A DNA stretch of 64,000 nt from Limnohabitans lacus (GTDB taxonomy: Bacteria > Pseudomonadota > Gammaproteobacteria > Burkholderiales > Burkholderiaceae_C), in assembly GCF_030053395.1 (NCBI RefSeq), contig NZ_JASGBH010000006.1, positions 1 to 64,000 of the forward strand, in the 5' to 3' direction. The translations under genes were made by a program, and so were the position numbers. Under the pieces are notes generated by a model. It was not told the origin of the DNA. It did no database searches and was given only the letters and a program-made list of their open reading frames with translations. This document shows, one piece after another, positions 1 to 64,000 of the stretch. Positions within the stretch are counted from its first letter, which is position 1, and every line of letters starts with the position of its first letter.

Positions 1-54
1 AGCTTGCTTGAGGAATCCGATGATCTGCTCGTCGGTAAATCGTGTGGTCTTCAT
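1..54 (-). CDS. IS3-family transposase OrfA, N-terminal fragment (runs off window)
   Basis: On the minus strand an ATG at 54 opens a frame that reads MKTTRFTDEQIIGFLKQA before leaving the window at base 1. This is the typical opening of the small HTH protein (OrfA) of IS3-family elements of the IS407 type, which binds the element ends and is joined to OrfB by programmed frameshifting. Only 18 residues are visible, so completeness cannot be judged. It sits at the tip of an insertion that cuts into the response-regulator remnant to its right. Confidence 0.8.
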   Translation of the reverse strand, partial: MKTTRFTDEQIIGFLKQA

Positions 55-90
55 ATCCGCCATTCTCCAAAATTAGCGGACTCAGTTCCA
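1..90 (-). mobile_element. Left-visible end of an IS3-family insertion sequence
   Basis: The transposase start is followed outward by about 36 bp of non-coding sequence. Read on the minus strand this begins TGGAACTGAGTCCGC, similar in style to the TGAACTG-type termini of IS3/IS407-group elements. The element edge is therefore placed near base 88-90. The exact terminus and the target-site duplication cannot be set because the other end is outside the window. Confidence 0.55.
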
Positions 91-91
91 T

Positions 92-392
92 CGGTTTGGT
101 ATGGCTCAGAGGGGGCAGGTCACTGTGTCAAGCGGCCGCTGGCGAAATGATGGAGACCGTGCGCCAGACACGGGCTGGCCAAGCGACGGTGCGTTCACAC
201 TTGGGTGGTCGCGAAGAGCAAGTTTTGCGTTTGATTGCGGACGGGTTTTCGTCCAAAGAGATCGCCCGCAATTTGCAGATCGCCCCCAGCACGGTGGAGG
301 TTCACCGCCGCAACATCATGCGCAAAGTGGGCCTGCACAAGGTGGCCGATCTGACGCGCTACGCGATTCGAAATCAGATGGTCTCGGTGTGA
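92..392 (+). pseudogene. Remnant of a NarL/FixJ-type response regulator (5' truncated and frameshifted)
   Basis: The 3' part encodes a clear LuxR-type HTH (GREEQVLRLIADGFSSKEIA, then STVEVHRRNIMRKVGLH and VADLTRYAIRNQMV), the DNA-binding end of a two-component response regulator. The upstream linker is readable only by changing frame. One frame gives AQRGQVTVSS, like the usual receiver-to-HTH linker (ALRGQRYVSP), then the sense continues as AAAGEMMETVRQTR in another frame. A frameshift therefore lies around 135-142. The receiver domain is absent, and the sequence meets the IS3-family end near base 90. This is a dead gene remnant unless the HTH part is expressed alone. Confidence 0.7.
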
Positions 393-1137
393 GCGCGGAA
401 GTGCTTTCCCGCAAATGGACCAGCAGGCTCGCGTAGCATTTGTCCTCTTCGGTTTTCAGCGCTTTGTAGCATTCGCAACTCAGTTGCTCCAAAGCCGGCC
501 GGTCCACCACCGTGATGCGGCCGCGTGAATAGGCGATGGCGCCGGTGTCCATCAAGCGTTTGGCGGCCAGGCTCACGGCTTCGCGCCGCACGCCCAACCA
601 ATGGGCAATCCAGTCGTGCGTCACGCTGAAATCCTGACCTTCGATCAGGTCGAGCGTGCCCAAAAAAAAGCGGCTCAGCTGCTGCTCCAGTGTGTGGTTG
701 CGCATGCACAGCGAGTTTTGCGCCACGGTGGCCATGCGCATGTCGGCATAGCGCATCAACTGGCTGTTGCCGCAACAGGTGTCGCTTTGAACCACTCGGT
801 GCGCCGTTTGCAAGGGCGCGCGCAAGGCGTGGCCGCCAATTTGCACCACGGCTTTGAAGTTCCGATTGTGCCGGCCCGTGAGCATCGCGAACAGGCTGAC
901 CATGCCCTGCCGACCCAGCATGGCCACCCCGATGGTGTTGCCGTTTTCCAGCATCTTCATCCAGGCCACGATGCTGGTCAGTGGAAAGTAAACGTGCTGC
1001 AGGTCTTGGCCGACATCGGCCAGCACTTGACCTGCGCTCAGTTCCACCAGCTCCAAGTTCATGCCGGCGACCAAGGGCTCGGGCAGGATGGACAAGATTT
1101 TGTTTTGCCGTATCTGGTGCTGGAACTGTTGTGACAT
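316..1137 (-). CDS. Crp/Fnr-family transcriptional regulator
   Basis: 273 residues. An N-terminal cyclic-nucleotide-binding-like beta-roll (about 15-135) is followed by a winged-helix HTH (DWIAHWLGVRREAVSLAAKR, about 170-215). The beta-roll lacks an obvious cAMP phosphate-binding motif, and no FNR-type cysteine cluster is visible, so the effector is unknown. The usual end of such proteins falls near the phrase SCECYKALKTEEDK. The last 25 or so residues are antisense to the HTH codons of the convergent response-regulator remnant and look unconstrained. It is transcribed alone from the AT-rich stretch at 1138-1190. Sensors of this architecture often respond to redox or stress; that is inference. 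Confidence 0.8.
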   Translation of the reverse strand: MSQQFQHQIRQNKILSILPEPLVAGMNLELVELSAGQVLADVGQDLQHVYFPLTSIVAWMKMLENGNTIGVAMLGRQGMVSLFAMLTGRHNRNFKAVVQIGGHALRAPLQTAHRVVQSDTCCGNSQLMRYADMRMATVAQNSLCMRNHTLEQQLSRFFLGTLDLIEGQDFSVTHDWIAHWLGVRREAVSLAAKRLMDTGAIAYSRGRITVVDRPALEQLSCECYKALKTEEDKCYASLLVHLRESTSALTPRPSDFESRSASDRPPCAGPLCA

Positions 1138-1273
1138 TACTGTGAATTAATTATTTCATATATCGTTTATTGAAATTTAATTGTATTTGTTGGTTGCGTG
1201 CGTGTGTTCTCGCACACAAGGCGCCACATGGCGACAGATCGCAACAGGGTGATGAAGCTTTTGTTGAAAAGAC
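1138..1273. promoter_or_regulatory. AT-rich gap holding the Crp/Fnr-type gene promoter
   Basis: This 136-bp gap lies between the Crp-type gene (minus, start 1137) and the end of the FAD dehydrogenase gene (minus, stop 1274). Bases 1138-1185 are unusually AT-rich for the window and contain TTTCA-N12-TGAAA arms that could be an operator. No clear terminator was seen. Promoter position is not resolved. Confidence 0.35.
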
Positions 1274-3085
1274 TCAGCCGCGCAGGTGCAGCGCCACGGC
1301 TTCGGCCACTTTGATGCCGTCCACCCCGGCCGACAAAATGCCGCCCGCGTAGCTGGCGCCTTCGCCAGCGGGGTAAAGGCCCCGTGTGTTCAGGCTCTGG
1401 AAGTCGTCGCCCCGTGGGATTTTGAGCGGTGAGGAGGTGCGCGTTTCCACCCCGGTCATGACCGCGTCCGCCATGTCGTAGCCCTTGATCTTTCGGCCAA
1501 ACACCGGCAACGCATCGCGCATGGCGGCCACGGCGTAGTCGGGCAGCACATCGGCCAGGTCGCCCAGCTTGACGCCCGGCTTGTACGACGGCAGCACGCT
1601 GCCCCAGGTGCTGGAGGGGCGCTTGGCCAAAAAGTCGCCCACCAGCTGGCCGGGCGCTTCGTAAGTGCCGCCGCCCACTTCGAAGGCGCGGGCCTCCAGC
1701 TGGCGCTGCAGCACGATGCCCGACAGCGGGTGCGGTGCGGGTGGCTGTTGATGGGCCAGCGCCAGAGCTTCTTGCGCCAGTTGTGCGCCCTCGGCCTCGC
1801 CAAATGCGGCTTGCCAGGCGGCCTTGTCCAGCGGGTAGTCGGGCGGATCGATGCCCACCACCATGCCCGCATTGGCGTTGCGTTCGTTGCGCGAGTACTG
1901 GCTCATGCCATTGGTTACCACGCGGCCAGGCTCGCTGGTGGCAGCCACCACCGTGCCGCCGGGGCACATGCAAAAGCTGTAAACAGCACGACCGTTTTGC
2001 GCGTGGTGCACCAGCTTGTAATCGGCCGCGCCCAGCAACGGGTGGCCGGCGTGGCGGCCCCAACGGGCCTGGTCGATCACGCTTTGTGGGTGCTCGATGC
2101 GCACGCCAATCGAAAACGCTTTGGCCTGCAGCGCCACGCCGCGTTGGTGCAGCATGACAAAGGTGTCGCGCGAACTGTGGCCCAGGGCCAGCACCACGTG
2201 GCCGGTGGCCAGCGTGTGGCTTTGGCCGGTTTTCAAGTCCTGCACCTGCAGGCCGGTGATTTGCTGACCGCCCTCTGCGGGCGAGAGCAGCACATCGCTC
2301 ACGCGCTGCTCAAAACGGATCTCGCCACCCAAAGCCATGATTTGCTCACGTATGTGCTCCACCACCTTGACCAGCTTGAAGGTGCCAATGTGCGGGTGCG
2401 CGGCAAACAAGATGTCGGCCGGTGCCCCGGCTTTGACGAACTCGTCCATCACCTTGCGGCCCAGGTGGCGCGGGTCTTTGATTTGGCTGTAGAGCTTGCC
2501 GTCCGAGAAGGTGCCTGCGCCGCCTTCGCCAAACTGCACATTGCTCTCAGGGTTGAGGGTCTTTTTGCGCCACAAGCCCCAGGTGTCTTTGGTGCGTTCG
2601 CGCACCTTCTTGCCCCGCTCCAGCACGATGGGCTTGAAGCCCATTTGCGCCAAGCTCAACGCCGCAAACATGCCGCAAGGCCCAAAGCCCACCACCACCG
2701 GCCGCTCGCCATCTTGCGCCCCAAAGCCATCGGGGGCGTGGCATGGCGCATGCCAAGTCATGTCGGGCGTGGGCTGGATGTGCGGGTTCTGGTCGAACTG
2801 TTGCAGCAAGGCGGTTTCTGCCGCAGGGTCGTTCAGCGTGATGTCCACGATGAACACCGCCAGCAGCTCGGCCTTGCGGGCGTCAAAGCTGCGTTTGAAG
2901 ACGTGAAGGGTCGCGATGTCGGTGGGCGCGATGGCCAGCGCCTTGGCGGCCAGCTGGCGCAAGGCCGCTTCGGGGTGCGGTGGCGGGATGCGGTCGTCGT
3001 CGGTTTCAGCCGGCGCATCGGCTGCGCGACGCACTTCGACGGGCAGGGCCGACAGCGGGAGCTTGAGTTCGGAAATTCGGATCAT
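1274..3085 (-). CDS. FAD-dependent dehydrogenase (COG2509-like)
   Basis: 603 residues. An N-terminal region of about 100 residues precedes a Rossmann-type FAD motif (VVVGFGPCGMFAALSLA, near 130-146), then FGEGGAGTFSDGKL. A C-terminal FAD-closing segment (GLYPAGEGASYAGGILSA) is typical of flavin reductase-like proteins. The family is widespread and its substrate is not established; the C-terminal layout resembles HI0933/YhiN-type flavoproteins. It begins ATG with the next minus-strand gene, cysK, ending 100 bp upstream, so it is probably separately expressed. A GATAAT hexamer lies about 45 bp before the start. Confidence 0.85.
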   Translation of the reverse strand: MIRISELKLPLSALPVEVRRAADAPAETDDDRIPPPHPEAALRQLAAKALAIAPTDIATLHVFKRSFDARKAELLAVFIVDITLNDPAAETALLQQFDQNPHIQPTPDMTWHAPCHAPDGFGAQDGERPVVVGFGPCGMFAALSLAQMGFKPIVLERGKKVRERTKDTWGLWRKKTLNPESNVQFGEGGAGTFSDGKLYSQIKDPRHLGRKVMDEFVKAGAPADILFAAHPHIGTFKLVKVVEHIREQIMALGGEIRFEQRVSDVLLSPAEGGQQITGLQVQDLKTGQSHTLATGHVVLALGHSSRDTFVMLHQRGVALQAKAFSIGVRIEHPQSVIDQARWGRHAGHPLLGAADYKLVHHAQNGRAVYSFCMCPGGTVVAATSEPGRVVTNGMSQYSRNERNANAGMVVGIDPPDYPLDKAAWQAAFGEAEGAQLAQEALALAHQQPPAPHPLSGIVLQRQLEARAFEVGGGTYEAPGQLVGDFLAKRPSSTWGSVLPSYKPGVKLGDLADVLPDYAVAAMRDALPVFGRKIKGYDMADAVMTGVETRTSSPLKIPRGDDFQSLNTRGLYPAGEGASYAGGILSAGVDGIKVAEAVALHLRG

Positions 3086-3152
3086 GGTCGTGGCTTGTGG
3101 TTATCAAGCAAGAAGCCACGATTATCCCGCAGTCACAAGTCTGCGCCTCTTT

Positions 3153-3173
3153 AATTGGGGTCAGAACCCGATT
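3153..3173. repeat. Short imperfect palindrome between cysK and the FAD dehydrogenase gene
   Basis: AATTGGGGT and ACCCGATT arms flank a short CAGA loop. The stem is about 9 bp with one wobble and one mismatch, 13 bp past the cysK stop. It could act as a weak terminator or be a decayed REP-like unit. There is no strong U-tract on either strand. Confidence 0.35.
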
Positions 3174-3185
3174 GTTGAGCTCCTC

Positions 3186-4103
<918 letters not shown>

Positions 4104-4194
4104 GTCCGGGTCTCCAAGTGTGAAATGGCCAAAATGTCGAGCCATTGTGCGCGAATCTTCAGACCCCTTGGGGCATGTGCACATGACGGCAGGC

Positions 4195-4200
4195 GATAAT
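4195..4200 (+). promoter_or_regulatory. -10 element of rnpB
   Basis: GATAAT ends 5-6 nt before the inferred first base of the RNase P RNA (about 4206), the spacing expected for a sigma-70 -10 box. No convincing -35 hexamer was found at 17 bp. Confidence 0.6.
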
Positions 4201-4205
4201 CGATG

Positions 4206-4527
4206 GGTGAAGCTCGCCAGACCGCCGCTGGTGCAATCTCCGAAAGGAGGCACTGGAGGAACGTCCGGACTGCACAGGACAGCGTAGGAGGCAACGCCTC
4301 TCCACCGTGAGGTGAGGATCAGAGCAACAGAGACGAGCCGATTCAGTTCGGGTGAAACGGGCAATCTCTACGCGCAGCAATACCAAGTAGGCCAGCGTTG
4401 ATGTGGTTCCGCAGAGCTGGCGGGTAGGTAGCATCGAGCCGGGTGGGCGACCCCCGGCCCAGAGTAATGGCGGTCACGCAGCGGGCAACCGCTGTGCACA
4501 GAATCCGGCTTATCGGTGAGCTTCACA
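4206..4527 (+). ncRNA. rnpB: RNase P RNA (bacterial class A)
   Basis: This is the catalytic RNA that trims tRNA 5' leaders together with RnpA. The two ends pair as helix P1: GTGAAGCTC at 4207-4215 with GAGCTTCAC at 4518-4526. Conserved core blocks are present: GGAGGAACGTCCGGACTGCA near the 5' side, GGGTGAAACGGG and CAGAGTAATGG in the middle, and ACAGAATCCGGCTTAT near the 3' side. The length of about 320 nt is slightly short for the class. It stands alone between divergent cysK and the convergent Rrf2-type gene. Confidence 0.95.
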
Positions 4528-4543
4528 CTTTTTTTCAGCCAAC

Positions 4544-4570
4544 AAAAAACCCGCCGAGGCGGGTTTTTTT
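4544..4570 (+). terminator. Intrinsic terminator after rnpB
   Basis: CCCGCC-GA-GGCGGG stem extended by A/T pairs and followed by a seven-base T run. The A-run on the other side makes it potentially bidirectional, so it may also serve the convergent Rrf2-type gene. Confidence 0.85.
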
Positions 4571-4588
4571 GGGGGGGGCGCAGACAGT

Positions 4589-5110
4589 TCAGCTGCGCGA
4601 GGGCATCAAGGTGCCGGCCAAAGCAAACACCGAATTGGGTGCGGTGATCTTCAAGGTGCTTTTGGGCTTGGCAAAGACCCCGCGTTTGACCGCGGGTTGT
4701 GGCGCGGGTTCAATGGCCACGCCTTTGGCGCGTTGCTCTGCCACCAGCTGGCGCAGGCTGATCGACTGCAGATGGCTCAGCATTTTTTCGTTCAGGCTGG
4801 CCCACAGTTCGCTGCTCATCCAGCCGCCTTCAGCGGCCAGTTCTTCTTCAGATGGCGCGTCCACGGCGCCGACGATGTCGGCCATGGTGATTTTTTCGGC
4901 ATTGCGGGACAGGGAATAACCGCCGCCGGGGCCGCGGGTGCTCTCGACCAGACCTTGCTGGCGCAGCTTGCTGAACAGCTGCTCGAGGTAGGACAGCGAA
5001 ATCTGGTGGCGCACGCTGATGGCGGCCAAGGACACGGGGCCGCGGTCTTCGCGCAGGGCCACGTCGATCATGGCGGTCACGGCAAAACGACTTTTGGTGC
5101 TCAAACGCAT
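4589..5110 (-). CDS. Rrf2-family regulator, IscR-like but without cysteines
   Basis: 173 residues. The N-terminal winged helix is very close to IscR (MRLSTKSRFAVTAMIDVAL, then ISLSYLEQLFSKLRQQGLVE and STRGPGGGYSLSR). IscR normally carries a loop with three cysteines that bind a [2Fe-2S] cluster between about 90 and 106. Here that segment is short (DAPSEEELAAEGGWMSSELW) and the whole protein has no cysteine. It should bind DNA like apo-IscR without sensing Fe-S status. No isc genes are nearby, so it is probably a paralogue of a genuine IscR encoded elsewhere. The start ATG has an AGGAAG ribosome site just upstream. Confidence 0.85.
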   Translation of the reverse strand: MRLSTKSRFAVTAMIDVALREDRGPVSLAAISVRHQISLSYLEQLFSKLRQQGLVESTRGPGGGYSLSRNAEKITMADIVGAVDAPSEEELAAEGGWMSSELWASLNEKMLSHLQSISLRQLVAEQRAKGVAIEPAPQPAVKRGVFAKPKSTLKITAPNSVFALAGTLMPSRS

Positions 5111-5212
5111 GGTGTCTTCCTTTCTGCGTAATCAAGGCTTTCTGGGCCTTAGGGTGCCGCCAGGCTGCGGGATATGCAACGGCGACATGGGCTGATTTTC
5201 TCAGACAGATCC

Positions 5213-5242
5213 AGCATATTGGGATTGCCCGTGTCAATTCAA
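5213..5242 (-). promoter_or_regulatory. Candidate sigma-70 promoter of the Rrf2-type gene
   Basis: On the minus strand TTGAAT (5237-5242) and TATGCT (5213-5218) are separated by 18 bp, predicting a leader of about 95 nt before the ATG at 5110. No other evidence. Confidence 0.45.
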
Positions 5243-5285
5243 GGGTAAATCCTGTGTAAATTTGTCGGAAATCAACCTCGGGCCT

Positions 5286-5978
5286 TTAAAACCGCTCGAA
5301 ACCTTCGAGCTGGCGCCATTGGCCGGGCTCCAGCGGGGCCAGGCTGATGCGCCCCACGCGCTGGCGGCGCAGGTCTTGCAGGGGGCATTGCTGGTCCAGC
5401 CAACGGCCCAGCGCCAGGCCGTCGATGTCTTTGCCCGCGATGCGCAACACCGTGACGGTGTCGGTTTGGCGGTTCACGCTGGCGCGCAGGCCGGGGCCGT
5501 TGAGTGCCTTGATCAGGCCTTCGGGCACTTCGCCTTTCAAAGTGGCCATCCATTCTTGCTCCATGGGGCTGCGCCGGTCTTCCAGGTGCCGCAGCACGCC
5601 CACGTCGTCTGAAAAAATGCACAGACCACTGGCCGGCGCGGGCAGGGGCATGGCGATTTGCAGCTTGGCCAGGCGCTCTTTGCCCCAAATGCCGGCTTGC
5701 GGGGCTTGGAGTCCGGCGATTTTTTGCAGCCAGCTGTGGGTGCCGCCCGAGTCCGCCGGTTTGTGGACCACCAAGGTCAAGGGGGCCAAAGCGGCCATGG
5801 AGACCTTGCGGTTGACCGTGAGGGCTTCGTTTTGGACGCGCCGGGCCGGGTCGGTGACCACTTGGCCGGCCACTTGCACGCCACCGGCCACGATCAGGGC
5901 TTCGGCTTCGCGGCGCGAACAGTTTTCTTCGGCGGCCACGCGTTTGGCCAGGCGGACGCCTTCGTCAGAGCGGTGCAT
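5286..5978 (-). CDS. RsuA/RluF-family pseudouridine synthase-like protein lacking the catalytic Asp motif
   Basis: 230 residues from ATG 5978, 8 bp after the Nudix-MBL stop, so probably one operon. The N-terminal S4 RNA-binding domain is clear ([20 protein letters not shown], about 7-55). The family's catalytic loop normally reads GRLDxxTxGLLLLTND with an essential Asp. The aligned stretch here is [18 protein letters not shown], which keeps SGL-F-(T/S)(N/D)D but has no Asp at the catalytic position. Later sequence ([32 protein letters not shown]) still follows the family fold. It may bind rRNA without modifying it or use a displaced residue. Confidence 0.75.
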
Positions 5979-5986
5979 CGGGGCTT

Positions 5987-7630
5987 TCAATTCAGTTGTT
6001 CGCGGATGTGGTCCACATGCGCTTGCAGGGATCGGGCGGCCACCGGCCACAGGCGCGGCGGCACGTCGTCGTAGGCTTTTTCGACCCAGTCTTGCAAGCT
6101 GCCTTGGGGCAGGGCCTGCATGGCGGCGGCGATTTTGGCTTCGCGCTTGAGGCGGTGGGCCTTCAGGTGCGTGATGGCTTGGTGCGCAAAGCCCAGCACA
6201 TGGCCGTGCGCGGGCAAGATGAATTCGATGCCACCGGCCTCACAGGCGGCGGCCAGTTTGTCCAGCGAGTCCAGATAGTCGCCCATGTGGCCATCGGGCG
6301 GGTCGATCACGGTGGTGCTGCCGTTGAGCACATGGTCACCCGAGAACAGCAGGCCGTCTTCTTCGAGCACCAGGCACAGGTGATTGGCCGCATGACCTGG
6401 GGTGTGCACCACGCGCAGGGTGTGGGTGATTTCGCCCTCGACGCCTATGCCTTGCAGCACCAGTTGTTCGCCATCGGCCAGCTCGCGGTCGGGTGTGAAT
6501 TGGCTGTTGGCACGCGCCGTGGGCTTGGAGGCCAGGCCCAGAATCGGTGGCTTGTGGGTGCACAAGGCCTGCAAGGGCGCGGCTCCGGGCGAATGGTCCG
6601 AGTGCGAGTGGGTGCAGACAATGGCTTTGATTTGCCCACCCGCCGCCCGCCACAGGCGCTGCAAATGCTCGTGGTCGGCCGGGCCCGGGTCAATGGCGAT
6701 GTAGCCGGTGTTGGGGTCGCCCACCAAATAACTGTTGGTGCCGGGGCCGGTCATCACGCCGGGGTTGGGGGCTGTCAGGCGCTGCACGTTTTGCAGCAGC
6801 GGCACAGGCAGATCGGTTTGCCAGTCGAGGTGGTGGTGGATTTGGCCATCGGGGGTGACCAAAGCCAACTCGCCAAAGGGGGCCTCGTGCTCCATGTAGC
6901 GCACTTCGTGGCCGCCCAAGAAGCCGGCGCGGGGGCAGCTGGTCCACAGTGGCTCGTCGTTGATGGCGCACGCTTGCAGCACGTCTTCGACTTGGGCAAA
7001 AGCTTTGAGGCGCTCGAGCGTGCGGATGGTTGGGAAGATGATGAAAAAGTCGCCGGCTTCGTGGCGCGTCAGCGCGTCCACTGGGCGCACCCAAACGGGC
7101 TCGAACTGCTCGGACTCGTCGGCCACCGGGGTCTGGCCTTCGGGCATGCGGGCCACCAAAAAGGGCACGTCAAAGCGGCGTGGCAGGTCGCGGTCGGTGA
7201 TCCAGTGGGCCAGCACGAACACCTGGTCGGCCGCCAACGTCAGGCCTTGGCTTTGGCACTGCGCTGCAAATGGGGCTTTGCGGTCGATGTGCGCGATGTC
7301 CGCGTTGTCGGCCCAGCGGCCATCGGCGTGCCGCGCGAACAAAATGCCCAGCTCTTCAAAGCTCTCTCGGATGGCGGCAATGGCTTGCGTCAGGTGCAAG
7401 TCGCTTTGTTGGGGCCTGCGGGTGGACAGGGCGTGGGCTTGGGCGTCGGCCGCGTCGACGCCGCCGCCCGGGAACACATAGGCGCCGGGCGCAAAGCTGG
7501 CCGTCATGGAGCGGCGGGTCATCAGGACCTCGATGCCTTGCGGGCTGTCGCGCAAAAGCAGCACGGTGGCGGCTGGGCGCAGCGGCGCGGGTTCACGTTG
7601 GGGGTGCAGGAGTTGGGTAGTGCGTGCCAT
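5987..7630 (-). CDS. Nudix hydrolase / metallo-beta-lactamase-fold fusion protein
   Basis: 547 residues. The N-terminal half (about 15-235) is a Nudix domain with an expanded Nudix box: GGGVD and REsFEELGI are separated by about 35 residues, as in NUDT19-like enzymes. The C-terminal half (about 275-545) is an MBL-fold hydrolase with [10 protein letters not shown] (HxHxDH), [14 protein letters not shown] and PAHGH, the full di-metal ligand set, most like LACTB2/GloB-type proteins. The substrate is unknown; a CoA-ester or nucleotide-linked compound is a guess from the two domain types. It is divergent from dapF, whose start is 69 bp away, and a GATAAT lies just 5 nt before its own ATG. Confidence 0.85.
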
Positions 7631-7686
7631 GCCCCATTATCAGGCGGGCTCGTCCGGCGGCTGTCGTTGTCGTGTCGAGCAAGGGC

Positions 7687-7692
7687 GATAAT
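7687..7692 (+). promoter_or_regulatory. -10 element of dapF, 7 nt before the ATG
   Basis: GATAAT is followed by 7 nt and then the dapF start codon. A -10 box here would place transcription start at or next to the A of ATG, implying a leaderless mRNA. Confidence 0.5.
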
Positions 7693-7699
7693 CGCGGCC

Positions 7700-8569
7700 A
7701 TGCACATCCGCTTTACCAAGATGCAAGGGGCCGGCAACGACTTTGTCGTGCTCGATGAAACCCGTGGCCGCCTGGGGCTGAACACCGCCCAGTACCGTTT
7801 TTTGGCCGACCGCCACTTTGGCGTGGGGGCCGATCAGATCCTGACGGTGCGCCCCTCGCCAGCGCCAGGCCTGGACTTTGAGTACGTGATCCACAACGCC
7901 GATGGCGGCGAGGTGGAGCACTGCGGCAACGGCGCCCGCTGCTTTGTGCGCTATGTGCGCGACAAGGGCCTGACCGACAAAAACACGGTGCGTGTGAAGG
8001 TGCAGCAAGGCGAGATCGAGCTGTCCATGAACCCCGACGGCCGTGTCACGGTCAACATGGGCGCGCCCGTGTTTGATTGGGAACGTGTGCCCTTCAACCC
8101 CATTGGCCTCATCAGCGACCAGGTCAATGGCTGGCCGGTGTTTGACCTGGCTTTGGGTGATCTGGGCATTGCGCGGGTGGGTGTGGTGTCCATGGGCAAC
8201 CCGCACGCTGTGCAGCGCGTGGACGATGTGGCCGCCTTCCCGGTGCTGGCCCAAGGCCCCTTGATCGAAAACCACCCGGCTTTCCCCAAGCGGGTGAACG
8301 CCGGCTTCATGCAGATCCTCTCGCGCAGCCAGATCAAGTTGCGCGTGTTCGAGCGCGGCTCGGGCGAGACGCTGGCCTGCGGCACCGGCGCTTGTGCGGC
8401 CGTGGTGGCGGGCATTCGCCAAGGCTGGCTGGACAGCCGAGTCGATGTGCAGACGCACGGCGGCGTTTTGACCATCGAATGGGCCGGCCAAGCCGACAGC
8501 CCGGTCATGATGACCGGCCCGGCCACCCCTGTGTTTGAGGGCAGCATTGACGTGCCCGATACCCTTTGA
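7700..8569 (+). CDS. dapF: Diaminopimelate epimerase
   Basis: 289 residues. It converts LL- to meso-diaminopimelate, the precursor for lysine and for the peptidoglycan crosslinking residue used by MurE in this window. The start [17 protein letters not shown] is canonical. The two active-site cysteines are C75 (HCGNGARC) and C227 (ACGTGACA). An in-frame open stretch continues upstream but is antisense to the Nudix-MBL gene. A -10-like hexamer 7 nt before the ATG also argues for this start. It is followed at 18 bp by the DUF484 gene. Confidence 0.96.
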
Positions 8570-8587
8570 AATTCTGGAGACAAGAAC

Positions 8588-9277
8588 ATGAGCACTTCCG
8601 AACCCATGAGCCCGATCACCGAAGACGACATCGCCGATTACCTGGTGAACACACCGGACTTTTTTGAGCGCCATGCCTCGCTGTTGGCCACGGTGCAGCT
8701 GACCCACCCCCAAAGTCACCGCGCTGTGGGCTTGCAAGAGCGCCAGGCCCAGATGCTGCGCGACAAGATCAAGGGGCTGGAACACCGCATCATGGACATG
8801 ATCCGGCATGGCAACGAAAACATGATCTTGACGGACAAGCTGCACCGCTGGTCGTGCGACTTGCTGGTGGCGCCGCCAGAGCATTTGGTGGAGTCGGCGG
8901 TGGACAACATCCGCGAACTCTTTCAGGTGCCGCAAGTGACTTTGCGTTTGTGGGGCGTCAACGAGGCACACAGCCAAGCCGCTTACGCCCAAGGCGTGAC
9001 CGAGGCGGTGCAAGAGCTGGCTGCGTCTTTGGATACGCCTTATGTGGGACCCAACACCGGCTATGAGGCCGTGCAGTGGCTGACCGAGCCTGCTCAAGCC
9101 GCTTCGCTGGCGCTGCTGGCCTTGCGTGCGGCGCCTGGCCAATCGCCTTTCGGCTTGCTGGTCTTGGCCTCACCCGATGGCCAGCGCTTCAACAGCCAAA
9201 TGGGCACCGATTTGCTGGAGCGCTTGGCCGAGTTGGCCGGTGCTGCGCTGTCGGTCTTGCGCGCACCCCAGGCCTGA
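8588..9277 (+). CDS. DUF484 family protein
   Basis: 229 residues. It starts with the family signature around ITEDDIADYLVNTPDFFERH, followed by a predicted helical coiled region (about 45-75) and a GAF-like C-terminal domain. The function is unknown. Members are almost always placed between dapF and xerC in proteobacteria, as here (18 bp after dapF, 4 bp before the likely xerC start), which suggests co-expression rather than a known role. Confidence 0.88.
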   Translation: MSTSEPMSPITEDDIADYLVNTPDFFERHASLLATVQLTHPQSHRAVGLQERQAQMLRDKIKGLEHRIMDMIRHGNENMILTDKLHRWSCDLLVAPPEHLVESAVDNIRELFQVPQVTLRLWGVNEAHSQAAYAQGVTEAVQELAASLDTPYVGPNTGYEAVQWLTEPAQAASLALLALRAAPGQSPFGLLVLASPDGQRFNSQMGTDLLERLAELAGAALSVLRAPQA

Positions 9278-9281
9278 AGCC

Positions 9282-10280
9282 GTGCCTGAATCAGGCGAAC
9301 TCGTCGCGGTGGCAGCGGCGGACCTTGATCCGCTGATGCTGCGTTACCTGGACCATGTTCGTTTTGAAAAACGCCTGGCCGAGCGCACCAGCACTTTGTA
9401 CCGGCTGGACCTGATCCGTTTGGCCGAGATGGCCCAAGCATCGGGCGTGCCCTTGCTACAGGTGCAAACCGGGCACATCCGCCGATGGGTGGCGCAGATG
9501 CACAGCGCTGGCCGCAGCGGTCGAGGCATCGCGCTCATCCTCTCGGGTTGGCGCGGTTTTTACACCTGGCTGGGGCGCGAAGCCTTGGTGAGCCACAACC
9601 CGGTGGTGGACGTGCGGGCCCCCCGCGTGGCCAAGCCATTGCCCAAGGCGCTGGGTGTGGACGAGGCGGTGCAATTGGCCGATCACGAAGAAACGGGCGA
9701 CGACCCCTGGCTGGAAGCGCGGGACGCTGCCATGGTGGAGTTGCTGTACGGCTGTGGCCTGCGCGTGGCTGAGTTGACCGGGCTCGACGTGGTGGCCAGT
9801 GCCGACGCATCGCGCGCCGGACGCGGCTGGATCGATTTGCAAAACGCCGAGGTGCAGGTGCAAGGCAAGGGCAGCAAGCGCCGCAGTGTGCCCTTGGGCA
9901 GCGCGGCCATGGCCGCACTGGCGCATTGGTTGGCGCTGCGCCCCCAGGTGCCTGGCATGCTGACCCAGGCCGTGCCGGGCGCATCCAGTGCGGCGCTGGC
10001 CTTGTTTCCGGGGCAGCGCGGTACGCGCTTGAGCGCTCGCGGTGTTGAGCAGCGCCTCCAGCGCCGCAGCCAGCTGGCGGGCTTGGCCACTCCGGTGCAC
10101 CCGCACATGTTGCGCCATTCCTTTGCCAGCCACGTGCTGCAGTCCAGTGGCGACTTGCGGGCGGTGCAAGAGTTGTTGGGCCATGCCAACATCACCACCA
10201 CGCAGGTCTATACGCGACTGGACTTTCAGCACCTGGCCAAGGCCTACGACGCGGCGCACCCCCGGGCCAAGCGCAAATAG
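9282..10280 (+). CDS. xerC: Site-specific tyrosine recombinase XerC
   Basis: 332 residues from GTG 9282; an ATG at 9336 would give 314. The GTG is preferred because it lies directly after the DUF484 stop. XerC acts with XerD at dif to resolve chromosome dimers during division. Catalytic residues are visible in order: Arg in CGLRVAELTG, Lys in GKGSKRR, His/Arg in HMLRHSFA, His in LGHANI, and the nucleophile Tyr in VYTRLD. The N-terminal SAM-like core-binding domain covers about 20-110. Confidence 0.92.
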   Translation: MPESGELVAVAAADLDPLMLRYLDHVRFEKRLAERTSTLYRLDLIRLAEMAQASGVPLLQVQTGHIRRWVAQMHSAGRSGRGIALILSGWRGFYTWLGREALVSHNPVVDVRAPRVAKPLPKALGVDEAVQLADHEETGDDPWLEARDAAMVELLYGCGLRVAELTGLDVVASADASRAGRGWIDLQNAEVQVQGKGSKRRSVPLGSAAMAALAHWLALRPQVPGMLTQAVPGASSAALALFPGQRGTRLSARGVEQRLQRRSQLAGLATPVHPHMLRHSFASHVLQSSGDLRAVQELLGHANITTTQVYTRLDFQHLAKAYDAAHPRAKRK

Positions 10281-10327
10281 CTGGCCAACCTGTGGTTGTG
10301 CATTGGGGTGTGCATGGGACAGTGCCC

Positions 10328-10333
10328 GACAAT
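10328..10333 (+). promoter_or_regulatory. -10 element 7 nt before the RlmI-type methyltransferase start
   Basis: GACAAT, 7 nt, then ATG 10341. Same geometry as dapF and tldD; compatible with a leaderless transcript. Confidence 0.45.
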
Positions 10334-10340
10334 AGGGCCC

Positions 10341-11522
10341 ATGAAAACGATTCGACTCAAAGACGGCAAGGAACGCTCCTTGCTGCGCCGCCACCCTTGG
10401 GTGTTTGACTCTGCCATTGCCAAAGGCGGTGGCGATCCGGGCGAGACGGTGCGCGTGGAGTCGCACGCTGGCCAGTTTCTGGGCTGGGCATCGTTCAGCC
10501 CGTCCTCGCGCATCAAAGCCCGCATCTGGAGTTTTGACGAGGCCCAGCGCATCGACGCGGCCTTCATCGCGTCGCGCATCGCCCAAGCCGTGGCGGCCCG
10601 CCAGTGGTTTGACATCCCAAGCGATGGCGTGCGACTGGTGCATGGTGAGTCCGATGGCTTGCCGGGCCTGATCGTGGACCGTTATGCGGACACGCTGGTG
10701 GCGCAGTTCACCAGTTGCGGCACCGAGCGCTTCAAACAGGCCATTGCCGATGCGCTGCTCAAGATCACCGGGCTCACACGCCTTTATGAACGCTCAGACG
10801 CCAACGTGCGCAGCCTGGAGGGCCTGCCCGAAGTGACCGGCTGGTTGCGTGGCGACGGGCCGACCGAAATCACCATCCGCGAACACGAGTGGCAGCTGAC
10901 CTTGGACATTGCCACGGGCCACAAGACGGGGTTTTATTTGGACCAGCGCGACAGCCGCCACCGCTTTGCACAGCACACGCGCCACCGCCAGTTTGGCAAG
11001 GTGCTCAACTGCTATTGCTATACCGGTGGCTTCACCGTGGCCGCGCTGGCGGGCGGGGCAGGGCATGTGACTTCCATCGATTCGTCCGGCCCGGCGCTGG
11101 AGCGTGCCCGCGCCCATGTGCGCTTGAACGGCTTTGACGAATCGCGCGCCACCTTCATGGATGCCGATGTGAACGCCAGCCTGCGCGCCTTCATCGAGGC
11201 GGGCGAGACCTTTGACGCCATCGTGCTCGATCCGCCCAAATTCGCCCCCACCGCTGCCCACGCTGAACGTGCAGCCCGCGCCTACAAAGACATCAACCGC
11301 TTGGCCTTCAAGCTGCTCGCGCCGGGCGGCGAGCTGTTCACCTATTCCTGCTCTGGCGGGATCAGCGCCGATCTGTTCCACAAAATCGTGGCCTCGGCCG
11401 GCACCGATGCCGGTGTGGACGGCTTCATCAGCGAACGCCTGCAAGGCGCGCCCGACCACCCGATGACGATCAACTTCCCGGAAGGGGAGTACCTCAAGGG
11501 CTTGGTGGTGGTGCGCAAATAA
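10341..11522 (+). CDS. rlmI: Class I rRNA methyltransferase, RlmI family (23S rRNA m5C1962)
   Basis: 393 residues from ATG 10341 (MKTIRLKDGKERSLLRRHPW). Order: N-terminal PUA domain (about 1-75), central EEHEAD-like linker domain, C-terminal Rossmann methyltransferase with YCYTGGFTVAALAGGA as the SAM loop and the catalytic VLDPPKFAP. C-terminal Cys in FTYSCSGGIS fits an m5C methyltransferase. E. coli RlmI modifies C1962 of 23S rRNA; the same target is inferred. It stands alone, 60 bp after xerC. Confidence 0.88.
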   Translation: MKTIRLKDGKERSLLRRHPWVFDSAIAKGGGDPGETVRVESHAGQFLGWASFSPSSRIKARIWSFDEAQRIDAAFIASRIAQAVAARQWFDIPSDGVRLVHGESDGLPGLIVDRYADTLVAQFTSCGTERFKQAIADALLKITGLTRLYERSDANVRSLEGLPEVTGWLRGDGPTEITIREHEWQLTLDIATGHKTGFYLDQRDSRHRFAQHTRHRQFGKVLNCYCYTGGFTVAALAGGAGHVTSIDSSGPALERARAHVRLNGFDESRATFMDADVNASLRAFIEAGETFDAIVLDPPKFAPTAAHAERAARAYKDINRLAFKLLAPGGELFTYSCSGGISADLFHKIVASAGTDAGVDGFISERLQGAPDHPMTINFPEGEYLKGLVVVRK

Positions 11523-11582
11523 GCCCTTGCATTCATCGCTACACTCCCCACCTCTTGTCTTAGATCATTTTCCGGAGCATCC

Positions 11583-12656
11583 ATGGCCCTCATCCCTGCA
11601 ACCATCCTGACCGGCTTTTTGGGCTCGGGGAAAACCACCTTGCTCAAGCGTGTGCTGACCGAGGCCCATGGCCAGAAGATCGCCGTGATCGAGAACGAGT
11701 TTGGCGAGGAAAACATCGACAACGACATCTTGGTGTCGGACACCGAAGAGCAGATCATTCAGATGAGCAATGGTTGCATTTGCTGCACCATCCGCGAAGA
11801 CTTGCGTGCCACGTTGCAGCTGCTGGCGGCCAAGCGCCGCAAGGGTTTGCTCAGCTTTGAGCGCATCGTGATCGAGACCACAGGCCTGGCCGATCCGGGT
11901 CCGGTGGCGCAAACCTTTTTCATGGACGATGAGATCGCCGAGACCTTTTTGCTCGACTCGATCTTGACCCTGGTGGACGCCAAGCATGCGGCCCTGCAAC
12001 TGAACGACCGCCAGGAAGCGCGTCGCCAGGTGGGTTTTGCCGACCAGATTTTCATCAGCAAGGCCGATTTGGTCTCGCCCCAAGAGTTGGACGCTTTACA
12101 GCACCGTTTGAAGCACATGAACCCCCGCGCGCCGCAAAAGGTGGTGCACTTTGGCGAGGTGGCTTTGTCGGAAGTGTTTGACCTCAAGGGCTTCAACCTG
12201 AACGCCAAGCTGGACATCGATCCGGACTTTTTGAGCGAAGGGCATGACCATGCCCATGGTGAGCATTGCGATCACCCCTCGCACCAGCATGACCACGACC
12301 ATGAACATTGCACCGATCCCACCCATGACCACGGTCATGGGCATCACCATCACCACGATGACGATGTGAAGAGCTTTGTGTTCCGCTCAGAGCGGGCTTT
12401 TGATCCGGCCAAGCTGGAGGATTTCTTGGGCGCCATCGTCAACATCTATGGGCCCCGCATGCTGCGCTACAAAGGCGTGCTCAATATGCGTGGCACCGAG
12501 CGCAAAGTGATCTTCCAAGGTGTGCACCAACTCATGGGCAGCGACCTGGGGCCTCAGTGGGCCGATGGTGAGCAAAAAATGAGCAAAATGGTATTCATTG
12601 GCATCGATTTGCCCAAGGATATTTTGTTGCAAGGCCTGGAGCAGTGCCTGATTTGA
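11583..12656 (+). CDS. CobW/COG0523-family GTPase with a histidine-rich loop
   Basis: 357 residues. P-loop GFLGSGKTT (11-19), the metal-binding CICC motif (65-68), guanine specificity ISKADLV, and a CobW C-terminal domain (about 265-355). A loop at about 218-261 is extremely His/Asp rich, a hallmark of zinc-handling members such as YjiA/ZagA-type metallochaperones. It probably delivers or buffers zinc or a related metal using GTP hydrolysis; the client is unknown. It is a single-gene unit with its own terminator. Confidence 0.88.
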   Translation: MALIPATILTGFLGSGKTTLLKRVLTEAHGQKIAVIENEFGEENIDNDILVSDTEEQIIQMSNGCICCTIREDLRATLQLLAAKRRKGLLSFERIVIETTGLADPGPVAQTFFMDDEIAETFLLDSILTLVDAKHAALQLNDRQEARRQVGFADQIFISKADLVSPQELDALQHRLKHMNPRAPQKVVHFGEVALSEVFDLKGFNLNAKLDIDPDFLSEGHDHAHGEHCDHPSHQHDHDHEHCTDPTHDHGHGHHHHHDDDVKSFVFRSERAFDPAKLEDFLGAIVNIYGPRMLRYKGVLNMRGTERKVIFQGVHQLMGSDLGPQWADGEQKMSKMVFIGIDLPKDILLQGLEQCLI

Positions 12657-12666
12657 GGGGCTCAGC

Positions 12667-12690
12667 CACTGCCCTGTGGCGGTGCTTTTT
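12667..12690 (+). terminator. Intrinsic terminator after the CobW-family gene
   Basis: CACTGCC-CTGT-GGCGGTG stem (one T-G pair) followed by C and five T, 10 bp past the stop codon. Confidence 0.75.
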
Positions 12691-12902
12691 CGGTGAACCT
12701 GTCTTTAATCTGCCACCCCGCGTTTTTTGCGCTTTCTAGTCGCTACAATCGCCGCCCGACGGCACCCTCTTTTGGAGGGGCGGACGAACCCCAAAAGGTC
12801 TATAACAAGGGTTTGAGTCGACCATGAACAGGTCCATTGGTGGACAGATGCCCAAGGGCACCATCAACGGACCTGCCCTTCCACACGGCCAGGAGACAAG
12901 GC
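12691..12902 (+). promoter_or_regulatory. dksA upstream region with candidate -10
   Basis: This 212-bp gap before dksA carries a TACAAT at 12744-12749 as the best -10 candidate; no matching -35 is clear. That would give a leader of about 150 nt with a small hairpin around 12770-12790. The ribosome site AGGAGA at 12891-12896 sits 6 nt before the GTG start. Confidence 0.4.
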
Positions 12903-14171
12903 GTGAAGACCTCGAAGAAACCAGCAGCCAAAGCGGCTCAAGCGAAGACCCCGGCCAAGGCCAAAAAACCAGCCGTGTCCGCCAAGAAGGCGCCCGCCAA
13001 GGCGCCAGCCAAGGCCAAGGTGATTGCGAAATCCCCCGCTCAACCGGTGGCGAAAGCCAAAACAGCGGCCAAATCGCCAGTGAAAGCGTCTGCCAAACCG
13101 GTGGCAAAAGCCCCCGCCAAGGCCAAGGCCCTTGCGCCCGTCAAAGGGGGCAAAGCGCCTGCGAAAGTTTCCAAAGCTCCCGCCAAAGCCGTGCCCAAGG
13201 CGCCCGTGAAAGCTGCCCCGAAGGCGGCCGTGAAGCTCGCCCCTAAGACGCTTGTGAAGGCGCCCGTCAAAGCTGCCCCCAAGGCGGCTGCTCAGAAAAC
13301 CCCCGTCAAGCCAGCCCCCAAGGCTGTGCCTGCCAAAAAAGCGGCTGCAGCCCCCAAAGTGGCGGCAGTCAAAACGAAACCGGTTGCGCCGACCGCCCCC
13401 CCCAAAGCGGTTGTAGCCGCCAAGTCCAGCCCGGCCGTCAAGGCCAAGGCTGCCCCTGCGACCGCCCCCAAAAAGGTAGAAGCAGTTTCTCAAGCCAAAT
13501 CTATGTCCGTTACCAAAGTGGAGCCCGTCAAGGCCCCCGTCGCGCCAGCCCCTGTGGCCACTTCTGCCGATCAACCCGTGCGCGCCACGCGTCCGTCTGC
13601 CCGTTTGGCGCAGATCACGGTCCCCTCATTGCCCCCAGCGGTGGCCTCGACGGCCGCCAAAGCCAGTTTCTTGCCCAGTGCCCCAGCGCCCGTGACGGTG
13701 TCCTTCACGCCCATCAAAAAAGATGCCAAGCTGGCCAACAACTGGAAGAGCAAGAAAGTCGAAGACCTCAGCGATGCCGAAATCATTGCCATGCCGGATG
13801 GCGAGTACATGAACGATGTCCAGATGGCTTATTTCCGCCGCAAATTGGTCGCACTCAAGCAAGACATCCTCAACAGCGCTGGTGAAACCACCGAGCACCT
13901 GCGTGAAGACACCGTGGTGGTGCCAGACCCGGCAGACCGCGCCACCATCGAAGAAGAACACGCCCTGGAGTTGCGCACCCGCGATCGCGAGCGCAAATTG
14001 CTCAAGAAAATTGAGCAGTCCATCATCCGCATCGATGCCGGCGATTACGGTTTCTGTGACGAAACGGGCGAAGCCATCGGTGTGGGCCGTTTGCTGGCCC
14101 GTCCTACGGCCACCTTGTCCTTGGAAGCGCAGCAGCGCCGTGAGCTCAAGCAAAAAATGTTTGGTGATTGA
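12903..14171 (+). CDS. dksA: DksA-type RNA polymerase-binding regulator with a long Lys/Ala/Pro-rich N-terminus
   Basis: 422 residues from GTG 12903, chosen for the AGGAGA ribosome site 6 nt upstream. DksA enters the RNA polymerase secondary channel and works with ppGpp. The DksA domain occupies only the last 120 or so residues: a coiled-coil helix pair (MAYFRRKLVALKQDIL, ending EEEHALELRTRDRERK) and the C-terminal globular part. The zinc-finger position reads YGFCDETGEAIGVGRL then RPTATLSLEAQ, keeping one of four cysteines. Residues 1 to about 215 are KPAAKA/KAPAKA-type repeats like histone H1 tails, followed by a Pro/Ala/Val linker. E. coli DksA is 151 residues, so the extension is exceptional. 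Confidence 0.88.
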   Translation: MKTSKKPAAKAAQAKTPAKAKKPAVSAKKAPAKAPAKAKVIAKSPAQPVAKAKTAAKSPVKASAKPVAKAPAKAKALAPVKGGKAPAKVSKAPAKAVPKAPVKAAPKAAVKLAPKTLVKAPVKAAPKAAAQKTPVKPAPKAVPAKKAAAAPKVAAVKTKPVAPTAPPKAVVAAKSSPAVKAKAAPATAPKKVEAVSQAKSMSVTKVEPVKAPVAPAPVATSADQPVRATRPSARLAQITVPSLPPAVASTAAKASFLPSAPAPVTVSFTPIKKDAKLANNWKSKKVEDLSDAEIIAMPDGEYMNDVQMAYFRRKLVALKQDILNSAGETTEHLREDTVVVPDPADRATIEEEHALELRTRDRERKLLKKIEQSIIRIDAGDYGFCDETGEAIGVGRLLARPTATLSLEAQQRRELKQKMFGD

Positions 14172-14191
14172 TTTTTCGATCTCCACCCCCC

Positions 14192-14218
14192 AAAAACCCC
14201 TCTCGAGGGGTTTTTTTT
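14192..14218 (+). terminator. Intrinsic terminator after dksA
   Basis: AAAACCCCTC-TC-GAGGGGTTTT stem followed by a T run, 20 bp after the dksA stop. Confidence 0.92.
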
Positions 14219-14221
14219 CGT

Positions 14222-14440
14222 TCGATGACCGTGTGTTGGATTTGTTGATTGTTGTTTTTCTCTATTTGCTGACATTATTTTCAAAATTTTTTTCCTTTAG
14301 GTATCACTTTCAGTGCCTCTTGTAAGTGCCTAATTTTGAAAGAAATTTATCGGCGGCTGAGGTTTGAATTCTGCGCTAAGCTGTTGATTTCATTGAAAAA
14401 TTTCGACAAGACGCCTTGTGTGGGCTCGATTTCCTGATAC
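14222..14440 (+). promoter_or_regulatory. AT-rich region upstream of the dcw cluster with candidate promoter
   Basis: Gene-free and much more AT-rich than its surroundings. The best promoter is TTGTGT (14416-14421), 16 bp, TACAGT (14438-14443), whose -10 overlaps the first MraZ-type repeat. An extra pair of AGTGCC units at 14312 and 14325 lies further upstream. No other gene-like feature was seen. Confidence 0.55.
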
Positions 14441-14480
14441 AGTGCAAAAAAGTGCAAATAAGTGGGGAAAAGTGCCCGCT
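14441..14480 (+). promoter_or_regulatory. Four 10-bp direct repeats: MraZ operator
   Basis: AGTG recurs at 14441, 14451, 14461 and 14471, each followed by six bases and each preceded by A. MraZ proteins bind arrays of short GTG-containing repeats at 10-bp spacing in front of their own gene (TGGG-N5 repeats in E. coli, AAAGTG-type in mollicutes). The array starts inside the predicted -10 box, so MraZ binding should block RNA polymerase. The assignment rests on position and periodicity. Confidence 0.75.
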
Positions 14481-14512
14481 GTTGCAGTTTTCAACTGGAA
14501 AAGGTCTTTCAC

Positions 14513-14941
14513 GTGTTTCAAGGCGCTTCATCGCTGAGTCTGGATGCCAAAGGGCGGCTGTCTGTGCCGACCCGGCACCGTGACGTCTTGAGCGCCATGG
14601 CCCAGGGCCAGTTGACGATTACCAAACACCCGCACGGTTGCCTGATGGTCTTCCCCCGCAACGAGTGGGAGAAGTTCCGTGAGCGCATCGCCCACTTGCC
14701 CATGTCGGCGCAATGGTGGAAACGGATTTTTTTGGGCAACGCGATGGATGTCGAGATGGATGGCACCGGCCGTGTGTTGATTTCGCCCGAGTTGCGCCAG
14801 GCCGCTGGCATCTCCAAAGACACCATGCTGTTGGGCATGGGCAACCACTTTGAGTTGTGGGACAAAGCCACCTACGACCAGCAAGAGGCCGAAGCCATGC
14901 AAGGCCAGATGCCCGATGTGTTCAAGGACTTCTCGTTCTGA
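14513..14941 (+). CDS. mraZ: Transcriptional regulator MraZ
   Basis: 142 residues from GTG 14513, with GGAAAAGG about 8 nt upstream; the frame is open further up but the family starts here ((M/V)[18 protein letters not shown]). Two AbrB-like swapped-hairpin domains are present: the first at 1-55, the second around [20 protein letters not shown]. MraZ represses the dcw operon by binding the repeats just upstream. First gene of the cluster; its TGA overlaps the rsmH ATG. Confidence 0.95.
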
Positions 14942-15876
14942 TGTCCATGAGCGCTCTCAAGCCCGCCCACATCACCGTTTTGCTGCAAGAGGCGGTGGAT
15001 GCTTTGTTGCAATCCGATGCGGGTGACGCTGGCGCCTATGTGGATGCCACTTTCGGTCGCGGCGGACACTCGCGGTTGATTTTGTCGCGCTTGTCGAATC
15101 AAGGTCGTTTGTTGGCGTTTGACAAAGACTTGGAGGCCATTGCCGAGGCAGCGCGCATTGACGATGTCCGGTTCTCGATCCGCCACGAAGGTTTTTCTAA
15201 CCTGGGCGAGCTGCCCGATGGCAGCGTCGATGGTGTGCTGATGGATCTGGGCATCAGCTCTCCCCAAATCGATAGCCCCGAGAGGGGTTTTTCTTTTCGT
15301 TTTGACGGTCCCTTGGACATGCGCATGGACACCACGCGCGGCGAGAGTGTGGCCCAGTGGCTGGCAACGGCATCGGTGGATCAAATCACGGAGGTGATAC
15401 GTGACTATGGCGAAGAACGGTTTGCTTTTCAGATTGCAAAGGCGCTTGTGGCTCGCCGACAAGAGCGGGGCCCAATTTCAACCACCGCCGATTTGGCCCA
15501 GCTCGTGGCTGACACGGTCAAAACCCGCGAGCCGGGCCAGAACCCTGCAACGCGGACATTTCAGGCTTTTCGGATTTTCATCAATGCCGAGCTTGAAGAG
15601 CTCGAACAAGCGCTGACGGCCAGTCTGCGTGTGCTCAAGCCGGGCGCGCGCTTGGTGGTGATCAGCTTCCATTCCCTGGAAGACCGCATCGTCAAGCAGT
15701 TCATGGCCAAGCACTCCAAGGAGGTCGTGGACCGCCGTGTGCCCTTTGCAGCCCCGGTTCAGATGCGCTTGAAGGCCTTGGGTCGCATCAAGCCCAGCGC
15801 GCAAGAGGTGGCTGGCAACCCCCGATCGCGCAGCGCCATCATGCGCATCGCTGAGCGCACAGAGGTGCCCGCATGA
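14941..15876 (+). CDS. rsmH: 16S rRNA (cytosine-1402-N4)-methyltransferase
   Basis: 311 residues from ATG 14941, overlapping the mraZ stop (a second ATG lies at 14947). It methylates N4 of C1402 at the ribosomal P site. SAM-binding segment [16 protein letters not shown], the conserved [11 protein letters not shown] and [17 protein letters not shown] blocks, and the C-terminal [15 protein letters not shown] are all present. It overlaps ftsL by 4 bp. Confidence 0.96.
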
Positions 15877-16196
15877 CGCGTCTGAACGTGCTCTTGCTGT
15901 TGGCGGTGATGGCCAGCGCCATGGTGTTGGTGCACAGCCAATACGAATCTCGCCGTTTGTTCATGGCACTGGAGGCGGCCAACAAAGATGCGCATCGTCT
16001 GGAGGTTGAGCATGATCGCCTGCATGTGGAGCGACGTGCGCAAGCCACGCCCTTGCGCGTGGAGCAGATTGCACGCCAGCAATTGCAGATGAGAACCGCA
16101 TCGCCAGCCATCACGCAGTACGTGAGTCTGTCAGGCAAAGCGCCAGAGCCGTTACCCGCGCCAGTGGCTGCACCGTCGAGGGAGGCTCACCCATGA
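15873..16196 (+). CDS. ftsL: Cell division protein FtsL
   Basis: 107 residues. A short cytoplasmic start, one membrane segment (about 5-21, [18 protein letters not shown]) and a periplasmic coiled coil (about 25-70) match FtsL, which forms the FtsQLB complex and activates FtsWI. The sequence is poorly conserved in general; identity rests on this topology and on its position between rsmH and ftsI. 4-bp overlaps on both sides. Confidence 0.88.
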
Positions 16197-17929
16197 GCAA
16201 CCGCAGCGTGCAGCTGAGCTCCAGCCCATTGCTGGCGAGCAAGACGCCCGTCTGGCGAAGCAAATTCATTGTGGCGGCGATCGCATTGGGTTTTCTGGGT
16301 TTGATTGCACGCGCGGCCTATGTCCAGGTCATCGCCAACGATTTCTTTTTGCGTCAAGGCGAGGTCCGATTTGCGCGCACGCTGACACTGCCCGCCAACC
16401 GTGGTCGCGTGCTGGACCGCAATGGTTTGCTGCTGGCCTCCAGCGTGCCAGCCCCCAGCATCTGGGCCAACCCCGAAGACATTGAGCGAGACCCTGCCAA
16501 GCTGCGTGAACTGGCCCGCTTGCTGAAAATGAGCAGCGCTGAGCTCGATGCCAAGCTCAAGGACGATGAGAAAACATTCGTCTGGTTGCGCCGTCAGTTG
16601 GACGAGCCTGTGGTCAAAGAAATTTTGGCCTTGAACATCAAGGGCGTGTACGACATCAAGGAATACAAGCGCCTTTATCCGGAGGGTGAGGCCGCAGCCC
16701 ACATCGTGGGCTTTACCAATGTGGAAGACCAGGGCCAAGAGGGTGTGGAGTTGGTCTTTCAAAAGCAGCTCGCCGGCAAGCCCGGCTCTCGTCGCGTCAT
16801 CAAGGACCGTTTGGGGCGCGTGGTGGAGGCTGTGGGTGAGACCATTCCGCCTGAAGACGGCATGGACTTGCAGCTGAGTGTGGACAGCAAGGTCCAGTTC
16901 TTTGCCTACCAAAAGCTGCGCGATGCGGTCGAAGAAAACAAAGCCAAAGCGGGCTCTGTGGTGGTGCTGGATGCGCAGACGGGTGAGATTTTGGCCTTGG
17001 CCAACTATCCCAGCTATTCACCCGACAAGCGTGTGAATTTGAGTGGCGAGCAATTGCGCAATCGCGCTTTGACGGACACCTTTGAGCCTGGCTCCACGAT
17101 GAAGCCCTTTGCCGTAGCGTTGGCGCTGGAAAAAGGCATCGTCAAGCCGGAAACGCCCATTCAGACGGCGCCAGGCCGCATCACCATCACCGGCTCGACC
17201 ATCACCGATGCGCACCCCCATGGCGTGCTGACCGTCAATGAGGTGATTCAGAAATCGAGCAACGTGGGCACGGTCAAGATGGCGATGCAGATGCAGCCAC
17301 GTGAGATGTGGGAAATGTTCACCCAAGTGGGCTACGGGCAGAAACCGCAGTTGCCGTTTCCTGGCGTGGTCAGTGGCCGTTTGCGCCCCTACAAAACCTG
17401 GCGTCCGATTGAGCAGGCCACCATGAGTTACGGTTATGGCATTTCCGCCAGCTTGTTTCAGGTGGCCAGGGCCTACACCCTGTTCGCCCGCGATGGCGAG
17501 GTGGTGCCTGCGACCTTGATGAAGGCCAGCGGACAAGTCCAAGGTGCTCGCGTGATCAGTGTTGAAAACGCGAAAGCCATGCGCAAGATGCTGCAAATGG
17601 CCGCCGGCCCTGGCGGCACGGCACAAAAAGCCCAAACCATGGGTTATTCGGTTGGAGGCAAAACCGGCACGGCCCACAAGCAAGAAGGCAAAGGCTACGC
17701 CGGCAAAAAGTACCGTGGCTTTTTTGTGGGCATGGCGCCTATTGAAGCGCCACGCATTGTGGTGGCGGTGATGATCGATGAGCCCAGCAATGGTCGCTAC
17801 TACGGCGGCGATGTGGCCGCGCCCGTGTTCAGTCAGACAGTCCAGCAAACGCTGCGCCTCATGGGGGTGCAGCCAGACATGGCGGTCAAGCCTCAAATCG
17901 TCTCGAATGCGGTGGAGGAGTCTTTCTGA
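16193..17929 (+). CDS. ftsI: Peptidoglycan transpeptidase FtsI (PBP3)
   Basis: 578 residues. Membrane anchor at about 24-46, pedestal domain, then the transpeptidase domain with S301 in STMK (301-304), SSN (355-357) and KTG (490-492). It crosslinks septal peptidoglycan with FtsW. All catalytic motifs are intact. Its TGA overlaps the murE ATG by one base. Confidence 0.96.
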   Translation: MSNRSVQLSSSPLLASKTPVWRSKFIVAAIALGFLGLIARAAYVQVIANDFFLRQGEVRFARTLTLPANRGRVLDRNGLLLASSVPAPSIWANPEDIERDPAKLRELARLLKMSSAELDAKLKDDEKTFVWLRRQLDEPVVKEILALNIKGVYDIKEYKRLYPEGEAAAHIVGFTNVEDQGQEGVELVFQKQLAGKPGSRRVIKDRLGRVVEAVGETIPPEDGMDLQLSVDSKVQFFAYQKLRDAVEENKAKAGSVVVLDAQTGEILALANYPSYSPDKRVNLSGEQLRNRALTDTFEPGSTMKPFAVALALEKGIVKPETPIQTAPGRITITGSTITDAHPHGVLTVNEVIQKSSNVGTVKMAMQMQPREMWEMFTQVGYGQKPQLPFPGVVSGRLRPYKTWRPIEQATMSYGYGISASLFQVARAYTLFARDGEVVPATLMKASGQVQGARVISVENAKAMRKMLQMAAGPGGTAQKAQTMGYSVGGKTGTAHKQEGKGYAGKKYRGFFVGMAPIEAPRIVVAVMIDEPSNGRYYGGDVAAPVFSQTVQQTLRLMGVQPDMAVKPQIVSNAVEESF

Positions 17930-19467
17930 TGCAGACCCTGCACAGCCCCTTGGAAGCCGCCCGCTGGTTGCGTCAACGCGTGACCGGTCAGTTGCGCACC
18001 GACAGCCGTCTGGTCGAGCCCGGCGATGCTTTCATTGCCTGGCCGGGCGCTGCGACCGATGGTCGTCTGTTCTTGAAGGCCTCATTGGAGCGAGGCGCAC
18101 AAGCCTGTGTGTTGGCCCAAGAAGGCAGCGAGGCTTGGGCGTCATTGAGCCAGCAAGATGGTGCGTTGCCTCAGCTGGAGCGCTTGGCCTGCATGGCCAA
18201 CCTGAAAGCCCAAGCAGGGCTTGTGGCCGACGCCTATTACGAGCAGCCCAGCGATGAGCTCAGCGTGCTGGCAGTGACCGGAACCAATGGCAAAACATCG
18301 ACCACCTGGTGGATTGCGCAGGCCTTGTCTTCGCCAGTGCTGCGCAGCACCTGTGGCTTGGTGGGCACCTTGGGTGTGGGCCAGTTGCCCAAGCTGTCCA
18401 GCACAGGCATGACCACCCCGGATCCTGTTGTGTTGCAGCGCCAGTTCCGTGAGTTTGCGGATGCCGGTGTCCAGCATTGCGCGATCGAAGCTTCATCGAT
18501 CGGTTTGGCCGAGCATCGCTTGGCTGGCACGCGCATCAAGGTGGCGGTGTTCACCAATTTCACCCAAGACCATTTGGACTACCACGGCAGCATGGCGGCG
18601 TATTGGGCCGCCAAGCAAGCCCTGTTTGCTTGGCCAGGTTTGCAATCGGCGGTGGTGAACATCGACGACGCGCAAGGCGCACGCTTGGCCCAGCAGCTGC
18701 AAACGCGAGACCTGGATGTCTGGACGTGCTCTCGGCGCGGGCCTGCCCGCTTGCAAGCTCGGCAGTTGCCAAGCGCAGAGGGCATTGCCTTTGAGGTCAA
18801 CGCGGGGCAGCAGAGCCTGACGCTCCAGACGGGGCTGATCGGGGATTACAACATAGACAATTTGCTGAGCGTCATCGGCACGGTCTGTGCCTTGGGTTTC
18901 ACTCTGGAAGAGGCGGTCCAGGCCTGCAGCTATTTGACCGCTGTGCCCGGGCGCATGCAAAGAGTGGCCACACTCAAAACAGACTCGCCTTTGACGGTGG
19001 TGGATTACGCCCACACGCCCGATGCCATCGACAAGGCTTTGACCGCGTTGCGCCCATTGGCCGAGCAAAGAGGCGGACGCTTGTGGTGTGTGCTCGGATG
19101 CGGCGGCGACCGTGATCCCGGCAAACGGCCCGTGATGGCCTCTGTGGCTGAAAAGGGCGCAGACAGATTGGTGCTGACCAGCGACAACCCCCGTTCTGAG
19201 TCGCCGCAGGCCATCTTGGCTGCGATGCAGCAAGGCTTGGTGCAAGCCGATCGCGCGCAAGTTCTCGAAGACCGTGCGATGGCCATTGCCTGGGCGATTG
19301 AGCAAGCCGATTGCAATGATGTCGTTCTGGTCGCTGGCAAGGGTCACGAAGACTACCAGGAGGTGCAAGGCGTTCGCCATGCTTTCTCGGACCCTGAACA
19401 CGTACAGGCCGCTTTGCAGCGTCGCGCGGCCCGTTTGTGCCGACTGGCACAAGGAGCTCAGGCATGA
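17929..19467 (+). CDS. murE: UDP-MurNAc-L-Ala-D-Glu: meso-diaminopimelate ligase
   Basis: 512 residues. Adds meso-DAP to the nucleotide precursor. ATP loop GTNGKT at 118-123 (TGTNGKTSTTWW), and the DNPR motif at D419-R422 that marks meso-DAP rather than lysine specificity. DapF in this window supplies the substrate. It overlaps murF by 4 bp. Confidence 0.96.
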   Translation: MQTLHSPLEAARWLRQRVTGQLRTDSRLVEPGDAFIAWPGAATDGRLFLKASLERGAQACVLAQEGSEAWASLSQQDGALPQLERLACMANLKAQAGLVADAYYEQPSDELSVLAVTGTNGKTSTTWWIAQALSSPVLRSTCGLVGTLGVGQLPKLSSTGMTTPDPVVLQRQFREFADAGVQHCAIEASSIGLAEHRLAGTRIKVAVFTNFTQDHLDYHGSMAAYWAAKQALFAWPGLQSAVVNIDDAQGARLAQQLQTRDLDVWTCSRRGPARLQARQLPSAEGIAFEVNAGQQSLTLQTGLIGDYNIDNLLSVIGTVCALGFTLEEAVQACSYLTAVPGRMQRVATLKTDSPLTVVDYAHTPDAIDKALTALRPLAEQRGGRLWCVLGCGGDRDPGKRPVMASVAEKGADRLVLTSDNPRSESPQAILAAMQQGLVQADRAQVLEDRAMAIAWAIEQADCNDVVLVAGKGHEDYQEVQGVRHAFSDPEHVQAALQRRAARLCRLAQGAQA

Positions 19468-20885
19468 GCGCCATGAAGCTTTCTTTGGCGAAGGCCTTGT
19501 CCTGGCTCAGCGATGCCCGATGCGTGGGTGATGCCCAAGTGATGGTGGACCGTGTGCACACCGACACGCGTTCATTGCGCAGCGGCGATTTGTTTGTGGC
19601 TTTGCGTGGCGAAAACTACGACGCCAACGCTTTCCTTGATCAGGCCAAGGCACAAGGTGCAGCCGCAGTGATTTGCGAGCCTCAAGGCGAGGCCATGGCC
19701 TTGGCGAATGGTCTGACAGCCTTGGTGGTGCCCGATGCCCGATGGGCTTTGGGCGAACTGGCCGCCGGCTGGCGTGACCAATTTGACTTGCCATTGATCG
19801 CGATCACCGGCAGCAATGGCAAAACCACCGTGACCCAAATGGTGGCCTCCATCTTGCGCGCCCATGCGCCCGAGCACAGCCTGTCCACCCAGGGCAACTT
19901 GAACAACGACATCGGTGTGCCGCTGACCTTGCTGAATTTGCGTGCGCACCACCAAATCGCCGTGGTCGAGTTGGGCATGAACCACCCCGGTGAAATCGCC
20001 TACCTGGCCCAACTGACCCGACCCACAGTGGCACTGGTCAACAATGCCCAGCGTGAACACCAGGAACACATGGGCACGGTGCAAGCCGTGGCTTATGAAA
20101 ACGGCGCCGTGCTGCAAGCACTGCCTGCCGATGGCGTGGCTGTGTACCCCGCCGATGACACCTACACCGCTGTGTGGACGCAATTGGCGGCCGAGCGCAC
20201 ATGCCTCACCTTTGCTTTGCAAGACGCGGAAGTCTCTGCTGCCGTGGTTTTGTGGACGGCAGGCGCATGGCAATTCACCCTCAAGACCCGCGAGGGCACA
20301 GCGCCGGTTCGCCTGCACATCGCCGGTCGTCACAACGTGAAGAACGCATTGGCCGCTGCGGCCTGCGCTTTGTCAGCGGGTGTGGGTCTGGCGGCCGTGG
20401 TGCAAGGTTTGCAGGCCTTTGAGCCTGTCAAAGGCCGTTCGCGTGCACTGATGCTGCAGATCAAGGACCAGACTTTGTCCTTGGTGGACGACACCTACAA
20501 CGCCAACCCCGATTCGGTGCGAGCCGCGATCGATGTGTTGGCCGAACTGCCCGGACCCCGTTTGATGGTTTTGGGCGACATGGGCGAAGTGGGGGATCAG
20601 GGGCCGCAATTCCATGCCGAAGTGGGTGCCTATGCCGCTGAAAGAGGCATCGACGCTTTTTTCACCTTGGGGGCTTTGTGCGCCGATGCCGCCAAGGCAT
20701 TTGGTGCCGCGCGGCACTTTGAGAGCATGTCGGCCTTGATCGCCGCAGTCCAAGCGCAGTTGACGCATGTTCAAAGCATTGTCGTCAAAGGCTCGCGCTT
20801 CATGAAGATGGAGCAGGTGGTGGAGGCCTTGGTGCAACAAGCGGCCCCAATGAACAACAAGAAAGGGGAGGCCCATGCTGCTTAG
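19464..20885 (+). CDS. murF: UDP-MurNAc-tripeptide: D-Ala-D-Ala ligase
   Basis: 473 residues from ATG 19464 in the ATGA overlap with murE. It completes the pentapeptide. P-loop [22 protein letters not shown] and the C-terminal-domain segment [16 protein letters not shown] are canonical. It overlaps mraY by 11 bp, which fits translational coupling. Confidence 0.95.
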
Positions 20886-22053
20886 CCTGGCGCAATGGTT
20901 GCAAAGTTTGTCTCCGGAGTGGGGCTTTTTGCGCGTTTTCCAATACATCACTTTCCGTGCGGTGATGGCGGCCTTGACCGCTTTGCTGATCGGCTTGAGT
21001 GCCGGGCCTTGGGTGATCCGTCGCCTGACATCCCTCAAGATCGGTCAACCCATCCGTGGTTACGGCATGGAGTCCCATTTGTCCAAAAGCGGCACCCCCA
21101 CCATGGGCGGCGTGTTGATTTTGTTGTCGATCGCCATCTCAACCCTGCTGTGGTTTGACCTGTCCAACCGTTTCGTGTGGATCGTGCTGATCGTGACCTT
21201 GGGTTTTGGGGCCATCGGCTGGGTGGACGACTGGCGCAAAGTGGTCAACAAAGACCCTGAGGGCATGCGATCACGCGAAAAGTATTTCTGGCAATCGGTG
21301 ATTGGCTTGCTGGCTGCGCTGTACCTGGTGTTCAGCATTTCCGAAAGTTCCAACCTGCGTGTGCTCGACTTGTTCGCCAAGTGGGTGATGTCGGGTTTTG
21401 ATGTGAATCTGCCACCCAAAGCCGGCTTGTTGGTCCCCTTCTTCAAGGAGGTGAGCTACCCCTTGGGCGTGTTCGGTTTCGTGATCATGACTTACTTGGT
21501 CATCGTGGGGGCCAGCAACGCTGTCAACCTGACCGATGGCTTGGATGGCTTGGCCATCATGCCGGTGGTGATGGTGGGCTCGGCCTTGGGGGTTTTTGCG
21601 TACGTGACCGGCAGCTCGGTCTATTCCAAATACCTGTTCTTTCCCTACATTCCGGGCTCGGGCGAATTGATGATTTTCTGCGCCGCGATGGCCGGGGCAG
21701 GTTTGGCCTTCCTTTGGTTCAACACGCACCCCGCGCAAGTGTTCATGGGCGATGTGGGGGCCTTGGCCTTGGGGGGTGCCTTGGGCACCATCGCCGTGAT
21801 CGTGCGACAGGAGATCGTGTTGGCCATCATGGGCGGCATCTTTGTGGTGGAAGCCTTGTCGGTGATGGCTCAGGTGGCTTACTTCAAGTACACCAAGAAG
21901 AAATACGGCGAAGGTCGCCGCATCTTGAAGATGGCGCCATTGCACCACCATTTCGAGAAAAGCGGCTGGAAAGAAACGCAAGTGGTCGTGCGTTTCTGGA
22001 TCATCACCATGCTGCTGTGTTTGGTCGGCCTGTCGACCCTGAAGCTGAGGTAA
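20875..22053 (+). CDS. mraY: Phospho-MurNAc-pentapeptide transferase (lipid I synthase)
   Basis: 392 residues, about ten membrane segments. Moves phospho-MurNAc-pentapeptide onto undecaprenyl phosphate. Conserved cytoplasmic loops: [22 protein letters not shown] and [12 protein letters not shown], including the catalytic Asp and His residues. Three bp separate it from murD. Confidence 0.96.
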
Positions 22054-22056
22054 GCC

Positions 22057-23829
22057 ATGCAACAGCTCCACGGTCAACACGTTCTGATTTTGGGTTTGGG
22101 TGCTTCGGGCCTGGCGATGGCCCGTTGGTGCGCCCGCGCCGGAGCGGACGTGACCGTGGCCGATACGCGTGAACTGCCGCCACAGTTGGCCACCTTGCAA
22201 GCCGAATGGCCTCAAGTGAAATTCGTGTCAGGCACGTTTGCCGCCAGCTTGGTGGAGGGCACCACGGTGCGTGCGGTTTTCCGCAGCCCCGGTTTGTCAC
22301 CCGACGTGGTGGCCCCCGTGGTGAATTCAGCCAAAGCCATGGGCTTGTGGCACGGCGGCGAGTTGAGTTTGTTCGCGGCGGCCTTGCAGGACTTGAAAAA
22401 CGAATTTGGCTATGCCCCTCAGGTGCTGGCGATCACCGGCACCAATGGCAAAACCACGGTGACTTCGCTCACGGGTCAATTGGTCGAGCGCGCCGGCAAG
22501 ACCGTCAAGGTGGCCGGCAACATCGGCCCTACTTTGCTCGACACTTTGGCCCAGGCCTTGGTGCAGGCACAGGCTCAAGTGGAGCGCGAAACCCAAGAGC
22601 TGGCGGAGCAGCAAGCGCAAGAACAGGCACAGGCTTTGCCAGAGCCGGTGACCGCTGAGCCCATTCAGTCGATTGCCCCCGATGCGCAAGAGCTCGGCGA
22701 AGTGCCACGGGATACAGAGGTTGCAGCAGTCGATGAACAGGTAGAAGGCGAAGCACAGGACGAAGAAGAGGACCCAGTGGTGATGGCCGTGGCAGCGCCA
22801 GAAGTGCAGCAGCCCATGGCCCTGGCCCTGCCGCAAGTGTGGGTGCTGGAGTTGTCCAGCTTTCAGCTCGACAGCAGCGATGGGTTTGAGCCCAGCGCCG
22901 CCACCGTGCTCAACATCTCTCAAGACCATCTGGACTGGCATGGCTCCATGGCGGCCTATGCGGACGCGAAGGCGCGCATCTTTGGTGAAAAAGGCTTGAT
23001 GGTCCTCAACCGTGAAGATGCGCAGGTCATGGCCATGCGCCCCGCACCCATCAAGGTCAAACTGCAGCGCCCCATCGAGCGTGCTTGTGTCACCTTCGGT
23101 GGCGATATGCCCCAGCGCCCGGGCGACTTCGGCATTGAAATCACCAACGGCATGACCTGGCTGGTGCGTGCTCTGGAGGCCGATGAAACCCGTCGCCGCC
23201 GCAAGGACGCCGAGGAAGAATTGCACATCCAGCGACTGATGCCTGCCGATGCCCTGCGCATTCGCGGCCGTCACAACGCGGTCAATGCCCTGGCTGCGCT
23301 GGCGCTGGCCAGCAGTGCCGGTTGCGCGCTGGCCCCCATGTTGTATGGCTTGCGCGAGTACCGTGGTGAGCCTCACCGTGTGGAGCCGATCGCGGTGGTC
23401 AACGAAGTCGAATACTTTGACGACAGCAAAGGCACCAATGTGGGTGCCACCGTGGCCGCTTTGCAGGGCCTGGGTGCTGACCGCCGCGTGGTGGTGATCT
23501 TGGGTGGCGATGGCAAGGGTCAGGACTTTTCGCCATTGGCCGAGCCCGTGTCGCGTTTTGCCCGTGCAGTGGTCCTGATCGGTCGCGACGCACCTTTGAT
23601 CCGCGAAGCCTTGGCGCTGTGCTCAGTCCCCGTGCAGGACGCCATGGACATGGCGGATGCGGTGACGCAGTCCAGTGCTTTGGCACAAATGGGTGATGCG
23701 GTCTTGATGTCGCCCGCATGCGCCAGCTTTGACATGTTCAAGGATTATGAGCACCGTGCACGCGTGTTTGGGCAAGCGGTGGCCGAACTGGCAGAAACTG
23801 CCGGTGTCAGCATGGAGGGCGCACTGTGA
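22057..23829 (+). CDS. murD: UDP-MurNAc-L-alanine: D-glutamate ligase with an acidic insert
   Basis: 590 residues against about 440-500 in most MurD. N-terminal Rossmann domain ([14 protein letters not shown]), ATP loop [12 protein letters not shown] (about 128-139), GNIG at about 155, then [11 protein letters not shown] at about 261-271, and C-terminal FDDSKGTN. Between the last two central motifs lies an insertion at about 168-255, rich in Glu, Gln, Ala and Pro, where other MurD have a short loop. A second short charged stretch ([20 protein letters not shown], about 371-390) is also extra. The frame is intact and the core motifs are unchanged, so the enzyme should be active. It overlaps ftsW by 4 bp. 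Confidence 0.95.
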
Positions 23830-25124
23830 GCGAAAGCCTGGGCCTCATGCAAACCCTGCGCGGCAGTGTGGCGCGCTTGACCGGCCTGTTCACGGGCGGC
23901 GCCTCAGTGCCTTCCGCCGCCGGTCAAGGCTTGCCGGTCAATTTGGGCGGGTATGAATTCGCGCGACAGTCGCCCAGCACCGCAGCGCGTCTGCAAGGGG
24001 TGGACCAGGCCTTGGTATGGGTGGTGGTGGCGCTGCTCATGTGGGGCATGGTGATGGTGTACTCGGCATCGATTGCGATGCCTGACAACCCGCGCTTTGC
24101 CCGCTATGCACAGACCCACTTCCTGACCAGGCACATCATTTCCTTGGTGATGGGCTGCGCCGTGGCTTTGCTGGCGTTTCAAGTGCCCATGGAGACCTGG
24201 GAAAAAGCCGCACGGCCCATGTTTGTGCTGTCCCTGGTGCTGTTGGCCTTGGTCTTGATTCCTTTCATTGGCAAAGGCGTCAATGGCGCACGCCGCTGGA
24301 TTTCGTTGGGCATCACCAATTTCCAGCCTTCGGAGCTGGCCAAATTGGCCACCATCATCTATGCGGCCGATTACATGGTGCGCAAGATGGAAGTCAAGGA
24401 GCGCTTCTTCCGCGCCGTCTTGCCCATGGGCGCAGCGGTGGGATTGGCTGGCGTGTTCTTGCTGGCCGAGCCCGACATGGGGGCCTTCATGGTGATCGCC
24501 ATCATCGCCATGGGCATCTTGTTCTTGGGCGGTGTGAATGCCCGCATGTTCTTCTTGATTTTTGCGGTGCTGGTCGGTGCTTTCGTGATGATGATTGCCG
24601 CATCGCCATGGCGGCGCGAGCGGATTTTTGCCTACCTCGATCCTTTCAGCATGGAGCATGCCTTGGGCAAGGGCTACCAGTTGTCGCATTCCTTGATCGC
24701 GATTGGGCGTGGGGAAATTTGGGGCGTGGGTTTGGGCGGCAGTGTGGAAAAACTGCATTGGTTGCCAGAGGCCCACACCGACTTCTTGTTGGCGGTCATT
24801 GGTGAAGAGTTCGGCTTGGTCGGTGTGACCACGGTGATCTTCATGTTCTTGTGGTTGGCCCGCCGCATCATGGTGATTGGCCGCCAGTCGATCGCATTGG
24901 ACAAAGTGTTTGCGGGTCTGGTGGCTCAGGGTGTGGGCATCTGGATCGGTTTCCAGGCCTTCATCAACATGGGTGTGAACCTGGGCGCATTGCCCACCAA
25001 GGGCCTGACGCTGCCACTGATGAGCTACGGCGGCTCGGCCATCATGATGAACTTGGTGGCCATTGCCATCGTCTTGCGCATCGATGCCGAGAACAAGCAA
25101 ATGATGCGTGGAGGTCGGGCATGA
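23826..25124 (+). CDS. ftsW: Septal peptidoglycan polymerase FtsW (SEDS family)
   Basis: 432 residues with a cytoplasmic N-terminal extension of about 60 and about ten membrane segments. Typical SEDS blocks: [41 protein letters not shown] and the final [11 protein letters not shown]. Pairs with FtsI to polymerise septal glycan strands. It overlaps both neighbours by 4 bp. Confidence 0.95.
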
Positions 25125-26185
25125 AGACCAAATGCGCATTGGTGATGGCCGGGGGCACAGGGGGACACATTTTCCCTGGGCTGGCTGTGGCCGAAGCTTT
25201 GCGTGAAGCCGGCTGGCGCGTGCATTGGTTGGGCGCACCCAACAGCATGGAAAGCCAATTGGTGCCGCCACGTGGCTTTGCTTTTGAAACGATCGATTTT
25301 GGCGGCGTGCGTGGCAAGGGCCTGAAAACCTTGGCCTTGTTGCCGCTGCGCTTGCTCAAGGCGTTTTGGCAAAGTCTGCAAGTGGTCCGCCGTGTCCAAC
25401 CCGATGTGGTGCTGGGCTTGGGCGGCTACATCACCTTTCCGGGCGGGATGATGGCCACTTTGTGCGGCAAGCCGGTGGTGTTGCATGAGCAAAACTCGGT
25501 CGCAGGCCTGGCCAACAAGGTGCTGGCCCAAGTGGCAGATCGCGTGTTCACCGCTTTCCCGAAAGTTTTCAAAACTGGCCAATGGGTGGGCAACCCCTTG
25601 CGTCAGGCCTTCACGCAACAAGCAGCGCCTGCCGAGCGCTTTGCCGGTCGCACCGGTCCATTGCAGGTCTTGGTGGTGGGCGGCAGTCTGGGTGCCAAAG
25701 CGCTCAACGACATCGTCCCGCAAGCGCTGGCGCTGATTGCGCAAGCCCAACGCCCCCAAGTGGTTCATCAAAGTGGTGCCAAACAAATCGACGCCTTGCG
25801 CGCCAACTACGAAGCCGCTGGGGTGCAAGCTGAACTGACGCCGTTCATTGATGACACGGCTTCGGCCTTTGCCCAAGCTGACTTGGTGATTTGCCGCGCT
25901 GGCGCCAGCACCGTGACCGAATTGGCCGCTGTCGGTGTGGCCGCCTTGTTTGTGCCTTTCCCCTTTGCGGTAGATGACCACCAGACCACCAATGCTGGAT
26001 TCTTGGTCCAGCACGGCGGTGGTTGGTTGGTGCAGCAGGCCGAATTGAGCGCCGAGTCTTTGGCAGAACGTTTGCAAAAACTGGACCGCAGCCAGTTGCT
26101 CGCTTGCGCCCAAAAAGCCCACGAACAGAAAAAAACAAATGCAACTCGGGAGGTTGTGATGGCTTGTGAGGAGTTGGCTGCATGA
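25121..26185 (+). CDS. murG: UDP-GlcNAc: MurNAc-pentapeptide transferase (lipid II synthase)
   Basis: 354 residues from ATG 25121 in an ATGA overlap with ftsW. GT-B glycosyltransferase at the inner face of the membrane. The G-loop [18 protein letters not shown] is at the start; other motifs are [33 protein letters not shown] and the donor-binding [12 protein letters not shown]. Confidence 0.96.
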
Positions 26186-27591
26186 AACACGCCATCCGCA
26201 AAATTCATTTCATCGGCATTGGCGGCTCAGGCATGAGTGGCATTGCCGAGGTCTTGCTCAATTTGGGCTACGCGATTTCGGGCTCGGACCTGTCCGACAG
26301 CGCCACCTTGCGGCGTTTGGCCGGTTTGGGCATCCAGACCCATGTGGGCCACAGCGCCGACAACGTGCGCGATGCCGATGCGGTGGTGACATCCACCGCC
26401 GTCAAGGCCGACAACCCCGAGGTGCTGGCTGCGCGTGAGCGCCACATCCCGATCGTGCCGCGTGCGGTGATGTTGGCCGAGTTGATGCGCATGAAGCAAG
26501 GTGTGGCGATTGCCGGCACGCACGGCAAAACCACCACCACCAGCTTGGTGGCCAGCGTGTTGGCCGAAGCCGGTCTGGACCCCACGTTCGTGATCGGTGG
26601 TCGCTTGAACAGCGCCGGCGCCAATGCCAAATTGGGCACGGGCGAGTACATCGTGGTCGAGGCCGACGAGTCCGATGCGTCGTTTTTGAACCTGCTGCCC
26701 GTGATGGCGGTGGTGACCAACATCGACGCCGACCACATGGAGACTTATGGCCACGATTTGGCCCGTTTGAAGGCCGCCTTCGTCGACTTTTTGCACCGCA
26801 TGCCGTTTTACGGCACAGCCATCATGTGTGCCGATGACCCTGGCGTGCAAACGATCCTGAACGACATCGCTCGTCCAGTGACGACTTACGGATTAAACGA
26901 AGGCGCGCAAGTCCGTGCCGTCGATGTGCGTGCCGTCGATGGCCAGATGCACTTCACCGTGCAGCGCCGCAACGGGGTGGTCATGCCCGACATGCCGGTG
27001 GTCTTGAATTTGCCTGGCCTGCACAACGTGCTCAACGCCTTGGCCGCTGTGGCTGTGGCGGTGGAGCTGGGTGTGGCCGATGCAGCGGTGCAGCGTGCGC
27101 TGGCCGGCTTCAAAGGCGTAGGCCGACGTTTCCAACGGTATGGACAGGTCCGCACCGCCGATGGCCAAGGGCAATTCACCGTGATCGATGACTACGGGCA
27201 CCACCCGGTGGAGATGGCGGCCACTTTGTCTGCAGCACGTGGTGCTTTTGCAGGCCGCCGTCTGGTGCTGGCTTTCCAGCCGCACCGCTTCAGCCGCACA
27301 CGTGATTGCTTTGAAGACTTCGTCAAGGTCATTGGCAATGGCGCCGACGTGGTGTTGTTGTCCGAAGTCTATGCCGCCGGTGAAGCCCCGATCGTGGCGG
27401 CCGATGGCCGTTCACTGGCCCGGGCCTTGCGTGTGGCCGGCAAGGTTGAGCCGGTGTTTGTCGATGACATCCACGACATGCCGCAAGCGGTGCTGACAAA
27501 CGCACGCGATGGCGACGTGGTCATTTGCATGGGCGCAGGCACCATCGGTGCTGTGCCCGCCAAGATTGTGGAACTGGGAGGTGCAGCATGA
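26182..27591 (+). CDS. murC: UDP-N-acetylmuramate: L-alanine ligase
   Basis: 469 residues. First amino acid-adding step of the precursor pathway. [18 protein letters not shown] at the start, ATP loop [11 protein letters not shown], and C-terminal [10 protein letters not shown] and FQPHRFSRT are canonical. Overlaps murG and ddlB by 4 bp. Confidence 0.96.
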
Positions 27592-28550
27592 GCACTTCAA
27601 AACTCGGAAAAGTGGCGGTCTTGATGGGCGGACGTTCCGCCGAGCGCGAGGTGTCCTTGATGTCTGGTCAGGGCGTGCTCAATGCCTTGCGGTCTATGGG
27701 CGTGGATGCCCATGCGTTTGACCCCGCTGAGCGTGATGTGAGCGAGCTCCAGCGCGATGGCTTTGACCGGTGTTTCATCGCTTTGCATGGCCGCTACGGC
27801 GAAGACGGCACCCTGCAAGGTGCTTTGGAACTGTTGGGCATCCCCTACACCGGTTCGGGTGTGATGGCTTCGAGCATCGCCATGGACAAAACCATGACCA
27901 AGCGGGTCTGGTTGGCCGAAGGCTTGCCCACACCGCGCTATGAGTTGGTGCGCCGAGAACAGTTGTCCAGCGTGTCATCTGAAAAATTGATAGCGGCTCT
28001 GGGTTTGCCCATGATCGTCAAGCCTGCCCGCGAGGGCTCGTCGATTGGTGTGACCAAAGTCGTTCGCGCAGAGGAGCTGCCCGCAGCTTTGGCGCAAGCA
28101 GCGCAGTGCGATGCCGACATCCTTTGCGAACAATGCATCGTGGGCGATGAAGTGACCTGCCCTGTGTTGGGTGCGGGCGATGCCGCCAAGGCCTTGCCCG
28201 TGATCCGCATCGTGGCACCCGAGGGCAACTACGATTACCAAAACAAATACTTCACCGACGACACCCAGTACCTGGTGCCCTGCGGTTTGCCTGCGGATGA
28301 AGAAGCGGCCATTGAAGCTTTGGTGGTCAAAGCTTATCAAGTGCTCGGTTGCCGCGGTTGGGGCCGCATCGACGTGATGATCGATGGCCAAACTCGCCAG
28401 CCCTATTTGCTGGAAATCAACACCTCGCCAGGCATGACCGGCCACTCGCTGGTGCCCATGTCTGCGCGCGCGGCTGGCATCAGCTATGAAGCCCTGTGCG
28501 AGCAGCTACTGCATGCGGCCAGCTTGGACCATCAGGAGGTCAGAGGATGA
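27588..28550 (+). CDS. ddlB: D-alanine: D-alanine ligase
   Basis: 320 residues from ATG 27588. ATP-grasp enzyme. [19 protein letters not shown], the omega-loop [10 protein letters not shown], and [13 protein letters not shown] with the metal-binding Glu/Asn are present. It feeds MurF, encoded 7 kb upstream in the same cluster. The ribosome site for ftsQ (AGGAGG) lies inside its last codons. Confidence 0.95.
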
Positions 28551-29329
28551 AAAAACCCATGCCCATGCCGATGGACATCCGGCTCATGAACTTCACCGCC
28601 AATTTGCTGGTGGTGGGGGTCGTGTTGCTGGGTCTGGGCGCTTGGGCGTGGTGGTTGCTGCGCCATCCGGTGTTTGCCATTCAGTCCGTCAGTGTTCAAG
28701 GCGAAGTCAATCGCAACAACGCCGTGACCTTCAAAGCCAATGTCATGCCGCAACTCAACGGTAATTTTTTCACCTTGGATTTGGAGGTGGCGCGTCGCGC
28801 ATTCGAGGCGGTGCCTTGGGTGCGTTCGGCGGTGGTGCACCGGGACTTTCCCAACCGATTGCGCGCTGTTTTGCAAGAGCAGCATCCTCAGGCGCTTTGG
28901 GGCGAGGAGGGGGCCAACACCATGGTCAATGAACAAGGTCAGGTGTTTGAAGCCGATTTGGACGATGTGGATGTGGAAAGCCTGCCGCGCATGAAAGGCC
29001 CCGCCGGCATGTCCATTCAGGTGGTGAACATGTACCACTACCTGCGTCCGATCTACAAAGCCGTGGGCATGGACATTGACCAGCTGGAATTGACCCCCCG
29101 TGGCAGTTGGCGTGTGATGACCGCAACGGGCGCCGTCATGGAATTGGGGCGGGGTACAGAAGCTGAAATTGGCGAGCACTTGCAGGTCTTTTTCAAAACA
29201 CTGTCGCAAGTGACTGCCCGTTATGGCAGGACGCCCAACGCCTTGGCTGGCGCAGATTTGCGCCACAAAGATGGTTATGCCCTGCGCTTGCGGGGTGTGA
29301 GCACAGTCGAAGACAAGAAAAAGCCTTGA
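28547..29329 (+). CDS. ftsQ: Cell division protein FtsQ
   Basis: 260 residues from ATG 28547. Cytoplasmic tail, one membrane segment (about 18-38), POTRA domain ([16 protein letters not shown] onward, about 45-115) and a beta domain. Scaffold of the FtsQLB complex. The frame is open slightly upstream inside ddlB, but the overlapping ATGA and AGGAGG fix the start. Confidence 0.92.
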
Positions 29330-29366
29330 GCAATCAAGCAGGAACACAACAGAAACGGTGATTCAT

Positions 29367-30596
29367 ATGGCAAAAGAGTACAAAGATCTGGTGGTGGGTT
29401 TGGACATTGGCACCTCCAAAGTGATGGCGGTGGTGGCCGAGGTTTTGCCCGATGGCCAGCTCAAGATCGCGGGACTGGGCATCGCGCCGGGCAATGGTCT
29501 CAAGCGCGGTGTGGTGGTCAACATCGACGCCACCGTGCAAAGCATCCAGCAGGCTTTGAAAGAGGCCGAGCTGATGGCCGATTGCAAAATCACACGCGTG
29601 AATGTGGGCATCACCGGCAGCCACATCCGTGGCATCAACTCCAGCGGCATGGTCGCCATCAAGGACAAGGAAGTCTCTCCTGCCGATGTGGCCCGTGTGA
29701 TGGAAACGGCTCGCGCCATCAACATCTCAACAGACCAACGCTTGCTGTTGGTGGCGCCGCAAGAGTTCGTGATCGACAGCCAGGAAGTCAAAGAACCGAT
29801 CGGCATGAGCGGCATGCGCTTGGAAGCCAAGGTGCACATCGTGACCGGTGCCCAAAGTGCGGCCGAAAACATCATCAAGTGCGTGCGCCGCTGCGGCTTG
29901 GAAGTGGACCAGTTGCTGCTCAACCCCCAGTCGTCCAGTTTGGCGGTGTTGTCCGAAGACGAGCGCGAGCTGGGCGTGGTCTGTGTGGACATTGGTGCAG
30001 GCACCACCGATGTGGCAATTTTCGCCAACGGTTCGATTCGCCACACCGCCGTGATCCCGATCGCTGGTGACCTGATCACCAGCGACATCGCCATGGCCTT
30101 GCGCACGCCGACGAAAGACGCCGAAGACATCAAGGTCGAAAGCGGTTATGCCAAGCAATTGCTGGCCGATCCCGATGCCCAGGTCGAAGTGCCGGGCCTG
30201 GGTGACCGTGGTCCCCGCATGTTGAGCAAGCAAGCCTTGGCAGGCGTCATTGAGCCGCGCATCGAAGAAATCTTCTCGCTGGTGCACCAGGTCATCCGCG
30301 AGTCGGGTTACGAAGAAGTGTTGTCCTCGGGCATCGTGCTCACCGGCGGCAGCGCTGTCATGCCCGGGATGGTCGAGTTGGGTGAAGACATCTTCCTCAA
30401 GCCCGTGCGCCGTGGCTTGCCCAAGTATTCGGGCGGTCTGGCCGATATGGTCAGCCAGCCCCGCGCCGCCACGGTGATGGGCTTGCTCGAAGAAGCGCGC
30501 ATGGCCCGCCTGCGTGGCTTCAAGGTCACGCAAAAGAAAAGCTCGGTCAACAACGCCTTTGGCCGATTCAAAGATTTCATTGTGGGGAACTTCTGA
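29367..30596 (+). CDS. ftsA: Cell division protein FtsA
   Basis: 409 residues from ATG 29367 (MAKEYKDLVVGLDIGTSKV). A GTG 9 bp upstream is in frame but less well placed. Actin fold with the ATP-binding VDIGAGTTDVAIF and TGGSAVMPG loops. A C-terminal amphipathic helix (FGRFKDFIVGNF) tethers it to the membrane, where it anchors FtsZ. Confidence 0.95.
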   Translation: MAKEYKDLVVGLDIGTSKVMAVVAEVLPDGQLKIAGLGIAPGNGLKRGVVVNIDATVQSIQQALKEAELMADCKITRVNVGITGSHIRGINSSGMVAIKDKEVSPADVARVMETARAINISTDQRLLLVAPQEFVIDSQEVKEPIGMSGMRLEAKVHIVTGAQSAAENIIKCVRRCGLEVDQLLLNPQSSSLAVLSEDERELGVVCVDIGAGTTDVAIFANGSIRHTAVIPIAGDLITSDIAMALRTPTKDAEDIKVESGYAKQLLADPDAQVEVPGLGDRGPRMLSKQALAGVIEPRIEEIFSLVHQVIRESGYEEVLSSGIVLTGGSAVMPGMVELGEDIFLKPVRRGLPKYSGGLADMVSQPRAATVMGLLEEARMARLRGFKVTQKKSSVNNAFGRFKDFIVGNF

Positions 30597-30735
30597 TGAA
30601 CTGGAAAAAACTGTTCTTGGCCCGAGGCAGTCCCCCTGAGTCGAGACCTTGTCGATGTTGACAAACCTTGACCCCATTGAACAAAAAAACAAGATTCACA
30701 AAATTCAGGCAATTGCAGATATTTAGGAGAGCACC
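30597..30735 (+). promoter_or_regulatory. ftsA-ftsZ gap, possible internal ftsZ promoter
   Basis: 139 bp in an otherwise tightly packed cluster, AT-rich towards its end. A TTGACA at 30658-30663 is a good -35 match but no strong -10 follows at 16-18 bp. The gap itself suggests an extra promoter or processing site that lets FtsZ be made in excess of FtsA. Confidence 0.35.
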
Positions 30736-31947
30736 ATGTCCATTGAAATGATCCAAACCGAAGAATTCAACCAAGGCACCCAGATCAAAGTGATCGGTGT
30801 CGGTGGTGGCGGCGGCAACGCTGTCGAGCACATGATCGAGCGCAACGTCCAGGGCGTTGAGTTTGTCTGCGCCAACACCGATGCACAGGCTTTGGCCCGC
30901 AGTGCAGCGCACCGCTTCATTCAGCTCGGCCAAACCGGCCTGGGCGCTGGGAGCAAGCCCGAAAAAGGCCGCGAAGCCGCCGAGAGCGCTGAAGCCGACA
31001 TCCGTGCAGCCATCGAAGGCTCGCACATGTTGTTCATCACCGCCGGCATGGGCGGCGGCACCGGCACCGGGGCAGCCCCTGTGATTGCCCGCATCGCCAA
31101 AGAGATGGGCATCCTCACCGTGGGTGTGGTGACCAAGCCTTTCGAATTCGAAGGCAACCGCCGCATGAGCAACGCCGACATTGGCATGCAAGAACTCGAG
31201 GCCAACGTTGATTCTTTGATCGTGGTCTTGAACGAAAAACTGCTGGAATTGCCCGGCGGTGAAGACATGACCCAAGACGAGGCCTTTGCCCACGCCAACG
31301 ACGTGTTGAAAAACGCGGTCGGTGGTATCGCCGAGATCATCAACGTGCCCGGCCATGTGAACGTTGACTTTGAAGACGTGCGCACCGTGATGGGCGAGCC
31401 TGGCAAAGCCATGATGGGCACGGCCGCCGCCAGCGGCCCTGATCGCGCCCGCATCGCCGCCGAACAAGCCGTGGCCTGCCCACTGCTCGAAGGTGTGGAC
31501 CTGTCGGGTGCCAAGGGCGTGTTGGTGCTGATCAGCGCCGCCAAAGGTTCTTTGAAGCTGTCCGAGTCCAAGCAAGCGATGAACACCATCCGTGCTTACG
31601 CTTCGGAAAACGCGCATGTGATCTACGGCACCGCGTACGACGAGAGCCTGGGCGACGAGATCCGCGTCACCGTGGTGGCCACCGGCTTGTCCAAGCAAGG
31701 CGCTCGCCGCACAGCCCCTCCACTGCAAGTGCTGCGCACCGGCACCGACAACGCCCCCTTCATCATGGGCGGTCAGGATGCCGTGGCGCCTGCTTTGAAC
31801 ACACCAGCGTCCATGGGTTCCGGCATGAACACCCCCGCCATCTGGCGCAGCAACCGCACCCATGCGGCAACCCGTGTCGATGGCATGTCGGCCGCTGGTA
31901 TGGATGACATCGAGATCCCAGCCTTCTTGCGCAAGCAAGCCGACTGA
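30736..31947 (+). CDS. ftsZ: Cell division protein FtsZ (tubulin-like GTPase)
   Basis: 403 residues. GTP-binding IGVGGGGGNAVEHM and the tubulin signature GGGTGTGAAPVIA, synergy loop NVDFEDVRTVM, a short variable linker of about 60 residues, and the C-terminal peptide DDIEIPAFLRKQAD that binds FtsA and ZipA. Preceded by AGGAGAG. Last gene of the cluster, followed by a terminator. Confidence 0.97.
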   Translation: MSIEMIQTEEFNQGTQIKVIGVGGGGGNAVEHMIERNVQGVEFVCANTDAQALARSAAHRFIQLGQTGLGAGSKPEKGREAAESAEADIRAAIEGSHMLFITAGMGGGTGTGAAPVIARIAKEMGILTVGVVTKPFEFEGNRRMSNADIGMQELEANVDSLIVVLNEKLLELPGGEDMTQDEAFAHANDVLKNAVGGIAEIINVPGHVNVDFEDVRTVMGEPGKAMMGTAAASGPDRARIAAEQAVACPLLEGVDLSGAKGVLVLISAAKGSLKLSESKQAMNTIRAYASENAHVIYGTAYDESLGDEIRVTVVATGLSKQGARRTAPPLQVLRTGTDNAPFIMGGQDAVAPALNTPASMGSGMNTPAIWRSNRTHAATRVDGMSAAGMDDIEIPAFLRKQAD

Positions 31948-31977
31948 TCTCCTGCTGAAATCATTTCTGGTGCTTTG

Positions 31978-32013
31978 AAGGCCGGACGGGCGCATGCCTG
32001 TCTGGCCTTTTTT
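31978..32013 (+). terminator. Intrinsic terminator after ftsZ
   Basis: AAGGCCGGACGGGC and GCCTGTCTGGCCTT arms around a short GCAT loop, followed by a T run. It closes the dcw cluster and isolates lpxC. Confidence 0.88.
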
Positions 32014-32050
32014 GCTTTTCCTATTCAGCGCAAGCCCAAGCTGGCGCCCT

Positions 32051-32056
32051 TAAAAT
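32051..32056 (+). promoter_or_regulatory. -10 element of lpxC, 6 nt before the ATG
   Basis: TAAAAT then 6 nt then ATG 32063. Predicts a leaderless or nearly leaderless lpxC mRNA. Confidence 0.45.
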
Positions 32057-32062
32057 GCCCGA

Positions 32063-32986
32063 ATGCTCGCACAACGCACCCTCAAAACCTTGACCAAAGC
32101 CGTGGGCGTTGGCCTGCACAGCGGCCAACGGGTCGAGTTGACCCTGCGCCCGGCTCCCGCAGACACGGGCATTGTGTTTCGACGTGTCGATTTGCCTGAA
32201 CCCGTGGACATTCCCGTCAAGGCCGAATCGGTGACCGACACCCGGCTGGCGTCGACCATTTCGGTCGGGCAAGCCAAGGTGCACACCGTTGAGCATTTGA
32301 TGTCGGCCTGCGCAGGACTGGGCATCGACAACCTCTACGTGGACATCACCGCCGAAGAAGTGCCGATTCTGGACGGCTCTGCATCTTCGTTTGTGTTTTT
32401 GCTGCAAAGCGCGGGCGTGGTCGAGCAAAAAGCGCCCAAGCGTTTTATCCGCGTGCTCAAGCCGGTGCAGGTGAGTGAAGGCGAGGGCCAGAACATCAAA
32501 TGGGCTCGCCTGGAGCCCTTCCACGGTTACAAGCTCAGCTTCGAAATTGAATTCCACCACCCGGCCGTGGATTCCACGGGCCAACAGGTGGTGTTCGACA
32601 TGTCCGAAGGCGTGTATGCCCGCGACATCGCCAGGGCTCGCACTTTTGGCTTTACCAAAGACGTGGAGATGATGCGCGCCAATGGCTTGGCCCTGGGGGG
32701 CGGTCTGGACAACGCCATCGTGATGGACGACTACAAGGTGCTCAACGCCGACGGCCTGCGTTATGACGATGAGTTCGTCAAACACAAGATCCTCGACGCC
32801 ATGGGCGATCTGTACATCGTGGGACATCCCTTGCTGGCGGCCTACAGCGCTTTCCGCTCGGGCCACGCCATGAACAACCAATTGCTGCGCGCCTTGCTGG
32901 CGCAACCTGACGCCTACGAGATCGTGACGTTCGAGAAAGACAGCCAAGCGCCGCGCGGCTTTGCCGCATTGCAGCCCGCTTGGTGA
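32063..32986 (+). CDS. lpxC: UDP-3-O-acyl-N-acetylglucosamine deacetylase
   Basis: 307 residues. Zinc amidase for the committed step of lipid A synthesis. Zinc ligands lie in HTVEHLMSA and [21 protein letters not shown] and [13 protein letters not shown] are also typical. It sits directly downstream of ftsZ as in most proteobacteria but has its own promoter-like element and an upstream terminator. Confidence 0.96.
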
Positions 32987-33008
32987 TGGCCCCTTGGGCC
33001 CGCTGCGC

Positions 33009-33596
33009 ATGAGCCGCACCACCCACCTTTTGTACCTGCACGGGTTCAGGTCTTCGCCGCAATCGGTCAAGGCCCGCAAGATGGCGCTGTGGATGGCGCG
33101 CGAGTTCCCCCACGTGCACTGGTGGTGCCCGCAATTGCCCGCATCGCCTCGCCAAGCCATGGCCGACCTGCTGGCTGGTGTGGCCCATTGGCCCGCTGAC
33201 CGCATGGCGGTGGTGGGGTCTTCCTTGGGTGGGTTTTATGCCAGTTGCCTGGCCCAGCATCTGGGTTGCCCTGCGGTGCTGATCAACCCGGCGGTGCATC
33301 CTTCGCGGGATTTGGCCCAGTACATTGGCGAACAAGCGGCTTGGCACGACCCCTCGCAAAGCATCTTCTTTGATGCAGCCTACATCCAAGAACTTCAAGC
33401 GCTGGAATCGCCAACCCCCAGCGCCGCCCCCCAGACCTTGGCCTTGATCGCCAAGGGCGACGAAGTGCTCGATTGGCGGGAAATGCTCGCCCGCCACCAG
33501 GCCGGCCGGGTGCACTTGATCGAGGGCAGCGACCATGCCCTGAGCGATTTCGATCACTACAAAGCTGAAATCCTTGAATTTCTGGGTCTGGCCTGA
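33009..33596 (+). CDS. YqiA-type alpha/beta-hydrolase (esterase)
   Basis: 195 residues from ATG 33009. Alpha/beta-hydrolase fold: oxyanion region LLYLHGFRSSPQS, nucleophile elbow GSSLGGFYA, acidic residue in LIAKGDEVLDW and catalytic His in EGSDHALSDF. E. coli YqiA hydrolyses short acyl-CoA or palmitoyl-type esters in vitro; the natural substrate is unknown. It starts 22 bp after lpxC and probably shares its mRNA. Confidence 0.85.
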   Translation: MSRTTHLLYLHGFRSSPQSVKARKMALWMAREFPHVHWWCPQLPASPRQAMADLLAGVAHWPADRMAVVGSSLGGFYASCLAQHLGCPAVLINPAVHPSRDLAQYIGEQAAWHDPSQSIFFDAAYIQELQALESPTPSAAPQTLALIAKGDEVLDWREMLARHQAGRVHLIEGSDHALSDFDHYKAEILEFLGLA

Positions 33597-33640
33597 GTCC
33601 CCGACCCCGCAAGAGCGGGCTGGCATGGGAAAATCTGAGC

Positions 33641-35692
33641 ATGTACGTATTATTTGAAGAAGCCGGCAAATTCATGGCCGGGAGGGTCATGTCCGAAGCC
33701 GAGGCTTCCGCGCAGGTCGAGTTGGACTCGGGCAAGCGGGTCAAAGTCAAGGCGGCGCAAATGCTGCTCAAGTTCGAAAAACCAGCGCCCGCTGCCTTGC
33801 TCAGCGAAGCGGCGGCCTTGAGTCCCAGCATCGAGTTGGAGCTGGCTTACGAATTCGCCTCTGACAGCGAATTTGGTTTCATCGATCTGGCCCAAGACTA
33901 TTTCAGCAGCGCCGCCACAACGGTGCAGCAGGTGGCGGCTTTGATGCGTTTGCACGAAGCACCCCATTATTTCCGCCGTGCAGGCAAGGGCCGCTACCGC
34001 AAGGCACCTGCCGAGATCGTTCAACAAGCGCTGGCCGCGATCGAGAAGAAAAAGCAGGTCCAGGCCCAAATCGAAGCCTGGGCGGCAGACTTGGTGGCCG
34101 GCACGTGCCCTGTGCCTATCCGCGAGCAACTCTACAAGATCCTGTTCCGCCCAGACAAAAACACACCCGAATACAAAGCGGTGGTCGAGGCCAGCAAAAG
34201 CAGTCAGACCGCACCCCTGGATTTGTTGCAAAACGCAGGCGCCATCGCCTCGGCCTGGGACTTCCATTGGCAGCGCTTCCTGTTTGACCTTTTCCCCAAG
34301 GGCACGGGTTTCCCCGCCTTGCAGGCGCCGGCCATCACCGACGAATTGCCCTTGGCTCCGGTGCAGGCCTTTTCCATCGACGACTCGCACACCACCGAAA
34401 TCGACGATGCCCTGTCTTTGCAGGGCTTTGGCAGCGGCACGGTTACGGTGGGCATCCACATAGCGGCGCCCGGCTTGGCCTTGACGCCGGGCAGCGCCAT
34501 CGACCAGTTGGGACGCGCCCGCCTGTCCACGGTTTACATGCCAGGCTACAAAATCACCATGCTGCCCGACAGCGTGGTGCAGGCCTACACCCTGATCGAA
34601 GGCCGCGCTTGTCCGGCAGTGTCGCTGTACGTGACGTTCAGCGAAGACACGCTGGAGGTGCAACACACCGAAACCCGCCTGGAGCGTGTGAACATCTTGG
34701 CCAACTTGCGCCACGACCAGCTCGACCAAACCATCACCCGCGAATGGTTGGAAGCCGATCAGGCCGACACGCCTGCAGACTTGCCGGTGGACCGGTCCAC
34801 ATTGGCCTTCTTCTGGCGTTTGGCCCAGACCCTCAAGGCGCGCCGTGAGGTGGTGCGCGGCAAGCCTGAGAACTTCAACCGGCCCGATTACAGCTTCAAG
34901 CTCGACCGGCCCAGCAACGAGGCCCCGCCCACAGGCGAAGAGACTGTGTTGATCGGCGTGCGCCAGCGCGGCGCACCCCTGGACCTGATGGTGGCCGAGG
35001 CCATGATTTTGGCCAACAGCACCTGGGGCCAGTGGCTGGCCAGCCTGGGTGTGCCGGGCATTTACCGCAGCCAGGCCAGCATGGCGCCAGGCGTCAAGGT
35101 GCGCATGGGCACCAAGGCTTTGCCGCACGCGGGCATTGGTGTGCCCAGCTACGCTTGGAGCACCTCGCCCCTGCGCCGCTACACCGACCTGGTCAATCAA
35201 TGGCAAATCATCGCCTGCGCCAAGCATGGCGCGACGGCCGCATTGGCCGCCCCCTTCAAGCCCAAAGACGCCGAGTTGTTCTCGATCATCAGCGGCTTTG
35301 ATGCTGCTTACAGCGCCTACAACAGCGTGCAGTCGAGCATGGAGCGTTACTGGACGCTGCGGCATGTGCAGCAGCAAGGCATCACCGAGCTGGAAGCCAG
35401 TTTGGTCAAAGAAACCGGCGGCGGGATTTGGCTGGTGCGGGCCGACAGCTTGCCCTTGATGTTCAGCGTCATGGGTGCTCAAGGCCTACTGCGTGGTGCA
35501 CGCGTTCGCGTGCAGCTGGGCGAGATCGATCTGATGGCGCTCGATGTCAAAGGCACCGTCACTGAGCACCTGGATGTGCCGGTGGTCGCAGACGAGGCCA
35601 GCGATGAGGGCGAAGACGAAGAGGCGCTCAATGCGGGCCCTTTGACGATTGCCGTTGATTTGAACGACAGCACCCAAAGCGAAGGGGCTTGA
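33641..35692 (+). CDS. RNase II/RNB-domain exoribonuclease
   Basis: 683 residues. N-terminal cold-shock-like region (about 1-80), then the RNB catalytic domain from about 240 with IDDSHTTEIDDALSL, which holds the metal-binding aspartates, and TSPLRRYTDLVNQWQ. There is a short C-terminal S1-like part and an acidic tail. This RNase II-like subgroup is common in betaproteobacteria and is distinct from classical RNase R. It digests RNA 3' to 5'. A GAAAAT lies 6 nt before the start. Six bp separate it from the TonB-like gene. Confidence 0.85.
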   Translation: MYVLFEEAGKFMAGRVMSEAEASAQVELDSGKRVKVKAAQMLLKFEKPAPAALLSEAAALSPSIELELAYEFASDSEFGFIDLAQDYFSSAATTVQQVAALMRLHEAPHYFRRAGKGRYRKAPAEIVQQALAAIEKKKQVQAQIEAWAADLVAGTCPVPIREQLYKILFRPDKNTPEYKAVVEASKSSQTAPLDLLQNAGAIASAWDFHWQRFLFDLFPKGTGFPALQAPAITDELPLAPVQAFSIDDSHTTEIDDALSLQGFGSGTVTVGIHIAAPGLALTPGSAIDQLGRARLSTVYMPGYKITMLPDSVVQAYTLIEGRACPAVSLYVTFSEDTLEVQHTETRLERVNILANLRHDQLDQTITREWLEADQADTPADLPVDRSTLAFFWRLAQTLKARREVVRGKPENFNRPDYSFKLDRPSNEAPPTGEETVLIGVRQRGAPLDLMVAEAMILANSTWGQWLASLGVPGIYRSQASMAPGVKVRMGTKALPHAGIGVPSYAWSTSPLRRYTDLVNQWQIIACAKHGATAALAAPFKPKDAELFSIISGFDAAYSAYNSVQSSMERYWTLRHVQQQGITELEASLVKETGGGIWLVRADSLPLMFSVMGAQGLLRGARVRVQLGEIDLMALDVKGTVTEHLDVPVVADEASDEGEDEEALNAGPLTIAVDLNDSTQSEGA

Positions 35693-35698
35693 GCCGGC

Positions 35699-36565
35699 AT
35701 GAAACGCCGATCGCCAAACCATACACTCCTTTGGACTTTGGGGGTCTCCCTGGGTTTGCACCTGGCCGTGCTGACCTTGCGCTTTGCCGCTCCTGAAACT
35801 TTCAACCGCGTGTTCGAAGACACACCTTTAGAGGTGGTGTTGGTCAACGCCCGCAGCAATGAACGGCCCACCGAAGCGAAGGCCTTGGCGCAGGTCAGCT
35901 TGGCGGGTGGGGGCAATGTGACCGAGGTGCGCATGTCCAGCTCGCCTTTGCCTGCCGCGGTGACCACTGAGCCTGGCACTGACATTGGCGAGATGCAAAG
36001 AAAGATCGAGGCACTGAAGGTCCAGCAAATGCGTTTGCTCACCCAGCTCAAAGCCGAGTTGGCGGATCTTTCCCGAGACGATTCTGCAGACAAAAGCAAC
36101 ACGCCTGAACAGCAAGCTCGCCAAGAGCGCAAGCAGCAGCTCAGCCGCCAACTGGCGCAGATTGAGCGGCGCGTTGAGCAGTCCCAGGGCGCCCCTCGCA
36201 AGCGCTACATCAGTCCGGCCACCAAAGAGACGGTGTACGCGCTCTACTATGACAAGCTTCGGCGCACCATTGAAACTCAGGGCACCTTGAATTTTCCGCA
36301 AGTACGTGGCGAAAAGCTCTATGGCAAGCTGACCATGGTGATCACCGTCAACAGCCAGGGAGAACTTTTAGAGACCGAAGTGGCCAGTTCCTCACGCAAC
36401 CCGTTGTTGGACGAGCGGGCTTTGGCGATCGTGCGCAGTTCTGGACCTTTTGAGCCGTTTGGCGCGAAAATGCGCCGCCAAGCCGACCAGATTGTGGTGG
36501 TCTCGCGCTTCATGTTTTCTCGCGATGACACCTTATCGACGCGCATGCTGGCACCTGATCAATGA
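35699..36565 (+). CDS. TonB-family C-terminal domain protein
   Basis: 288 residues. N-terminal membrane anchor with the Ser/His pattern of TonB (HTLLWTLGVSLGLHLAVL, about 8-25), a periplasmic Gln/Arg-rich coiled coil (about 95-165) and a TonB C-terminal domain (GKLTMVITVNSQGELLE to the end). No exbB or exbD is nearby and the proline-rich spacer of true TonB is missing, so it may be a TolA- or TonB-like envelope protein rather than the main siderophore energiser. Confidence 0.75.
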   Translation: MKRRSPNHTLLWTLGVSLGLHLAVLTLRFAAPETFNRVFEDTPLEVVLVNARSNERPTEAKALAQVSLAGGGNVTEVRMSSSPLPAAVTTEPGTDIGEMQRKIEALKVQQMRLLTQLKAELADLSRDDSADKSNTPEQQARQERKQQLSRQLAQIERRVEQSQGAPRKRYISPATKETVYALYYDKLRRTIETQGTLNFPQVRGEKLYGKLTMVITVNSQGELLETEVASSSRNPLLDERALAIVRSSGPFEPFGAKMRRQADQIVVVSRFMFSRDDTLSTRMLAPDQ

Positions 36566-36601
36566 GGCCACTGGGGTGAAGCTTTTCGAGCAAGGAATCG
36601 G

Positions 36602-37336
36602 ATGAAGGCGTTTGGACGTTGGTGCATGTTGATGGTCTGTGCATTGCTGTGCTTGCAGGTGTTTTTTGCCTTGCGCATCGCCAGCATGAACGTGATCGCT
36701 CCGGAGTCCACCAGCTTTGAACGTTCCCAAATTTGGCAAGTCCTCACCCGGCACGGCCATCTGCCTTGGCGTCAAGAGTGGGTTGATCGAGCACAGATTT
36801 CAGCCCAACTGCAACGTGCGGTATTGGCCTCCGAAGACAGCGCATTTACCCAACACCACGGCATTTGGTGGGATTCTTTGGAAAAAGCTTGGGCCAAAAA
36901 TGAAAAGGCCAAAGCCCAAGCTGAACGCCGCGCGCAACGCCAAGGCGATGCCAAACCGGTGGAGGCCAAGATCGTGGGCGGCTCCACCATCACCCAGCAA
37001 TTGGCGAAAAACCTGTTTTTGTCAGGTGAACGCACCTTGCTGCGCAAAGGGCAGGAAATGGTATTGACCTTGGGCTTGGAAGCTTTCCTGTCCAAGCGGC
37101 GCATCTTGGAGATTTACCTCAACAGCGTGGAATGGGGCGAGGGCGTGTTTGGTGCCCAGGCTGCTGCGCTGCACTATTTCCGTAAACCAGCGGCCAATCT
37201 GAGCGCTTGGGAGTCTGCGCGTTTGGCGGTCATGCTGCCCAGGCCTCGGTATTTCGAGACGCGCCCCCAATCGCCTTATCTGGCAGGGCGCGCCGAAGTG
37301 ATTGTGGCCCGCATGAACGATGTGGCCTTGCCATGA
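36602..37336 (+). CDS. mtgA: Monofunctional peptidoglycan glycosyltransferase
   Basis: 244 residues, GT51 family. Membrane anchor at about 8-27, catalytic Glu in [12 protein letters not shown], then [40 protein letters not shown] and AARHYF-like AALHYF. Polymerises lipid II without a transpeptidase domain. It overlaps ruvC by 4 bp. Confidence 0.93.
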
Positions 37337-37899
37337 GCACCCCGTCCACCGTCCGCATTTTGGGCATCGATCCAGGTTTGCAAACCACGGGCTTTGGCGT
37401 GCTCGACATGACCGGTTCACGTTTGCAATACGTGGCCAGCGGGGTGATTCAGACCACCAAAGAAGAAATGGGCAATTTGCCAGCCCGATTGAAAGTGATC
37501 TACGACGGCATTCGTGAAATCCAGGCGCGTTACCAGCCCGATGTGGCTTCGGTGGAGATCGTGTTTGTGAACGTCAACCCGCAAGCAACATTGTTGCTGG
37601 GCCAGGCTCGGGGATGTTGTGTCACCGCGCTGGTGTCTTGCGGCATGCCTGTTGCCGAGTACACCGCGTTGCAAATGAAGCAGTCTGTCACCGGCCATGG
37701 CCGCGCCGCCAAGTCGCAGGTACAAGAGATGGTCAAACGCCTGCTGCAATTGCCCGTGTTGCCGCGTCAGGATGCGGCCGATGCCTTGGGCTTGGCCATC
37801 ACCCACGCACATGCCAGCCCTTCCATGAACAAGTTGGCAGCACAGGGTGTGCTCAACCGCAAAACCCACGGCATGTTCCGCAGTGGCCGCAGCCACTGA
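37333..37899 (+). CDS. ruvC: Holliday junction resolvase RuvC
   Basis: 188 residues from ATG 37333. RNase H-like nuclease that cuts Holliday junctions after RuvAB migration. Catalytic acids are seen in [25 protein letters not shown] and [14 protein letters not shown]. The frame is open upstream through mtgA, but the ATGA overlap fixes the start. ruvA and ruvB are not in the window. Confidence 0.95.
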
Positions 37900-37920
37900 C
37901 GGCATCTGCACCGATCAAGA

Positions 37921-37926
37921 GATAAT
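37921..37926 (+). promoter_or_regulatory. -10 element of rodA, 6 nt before the ATG
   Basis: GATAAT, 6 nt, ATG 37933. Suggests a leaderless transcript start for rodA despite the gene being only 33 bp after ruvC. Confidence 0.45.
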
Positions 37927-37932
37927 TGCGCC

Positions 37933-39087
37933 ATGGTTGCAGTGATTCAAAAACCCACGCTGGGTCAACGTTTGATGGGCTTGGTCGAAGGCTTCGACGG
38001 CCCCTTGGCGTTCGCTGTTTTCATGCTCGCTTGCGTGGGCTTGTTGATCATGTATTCCTCGGGCTTTGACCATGGCACGCGCTTTGTGGATCACGCCCGC
38101 AACATGGTGCTGGCCGGCTTCATCATGTTTGTGGTGGCTCAGGTGCCGCCGCAAAAACTCATGAGCTGGGCGGTGCCTGTTTATGCCATGGGCGTGACTT
38201 TGTTGATCGCGGTGGCTATTTTTGGTCTCACCAAAAAAGGGGCCCGGCGCTGGCTGAACATCGGTGTGGTGATTCAACCCAGTGAGATTTTGAAAATTGC
38301 CATGCCTTTGATGCTCTCGGCCTGGTTCCAAAAACGCGAAGGGCAATTGCGGCCGCTGGACTTCGCCATGGCCATGTTGATCTTGGGTGTGCCGGTGGGA
38401 TTGATCATGAAGCAGCCTGACTTGGGCACGGCCTTGTTGGTGCTGTCGGCAGGTTTATCGGTGATCTTCTTTGCGGGCCTGAAGTGGCGGTGGATTTTGC
38501 CTCCGGTGGTGTTGGCCTTGGTCGGGGTGGTGATGCTGGTGATCATGGAGCCCACTTTGTGCCTGGCCGATGTCGATTGGCGAGTGCTTCATGAATACCA
38601 GCGCCAGCGTGTGTGCACTTTGCTGGATCCTGCCCGCGACCCTTTGGGCAAAGGGTTCCACATCATTCAGGGCATGATCGCCATTGGGTCTGGCGGGTTC
38701 TGGGGTAAGGGCTTCATGCAGGGCACTCAAACCCATCTCGAGTTCATCCCCGAGCGCACCACCGACTTCATCTTTGCCGCCTTTGGCGAAGAATTCGGGT
38801 TCATCGGAGGCATGGTGTTGGTGGCAGGCTTTTTCTTTCTGGTCTACAGGGGCTTGGTCATCGCCTCGCAGGCGCCCACCATGTTCAGCCGTTTGCTGGC
38901 GGCCAGTGTCTCCATGATCTTTTTCACTTACGCTTTCGTGAACATGGGCATGGTCAGCGGCATCTTGCCAGTGGTGGGCGTGCCTTTGCCCTTTGTCAGC
39001 TATGGCGGAACCGCCATGGTCACCTTGGGATTTGCCCTGGGCATTTTGATGTCCATCGCCAAGTCCAAGCAACTGGTCCAAAGCTGA
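37933..39087 (+). CDS. rodA: Rod-shape peptidoglycan polymerase RodA (SEDS family)
   Basis: 384 residues, about ten membrane segments. SEDS blocks: LTKKGARRWLNIG, IQPSEILKIAMP, GFWGKGFMQGTQTHLEFIPE, FIFAAFGEEFGFIGG and PFVSYGGTAM. The long extracytoplasmic loop between these and the CTLLDPARDPLGKGFHI phrase mark RodA rather than FtsW. It usually follows mreBCD-mrdA; here it stands alone after ruvC. Confidence 0.94.
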   Translation: MVAVIQKPTLGQRLMGLVEGFDGPLAFAVFMLACVGLLIMYSSGFDHGTRFVDHARNMVLAGFIMFVVAQVPPQKLMSWAVPVYAMGVTLLIAVAIFGLTKKGARRWLNIGVVIQPSEILKIAMPLMLSAWFQKREGQLRPLDFAMAMLILGVPVGLIMKQPDLGTALLVLSAGLSVIFFAGLKWRWILPPVVLALVGVVMLVIMEPTLCLADVDWRVLHEYQRQRVCTLLDPARDPLGKGFHIIQGMIAIGSGGFWGKGFMQGTQTHLEFIPERTTDFIFAAFGEEFGFIGGMVLVAGFFFLVYRGLVIASQAPTMFSRLLAASVSMIFFTYAFVNMGMVSGILPVVGVPLPFVSYGGTAMVTLGFALGILMSIAKSKQLVQS

Positions 39088-39125
39088 TCTGGGCTGAGCT
39101 TTCGGCAAGGGGATTGCGCAATCCC

Positions 39126-39131
39126 TACAAT
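39126..39131 (+). promoter_or_regulatory. -10 element of tldD, 7 nt before the ATG
   Basis: TACAAT, 7 nt, ATG 39139. The upstream in-frame ATG at 39130 overlaps this hexamer and is therefore an unlikely start. Confidence 0.5.
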
Positions 39132-39138
39132 GGACCTC

Positions 39139-40599
39139 ATGATTTCACGTGAACCGACCATCGAACGCCTGGCCACAGCCAGAAACCTTTTGCTGGAGCC
39201 GTTTGGCTTGGATGAAAGCCATCTGAGCCAGGCGCTCAACGCCATCAAAGCCCACGCGGTTGATGACGCCGATTTGTATTTCCAATACACCCGCTCCGAA
39301 GGCTGGAGCCTCGAAGAAGGCATCGTCAAAACCGGCAGCTTCAGCATCGACCAAGGCGTGGGTGTTCGCGCCGTGTCGGGTGAAAAAACCGCGTTTGCCT
39401 ATTCGGACGACATCTCCTTGGCTTCTTTGATGGATGCGGCCATGACGGTGCGCTCTATCGCCTCGGCCGCCCAAAACAAGCGCATCAAGGTGCCTGCGCG
39501 CAAGATCTCGGCCAGCCGCTCGCTCTACCCCGCGCTGGACCCGATGTCCACGCTGGACAGCACAGCCAAAGTGAATTTGCTTGGCCATGTGGAAAAGATC
39601 GCCCGCGCCAAAGACCCGCGTGTGGTGCAGGTCATGGCGGGTTTGGCCACTGAGTACGACGTGGTCATGGTGGCCCGCGCTGACGGCACGCTGGCCGCCG
39701 ACGTGCGCCCATTGATCCGCCTGTCGGTCACCGTGATCGCTGAGCACAACGGTCGCCGCGAAGTGGGCAGCAGTGGCGGCGGTGGTCGCTTTGGCCTGGC
39801 CTATTTTGACGACGCGATGGTCGAGAGCTATGTGCAAGAAGCCGTCTCGGCCGCGCTGATCAACCTCGAAGCCCGCCCCGCGCCAGCGGGTGAGATGACG
39901 GTGGCGCTGGGCAATGGCTGGCCCGGTGTGCTCTTGCACGAGGCTGTTGGCCACGGCCTGGAGGGCGACTTCAACCGCAAGGGCTCAAGCGCTTTCAGCG
40001 GCCGCATCGGCCAGCGTGTGGCGGCCAAGGGCGTCACCGTGCTCGACGACGGCACCATCGCCGACCGCCGGGGCTCGCTGAACGTGGACGACGAAGGCCA
40101 CGCCAGCCAAAAGAACGTGCTGATCGAAGACGGCATCTTGCGCGGTTACATCCAAGACGCTATGAACGCGCGTCTGATGGGCGTCAAGCCCACCGGCAAC
40201 GGCCGCCGCGAAAGTTACGCCCATGTGCCCATGCCGCGCATGACCAACACCTACATGCTGGGTGGCGACAAAAGCGCCGAAGAAATTGTGGCCAGCATCA
40301 AAAAAGGGCTGTACGCCACCAACTTTGCAGGCGGCCAGGTGGACATCACCAGCGGCAAGTTCGTGTTCTCGGCCAGCCAGGCCTACTGGGTGGAAAACGG
40401 CAAAATTCAATACCCCGTCAAGGGCGCGACGCTGATCGGCAGCGGCCCCGAGTCGCTCAAGAAGATCAGCATGATCGGCAACGACATGAAGCTCGACTCG
40501 GGCGTGGGCACCTGCGGCAAAGAAGGCCAAAGCGTGCCGGTGGGCGTGGGGCAGCCCACGCTGCGCATCGATGGCCTCACGGTGGGCGGCACGGCCTGA
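39139..40599 (+). CDS. tldD: Metalloprotease TldD
   Basis: 486 residues from ATG 39139. Partner of TldE/PmbA in processing peptide antibiotics and clearing partially unfolded peptides. Zinc motif HEAVGHGLEGD near residue 262, GVGVRAVSGEKTAFAYS near the N-terminus, and the family C-terminus ESLKKISMIGNDMKLDSGVG. An ATG 9 bp upstream would add MDL, but a promoter-like hexamer covers it. tldE is not in the window. Confidence 0.92.
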   Translation: MISREPTIERLATARNLLLEPFGLDESHLSQALNAIKAHAVDDADLYFQYTRSEGWSLEEGIVKTGSFSIDQGVGVRAVSGEKTAFAYSDDISLASLMDAAMTVRSIASAAQNKRIKVPARKISASRSLYPALDPMSTLDSTAKVNLLGHVEKIARAKDPRVVQVMAGLATEYDVVMVARADGTLAADVRPLIRLSVTVIAEHNGRREVGSSGGGGRFGLAYFDDAMVESYVQEAVSAALINLEARPAPAGEMTVALGNGWPGVLLHEAVGHGLEGDFNRKGSSAFSGRIGQRVAAKGVTVLDDGTIADRRGSLNVDDEGHASQKNVLIEDGILRGYIQDAMNARLMGVKPTGNGRRESYAHVPMPRMTNTYMLGGDKSAEEIVASIKKGLYATNFAGGQVDITSGKFVFSASQAYWVENGKIQYPVKGATLIGSGPESLKKISMIGNDMKLDSGVGTCGKEGQSVPVGVGQPTLRIDGLTVGGTA

Positions 40600-40655
40600 T
40601 GGGCTTGTTCGGGTTTGTCCTCAAAGCAGTCTGTCAGAAACTGTCATCTGGCTGT

Positions 40656-40663
40656 GATACATT
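40656..40663 (+). promoter_or_regulatory. Extended -10 promoter of the aroG leader
   Basis: TG-A-TACATT (TG at 40655-40656, hexamer 40658-40663) is an extended -10 match, and 7 nt separate it from the leader-peptide ATG at 40671. No strong -35 is evident, as is common with extended -10 promoters. Transcription would begin at or beside the ATG. Confidence 0.5.
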
Positions 40664-40670
40664 GAATGCC

Positions 40671-40745
40671 ATGTCTTTGCGCACCGCTTTTTACTTTTTT
40701 TATTTTTGGTTCTCAGTCCCCGGCGGACGAGAGGCGAGCGCATAA
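40671..40745 (+). CDS. Aromatic leader peptide of the aroG attenuator
   Basis: A 24-codon ORF (ATG 40671 to TAA 40745) starting MSLRTA. Codons 7-14 read FYFFYFWF: five Phe, two Tyr and one Trp in an unbroken run. It then continues SVPGGREASA. The aromatic run is the sensor expected of an attenuator that measures charged tRNA-Phe, tRNA-Tyr and tRNA-Trp. The ORF ends 23 bp before a strong terminator and 88 bp before aroG. The start codon lies 7 nt after a -10-like box with no room for a ribosome-binding site, so initiation is predicted to be leaderless. Comparable in logic to the Phe-rich leader of E. coli pheA. Confidence 0.85.
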   Translation: MSLRTAFYFFYFWFSVPGGREASA

Positions 40746-40775
40746 GCACCCGAACATCTCGACACACACCGCCGG
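40720..40775 (+). promoter_or_regulatory. Antiterminator pairing in the aroG leader
   Basis: CCGGCGG at 40720-40726 (within the leader ORF) can pair with CCGCCGG at 40769-40775. The same 40769-40775 segment forms the 5' arm of the terminator, so the two structures exclude each other. A short CCGC at 40684-40687 can in turn pair with GCGG at 40723-40726, giving a candidate 1:2 pairing when the ribosome does not stall. Confidence 0.65.
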
Positions 40776-40801
40776 AGCCCCAAAGCCCGGCGGTTTTTTT
40801 T
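40769..40801 (+). terminator. Attenuator terminator upstream of aroG
   Basis: CCGCCGG (40769-40775) pairs with CCGGCGG (40787-40793) across an 11-nt loop and is followed by eight T. It lies between the leader peptide and aroG, so it must be bypassed for aroG expression. Confidence 0.88.
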
Positions 40802-40833
40802 CACCTGTTATTTTTCAATCTGAGGAACCCACG

Positions 40834-41949
40834 ATGACCCCCAAGAACACAGAAGCCTGGAATGCCCAAGCCATCGACCGCACAGGACAGACCGATGACG
40901 AACGCATCAAGGACATCACCGTGCTCCCGCCCCCGGAACATTTGATTCGTTTTTTCCCGATTGCCGGCACGGCCACGGAAACCCTGATCTCCCAAACCCG
41001 TCAGTCGATCGCCAAGATCGTGCACGGCAAGGATGACCGCTTGCTGGTCATCATTGGACCCTGCTCGATCCACGACCCTGCAGCAGCCTTGGATTACGCC
41101 CGCCGCTTGAAGCCTTTGCGCGACCAGTACGCCGACACGCTCGAGATCGTGATGCGCGTGTACTTCGAAAAGCCCCGCACCACCGTGGGCTGGAAGGGCC
41201 TGATCAACGACCCCTACCTCGACGAGAGCTACCGCATCGACGAAGGCCTGCGCATCGCACGCCAGCTGCTGATCGAGATCAACCGCCAAGGCTTGCCTGC
41301 AGGCAGCGAGTTCCTCGACGTGATCTCGCCCCAGTACATCGGCGACCTGATCAGCTGGGGCGCCATCGGTGCGCGCACCACCGAGAGCCAGGTTCACCGC
41401 GAGCTGGCTTCGGGCCTGTCGGCGCCCATTGGCTTCAAAAACGGCACGGACGGCAACATCAAGATCGCGACCGACGCGATCCAGGCGGCGGCCCGTGGCC
41501 ACCACTTCCTGTCGGTGCATAAAAACGGCCAAGTCGCCATCGTGCAGACCCAAGGCAACCAAGACTGCCATGTGATCTTGCGCGGCGGCAAAGCCCCCAA
41601 TTACGACGCCGACAGCGTGGCCGCCGCTTGCAAGGAACTCGATGCCGCCAAGCTACCCGCCACCTTGATGGTGGACTGCAGCCACGCCAACAGCAGCAAA
41701 AAGCACGAGCGCCAGATCGACGTGGCCAAGGACATCGCCGCGCAAATCAGTGGTGGTTCGCGCCAGGTGTTTGGCGTCATGGTCGAAAGCCACATCGTGG
41801 ACGGCGCTCAGAAGTTCACGCCCGGCAAGGACGATGTGAACGCGCTGGCCTATGGCCAAAGCATCACGGATGCTTGCATTGGCTGGGACGACAGCGTAGG
41901 CGTCTTGCAGGTGCTCTCGGATGCGGTGAAGGCGCGCCGTTCGCGCTGA
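40834..41949 (+). CDS. aroG: 3-deoxy-7-phosphoheptulonate (DAHP) synthase, class I
   Basis: 371 residues from ATG 40834, with GAGGA upstream; an open frame reaching back to 40666 crosses the attenuator and is not coding. It condenses PEP with erythrose 4-phosphate, the entry step to Phe, Tyr and Trp. Family motifs are seen: IGPCSIHDPAAALDYARRL, FEKPRTTVGWKGL, GARTTESQVHRELASGL, FKNGTDGNIKIA and DCSHANSSKKH (metal ligands). AroF, AroG and AroH types cannot be separated by eye, so the symbol is for the family. Expression should fall when aromatic amino acids are abundant, through the upstream attenuator. Confidence 0.93.
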   Translation: MTPKNTEAWNAQAIDRTGQTDDERIKDITVLPPPEHLIRFFPIAGTATETLISQTRQSIAKIVHGKDDRLLVIIGPCSIHDPAAALDYARRLKPLRDQYADTLEIVMRVYFEKPRTTVGWKGLINDPYLDESYRIDEGLRIARQLLIEINRQGLPAGSEFLDVISPQYIGDLISWGAIGARTTESQVHRELASGLSAPIGFKNGTDGNIKIATDAIQAAARGHHFLSVHKNGQVAIVQTQGNQDCHVILRGGKAPNYDADSVAAACKELDAAKLPATLMVDCSHANSSKKHERQIDVAKDIAAQISGGSRQVFGVMVESHIVDGAQKFTPGKDDVNALAYGQSITDACIGWDDSVGVLQVLSDAVKARRSR

Positions 41950-41962
41950 AGCCTTGGCGATT

Positions 41963-41990
41963 GAAGCTGGCCTTCCAGGCCGGCTTTAAG
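41963..41990. terminator. Hairpin between convergent aroG and the EamA transporter gene
   Basis: AAGCTGGCCT-TCC-AGGCCGGCTT, a 10-bp stem with one T-G pair. There is only a short T stretch on the plus side, so it may be a weak or bidirectional terminator. Confidence 0.55.
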
Positions 41991-42005
41991 GTTGCCCACT
42001 TTGGA

Positions 42006-42890
42006 TCAGCTCAAGTGAGATTCCGTCTTGACCTGGAACTCACGCCACAACAGGTACAGACCGCTGGCCACCACCACGGTGGCGCCCAGCAACACCGCAC
42101 GGTCGGGCACCTGGTCAAAGACCAGCCAGCCGCCCAGCGTCATGTAGAGGATCTGTTGGTAAAGAAATGGTCCCAGCACAGCGGCCGAGGCAAAGCGGTG
42201 CGCTTGCGCAGCGAAATAGTGCCCAGCCCCGCCACTGAGTCCCGCCAGCGCGAGCATCAGCCACTGCCATCCGCTGCTGGGGGTTTGCCAGTTCCACACG
42301 GCAAATGGGGTGAGCACAGCGGTGGCAACCAAGGCTGATGCCAATTGCATGGTGGCCGGATGCTCTTGGCTCGCCAGGCGGCGCGTCAGCAGGTTGAACA
42401 GGGCATACAAGACGGCGTTGCCCGCCGACAGCAAGATGGCCGGGTGGAAGGCTTGGCTGCCTGGGCGGATGATGATCAACACGCCGATGAAACCGGCGGC
42501 AATGGCGGCCCAGCGCTGGACGTCCAGCCGCTCGCCCAGCCACCAGACCGACAACACGGCAATCAGGATGGGCACAGAAAATTGCATGGCACCGGTTTCG
42601 GCCAGTTGCAGATATTGCAGGGCCCAGAAATTAAGCCCTGTCATGCTGGCCAGCATCAGGCCGCGCAGCAGTTGCAATCGGGGATGGTGCCAGTGCACCA
42701 ATGAGAGCCCCATGCTGGGGGCAAAGACCGCAAAGGAAAACAGCGAGTGCGTTAAGAAGCGCAGCCAAACGACTTGCAGCACCGGCAAACTCAGCACCAG
42801 CCATTTGGCTGTCGTGTCCAGCACCGCGAACATCAGCGTGGTCAAGGTGACCAGGCCAATACCCAGTCGCCGGTGGCTGTTGTTCGGCAT
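42006..42890 (-). CDS. DMT-superfamily transporter (EamA family)
   Basis: 294 residues, about ten membrane segments in two EamA repeats (first about 10-140, second about 150-285). Typical features: LAETGAMQFSVPILIAVLSV at the end of repeat one, then GERLDVQRW. The substrate is unknown; relatives export amino acids or other metabolites. It lies 6 bp downstream of mpl and is probably co-transcribed with it. It faces aroG, though a functional link is only a guess. Confidence 0.85.
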   Translation of the reverse strand: MPNNSHRRLGIGLVTLTTLMFAVLDTTAKWLVLSLPVLQVVWLRFLTHSLFSFAVFAPSMGLSLVHWHHPRLQLLRGLMLASMTGLNFWALQYLQLAETGAMQFSVPILIAVLSVWWLGERLDVQRWAAIAAGFIGVLIIIRPGSQAFHPAILLSAGNAVLYALFNLLTRRLASQEHPATMQLASALVATAVLTPFAVWNWQTPSSGWQWLMLALAGLSGGAGHYFAAQAHRFASAAVLGPFLYQQILYMTLGGWLVFDQVPDRAVLLGATVVVASGLYLLWREFQVKTESHLS

Positions 42891-42896
42891 GCGATG

Positions 42897-44267
42897 TCAG
42901 CCCGCCTGCAAGGCTTGCAACAGTTTGTCGTGGATGCCACCAAAGCCACCGTTGCTCATGCACAGCAGGTGGTCGCCCGGGCGCACTTGCGCCATCACTT
43001 GTGCGATGACTTCATCGATGTTTGCGCCCACTTGCGCTTTGGTGCCCATGGACTCAAGGGCTGCTGCGGCATCCCAGCCCAGTCCGCCCGAGTGGCAAAA
43101 GGCCAAATCGGCTTCTTCCAGGCTCCAGGGCAGTTGGGCCTTCATGGTGCCGAGCTTCATGGTGTTGCTGCGTGGCTCAAAGATCGCCAGGATGCGGGCG
43201 CTGCCCACCTGACGGCGCAGGCCGTTGACGGTGGTGCGGATCGCGGTGGGGTGGTGGGCGAAGTCGTCGTAGACGGTGATGTGGTTCACTGCGCCGCGCA
43301 CTTCCATGCGGCGTTTCACGTTTTCAAACGTGGCCAGCGCTTGCGCTGCCACGGCAGGGCTCACGCCGACATGTTCGGCAGCGGCAATCGTGGCCAGTGC
43401 ATTGAGTTGGTTGTGCACGCCGCCAATGTCCCATTGCACCTCGGCCACCGATTTGCCTGCCTGCAGCACTTTGAAGTGGGAAGGCTCTCCTTCGGCCACA
43501 AAGTCGCTCACGGTGCTGCCAAAGCTGCGCACTTCGCTCCAGCAGCCTTGTCCCAGCACACGGGTCAGACTTTCTTCCAGGCCGTTGACCACCACGCGGC
43601 CCGTGCCGGGCACGGTGCGCACCAGGTGGTGGAACTGGCGTTCGATGGCCGCCAAATCTTCAAAGATGTCGGCGTGGTCGAATTCCAAATTGTTAAGGAT
43701 GGCTGTGCGTGGACGGTAGTGCACGAATTTGCTGCGCTTGTCGAAGAAAGCCGTGTCGTATTCGTCTGCTTCGATGACAAAGTACTTGCCACCGCCCAAG
43801 CGGGCCGAGACCCCAAAATTCAGCGGCACACCTCCGACCAGGAAACCTGGTTTCGAACCGGCTTGCTCCAGCACCCAAGTCAGCATCGAGGTGGTGGTGG
43901 TTTTACCGTGCGTGCCGGCCACAGCCAAAACATGTTGGCCTTGCAGCACATGCTCAGACAACCACTGCGGCCCGCTGGTGTAGGGCGCGCCCGATTCCAA
44001 AATCGCTTCCATCAGGGGGAATTTGGGCTGGCCATCAGGCAATCGGGCGCGGCTGACCACGTTGCCGATCACAAACATGTCCGGCTTCAAGGCCATTTGG
44101 TCGGCACCAAAGCCTTCGATCAAATCAATGCCCAAAGCCCGCAGCTGATCGCTCATGGGGGGGTAAACGCCCGCATCACAACCCGTGACCCGATGCCCGG
44201 CTTCGCGGGCTAACGCTGCCAATCCACCCATGAAGGTGCCACAAATGCCCAAGATATGAATATGCAT
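42897..44267 (-). CDS. mpl: UDP-MurNAc: L-Ala-gamma-D-Glu-meso-DAP ligase (murein recycling)
   Basis: 456 residues. Mpl reattaches recycled murein tripeptide to UDP-MurNAc, bypassing MurC, MurD and MurE. Starts MHIHILGICGTFMGGLA, ATP loop [31 protein letters not shown], and DDFAHHPTAI. The EYDTAFFDKRSKF block separates Mpl from MurC. AmpD at 54.7-55.3 kb supplies the peptide in the same pathway. Confidence 0.95.
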   Translation of the reverse strand: MHIHILGICGTFMGGLAALAREAGHRVTGCDAGVYPPMSDQLRALGIDLIEGFGADQMALKPDMFVIGNVVSRARLPDGQPKFPLMEAILESGAPYTSGPQWLSEHVLQGQHVLAVAGTHGKTTTTSMLTWVLEQAGSKPGFLVGGVPLNFGVSARLGGGKYFVIEADEYDTAFFDKRSKFVHYRPRTAILNNLEFDHADIFEDLAAIERQFHHLVRTVPGTGRVVVNGLEESLTRVLGQGCWSEVRSFGSTVSDFVAEGEPSHFKVLQAGKSVAEVQWDIGGVHNQLNALATIAAAEHVGVSPAVAAQALATFENVKRRMEVRGAVNHITVYDDFAHHPTAIRTTVNGLRRQVGSARILAIFEPRSNTMKLGTMKAQLPWSLEEADLAFCHSGGLGWDAAAALESMGTKAQVGANIDEVIAQVMAQVRPGDHLLCMSNGGFGGIHDKLLQALQAG

Positions 44268-44273
44268 AGTCTG

Positions 44274-44279
44274 ATTTTA
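44274..44279 (-). promoter_or_regulatory. -10 element of mpl, 6 nt before the ATG
   Basis: On the minus strand TAAAAT, 6 nt, ATG at 44267. Same geometry as lpxC and rodA on the plus strand. Confidence 0.45.
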
Positions 44280-44371
44280 GGTGGCTGCACGGTGCTGACG
44301 GGTCGCCAAGGTGGACTTTCTCTGCCCTTGCTGCTGTGGGGTGTTCGAGCCAGCGGGCACAATGCCACCTC

Positions 44372-44956
44372 ATGAACGACACCGCATTGGAAATCGCGGC
44401 CACGGCCGCGCGGCTGGTGGTGGAAGAGGGGCTGAGCTTTGGTCCCGCCAAACACCGCGCGCTCAAAGAGTTGGGGCTTGCTTCTCGCACCGCCTTGCCC
44501 TCCAATGAGGAGGTGGAATCGCAGGTCATGGATTACATCGCGCTGTTTTGCGCAGACACCCAGCCTGGTGAGTTGCAAGCTTTGCGGGAACATGCCCTGG
44601 TCTGGATGGAGCGGCTGGCCCCTTTTCGCCCCCACTTGGGTGGGGCGGTTTGGCAAGGTTGGGCCACCCGTTTGTGCGACATCGACCTGGCCTTGTTTTG
44701 CGATGACCCGAAATCGGCCGAAATCGAATTGATCAACCAAAACCTGCGCTACGAAGTCCAGACGGTGCGCGGCATGCATGGCGAGGATGTGGATGTCTTG
44801 AGCTTGCACAGCTTTTGCCCAGATTTGGGTGAAGACATTGGGGTCCACTTGCGCGTTTATGACTTGGATGACTTGCGCGGGGCTTTGCTGCCCGATGCCC
44901 GAGGGCGTTCGCCACGCGGCAGTGTCTCCGCTTTAAAGCAATTGCTTGCAGGATGA
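44372..44956 (+). CDS. Unrecognised protein with a nucleotidyltransferase-like DxD motif
   Basis: 194 residues from ATG 44372. I do not recognise a named family. N-terminal helices (EIAATAARLVVEEGLSFGPA to about 75) precede GAVWQGWATRLCDIDLALF (near 95-113). That resembles the G-x-x-x...DxD core of the DNA polymerase beta/MNT nucleotidyltransferase fold, with D-I-D as candidate metal ligands, but the usual GS pair is not exact. The C-terminus holds DLDDLRGALLPDARGRSPRG. It overlaps the thioredoxin-like gene by 4 bp, so the two are translated together. The function is unknown. Confidence 0.7.
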   Translation: MNDTALEIAATAARLVVEEGLSFGPAKHRALKELGLASRTALPSNEEVESQVMDYIALFCADTQPGELQALREHALVWMERLAPFRPHLGGAVWQGWATRLCDIDLALFCDDPKSAEIELINQNLRYEVQTVRGMHGEDVDVLSLHSFCPDLGEDIGVHLRVYDLDDLRGALLPDARGRSPRGSVSALKQLLAG

Positions 44957-45519
44957 AAGACGATGACAACATGATGGATAAAAATCACACTCCTTCAAGA
45001 CGTGCTTGGCTTGGGGCCGCCGGTGCCACTGCTGGTTTGGTTGGCGCTGGGCTGGCTTGGTGGCGCTTGTCGCCACAATCGGCAGGACCTGTCGCACAGC
45101 ATGCTTTTTGGGCTGAAAGCTTTGAAGACCCCTCTGGCATGAGCTTGTCCATGCAGGACTTCAAGGGCAATCCTTTGCTCGTCAATTTCTGGGCGACCTG
45201 GTGTCCCCCTTGCGTTGAGGAGTTGCCCTTACTTGATCGCTTTTGGCGTGAAAATGCTGCAAAAAAGGCTGAAATTCTCGCTTTGGCCATTGACCAGCCC
45301 AGTGCTGTCAAAAAATTCTTGCTTCGTCAGCCTCTGGGTTTTCCTGTTGGCTTGGCTGGTTTCGCGGGTACCGAGTTGGCCAAGTCGCTGGGGAATGCGG
45401 CTGGTGGATTGCCTTTCAGTGTGTTTTTCAATGCAGATGGCACCATTTGGCGGCAAAAACTTGGTCAATTGACGCCAGAAGACTTGGCGAAATGGCAAGG
45501 GAGTTGGCCAAAAGCCTGA
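44953..45519 (+). CDS. TlpA/ResA-type thiol-disulfide reductase
   Basis: 188 residues. A twin-arginine-like signal (SRRAWLG at 15-21 and a hydrophobic stretch to about 38) is followed by a thioredoxin fold with WCPPC (83-87), preceded by NPLLVNFWAT. Membrane-anchored or periplasmic, probably reducing disulfides for cytochrome c or other envelope proteins. A late cis-Pro lies in AGGLPFSVFF. Coupled to the DxD protein upstream. Confidence 0.85.
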   Translation: MKDDDNMMDKNHTPSRRAWLGAAGATAGLVGAGLAWWRLSPQSAGPVAQHAFWAESFEDPSGMSLSMQDFKGNPLLVNFWATWCPPCVEELPLLDRFWRENAAKKAEILALAIDQPSAVKKFLLRQPLGFPVGLAGFAGTELAKSLGNAAGGLPFSVFFNADGTIWRQKLGQLTPEDLAKWQGSWPKA

Positions 45520-45607
45520 TCAAGCGCCTGTTGACGGGTCGTTTTTGCCGTGACGGACTTGTATGGCGCTTTGATTTTTTCGGATTTGACGGTGAATAGC
45601 TGATTTT

Positions 45608-45640
45608 TTGAGGGTTTTTACTGAAATTTGGTGTAAATTC
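45608..45640 (+). promoter_or_regulatory. Candidate promoter of accBC
   Basis: TTGAGG (45608-45613), 18 bp, TGTAAA (45632-45637) in the 155-bp gap before accB, which is clearly more AT-rich than the genes. It predicts a leader of about 30 nt ending in the GGAGG ribosome site at 45666-45670. Confidence 0.5.
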
Positions 45641-45674
45641 AGGCGCTTACGTTGGCTTACGCAATGGAGGTCCT

Positions 45675-46133
45675 ATGGATTTGCGCAAACTCAAAACCCT
45701 GATCGACTTGGTATCAGACTCGAATGTCTCTGAATTGGAGATCACCGAAGCCGAAGGCAAGGTTCGCATCGTCAAGAGCATGGGCATTGCCGCACCTGTG
45801 ATGGTTCAGCAAGCACCCGTTGCCGCTGCACCTGCGGCGCCCGTGGCGGTCGCCGCAGCACCGGTCGCAGAAGCACCAGCCGCTCCCGCAGCGCCAGCTG
45901 GCCATGCCGTCAAATCACCCATGGTGGGCACTTTTTACCGATCGTCCAGCCCAGGCGCTGCACCCTTTGTGCAAATCGGCTCGGTGGTCAAAGAAGGCGA
46001 TACCCTGTGCATCATTGAAGCGATGAAAATCCTCAACGAGATCGAATCCGACAAGTCCGGCACCGTGACACAAATCCTGTGCGAGAACGGTCAAGCGACC
46101 GAATACGGCCAGCCTTTGTTCATCGTCGAATAA
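45675..46133 (+). CDS. accB: Acetyl-CoA carboxylase biotin carboxyl carrier protein
   Basis: 152 residues. N-terminal dimer region ([20 protein letters not shown]), an Ala/Pro/Val hinge (about 44-75), and the biotinyl domain with K118 in EAMKI as biotin site. Carries CO2 from AccC to AccAD in fatty acid synthesis. 16 bp before accC. Confidence 0.97.
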
Positions 46134-46149
46134 ACCAAACGGGGATTTC

Positions 46150-47499
46150 ATGTTCAAGAAAATCCTGGTCGCCAACCGCGGAGAGATCGCCCTGCGCATC
46201 CAACGCGCTTGCCGAGAGTTGGGCATCAAAGCGGTGATGGTGTATTCCGAAGCCGACAAAGAAGCCAAATACGTGAAGTTGGCCGAAGAAGCGGTATGTA
46301 TTGGGCCTGCGGCCTCGCCCTTGAGCTACCTCAATATGCCGGCCATCATTTCGGCTGCTGAGGTGACCGATGCAGAAGCGATTCACCCTGGCTACGGCTT
46401 TTTGAGTGAAAACGCCGATTTTGCCGAGCGCGTTGAGAAAAGCGGCTTCCAGTTCATTGGGCCCACACCCGAGTCGATCCGGATCATGGGCGACAAGGTT
46501 TCGGCCAAGCAGGCCATGATCCGCGCAGGCGTGCCTTGCGTGCCCGGCTCTGAAGGGGAATTGCCAGACGATCCGGCGCAAATCCGCCGCATCGCCAAGA
46601 GCGTGGGTTACCCCGTCATCATCAAAGCCGCTGGCGGCGGCGGTGGCCGAGGCATGCGTGTGGTGCACACCGAAGCGGCCCTGATCAATGCGGTGCAGAT
46701 GACCAAAGCCGAGGCCGGTGCGGCGTTTGGCAATCCTGCGGTGTACATGGAAAAGTTCCTTCAGAACCCGCGCCACATCGAAATTCAGATCCTGGCCGAC
46801 AAGTTCAAGAACGCGGTGTACCTGGGAGAGCGCGACTGCTCCATGCAGCGTCGCCATCAAAAGGTGATCGAAGAAGCGCCAGCGCCAGGTATTCCCCGCA
46901 AATTGATCGAAAAGATCGGCGAGCGCTGTGTGGCCGCTTGCAAGAAGATCGGTTACCGCGGTGCGGGCACATTCGAGTTCTTGTACGAAAACGGTGAGTT
47001 TTATTTCATCGAGATGAACACCCGCGTGCAGGTCGAGCACCCCGTAACCGAATGGATCACGGGCGTGGACATCGTCAAGACGCAGATCATGGTGGCGGCG
47101 GGTGAAAAACTGCCCTTCACGCAAAAACAGATCCAGATTCGAGGTCATGCCATCGAATGCCGTGTGAACGCGGAAGACCCCTTCAAGTTCATGCCATCAC
47201 CGGGTCGCATCACGTCGTGGCACATGCCCGGCGGCCCGGGTGTGCGCGTGGACTCGCACGCCTACAACAACTACTTTGTGCCCCCGAACTACGACTCGAT
47301 GATCGGCAAGATCATTGTCCACGGCGATACCCGCGAGCAGGCGCTGGCCCGCATGCAGACCGCTTTGGCCGAGACCGTGATCGAAGGCATCAACACCAAC
47401 ATCCCACTGCACCGCGAGTTGATGGTGGATGCCAAGTTCATGCAAGGCGGCACCAACATCCATTATCTGGAACACTGGCTGAGCCAGCACAAGCGCTGA
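46150..47499 (+). CDS. accC: Acetyl-CoA carboxylase biotin carboxylase subunit
   Basis: 449 residues, ATP-grasp. [18 protein letters not shown] start, ATP loop [40 protein letters not shown] and [16 protein letters not shown] are all canonical. Carboxylates biotin on AccB. Forms an operon with accB and probably prmA. Confidence 0.97.
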
Positions 47500-47506
47500 G
47501 GCCTTT

Positions 47507-48403
47507 ATGTTTGAATTGAGCTTGCGCTGCCCTGAGGATCGGGTTGACGTGTTGAGCGATGCGCTCGACGCCCTGGATGCGTTGAGCGTGTCCGTCGAAG
47601 ACGCCGATGCCCAGACCCCTGCCGAGCAGGCTTTGTTCGGCGAGCCTGGCATGCCGCCTCCCAAGGACGGCTGGCAGCGCTCCCGCATGGTGGCTTTGTT
47701 TGCCCAAGAGTCAGGTGCTCAAGAGGCATCTGCGCTTTTGCAGGCGCAAGACTTTTTCGAGGGTTGCCGTCTGTTGGGCATCCAAGCCATTGCCGAACAA
47801 GACTGGGTGCGTTTGACCCAGTCCCAGTTCGCACCCGTGGAGGTGACGCCCGAGTTCTGGATCGTGCCCACTTGGCACGAGCCGCCAGCCCAAGCCCATC
47901 AGATCATTCGCCTGGATCCTGGTTTGGCTTTTGGCACCGGCACGCACCCGACCACCCGCATGTGCCTGCGCTGGATCGCTCGCAACAACGTGAAAGACCA
48001 GCGCGTGCTGGACTACGGCTGTGGTTCGGGCATTTTGGCCATTGGCGCTGCCAAATACGGGGCCACCCGCATCGATGCGGTGGACATCGACGAAGCCGCG
48101 GTCACATCGACCGTGCTCAACGCCGAAGCCAACCATGTCGTCCTGACTGCTGGTCTACCTGAGCAAGCCCAGGGCCTGTACCAAACGGTCTTGGCCAACA
48201 TCCTGGCCACGCCCCTCAAGGTTTTGGCCCCGCTCCTGTGCTCGCATGTCGAAGCCGGCGGTGCCTTGGTGCTGGCAGGGATTTTGGAGCGTCAAGCCGA
48301 TGAACTCAAAGCCGCCTACGCACCTTGGGTGCAGTTGGAGGTGGCCGATTCGGAAGACGGCTGGATTTTGATGACCGCCCAAAAGCCCGCAAGCGCTGCT
48401 TGA
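47507..48403 (+). CDS. prmA: Ribosomal protein L11 methyltransferase
   Basis: 298 residues, 7 bp after accC. Trimethylates L11. N-terminal L11-recognition domain (about 1-75) and a Rossmann methyltransferase with GTGTHPTTRMCLRW and LDYGCGSGILAIGAAKYG, then NILATPLKVLAP. The accC-prmA linkage is common in proteobacteria. Confidence 0.95.
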   Translation: MFELSLRCPEDRVDVLSDALDALDALSVSVEDADAQTPAEQALFGEPGMPPPKDGWQRSRMVALFAQESGAQEASALLQAQDFFEGCRLLGIQAIAEQDWVRLTQSQFAPVEVTPEFWIVPTWHEPPAQAHQIIRLDPGLAFGTGTHPTTRMCLRWIARNNVKDQRVLDYGCGSGILAIGAAKYGATRIDAVDIDEAAVTSTVLNAEANHVVLTAGLPEQAQGLYQTVLANILATPLKVLAPLLCSHVEAGGALVLAGILERQADELKAAYAPWVQLEVADSEDGWILMTAQKPASAA

Positions 48404-48423
48404 GGCGCTTGGCGGGCCCTGTC

Positions 48424-48429
48424 TACAAT
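48424..48429 (+). promoter_or_regulatory. -10 element 6 nt before the zinc-ribbon gene start
   Basis: TACAAT, 6 nt, ATG 48436; compatible with a leaderless transcript of the DUF3426 gene. Confidence 0.45.
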
Positions 48430-48435
48430 CAGGGC

Positions 48436-49311
48436 ATGAATTGGATTACCCGCTGCCCTGAATGTGCCACGGTCTATCAGGTTTCGCCTGATCAGCTCAA
48501 GGCCGCCAAGGGGTGGTTGCGTTGTGGTCAATGCCAGCATGCCTTTGACAGCACGGGTTTGATCCTCGCCTGGTCTGCGGAGCCGTCGCAGGCATCCGTC
48601 ATCGATGCGCAGCCTGCTGCAGGCGAGCCTGGCACGGATGAACGCCTTGACATCGATGCGCTGCTCCAAAAAGAAGACCGGTCTGAACCCAAAACGCCCT
48701 CGCAGGCGTCGGCAGACCTCAGCTCGTTCGAAGAAGCCCTGTCGACTTTCAAGCCCGAAATCGAAAAAGCCATAGCAGATTTGGTCACCACGTCGCCGGA
48801 TTCATCTTTGCCCGAAGAAGTTGAGGCTGCGGGTGATGACCATCATGCGTTGCCGCAACGCCGCTGGCCGTCAGTGTTGGCGATCGGTGCATTGGCTGTG
48901 GGCCTCTTGGCTCAATGGGTATGGACGGAGCGTTTTGCTCTGGCGGAAAAATTTCCTGCGACTGAAAGCGTGTTTCAGCAACTTTGCCGTACGCTTGCTT
49001 GCGAACATGAATACGCGCGCGATGTCAGTGGCTTGGTGATCGATACCTCCAGCTTCATCCAGCGTGATGATGCCTTTGAGCTCAAATGGATTGTGCGTAA
49101 CACCACAACGCACAAGTTGGAGATGACGGCCCTTGAGTTGACGCTGCAAGATGCCCAGGGCAAGCCTGTGGTGCGGCGTGTGTTTTTGCCGACCCAGTTG
49201 GGTGCGCCCAAATCCTTGGACCCTGCCCAGGTCTGGCAAGGTGACATGCGCATCTTGGTCAACAGCGAAACACCCGTGACCGGCTACCGGGTGCTGAGCT
49301 TTTACCCTTGA
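48436..49311 (+). CDS. Zinc-ribbon and DUF3426 membrane protein
   Basis: 291 residues from ATG 48436. N-terminal MJ0042-type zinc ribbon (CPECATVYQVSPDQLKAAKG then CGQCQHAF; four cysteines in two CxxC pairs), an acidic linker to about 135, one membrane segment (about 142-162, SVLAIGALAVGLLAQWVW) and a periplasmic DUF3426 domain. Members sit after prmA in betaproteobacteria; the role is unknown. An upstream in-frame extension overlaps the prmA end and lacks support. Confidence 0.85.
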   Translation: MNWITRCPECATVYQVSPDQLKAAKGWLRCGQCQHAFDSTGLILAWSAEPSQASVIDAQPAAGEPGTDERLDIDALLQKEDRSEPKTPSQASADLSSFEEALSTFKPEIEKAIADLVTTSPDSSLPEEVEAAGDDHHALPQRRWPSVLAIGALAVGLLAQWVWTERFALAEKFPATESVFQQLCRTLACEHEYARDVSGLVIDTSSFIQRDDAFELKWIVRNTTTHKLEMTALELTLQDAQGKPVVRRVFLPTQLGAPKSLDPAQVWQGDMRILVNSETPVTGYRVLSFYP

Positions 49312-49323
49312 CCATCGCCCATG

Positions 49324-49358
49324 AAAAAAGCCCAACACTGTTGCCAGTGTCGGGCTTT
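49324..49358 (-). terminator. Intrinsic terminator of the histone-like gene
   Basis: AAAGCCCAACACTG-TTGC-CAGTGTCGGGCTTT stem; on the minus strand it is followed by a T run. It lies between convergent genes, so it mainly serves the minus-strand histone-like gene. Confidence 0.85.
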
Positions 49359-49381
49359 GCGGCTAGCGCTTAACTTCAGAA

Positions 49382-49903
49382 TCAGGGCTTGGCGGCCGAA
49401 GGAAACGGCCACGCAGCTTGAGGATTCAAAGTGGTTTGTGCAGCCGGGGCAGCGGGTGCTTTGGCAGCTTTCTTGGCGGCAGGCTTTTTGGCTGCTTTCT
49501 TCACTGCGGGCTTTTTAGCGGCAGGCTTTTTGGCGGCAGTTTTCTTGGCAGCGGCCTTTTTGGCTGGAGCAGCTTTTTTGGCTGCAGGCTTTTTAGCGGC
49601 GGCTTTTTTAGGAGCTGCTGCTTTCTTGGGCGCTGCTGCTTTCTTAGCGACTGGCTTTTTAGCGGCTACTTTTTTAGGAGCAGCTGCTTTTTTAGCAGGA
49701 GCCGCTTTTTTGGCTGCTGGCTTTTTGGCTGCTACTTTTTTAGGAGCGGCCTTTTTAGCTGGAGCAGCTTTCTTGGCGGGTGCTGCTTTTTTGGCAGCGG
49801 GTTTCTTGGCTGCGGCTACTTTCTTAGCAGCAGGTTTTTTGGCCGCAACGGCCTTCTTTGCGGGAGCAGCTTTTTTTGCCGCTACTTTTTTTGCAGTTGC
49901 CAT
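49382..49903 (-). CDS. Histone H1-like DNA-binding protein (Lys/Ala/Pro repeats)
   Basis: 173 residues from ATG 49903, with AAGGAGA just upstream. Almost the whole chain is AKKAAPAKKA- and AAKKPAAKK-type repeats, ending in a short non-repetitive tail (QTTLNPQAAWPFPSAAKP). Proteins of this kind (HctB/AlgP-like) bind DNA through their basic repeats and compact the nucleoid. The repeat number is likely to vary between strains. The opposite strand carries long apparent ORFs that only mirror the repeats. Confidence 0.88.
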   Translation of the reverse strand: MATAKKVAAKKAAPAKKAVAAKKPAAKKVAAAKKPAAKKAAPAKKAAPAKKAAPKKVAAKKPAAKKAAPAKKAAAPKKVAAKKPVAKKAAAPKKAAAPKKAAAKKPAAKKAAPAKKAAAKKTAAKKPAAKKPAVKKAAKKPAAKKAAKAPAAPAAQTTLNPQAAWPFPSAAKP

Positions 49904-50095
49904 GATTTTCTCCTTGATCAAGTTGAGAACTCAACGGAAAGGGAACGCTTGGTGCTTGTTGGAATGCACAAAGCGATCCATGGTGCTGAAGCATGCCTCA
50001 ACACCATGAACGCGGAAAAGCCACACCGCCCAACCCCCGGAGGGATCATGCGTTGTGGCTTGAAGAAGGGTGACATGTGAAGGGTGTTCAGAAGA
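49904..50095. other. Gap between the nrdB and histone-like genes
   Basis: 192 bp holding the ribosome site and presumably the promoter of the histone-like gene. No clear -35/-10 pair, RNA gene or terminator for nrdB was seen. Confidence 0.3.
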
Positions 50096-51226
50096 TCAGT
50101 CCCAAGACAAGGCCCCGCCAGATTGGTACTCGATGACCCGGGTTTCAAAGAAATTGCGTTCTTTTTTCAGGTCGATCATTTCGCTCATCCATGGGAATGG
50201 ATTCTCTTCGTTGGGGAACAAAGGCTCCAGACCAATTTGAGTGGCCCGGCGGTTGGCGATGTAGCGCAGATAACCTTTGAACATGGAAGCGTTCATGCCC
50301 AACACGCCGCGCGGCATGGTGTCTTCGGCATAACGGTATTCCAATTCAACCGCTTGCAGGAACAAGGCCTTGATCTCGGCCTTGAACTCGGCCGTCCACA
50401 GTTGGGGGTTCTCCAGCTTCACCGTGTTGATCAAGTCAATGCCGAAATTGCAATGCATGGACTCGTCGCGCAGGATGTACTGGTACTGCTCGGCAGCGCC
50501 GGTCATCTTGTTTTGGCGACCCAGGGCCAAGATTTGCGTGAATCCCACGTAGAAGAACAGCCCTTCCATCAGGCAGGCGAACACAATCAAAGACTTGAGC
50601 AAAGTCTGGTCGGTTTCCAAGGTGCCTGTCTTGAAGTTCGGGTCCATGATCGCACTGATGAAGGGGATCAGGAACTCGTCTTTGTCGCGGATGGATTTGA
50701 CTTCGTTGTAGGCGTTGAAGATTTCGCTCTCGTCCAGCCCCAGTGATTCAACGATGTACTGGTAGGCGTGGGTGTGGATGGCTTCTTCAAAAGCTTGACG
50801 CAACAAGAACTGGCGGCACTCGGGCGCAGTGATGTGGCGGTAAGTGCCCAGCGTGATGTTGTTGGCAGCCAGTGAGTCTGCAGTCACGAAGAAGCCAAGG
50901 TTGCGCTTGACGATGCGGCGCTCGTCTTCGGTCAGACCATTGGGGTCTTTCCACAGGGCGATGTCGCGGTTCATGTTCACTTCCTGCGGCATCCAGTGGT
51001 TGGCGCAGGTGGCCAGGTATTTTTCCCAAGCCCATTTGTATTTGAAGGGGACCAACTGGTTGACGTCGGTCTGGCCGTTGATGACGCGCTTGTCAGCTGC
51101 GGTCATGCGGCGAGGGCTGGGAGCAGCGGAAGACGCCGAAGCCGATGCGGGCGCTGCACCTGTGCCAGGCATTGGAGGCATTGCAGGCTGCAATGCGGAT
51201 TTAGCTTGATCGTCCCAAGACAACAT
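50096..51226 (-). CDS. nrdB: Ribonucleotide reductase class Ia small subunit
   Basis: 376 residues. Carries the di-iron/tyrosyl radical cofactor. [12 protein letters not shown] holds the metal-binding Glu and His, with the radical Tyr at the expected +7 position. [12 protein letters not shown] and [10 protein letters not shown] give the remaining ligands, so all key residues are present. The N-terminus has a Pro/Ala/Ser-rich stretch (about 12-38). 140 bp downstream of nrdA and presumably in one operon. Confidence 0.95.
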
Positions 51227-51366
51227 AAAAATTTCCAGTTCTCAAATTATGAAAGCATGCGCGTGAATTGCAAAGCAGAGATTCACTTTCTGCGCGCGCA
51301 ATGCCTCGAAGTGTTGCTCTATTGCATCGCTTTGCATGTTTGAAATGCCCAGCGTTGCAGGTGTCA

Positions 51367-54288
51367 TCACTGGCAGGCTTCGCAACCGACATCGTCGATC
51401 GCGGTGAATTGAACATCGGTCGCAGGTGCAGCGCTCAATGGTGGGTGCGATGACGATGCATCGCTGGCGCTCATGCCGCCGGTCGGCATGCCTGAGGACA
51501 CGGCGTTGTGAGAGCCCGCTTGAACGGTGGACTTCTCCACTTGTGTAGCGCTCGATGTGCGCAGGTAGTAGGTGGTTTTGAGGCCACGCAACCAGGCGAG
51601 TTTGTAGGTGTCGTCCAGTTTCTTGCCCGATGCGCCGGCCATGTAGATGTTCAGCGACTGCGCTTGATCGATCCATTTTTGGCGACGAGCGGCGGCTTCA
51701 ACCAGCCAAGTGGTTTCGACTTCGAACGCTGTGGCGTACAAGGACTTGATTTCTTGTGGCACGCGGTCGATAGGGCGCAGCGATCCGTCAAAGTGTTTCA
51801 AATCCATCACCATCACATCGTCCCACAGGCCCAGGCGCTTCAAGTCGCGCACCAAGTAGCCGTTGATCACGGTGAATTCGCCCGACAGGTTGGACTTGAC
51901 CGACAAGTTGCCAAAGCAAGGCTCGATCGAAGCGTCCACGCCGATGATGTTGGAGATGGTCGCGGTGGGTGCAATGGCCACGCAGTTGGAGTTGCGCATG
52001 CCGTCTTGGGCGATTTTCTTGCGCAGGGCGTCCCAGTCCAGGGTGGAGGAGCGGTCCACTTCCACATAGCCACCGCGCTCGCGTGCCAGCAGGTCCAGCG
52101 TGTCCAGCGGCAAGATGCCTTGGTCCCACAGCGAGCCCTTGTAGCTGGAATATTGGCCACGTTCCTTGGCCAACTCGGTCGAAGCCCAGTAGGCGTAGTA
52201 GCAAATCGCTTCCATCGATTGGTCGGCAAACTCCACAGCCGCTTGCGAGGCGTAGGGGATGCGCATTTCGTACAGCGAATCCTGGAAAGCCATCAGGCCC
52301 AGGCCCACGGGGCGGTGACGCATGTTGGAGTCGCGGGCCTTCTTGACGGCGTAATAGTTGATGTCGATCACGTTGTCCAGCATACGCATGGCAATCGTGA
52401 TGGTTTTTTGCAGCTTAGCGTGGTCAATGACTTTGCCGTTGGGGCCGTCTTTCAGGTGCTTGGACAGGTTGACCGAGCCCAAGTTGCACACGGCGGTTTC
52501 TGTGTCGCTGGTGTTGAGCGTGATCTCGGTGCACAGGTTGGATGAGTGCACCACACCGGCGTGCTGCTGGGGTGAGCGCACGTTGCAAGGGTCCTTGAAG
52601 GTGATCCAAGGGTGGCCGGTTTCGAACAGCATCGACAGCATCTTGCGCCACAAATCGTTGGCTGGGATCTTCTTGCTGGGTCGAATCTCTCCGCGTTCTG
52701 CTTTCTGTTCGTAAGCGAGATAGGCTTTTTCGAAAGCTTGCCCAAACAGGTCGTGCAAATCAGGCACATCCGAGGGCGAGAACAAAGTCCAGTCGCCTTT
52801 TTCCATGACGCGGCGCATGAACAGATCGGGGATCCAGTTCGCGGTGTTCATGTCATGCGTACGGCGGCGGTCATCGCCGGTGTTCTTGCGCAGCTCCAGG
52901 AATTCTTCGATGTCCAGGTGCCAGGTTTCCAGGTAGGTGCAGACCGCGCCTTTGCGCTTGCCGCCTTGGTTGACGGCCACAGCGGTGTCGTTGACGACCT
53001 TCAAGAAAGGCACCACGCCTTGCGATTCGCCGTTGGTGCCCTTGATGTGAGAGCCCATGGCGCGCACGCGGGTCCAGTCGTTGCCCAGACCGCCCGCAAA
53101 CTTGGACAGCAGGGCGTTTTCCTTGATCGACTCGTAAATGCCGTCCAGATCATCGGGCACCGTGGTCAGGTAGCAAGAGGACAGCTGCGAGCGCAAGGTG
53201 CCGCTGTTGAACAAAGTGGGGGTGGAGGACATGAAGTCGAACGAGGACAAGATCTCGTAGAACTCGATGGCGCGGGCTTCGCGGTTGATTTCATTGAGCG
53301 ACAGGCCCATGGCCACGCGCATGAAGAAAGCCTGGGGCATCTCGATGCGGGTTTTGCGCACGTGCAGGAAGTAGCGGTCATACAGGGTTTGCAGACCCAG
53401 GTAGTCGAACTGCATGTCGCGCTCGGGTTTGAGGGCTTCGGCCAGACGCTTCAGGTCAAACTGCAACAGCTTTTCATCCAGCAGGTCGTTGTCCACGCCT
53501 TTTTTGATGAATTGAGGGAAGTAGTCCAGGTACGCTTGTGCCAGCTGATCAGGTGGCACTTCCTTGCCCAGGATTTCCTTGGCAATCGTGTGCATCAGCA
53601 AACGGGCGGTGACATAGGTGTAGTCGGGGTCTTTTTCGATCAGCGTGCGTGACGCCAGAATGGATGCTTTGTAAACCTCTTCCATGGGCACGCCATCGTA
53701 CAGGTTGCGCATGGTTTCGGCCACGATCGGCTCGGCACTCACGTCCTGGCCCAAGCCAGCGCAGGCGTTGACCATCAAGGATTTGAGGTAATTCAAATCC
53801 AGCTTCACACGTTGACCTGCATCGATCACGTGCAGGGCAGGTTCGTCGGAAGTTGTCTCTGGGGTCGCTTGCTGCTGGGCGCGCTCTTGCGTACGGCGCT
53901 CGCGGTAAAGCACATAAGCGCGGGCCACTTCGTGGTTGCTGCTGCGCATCAGGCCCAGTTCGACCTGGTCTTGCACGTCTTCAATGTGGAAGGTGCCGCC
54001 GCCTGGACGCGAGCGCACCAAGGCGCGCACAACGGCCTGCGTCAGTTCTTCCACCACTTCGCGAACGCTGGCCGATGCTGCACCCTGGGTGCCGTGAACA
54101 GCCAAGAAGGCCTTCATCAAGGCCACGGCAATTTTGTTGGGCTCGAAGGGCACCACTGCGCCATTGCGGCGGATGATTTGGTAGTTCGCCAATGCGTGGA
54201 CTGATGCGGCCGAATGGTGTTCAGTTTCGGTCGCACCCATCAGGCCGGAAGAGTGACTCGAGATGTTCAGGTCGGTGTGCATGGTCAT
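51367..54288 (-). CDS. nrdA: Ribonucleotide reductase class Ia large subunit
   Basis: 973 residues from ATG 54288 (MTMHTDLN); an ATG 6 bp later is possible, and the frame is open farther upstream across the NrdR boxes. It has an N-terminal ATP-cone (YQIIRRNGAVVPFEPNKIAV, about 36-130) for overall activity control. The catalytic barrel shows SSCYLTTVPDDL, NLCTEITLN (active-site Cys and Glu) and CNLGSVNLSKHL. The C-terminal tail GCEACQ has the shuttle cysteines. It is longer than E. coli NrdA (761). Confidence 0.95.
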   Translation of the reverse strand: MTMHTDLNISSHSSGLMGATETEHHSAASVHALANYQIIRRNGAVVPFEPNKIAVALMKAFLAVHGTQGAASASVREVVEELTQAVVRALVRSRPGGGTFHIEDVQDQVELGLMRSSNHEVARAYVLYRERRTQERAQQQATPETTSDEPALHVIDAGQRVKLDLNYLKSLMVNACAGLGQDVSAEPIVAETMRNLYDGVPMEEVYKASILASRTLIEKDPDYTYVTARLLMHTIAKEILGKEVPPDQLAQAYLDYFPQFIKKGVDNDLLDEKLLQFDLKRLAEALKPERDMQFDYLGLQTLYDRYFLHVRKTRIEMPQAFFMRVAMGLSLNEINREARAIEFYEILSSFDFMSSTPTLFNSGTLRSQLSSCYLTTVPDDLDGIYESIKENALLSKFAGGLGNDWTRVRAMGSHIKGTNGESQGVVPFLKVVNDTAVAVNQGGKRKGAVCTYLETWHLDIEEFLELRKNTGDDRRRTHDMNTANWIPDLFMRRVMEKGDWTLFSPSDVPDLHDLFGQAFEKAYLAYEQKAERGEIRPSKKIPANDLWRKMLSMLFETGHPWITFKDPCNVRSPQQHAGVVHSSNLCTEITLNTSDTETAVCNLGSVNLSKHLKDGPNGKVIDHAKLQKTITIAMRMLDNVIDINYYAVKKARDSNMRHRPVGLGLMAFQDSLYEMRIPYASQAAVEFADQSMEAICYYAYWASTELAKERGQYSSYKGSLWDQGILPLDTLDLLARERGGYVEVDRSSTLDWDALRKKIAQDGMRNSNCVAIAPTATISNIIGVDASIEPCFGNLSVKSNLSGEFTVINGYLVRDLKRLGLWDDVMVMDLKHFDGSLRPIDRVPQEIKSLYATAFEVETTWLVEAAARRQKWIDQAQSLNIYMAGASGKKLDDTYKLAWLRGLKTTYYLRTSSATQVEKSTVQAGSHNAVSSGMPTGGMSASDASSSHPPLSAAPATDVQFTAIDDVGCEACQ

Positions 54289-54365
54289 GTTTTTGGTTTG
54301 TTGCAGGGCGTTGAATCTTGAGGGCTTGAAATCGTTCAAATCTCTTTTGTGAGAATTTGTAAGGG

Positions 54366-54381
54366 ACACTATATCTGGTGT
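54366..54381 (-). promoter_or_regulatory. NrdR box 1 (promoter-proximal)
   Basis: ACACTATATCTGGTGT matches the NrdR consensus (ACACwATATATwGTGT) except for two central positions. It covers the -10 hexamer of the predicted nrdA promoter. Confidence 0.85.
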
Positions 54382-54396
54382 CCAAACTTCATTCAA
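54368..54396 (-). promoter_or_regulatory. nrdAB promoter
   Basis: On the minus strand TTGAAT (54391-54396), 17 bp, TATAGT (54368-54373). It predicts a leader of about 75 nt before ATG 54288. Both flanking NrdR boxes overlap or abut it. Confidence 0.7.
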
Positions 54397-54397
54397 G

Positions 54398-54413
54398 CCA
54401 CTACCTATAGTGT
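54398..54413 (-). promoter_or_regulatory. NrdR box 2 (promoter-distal)
   Basis: CCACTACCTATAGTGT, a good NrdR-box match 32 bp (three helical turns) from box 1, the spacing usual for cooperative NrdR binding. Confidence 0.8.
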
Positions 54414-54697
54414 ACCGAGCTCCTGCTGGGCTTTTTCTGGCAAGACCGTTTGTGACCGAGGGGAGAGGCACTTTTTTGGACTTTTCAAGGGCTGAAAAGG
54501 GGCCGATGAACGCTTTGAATCACGCCACTTCTTGGACGAAAGTTGCGCCAGCATTGGGTTTCAAGGAGGTTTATGGTCTGTAGGCTTGATTTGGCGGCCT
54601 TGGCAAAATTCCGTTTGTCTTTGGCCAAGCGTCAAATTGCTGGCGGGTGCCCAAAATGGTGCTGAAAAATATTTTTTTCAGTGTTGTGAATTTGGCA
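54414..54697. other. Gap upstream of the nrdA promoter, after ampD
   Basis: 284 bp without a convincing gene. It contains a small plus-strand ORF (54573-54665) that I rejected, a CTTGGC...GCCAAG inverted repeat around 54599-54631, and an A/T palindrome (54662-54681) that may help terminate ampD. Confidence 0.35.
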
Positions 54698-55273
54698 TCA
54701 AACCAAGGGAAAACACTTATCTGAGAAATCTGTCAAAGACTTCAACAAAGACCAGTCGAATCCGGGACCGGGATCTTGTTTGCGGCCGGGCGCAATGTGC
54801 TCATGCCCCGCCAAGTGGGCGATGGGGTAGCAAAGCGCCAGGTCTTGGCACAAACGGGCAAGACGCTGGTACTGAGCAGGCTCGAACCGTTCACCCTCCA
54901 GACCTTCCAGTTCTATGCCGACGGAGTCGTCATTGCAGTTGCTGCGGCCGCGGTATTCGGATCGGCCGGCATGCCAGGCCCGGTCATCGCAGCTGACGAA
55001 TTGCACCAGAGAGCCATCGCGTCGAATGTAAAAGTGTGACGACACCTCCAGACCGCGTATTTGCTCAAAGTAGGGGTGCGCATCCCAGTCCAGTTGGTTG
55101 GTGAACAAGGCCTGTACCTCGTGGCCGCCGTATTGACCTGGCGGCAAGCTGATGGAGTGCACCACCAGCAAGTCGATGCTGGCGCCCTCGGGCCGAGGGC
55201 CGAAGTTGGGTGAGTCATGTCGCTGGGCTTGGCTGTACCAGCCGTTTTGCCAAAGTGGGGTCTGGGACGGCAC
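54698..55273 (-). CDS. ampD: 1,6-anhydro-N-acetylmuramyl-L-alanine amidase
   Basis: 191 residues from GTG 55273, 10 bp after the preceding gene; the start is uncertain because no clear ribosome site is present and the frame is open further up. AmpD is a cytosolic zinc amidase of murein recycling. LLVVHSISLPPGQYGG gives the first zinc His, SSHFYIRRDGSLVQFVS and the GHEHIAPGRKQDPGPGFDW block give the other ligands and the catalytic Lys region. Works upstream of Mpl. Confidence 0.92.
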   Translation of the reverse strand: MPSQTPLWQNGWYSQAQRHDSPNFGPRPEGASIDLLVVHSISLPPGQYGGHEVQALFTNQLDWDAHPYFEQIRGLEVSSHFYIRRDGSLVQFVSCDDRAWHAGRSEYRGRSNCNDDSVGIELEGLEGERFEPAQYQRLARLCQDLALCYPIAHLAGHEHIAPGRKQDPGPGFDWSLLKSLTDFSDKCFPLV

Positions 55274-55283
55274 GCGATAGTGG

Positions 55284-55511
55284 TCAGGCGGGGTTGCTGT
55301 CTTGCGCCGCACTGCGGTGCTCGGTGCTGCAGTACAAGCCCTTTTGGCCGGCCACTGCCTCGGCGTGAGGCAAATGGATGCCGCACTGTGCACAGGCCAC
55401 CATCTCGGCGGGCGTTGACTGGGGGGCTTGAGGGGCGGAAGGGCTCTTGCGGCCGCGTTTGATGGCCCAGACCACGACCATCACCACCAACAACAAAAAG
55501 AGGAATTTCAT
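55284..55511 (-). CDS. Small membrane-anchored zinc-ribbon protein (PP0621-like)
   Basis: 75 residues from ATG 55511. N-terminal membrane segment (MKFLFLLLVVMVVVWAIKRG), a Ser/Pro linker, then CAQCGIHLP and YCSTEH, a four-ligand zinc-binding pattern. Such proteins are found between the ypjD-like gene and ampD in betaproteobacteria; the function is unknown. It overlaps the upstream gene by 4 bp. Confidence 0.8.
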   Translation of the reverse strand: MKFLFLLLVVMVVVWAIKRGRKSPSAPQAPQSTPAEMVACAQCGIHLPHAEAVAGQKGLYCSTEHRSAAQDSNPA

Positions 55512-56311
55512 CCCGCACGTCCTAACAAGATCTCGAGCACAAAACGCGAACCGGCATAAGACAAGAGCAGCAAGCTGGCACCGATGTACAGCACGCGCAC
55601 CGCCCGGCGGCCACGCCAGCCCCACTGACTGCGACCGATCAACAACACCGCAAAAGTCAGCCAGGACAACAGTGCAAAAGTCGTCTTATGGTCCCAGCGC
55701 CATTGCCCCCGGCCCTGGCCATAGAGGGTTTCTCCAAACAAGGCCCCGGCGACCAAGGTGGCGGTCAGCAGCATGAAGCCCGCAGTCACAAAACGGAAGG
55801 TGAGTTTTTCCAGGGTCAGCAAGGGCAGGCCACTGTCGGCTTCTTGGCCCAAGCGGATGTTGCGCTCGGTGCGCGTCATCATCCAGGCGTGAATCACGGC
55901 CGCACCAAACATGCCATAGGCCGACAGGCCAAGCGCCCAATGCAGGGGCAACCAAGCCGAGGCCTGCTCATGCAACAGTGTGCCCGGAAACAGCCAAGCC
56001 ATGGCCACCGCCACGGCTCCTAAGCCCCCCATGGCCCAGCGCGCCTTGAGCTGCGGGAAGATTTGCCGCTCCACCACATAAGCGGTGACCACCAGCCAAG
56101 CCGTGACCGACATGGCTGGTGCAAAGCCAAACCGCGCCGGCCCCGCCAGCAAACCCAGCAAAGCCAAAGCATGCGCAGCCCAAGCCAGACCCAGCAAGCG
56201 GCGGGCATTGACTTCGCCCATGCGTGCGCCGGTGACCGCCGCCAAACCATAGGCCAGCGCGGCCACGGCGGCAGCGGGGTGCATCCAGAATGGGGGACTC
56301 GCTAAAATCAT
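55508..56311 (-). CDS. CcsA/YpjD-type cytochrome c assembly family membrane protein
   Basis: 267 residues, about eight membrane segments. Carries the CcmC/CcsA-family region around LHWALGLSAYGMFGAAVIHA and GETLYGQGRGQWRWDHKTTF. E. coli YpjD (also next to ffh) is of unknown role, so heme handling is only inferred. Transcribed divergently from ffh. A TAAACT lies 7 nt before its ATG on the minus strand. Confidence 0.85.
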   Translation of the reverse strand: MILASPPFWMHPAAAVAALAYGLAAVTGARMGEVNARRLLGLAWAAHALALLGLLAGPARFGFAPAMSVTAWLVVTAYVVERQIFPQLKARWAMGGLGAVAVAMAWLFPGTLLHEQASAWLPLHWALGLSAYGMFGAAVIHAWMMTRTERNIRLGQEADSGLPLLTLEKLTFRFVTAGFMLLTATLVAGALFGETLYGQGRGQWRWDHKTTFALLSWLTFAVLLIGRSQWGWRGRRAVRVLYIGASLLLLSYAGSRFVLEILLGRAG

Positions 56312-56318
56312 AGGTCCG

Positions 56319-56324
56319 AGTTTA
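56319..56324 (-). promoter_or_regulatory. -10-like element 7 nt before the CcsA/YpjD-type gene
   Basis: TAAACT on the minus strand, 7 nt, ATG at 56311. Weaker hexamer than the other examples but identical geometry. Confidence 0.35.
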
Positions 56325-56389
56325 GCCTTTCAGGTGCAGCCACAGGGGCTTCACCACCACGCTGGACCGGTTTTTCTGGATTCGCACGC

Positions 56390-57775
56390 ATGGCTTCCGC
56401 CCTGACCGACAAACTTTCCCGCCTCGTCAAAACCATCAGCGGACAGGCCCGCATCACCGAATCGAACGTGGCCGACATGCTGCGCGAGGTGCGCATGGCC
56501 CTGCTGGAGGCCGACGTGGCGCTGCCGGTGGTGCGTGATTTCATTGCCCGTGTGAAAGACAAAGCCTTGGGTCAAGAGGTCATGGGCTCGCTCAAGCCCG
56601 GCCAGGCCCTGGTGGGTGTGGTCAACCGCGAGTTGGCCGCCACCATGGGCGAAGGCGTGGCCGACATCAACTTGGCCGCGCAGCCGCCCGCCGTGATCTT
56701 GATGGCCGGTCTGCAAGGTGCCGGTAAAACCACCACCACCGCCAAGCTGGCCAAGCACCTGATCGAAAAGCGCAAAAAGAAAGTGCTCACGGTCTCGGGC
56801 GACGTGTACCGCCCCGCCGCCATCGAACAGCTCAAAACCGTCACCGCACAAGCCGGTGCCGAATGGTTCCCCAGCACCCCCGACCAAAAGCCGATCGACA
56901 TCGCCCGAGCTGCCATCGACTACGCCCGCAAGCACTTTTTTGATGTGCTGCTGGTCGACACTGCCGGTCGCCTGGCGATTGACGAAGCCCTGATGGCCGA
57001 AATCAAGGGCCTGCACGCAGAACTCAAACCTGTGGAAACTCTGTTTGTGGTCGACGCCATGCAGGGCCAGGACGCGGCCAACACCGCCAAAGCCTTCAGC
57101 GAAGCGCTGCCCCTGACCGGCATCGTGCTGACCAAGCTCGACGGTGACTCACGCGGCGGTGCGGCACTGTCTGTGCGCCAGATCACCGGCGCGCCCATCA
57201 AGTTTGCCGGTACCAGCGAAAAGATCGACGGCTTGGAAGTGTTCGATGCCGAGCGCCACGCCGGTCGCATCTTGGGCATGGGCGACATCGTCGCGCTCGT
57301 GGAGCAAGTCACTGCCGGTGTGGACATGGAGGCCGCCCAAAAGCTGGCCGCCAAGGTCAAGAGCGGTGGCGGTTTCGACCTGAACGACTTTTTGGCCCAG
57401 ATCCAGCAGATGAAACAAATGGGCGGCCTGTCCAGCCTGATGGACAAACTGCCCAGCCAGCTGACCGCCAAGGCCGGCGCGATGGACATGGACAAGGTCG
57501 AGAAAGACATCGCCCGCAAGCAAGGCATCATCCACAGCATGACGCCCAAAGAGCGCAGCAAGCCCGAGTTGATCAAGGCCACGCGCAAGCGCCGCATTGC
57601 CGCAGGTGCGGGTGTTCAGGTGCACGACGTCAACCGCATGCTCAAAGAGTTTGAGCAAATGCAGGACATGATGAAAAAAATGCAGGGCGGCGGCCTCATG
57701 AAAATGATGAAACGCATGGGCGCCATGAAAGGCATGATGGGCGGCGGCGGGGGTTTCCCCGGCATGCCGCGCTGA
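56390..57775 (+). CDS. ffh: Signal recognition particle protein Ffh
   Basis: 461 residues. N domain (about 1-90), GTPase G domain (GLQGAGKTTTTAKLA loop, VDTAGRLAIDE, TKLDGDSRGGAAL) and a methionine-rich M domain (MQDMMKKMQGGGLMKMMKRM and a Gly/Met tail). Binds signal sequences and 4.5S RNA. Convergent with the ferredoxin gene, with one base between the stop codons. Confidence 0.97.
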   Translation: MASALTDKLSRLVKTISGQARITESNVADMLREVRMALLEADVALPVVRDFIARVKDKALGQEVMGSLKPGQALVGVVNRELAATMGEGVADINLAAQPPAVILMAGLQGAGKTTTTAKLAKHLIEKRKKKVLTVSGDVYRPAAIEQLKTVTAQAGAEWFPSTPDQKPIDIARAAIDYARKHFFDVLLVDTAGRLAIDEALMAEIKGLHAELKPVETLFVVDAMQGQDAANTAKAFSEALPLTGIVLTKLDGDSRGGAALSVRQITGAPIKFAGTSEKIDGLEVFDAERHAGRILGMGDIVALVEQVTAGVDMEAAQKLAAKVKSGGGFDLNDFLAQIQQMKQMGGLSSLMDKLPSQLTAKAGAMDMDKVEKDIARKQGIIHSMTPKERSKPELIKATRKRRIAAGAGVQVHDVNRMLKEFEQMQDMMKKMQGGGLMKMMKRMGAMKGMMGGGGGFPGMPR

Positions 57776-57776
57776 T

Positions 57777-58109
57777 TCAGTACTGGCTTGCGGGCAGTGT
57801 GACCTGCAGGCCGTCCAGTTCTTCGGTCAGCTCGATCTGACACGACAGGCGACTCCCCGCCTCACGCGTTTGGGCGGTGAAGGCCAGCATGCCGTCTTCG
57901 TCGCTGCTCATCGGCGGCAGTTTGGATTGCCAATCGCTTTGCACCACCACATGGCAAGTGGCGCAGGTCAGCAGCCCGCCGCAATCGGCTTGGATGCCAG
58001 GCAAATTCGCATCAACAGCCGCTTGCATCAGGCTTTGGCCGGGCTGGGCTTGCAGGGTGTGCGCGGTTTGGGTCGGGTCGTGGGGTTGCAGGTGGATCGT
58101 GATCATCAA
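57777..58109 (-). CDS. [2Fe-2S] ferredoxin (adrenodoxin/ISC type)
   Basis: 110 residues from ATG 58109 (a second ATG follows directly). Cluster ligands C43, C49, C52 and C90 in a C-x5-C-x2-C...C pattern (ADCGGLLTCATCHV and SRLSCQI). The acidic loop after C52 (MSSDEDGML) and LPASQY tail fit ferredoxins that serve oxygenases. It lies 34 bp after the GS-like gene in an operon headed by a Rieske oxygenase, so it is the likely electron donor. No ferredoxin reductase is in the window. Confidence 0.9.
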   Translation of the reverse strand: MMITIHLQPHDPTQTAHTLQAQPGQSLMQAAVDANLPGIQADCGGLLTCATCHVVVQSDWQSKLPPMSSDEDGMLAFTAQTREAGSRLSCQIELTEELDGLQVTLPASQY

Positions 58110-58143
58110 TGCATCGCGCTCAAATGCGCGCTCTCAGTGGTTT

Positions 58144-59622
58144 CTAAATTCGGCCGAAGTATTCACGCTTGTGAAACTCCGTCGCGTCCTCGGCTTGCAC
58201 CATGCGCTGGTGCTCGGCCTTTTTGATGGTGCTGTAGTAGTCCACAAAGGGCTGGCCCATGGCTTGGCACAAAGCGGCATCGGCTTGCAGCGCCTGCACC
58301 GCATGGGCCAGACTGGTCGGAATGGTGGCAGCGCCTGCAGAGTACGGTGTTTCGGTGGCGGGTGGCGCTTGCAGTTGGGCGTCTAAGCCATCGAGTCCCG
58401 CATGGATTTGTGAGGCCATGTACAGGTAAGGGTTGGCCGCGGGTTCGCCCAAGCGGTTTTCAATGCGGGTGGCGTTGTCGCCGGGTGCGCCAATGACACG
58501 CAGCATCGCGCCCCGGTTGTCGCGTCCCCACAAAATCGACTGCGGCGCCATGGCGTTGGGCCTGAAGCGTCCATAGCCATTGCTGGTGGAGGTACACAGG
58601 GCCGTGAGCGCTGGGGCATGCGACAGCAGACCCGCCAGCCAAGACGCACCCATATCGCTCAGCACCTGCCGCGCATCCAGCGCACCACCTGGTGCGGCCG
58701 CATCCCGCATGAACACGTTGCGGCCAGTGCTTGCTTCGCAGAGGGATTGGTGCAGGTGCCAGCCGCTCGACATGATGTGCTCAAACGGCGGGCGGCACAT
58801 GAAGGTGGCGTGGTAGCCAGCGCGGCGCAGGGCCTGGCGCGTGGCGTTGCGAAACAGCACCATGTGGTCGGCGGCCGTCAGCACATCGCGGACGTCAAAC
58901 ACCGCCTCCACCTGGCTGGGGCCCAGTTCGATTTCAAGCGAGATCAGCGGCAGGCCAAGGGCCTGCGCGGTGCGCTGCACGATGCGCAGCGGCTCTTCGG
59001 CCCGGTCAAACCAGCCCTCGGTCAGCAGGTTGTAGCCCGGGTGGATCAGGTTGACTTCGGGCGCAGGGCCGGGCCAGTCGGCGCGGTCCGGGTCCAGGTC
59101 TGCGCCGTGCAGCGGGTCTTTGAGGCGGTAGATGTGGAACTCCACTTCCAGCCCGCAGCGCATCTGCCATCCGCGATCGGTCAGGCGCTGCACGGCTTGC
59201 TGCAACACATGGCGCGAGTCCAGGGGCACGATGCGGCCATCCGCAAAAAAGGGCTGGCACTGCAGCCAGCCGGTTTTTTCGGTCCAGGGCAGCACATGCC
59301 AGCTGGCCGGGTCGGGCATGAGCGTGAAGTTGCTCGCCCCGGCAAAGCCGGGCAGGGTCTCTTCGATGCCCTGCTCGAACACTTTGAAGGCGGTGCGGTC
59401 CGAGCTGTCTTTGAGCAGCAAGGTGCTGACCATGCCGATGCCGTTGGCCAGTGCCTGGCGCAGCTGCGAAGCCACGATCGTTTTGCCGCGCACCACGCCG
59501 TGCAGGTCGCACCAGCCGAGGCGGATCAGCTCGATGCCCGAGGCCTCGACCTGCCGCAATAACTGCTCGCAAGCGGTTTCACGTTCGCGGCTGTTTAGGT
59601 CGCAGCGTTCAACGAAGCTCAT
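58144..59622 (-). CDS. Glutamine-synthetase-like gamma-glutamyl ligase
   Basis: 492 residues. GS beta-grasp region (about 25-125) and catalytic domain with metal-binding E159 and E161 (LEVEFHIY), LEIELGPSQVEAVF, SSGWHLHQSL, and RIENRLGEPAANPYLYMA (phosphate and glutamate sites). The active site is intact, but the sequence is of the PuuA/GlnA4-like branch that joins glutamate to amines other than ammonia. It overlaps the Rieske gene by 4 bp, so it is translationally coupled. In aniline degraders a related ligase primes the substrate for a Rieske dioxygenase; a similar role is proposed here. Confidence 0.85.
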   Translation of the reverse strand: MSFVERCDLNSRERETACEQLLRQVEASGIELIRLGWCDLHGVVRGKTIVASQLRQALANGIGMVSTLLLKDSSDRTAFKVFEQGIEETLPGFAGASNFTLMPDPASWHVLPWTEKTGWLQCQPFFADGRIVPLDSRHVLQQAVQRLTDRGWQMRCGLEVEFHIYRLKDPLHGADLDPDRADWPGPAPEVNLIHPGYNLLTEGWFDRAEEPLRIVQRTAQALGLPLISLEIELGPSQVEAVFDVRDVLTAADHMVLFRNATRQALRRAGYHATFMCRPPFEHIMSSGWHLHQSLCEASTGRNVFMRDAAAPGGALDARQVLSDMGASWLAGLLSHAPALTALCTSTSNGYGRFRPNAMAPQSILWGRDNRGAMLRVIGAPGDNATRIENRLGEPAANPYLYMASQIHAGLDGLDAQLQAPPATETPYSAGAATIPTSLAHAVQALQADAALCQAMGQPFVDYYSTIKKAEHQRMVQAEDATEFHKREYFGRI

Positions 59623-61010
59623 GCTGCGCTCGTGTCGGCAGAAGCAGCCACATCACCCGGCAGTGCTGCGTCCCACGGTGCGCCGCGGCGCTTGGCATCG
59701 CAGGCCTCGCGCCACCACTGTGGCCACTGGCCGCTGGGGGCGATGCCGTCCACCGTGTCAGGCCCCATGCGCTGGCTGGCCACGGCGTCTTGTGCAAAGC
59801 CTGGTGGTAAGCCACCGGCCTGAACGGTCTCTATGGCTTTGAGCAAAATGCGCCGGTTCGCCATGATCACCTTGTCGCTGGTACCCAGGTGTTCGCGGGT
59901 GCGGTCTTGGATCGCGCCCATGCTCTCGCAGGCCCACTGGTCGTGCACATTGATGTCGTCTTCGCCCATGCCCAAGTAGGTGCGCGAAACTTGCTCTTCG
60001 GGGTTAAAGCCCCAGTGGTTGTGTTTGCCCGCTTTGGGGATGTAGTCGGGCAGCGTGACCGAGGGCAGGCGCTGCTTGCGCATGGCTTCTTTGTCCACCG
60101 GGCCGTCAAAGCTGGTGAACACCGAATACCAATAGGTGTGCGTGTCGTCTACCGGCACATGCATCTGCGTGATGGTCATGCTCTCGGACAGTGGAATCAC
60201 AAAGGTGTGTGGGAACAGTGCGTTGGTCACCCGCACATGCGTGAGTGCGTCGTTGATCGGGCGCAGGGCCGTCAATCGCATGCCCGCGTCGGTGGGCTCA
60301 AATGAAATCTCGGGCTGGTCCAGCTCGCGCATCACCCGCGTCATGGGCCAGCGCTCGCCTTGCACATCGCCCGCACTCGCGCCCCGGAACTGGCGGCCAT
60401 AGCTGCCTTCCAGCGACTCGTCATTGAAAAAGCGGTGCAGGTACGACGCATGTGCCGGGTCAATGCCCACCTCAAAGGCCTGCAGCCAGTTGCAGTGCCA
60501 CAGCCCTTTGAAGGCAAAGGTGTGGGTGGCCGGGGCACTGAAGGCGTCGATGCCCGGCAGTGGCGGCGGGGTCTGGCCTTCGGGGCCAAACCAGCCAAAC
60601 AAAATGCCGCTGCGTTCGATGATGGGGTAGCTGCGCTGGCGCACACGATTGCACAGCGTGCTGCCGGTGGGCTCCGCAGGGGTTTCGATGCACTGGCCTG
60701 TCACGTCGAACTTCCAGCCGTGGAATGGGCAGCGCAGGCCATCGCCTTCGTTGCGGCCAAAGGCCAGGTCCGCGCCCCGGTGCGGGCAGTCGCGGTCGAG
60801 CAAGCCGTAGTCGCCCTGCGCGTTGCGAAACAGCACCAAGTCCTGCCCCAATAGGCGCACCGCTTTGACGGGGCGAATCGCCATGCACGGATCGAGCGCG
60901 GGGTTGAACTCGTCCACCAGCGCCACGGGCTGCCAATAGTGGCGCATCACCGCACCGCACGGCGTGCCTGGCCCGATGCGGGTGATGAGTTCGTTTTGTT
61001 CTGCTTTCAT
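59619..61010 (-). CDS. Rieske non-heme iron oxygenase, alpha-only type
   Basis: 463 residues from ATG 61010, with AGAGG upstream; an earlier ATG at 61070 is in frame but lacks family similarity. Rieske cluster C75-x-H77 and C94-x2-H97 (CPHRGADL, CPFHGWKF). Catalytic iron ligands in IDPAHASYLH (H187, H192, bridging D184). It resembles phthalate- or phenoxybenzoate-type oxygenases that work as homotrimers without a beta subunit. The substrate is unknown. First gene of an operon with the gamma-glutamyl ligase and ferredoxin. Confidence 0.88.
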   Translation of the reverse strand: MKAEQNELITRIGPGTPCGAVMRHYWQPVALVDEFNPALDPCMAIRPVKAVRLLGQDLVLFRNAQGDYGLLDRDCPHRGADLAFGRNEGDGLRCPFHGWKFDVTGQCIETPAEPTGSTLCNRVRQRSYPIIERSGILFGWFGPEGQTPPPLPGIDAFSAPATHTFAFKGLWHCNWLQAFEVGIDPAHASYLHRFFNDESLEGSYGRQFRGASAGDVQGERWPMTRVMRELDQPEISFEPTDAGMRLTALRPINDALTHVRVTNALFPHTFVIPLSESMTITQMHVPVDDTHTYWYSVFTSFDGPVDKEAMRKQRLPSVTLPDYIPKAGKHNHWGFNPEEQVSRTYLGMGEDDINVHDQWACESMGAIQDRTREHLGTSDKVIMANRRILLKAIETVQAGGLPPGFAQDAVASQRMGPDTVDGIAPSGQWPQWWREACDAKRRGAPWDAALPGDVAASADTSAA

Positions 61011-61201
61011 GGGCGCCTCTGGCTTGTGCCTGGTGTTTGCCTGGTGCATGCACTCACCGTGGTGGGTCACGCTTGTCTCTCGGAGAACAGTTTAAACGGC
61101 TACGTGGGCCCGGCCTGCCAACAGGCGACACGGTGGGCGTGGCTTGACGCGTGTCAATTCGAGGCGGTCAAAGTGGACCACATTGGCGCAAAATCCAGCC
61201 C
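61011..61201. promoter_or_regulatory. Divergent regulatory region with a TTGAC-N4-GTCAA palindrome
   Basis: 191 bp between the Rieske operon and the gamma-glutamylcyclotransferase-like gene. A perfect inverted repeat TTGAC-GCGT-GTCAA lies at 61144-61157 and could be a regulator site. No regulator gene is adjacent. A CAAAAT hexamer at 61189-61194, 7 nt before ATG 61202, is a leaderless-type -10 for the plus-strand gene. Confidence 0.45.
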
Positions 61202-61597
61202 ATGCAACACGCTCTTTTCATCTACGGCACCTTGATGCCCGGTTTGCGTCTGGAGGCCGAAATGCGCGGCGCCCGTTTCATGGGGGCAGCTCAGGTGCCG
61301 GGCCGACTGGTCGATCTGGGGCGCTACCCAGGCTTGCTGCACGGCGAGGGCCAAGTCACCGGCGAAGTCTATGAAGTCGATGACGCGCACCTGGCGCGGC
61401 TCGATGCAGTGGAAGACATGGTGCCTGGGGACCGCGCCGCCTCGCAATACTGGCGCGAGGGATTCACGGTGGTTGGTGGCCCGCTGCAAGGCCAAAGGGT
61501 GCAGACCTATGTCTACAACTGCCCGACCGAAGGCTGCAGGCCCATCCCGCACGGCGACTACCGCCGCTACATTCGCGAAGTCGGGCGTGAGTCCTAA
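61202..61597 (+). CDS. Gamma-glutamylcyclotransferase-fold protein (AIG2/YtfP-like)
   Basis: 131 residues from ATG 61202. FIYGTLMPG at the start is the substrate-anchoring motif of the family. The catalytic Glu is likely in LARLDAVEDMV, and the C-terminus has YVYNCPTEGCRPIP. The family includes enzymes that remove gamma-glutamyl groups from amines (GGACT, BtrG) as 5-oxoproline. Being divergent from a gamma-glutamyl ligase operon makes such a role plausible but unproven. The upstream in-frame stretch is non-coding by context. Confidence 0.85.
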   Translation: MQHALFIYGTLMPGLRLEAEMRGARFMGAAQVPGRLVDLGRYPGLLHGEGQVTGEVYEVDDAHLARLDAVEDMVPGDRAASQYWREGFTVVGGPLQGQRVQTYVYNCPTEGCRPIPHGDYRRYIREVGRES

Positions 61598-61606
61598 CCG
61601 TACTGC

Positions 61607-61677
61607 GTAGGAGCCCACCCTGTGGGCGATGAACCCTCCGCAACGCTGCAAGCGATCGCCCACAGGGTGGGCTCCTA
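61607..61677. repeat. REP doublet (REPIN-like inverted pair)
   Basis: Two perfect 23-bp inverted copies (61608-61630 and 61655-61677) flank a 24-bp spacer. Each unit begins GTAG or ATAG, then GAGCCCAC-CCT-GTGGGCGAT, itself a palindrome (GCCCAC/GTGGGC). This is the form of GTAG-type REP sequences moved by REP-associated tyrosine transposases. It lies between convergent genes, 9 bp after the cyclotransferase-like stop and 6 bp before the miaB stop, and may also act as a terminator. Confidence 0.8.
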
Positions 61678-61682
61678 TCAAA

Positions 61683-63020
61683 TCAATCCCGAATCACCAA
61701 CTCACCCCGCAGCGAGTGCGACAGGCCTTGGGTGATGCGCACATCGGCCATCTGACCGATCAGGCGGTCCATGTTGGGGCCGCCGGGGAAGTTGACCACC
61801 CGGTTGCACTCGGTGCGCCCGGCCAGTTCGGTGGCGTCCTTGCGTGAAGGGCGCTCCACCAAAATGCGCTGCACCGTGCCCACGCGGCTGTCGCCAATGC
61901 GCTGTACGTTCTCTTCGATGGTCGCTTGCAGGTGGTGCAGGCGGCGCAGCTTCACTTCGTGCGGCGTGTCGTCATGCAGGTTGGCCGCAGGTGTGCCGGG
62001 GCGGGGGCTGAAGATGAAGCTGAAACTCGTGTCAAAACCCACATCGGTGATCAGCTTCATCATCTTGTTGAAGTCGTCTTCGGTCTCGCCGGGGAAGCCC
62101 ACGATGAAATCGCTGCTGAGCGACATGTCGGGGCGAATCGCCCGCAGCTTGCGGATCGTGCTCTTGTATTCCATGGCGGTGTAGCCGCGCTTCATGGCCA
62201 TCAAAATTTTGTCTGATCCGTGCTGCACCGGCAGGTGCAAATGGCTCACCAGTTTGGGGATTTTTTCGTAAGCGTCGATCAGGCGCTGCGTGAACTCGTT
62301 GGGGTGGCTGGTCACGTAACGGATGCGCTCGATGCCTGGCATGTCGGCCACGTATTCCAGCAGCAGCGCAAAGTCGGCAATGTCTGAGGTGCCGCCCATC
62401 TTGCCCCGGTAAGCATTCACGTTTTGGCCCAGCAAGGTGATTTCTTTCACGCCCTGCGCTGCCAGCCCTGCGATCTCGACCAGCACATCGTCAAACGGGC
62501 GAGAGACCTCTTCGCCACGGGTGTAGGGCACCACGCAATAGCTGCAATATTTGCTGCAACCTTCCATGATCGACACAAAGGCGGTGGCGCCTTCCACCTT
62601 GGCGGGTGGCAGGTGGTCAAACTTTTCAATCTCGGGGAAGCTGATGTCCACCTGCGGGCGCTGCTTGCGCTCGCGCTCTGCCAGCATCTCGGGCAGGCGG
62701 TGCAGGGTCTGCGGGCCAAACACCACGTCCACATAAGGCGCACGCTTGATGATCTCGGCGCCCTCCTGGCTGGCCACGCAGCCGCCCACGCCAATCAGCA
62801 CGCCCTTGGCTTTCAGGTGCTGCACCCGACCCAGATCGCTGAACACTTTTTCTTGCGCCTTCTCGCGCACCGAGCAGGTGTTGAACAAAATCAGATCGGC
62901 CTCGTCCAAGTCCTGCGTGGGCTCGTAGCCTTGGGCCGCGCCCAGCACATCGGCCATCTTGTCCGAGTCGTACTCGTTCATCTGGCAGCCAAAGGTTTTG
63001 ATGAAGACCTTCTTGCTCAT
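61683..63020 (-). CDS. miaB: tRNA-2-methylthio-N6-dimethylallyladenosine synthase
   Basis: 445 residues. Radical-SAM methylthiotransferase for A37 of tRNAs reading UNN codons. N-terminal UPF0004 domain with three cluster cysteines ([38 protein letters not shown]), radical SAM triad CSKYCSYC, and a C-terminal TRAM domain. All ligands are present. GGAGG precedes the ATG. Confidence 0.96.
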
Positions 63021-63124
63021 GCGGCCTCCACGGCAGTCAGGGAGGTGATGAAGTCAAGGCAAAGCAAAGCACGCCCGCGAAGGGCCAGAGTGCAGCGGTT
63101 CATGGTGTAGATCCAGAGGCTGTG

Positions 63125-63149
63125 AAAAAGAAAAGCGCGGATGCGCTTT
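63125..63149 (-). terminator. Intrinsic terminator after the DUF2889 gene
   Basis: AAAGCGC-GGAT-GCGCTTT stem; on the minus strand it is followed by TCTTTTTC. It sits 34 bp past the DUF2889 stop. Confidence 0.75.
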
Positions 63150-63182
63150 GGAAGTGGCAGATTATCGCAGGCCAGCCCCAGC

Positions 63183-63806
63183 TCAGTTCCCCGGTGTCTC
63201 AATCACCTTCGGCTTGAAAAACATCGGGTAAGCCCTCTGCACCGTCGGGCTGTCATAGGCCCAGCTGTGGCATTGGCCCAGGTGGTAGGGCGGTTTGGTG
63301 ATTTCGGGTTGGGGCTGGCCGGCTTGTTCGCGGCGGTGCCATTGGCCTGCGGGCAGGGTTTGGTAGGCAGCGGTCGCCATATTGAACAAAAGTTCTCGCA
63401 GGTGGGTGCAGCCTTCGGTGCCACCCACGTGTTCGTTGATCACCTTGCGCCAGCCCGGGCCCATGGTTTGGCCGATGAGTTTGTGCATGCCATGCGGTGC
63501 GCCTGCGCATTCGGGGTGGGGGATGTCGTCCATCGCGGTGACGATGTCCTGGATGACCATTTTGTTGTTCAGCGTGACGCGGATCTTCAAGCCGTGGATC
63601 GGTTCGTTGGCCGGGAAGGGGCGCTCGTTGGGCACGCTGAAGCCAAAGGTTTTCACGTCGGTCAGTTCGGCTTCGATGTCCCACAGGCCGTCTTCGCGGT
63701 CATAACCGTTGTAGACCACGGTTCGCGTATGTGACAGTTTTCGGGGGGATGCTGGGGGTAGTGCCAATGGAATTCTCGCGGGTCTGGTGTTCAATCTTCC
63801 GATCAT
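63183..63806 (-). CDS. DUF2889 family protein
   Basis: 207 residues from ATG 63806; the frame is open upstream over the divergent gene, but this ATG fits the short intergenic space. Conserved family features: RTVVYNGYDREDGLWDIEAE (start of domain), NERPFPANEPIHGLKIRV, and a His/Cys-containing stretch AGAPHGMHKLIGQTMGPGW with GTEGCTHLREL. The function is unknown. It is divergent from an acyl-CoA-synthetase-like gene, which suggests but does not show a role in acyl or aromatic acid metabolism. Confidence 0.8.
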   Translation of the reverse strand: MIGRLNTRPARIPLALPPASPRKLSHTRTVVYNGYDREDGLWDIEAELTDVKTFGFSVPNERPFPANEPIHGLKIRVTLNNKMVIQDIVTAMDDIPHPECAGAPHGMHKLIGQTMGPGWRKVINEHVGGTEGCTHLRELLFNMATAAYQTLPAGQWHRREQAGQPQPEITKPPYHLGQCHSWAYDSPTVQRAYPMFFKPKVIETPGN

Positions 63807-63827
63807 ATCGATGCAGGAGCCTGCGCC

Positions 63828-64000
63828 ATGTCCCACAACATCCACCCCGCTGTTCGCCGCCAGACCATTGCCGATGCCCTGCGCCGCACCGCGATCCGCC
63901 TGCCTCACAAAACCGGCATCGTGTGTGGTGCCACCACTTGGACCTATGCCGAGTTCGATGCGCTGGTGAGCCGCCTGGCCGCTGGCTTGGCCAGCATCGG
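63828..64000 (+). CDS. Acyl-CoA synthetase / AMP-dependent ligase, N-terminal part (runs off window)
   Basis: 57 residues visible from ATG 63828, preceded by AGGAGC. Reads SHNIHPAVRRQTIADALRRT, then WTYAEFDALVSRLAAGLASI, the N-terminal pattern of ANL-superfamily enzymes that activate carboxylic acids with ATP and CoA. The substrate cannot be inferred from this fragment. Confidence 0.8.
   Translation, partial: MSHNIHPAVRRQTIADALRRTAIRLPHKTGIVCGATTWTYAEFDALVSRLAAGLASI

Follow-up and report, generated by a model that had tools for sequence, protein, structure and literature searches.

A putative ribosome-mediated transcription attenuator upstream of the DAHP synthase gene aroG in Limnohabitans lacus and its relatives

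The aroG gene of Limnohabitans lacus is very probably controlled by a classic ribosome-mediated transcription attenuator that senses the supply of Phe, Tyr and probably Trp, as judged from sequence comparison and predicted RNA folds. The gene is located in a 64,000-nucleotide stretch of DNA analysed here as a whole (the window), in which tldD ends at 40599 and a leader ORF and a predicted intrinsic terminator lie between tldD and aroG (Table 1). The leader ORF contains an uninterrupted run of codons for end products of the pathway, and a predicted antiterminator overlaps the leader ORF and is mutually exclusive with the terminator. An earlier, sequence-only reading of this DNA had proposed that aroG is attenuated by ribosome stalling. 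This proposal is supported by the conservation of the aromatic run, by the terminator and by a competing helix that covaries, from which we infer the response to amino acid supply.

Table 1. Positions of the predicted leader elements and of aroG in the window
Feature	Position	Strand	Basis
Extended -10 element, TGATACATT, separated from the leader ATG by 7 nt; transcription predicted to start on the ATG or 1-2 nt upstream of it	40655..40663	+	sequence, conservation
Leader ORF, 24 codons, MSLRTAFYFFYFWFSVPGGREASA, stop codon TAA at 40743-40745	40671..40745	+	sequence; aromatic-rich ORF in 146/146 family leaders
Aromatic run FYFFYFWF, codons 7-14, of which YFWF is the best conserved part	40689..40712	+	sequence, conservation
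Segment 1, TTCTC; potential pairing with GAGAG would sequester segment 2b (candidate anti-antiterminator)	40710..40714	+	minimum free energy fold, arm-swap test
Segment 2a, CCGGCGG; predicted 5' arm of the antiterminator	40720..40726	+	folds, pairing conservation
Segment 2b, CGAGAG; pairs through 40728-40732 with 40757-40761 in the predicted second antiterminator helix, or else with segment 1	40728..40733	+	fold, arm-swap test
Segment 3b, TCTCG; predicted to pair with 2b in the antiterminator	40757..40761	+	fold, arm-swap test
Segment 3, ACCGCCGG; predicted 3' arm of the antiterminator (40769-40775) or 5' arm of the terminator, mutually exclusive	40768..40775	+	folds, covariation
Segment 4, CCGGCGG (40787-40793), and T8 (40794-40801); predicted 3' arm and U-tract of the terminator	40787..40801	+	fold, covariation
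Shine-Dalgarno sequence of aroG, GAGGA	40822..40826	+	sequence
aroG, encoding a type I DAHP synthase of 371 aa; gene under the proposed control	40834..41949	+	TIGR00034, E 1.8e-164

The leader in Limnohabitans lacus

The 24-codon ORF with its run of eight aromatic residues had been recognised in the sequence-only reading and was recovered base for base. Among the 127,954 starts in six frames, this is the single stretch of the window with eight aromatics in eight codons; in ten dinucleotide shuffles, aromatic runs do not exceed 3-4. The strong intrinsic terminator postulated soon after the ORF is likewise present (40768-40801, eight T), with a predicted energy of -18.4 kcal/mol (z -4.2) that none of 200 shuffles equalled. 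The CCGGCGG motif inside the ORF has the position and the complementarity to CCGCCGG of the terminator arm that had been claimed for it, and the alternative fold of 40719-40775 is predicted at -22.1 kcal/mol (z -4.5; 0 of 200 shuffles as good). This antiterminator apparently consists of two helices, the second of which is formed by CGAGA and TCTCG. In the fold of the full-length leader (40671-40801; -40.8, z -2.5, equalled by 3 of 200 shuffles) it is the terminator that prevails. A generic terminator scan of the window did not list the terminator; its hairpin is beyond the loop limit of 3-8 of that scan unless an inner bulge is allowed.

An ORF of 427 aa in the frame of aroG is open from 40666 across the attenuator into the gene. 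The expectation that gene callers may extend aroG over the attenuator therefore holds, with 427 aa as the possible length of such a product. The same genome encodes a second DAHP synthase (57% identical, C12:395463-396503), and an aromatic leader was searched for in the 420 nt upstream of it and not found. A TrpR search (PF01371) in this genome likewise gave no match, the control search being positive in E. coli and B. subtilis.

Two side observations were made in the same genome. Upstream of trpE, a possible leader ORF, MFIIPCHPCAACLPSHSPVEGRGAWPWRQPA, was noted (L233 reversed, ATG at about 1217), together with a TGCTACACT element that ends 9 nt before its ATG; stems are found nearby, without a U-tract. 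At 4209-4528 of the window, on the + strand, lies a bacterial RNase P class A RNA.

Occurrence, conservation and competing readings

Within the family, 149 of the 150 genomes examined encode AroG. A covariance model (R1, built from the 73 leaders of alignment A1) matched 146 of the 150 genomes, once each, and four had no match; the genome of the window likewise has one match only. Among the matches listed, 141 of the 146 are directly upstream of AroG and co-directional with it (median gap 68 nt), and the other five comprise one with AroG on another contig and four with no AroG among the matches listed. In a set of 110 AroG loci, 94 are preceded by a short ORF that has five or more aromatics within eight codons. 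The 16 loci with fewer include one cut by a contig end, one probable diverged leader (L046), records of Polynucleobacter, Thauera, Azoarcus and Enterovibrio, and two of Cupriavidus, possibly paralogues. In three Polynucleobacter records (L057, L059, L060) AroG is 77% identical and the upstream sequence is without an aromatic leader ORF.

The 110 loci were reduced to 88 by dropping 13 with fewer than four aromatics or without upstream sequence, three without a T run, and six others that were weak, short, duplicate or doubtful (L046, L075, L078, L079, L085, L105). Alignment A1 comprises 73 of the 88. The 15 omitted are the leaders of the Oxalobacteraceae and Xanthomonas types together with L103, L076 and some outlying or nearly duplicate sequences. 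A wider set of 35 sequences forms alignment A2.

All 146 family leaders possess an aromatic-rich ORF, which starts with ATG in 145 and has at least six aromatics in eight codons in 136. Phe codons are found in all 146 leaders, Tyr codons in 143 and Trp codons in 137. The 141 leaders that could be anchored (five could not) were aligned on the last aromatic codon, position 0, which is hence aromatic by definition; from position -3 to 0 the aromatic fraction is 0.86, 0.96, 0.91 and 1.00, at position -4 it is only 0.51, and the last four aromatic codons are mostly Y, F, W and F. Synonymous variation (TTT/TTC, TAC/TAT) is seen within the run. An eight-codon sensor, as originally suggested, is thus present as a run, but its eight codons are not equally conserved, the last four being kept best. 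Joint sensing of all three amino acids fares similarly, since most family leaders include a Trp codon, but one occurs in just 10, and a Tyr codon in 23, of 24 leaders from other families of the order, which were counted by eye among the best-scoring matches and are a non-random sample. We interpret this difference as an indication that Phe and Tyr are the core signal, and Trp looks like a lineage feature.

Oxalobacteraceae-type aroG leaders (L089, L091, L093, L098-L101, L106) contain Phe and Tyr codons in a run without Trp codons; L089 and L101 have Trp codons solely 3' of the run.

The predicted helices are conserved as well. On A1, the 2:3 antiterminator is paired in 95.7% of the cells, with three of its seven pairs double-changed (12 cells), compared to 14.5-61.1% pairing in slid controls; on A2 it is paired in 94.3%, with three double-changed pairs (15 cells). 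The 3:4 terminator is paired in 97.8% (A1, one double-changed pair) and 96.1% (A2, three double-changed pairs). Covariation scores are above all 500 shuffles in all four counts, i.e., for both helices on both alignments. The number of further pair types is unremarkable, because most pairs hardly vary: the observed value was reached by 190 (A1) and 47 (A2) of 500 shuffles for 2:3, and by 494 (A1) and 485 (A2) for 3:4. The double-changed terminator pairs were reached by 381 (A1) and 35 (A2) of 500 shuffles. RNAalifold on A1 found the terminator as sole structure, as is expected where structures are alternative.

Individual leaders display the coupling of the arms. In eight of them, GACGG in place of GGCGG in segment 2 is coupled to CCGTC in place of CCGCC in segment 3, and a U-G pair keeps the terminator; the GACGG/CCGTC combination was seen directly in L024 and L030. 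In G019 AGCGG is paired with CCGCT, and in G022 all three arms are changed jointly. Segment 3 is changed in 12 leaders, ten of which have a matching segment 2 with five Watson-Crick pairs, the remaining two having a wobble (G124) and a mismatch (G038). In 10 of 142 leaders, segments 2 and 3 share fewer than five pairs (e.g., A-C mismatches in G078 and G100), under an arm matching that required 3:4 pairing and took the best complement of segment 3 in the search window as segment 2, which favours pairing. Four of the 146 leaders fell outside this matching through script limits, and by eye all four have complementary arms. Relatives inside and outside the family thus retain the aromatic run, the terminator and the 2:3 helix, with changes in one arm compensated in the other, and the lack of conservation that would have refuted the attenuation proposal was not observed.

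The position of these motifs relative to the reading frame provides insight into what is conserved. GGCGG occurs in all three reading phases (110, 27 and 4 of 141 leaders), and so does GAGAG (109, 11 and 8 of the 128 leaders having it), which suggests that the RNA and not the peptide is conserved 3' of the aromatic run and argues against selection on the downstream peptide. The same pattern bears on the idea that a nascent arrest peptide, similar to TnaC, senses a free aromatic amino acid and sets the switch, instead of codon starvation. Such a peptide would agree with the highly aromatic leader product and with SVPGGREA or a similar sequence after the run in many close relatives, yet the peptide after the run shifts with the reading frame under a constant RNA motif, the order of F, Y and W differs among relatives, and arrest by a free product would presumably increase the expression of a biosynthetic gene instead of decreasing it. 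We therefore consider an arrest peptide most unlikely, and retain starvation for aromatic codons as the preferred signal.

Upstream of the leader ORF, 125 of the 146 family leaders carry the pattern TGnTAnnnT with its end 6-8 nt from the start codon. When distances of 0-59 nt were considered, it was nearly confined to 6-10 nt and was found outside 4-20 nt once in total (43 control distances). A motif resembling a Shine-Dalgarno sequence precedes the leader ORF in one of the 146 leaders. A scan for two-hexamer consensus promoters gave no promoter at the leader, and no -35 element was identified. The usual gap between a -10 element and the start site is 6 nt, which would place the transcription start on the ATG or 1-2 nt upstream of it. 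Taken together with the almost complete lack of Shine-Dalgarno motifs, this suggests that the leader ORF is probably leaderless. Records of the Burkholderia type (L081-L096) mostly have a TATAAA-like element tens of nucleotides upstream and no extended -10 by the ATG, which indicates that the position of the promoter may have changed between lineages.

The leader is not confined to one family. In a sample of the order, R1 matched 60 of 250 genomes, in 38 of 120 genera and under 14 family labels including the own family, and the model R2 matched 59 of 250; both counts are probably lower bounds, because few clades are represented in the models and the filters are strict. In a sample of the class, the leader was found in 5 of 274 genomes, of which three belong to the own family and two to a single other family, with leaders such as MNAARASFYFWYYFPKPLAEEGLRSP. 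AroG is directly downstream on the same strand in 33 of the 33 loci checked. These loci represent 31 distinct places, of which 5 belong to the own family, 24 to other families within the order, and 2 to the further family found in the class sample.

This distribution, with 26 of the 31 places outside the family, also weighs against the possibility that the terminator serves tldD, that aroG has its own promoter and that the ORF is incidental. The location of the terminator between tldD and aroG would suit such an arrangement, but the U-tract is separated from the aroG ATG by 32 nt only, which leaves insufficient room for a full promoter; moreover, the conserved -10 element precedes the leader ORF and the competing 2:3 helix covaries. 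We regard a terminator of tldD as highly improbable. It is equally improbable that an RNA-binding protein or a small molecule exerts the main control and the ORF only tunes it: terminator/antiterminator architecture is common to riboswitch and T-box type systems and is shared by the leader, but the alignments show no other conserved domain, the best conserved coding feature is the aromatic run, and Rfam gave no match near the leader at gathering scores and, at E up to 5, two sub-threshold matches at chance level (REN-SRE and CC0196).

Proposed mechanism and a candidate third hairpin

Ribosome-mediated attenuation of aroG would proceed as follows; here we infer the transcription start, translation of the ORF, stalling, the amino acid response and the 1:2 hairpin. 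RNA polymerase would start on the leader ATG or immediately upstream of it, followed by a ribosome on the probably leaderless ORF. With ample Phe-, Tyr- and Trp-tRNA, the ribosome would reach the stop codon, where its footprint may lie over GAGAG and in many leaders also over CCGGCGG. Segment 2 would be masked by this terminating ribosome, the 3:4 terminator would form, and transcription would stop before aroG. When the ribosome stalls at the last aromatic codons (Y-F-W-F), it would cover segment 1 and leave segment 2 free; the latter could then pair with segment 3, which would block the terminator and allow transcription of aroG. When the leader is not translated, hairpin 1:2 would favour termination.

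Spacing in the leaders is consistent with these steps. The Trp codon ends 12-15 nt before GGCGG in 117 of the 133 leaders having Trp upstream of GGCGG. As the front edge of a ribosome reaches about 9-10 nt beyond the A-site codon, a stall at Trp or just before it would mask segment 1 and free segment 2. Stop codons are mostly found 1, 10 or 16-17 nt after GGCGG (13, 25 and 68 of 141 leaders), and a terminating ribosome would accordingly cover GAGAG and often GGCGG. Mean predicted energies from every third leader (47 of 141) are -11.5 for 1:2, -20.9 for 2:3 and -16.6 for 3:4, with mean z of -1.35, -2.73 and -3.95. Together with the codon and stop positions, these values fit termination by default and antitermination upon stalling.

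A third hairpin, formed by TTCTC (segment 1) and GAGAG, is likely on the basis of folds and arm comparisons. TTCTC falls in the F-S codons after Trp, and its pairing with GAGAG appears in the full-length fold. Both TCTC and GAGA are present in 119 of 141 leaders, and matching arms specific to other clades occur elsewhere, such as ATTCCA with TGGAGT in Oxalobacteraceae-type leaders. In an arm-swap test on 37 hand-picked sequences in clades defined by ourselves, which was a second look at the same question and is weakened by relatedness, native arms gave -6.66 vs -5.51 when swapped for 1:2b (1/5000) and -5.17 vs -4.18 for 2b:3b (0/5000). The covariation count of 1:2 on A2 in the MAFFT register gave no support, with 75.4% paired cells vs 75.1% in shuffles. 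Nor was the mere occurrence of a 1:2 stem accepted as evidence, since stems of at least four pairs are equally frequent in shuffles (139.9 vs 140 observed in 141 leaders).

Significance and comparison with known systems

At DAHP synthase, carbon is committed to the whole set of aromatic amino acids. A conserved cis switch on aroG, which has no Rfam entry and is easily mis-annotated as part of the gene, would explain how this step is controlled at the transcriptional level in a large bacterial group. In strain engineering, the leader would also offer a ready-made sensor of the aromatic amino acid supply, and the existence of leaders that have or lack Trp codons would provide a natural series for testing how multi-amino-acid attenuators set their specificity. 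More tentatively, and with the odds in our view against it, a leaderless three-aromatic attenuator could be the main transcriptional control of shikimate entry in a large part of the Burkholderiales-type order and in one family outside it. It would there replace repression by TrpR/TyrR, with the Trp codon gained or lost by lineage and Phe/Tyr kept, and the terminated leader RNA of about 130 nt or its peptide might act in trans like rnTrpL/peTrpL.

That a DAHP synthase gene can be attenuated is known in principle, having been described for Corynebacterium glutamicum aroR-aroF; the aroR leader of aroF is reportedly treated by Neshat et al. in 2014. The open-access literature, searched in part for this lineage, yielded no report of an aroG attenuator in it. 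The aroG leader is a new and widely conserved case, particular in its three-aromatic sensor and its probably leaderless ORF. Beyond the sequence-only reading, the present analysis adds the extended -10 element by the ATG, the probably leaderless state of the ORF, the two-helix antiterminator, a likely third hairpin and the spread over families.

Among the attenuators of E. coli, ilvL likewise reads several amino acids. Compared to trpL, pheL and ilvL, the aroG leader targets the common entry enzyme, combines three aromatics in one run, probably lacks a Shine-Dalgarno sequence and has a predicted antiterminator of two helices. It resembles trpL and pheL in that a stall on codons for the end product would select the antiterminator over the terminator, as outlined for these leaders in passages of PMC11802643.

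In C. glutamicum, passages of PMC11802643 and PMC4046766 describe leader-peptide attenuation of DAHP synthase at aroR-aroF, likewise with aromatic codons in a ribosome-mediated system before the DAHP synthase gene. The aroR peptide contains Phe-Tyr-Phe and belongs to an actinobacterium, unlike the Limnohabitans leader, and the two are likened by these descriptions. For Acholeplasma aroF, the corresponding passages of PMC8632094 propose an uORF motif (uORFC-13-1), which is a prediction. Here, too, an uORF lies beside a terminator before DAHP synthase, and its U run codes for at least one Phe; it differs in lineage and consensus, and a run of three amino acids is not described in those passages. 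The same source cites an attenuation hypothesis for E. coli aroF, and attenuators were predicted upstream of Vibrio DAHP synthase-tyrA operons, according to the relevant passage of PMC1173090.

A parallel for the predicted start of the transcript is Sinorhizobium meliloti trpL, whose leader transcript begins at the ATG of the leader ORF and is thus leaderless, as stated in passages of PMC7298713. The trp operon of this species is, by the same passages, not under transcription repression. S. meliloti trpL differs in reading Trp only and in controlling the trp operon, and there rnTrpL and peTrpL act in trans (PMC7298713, same passages).
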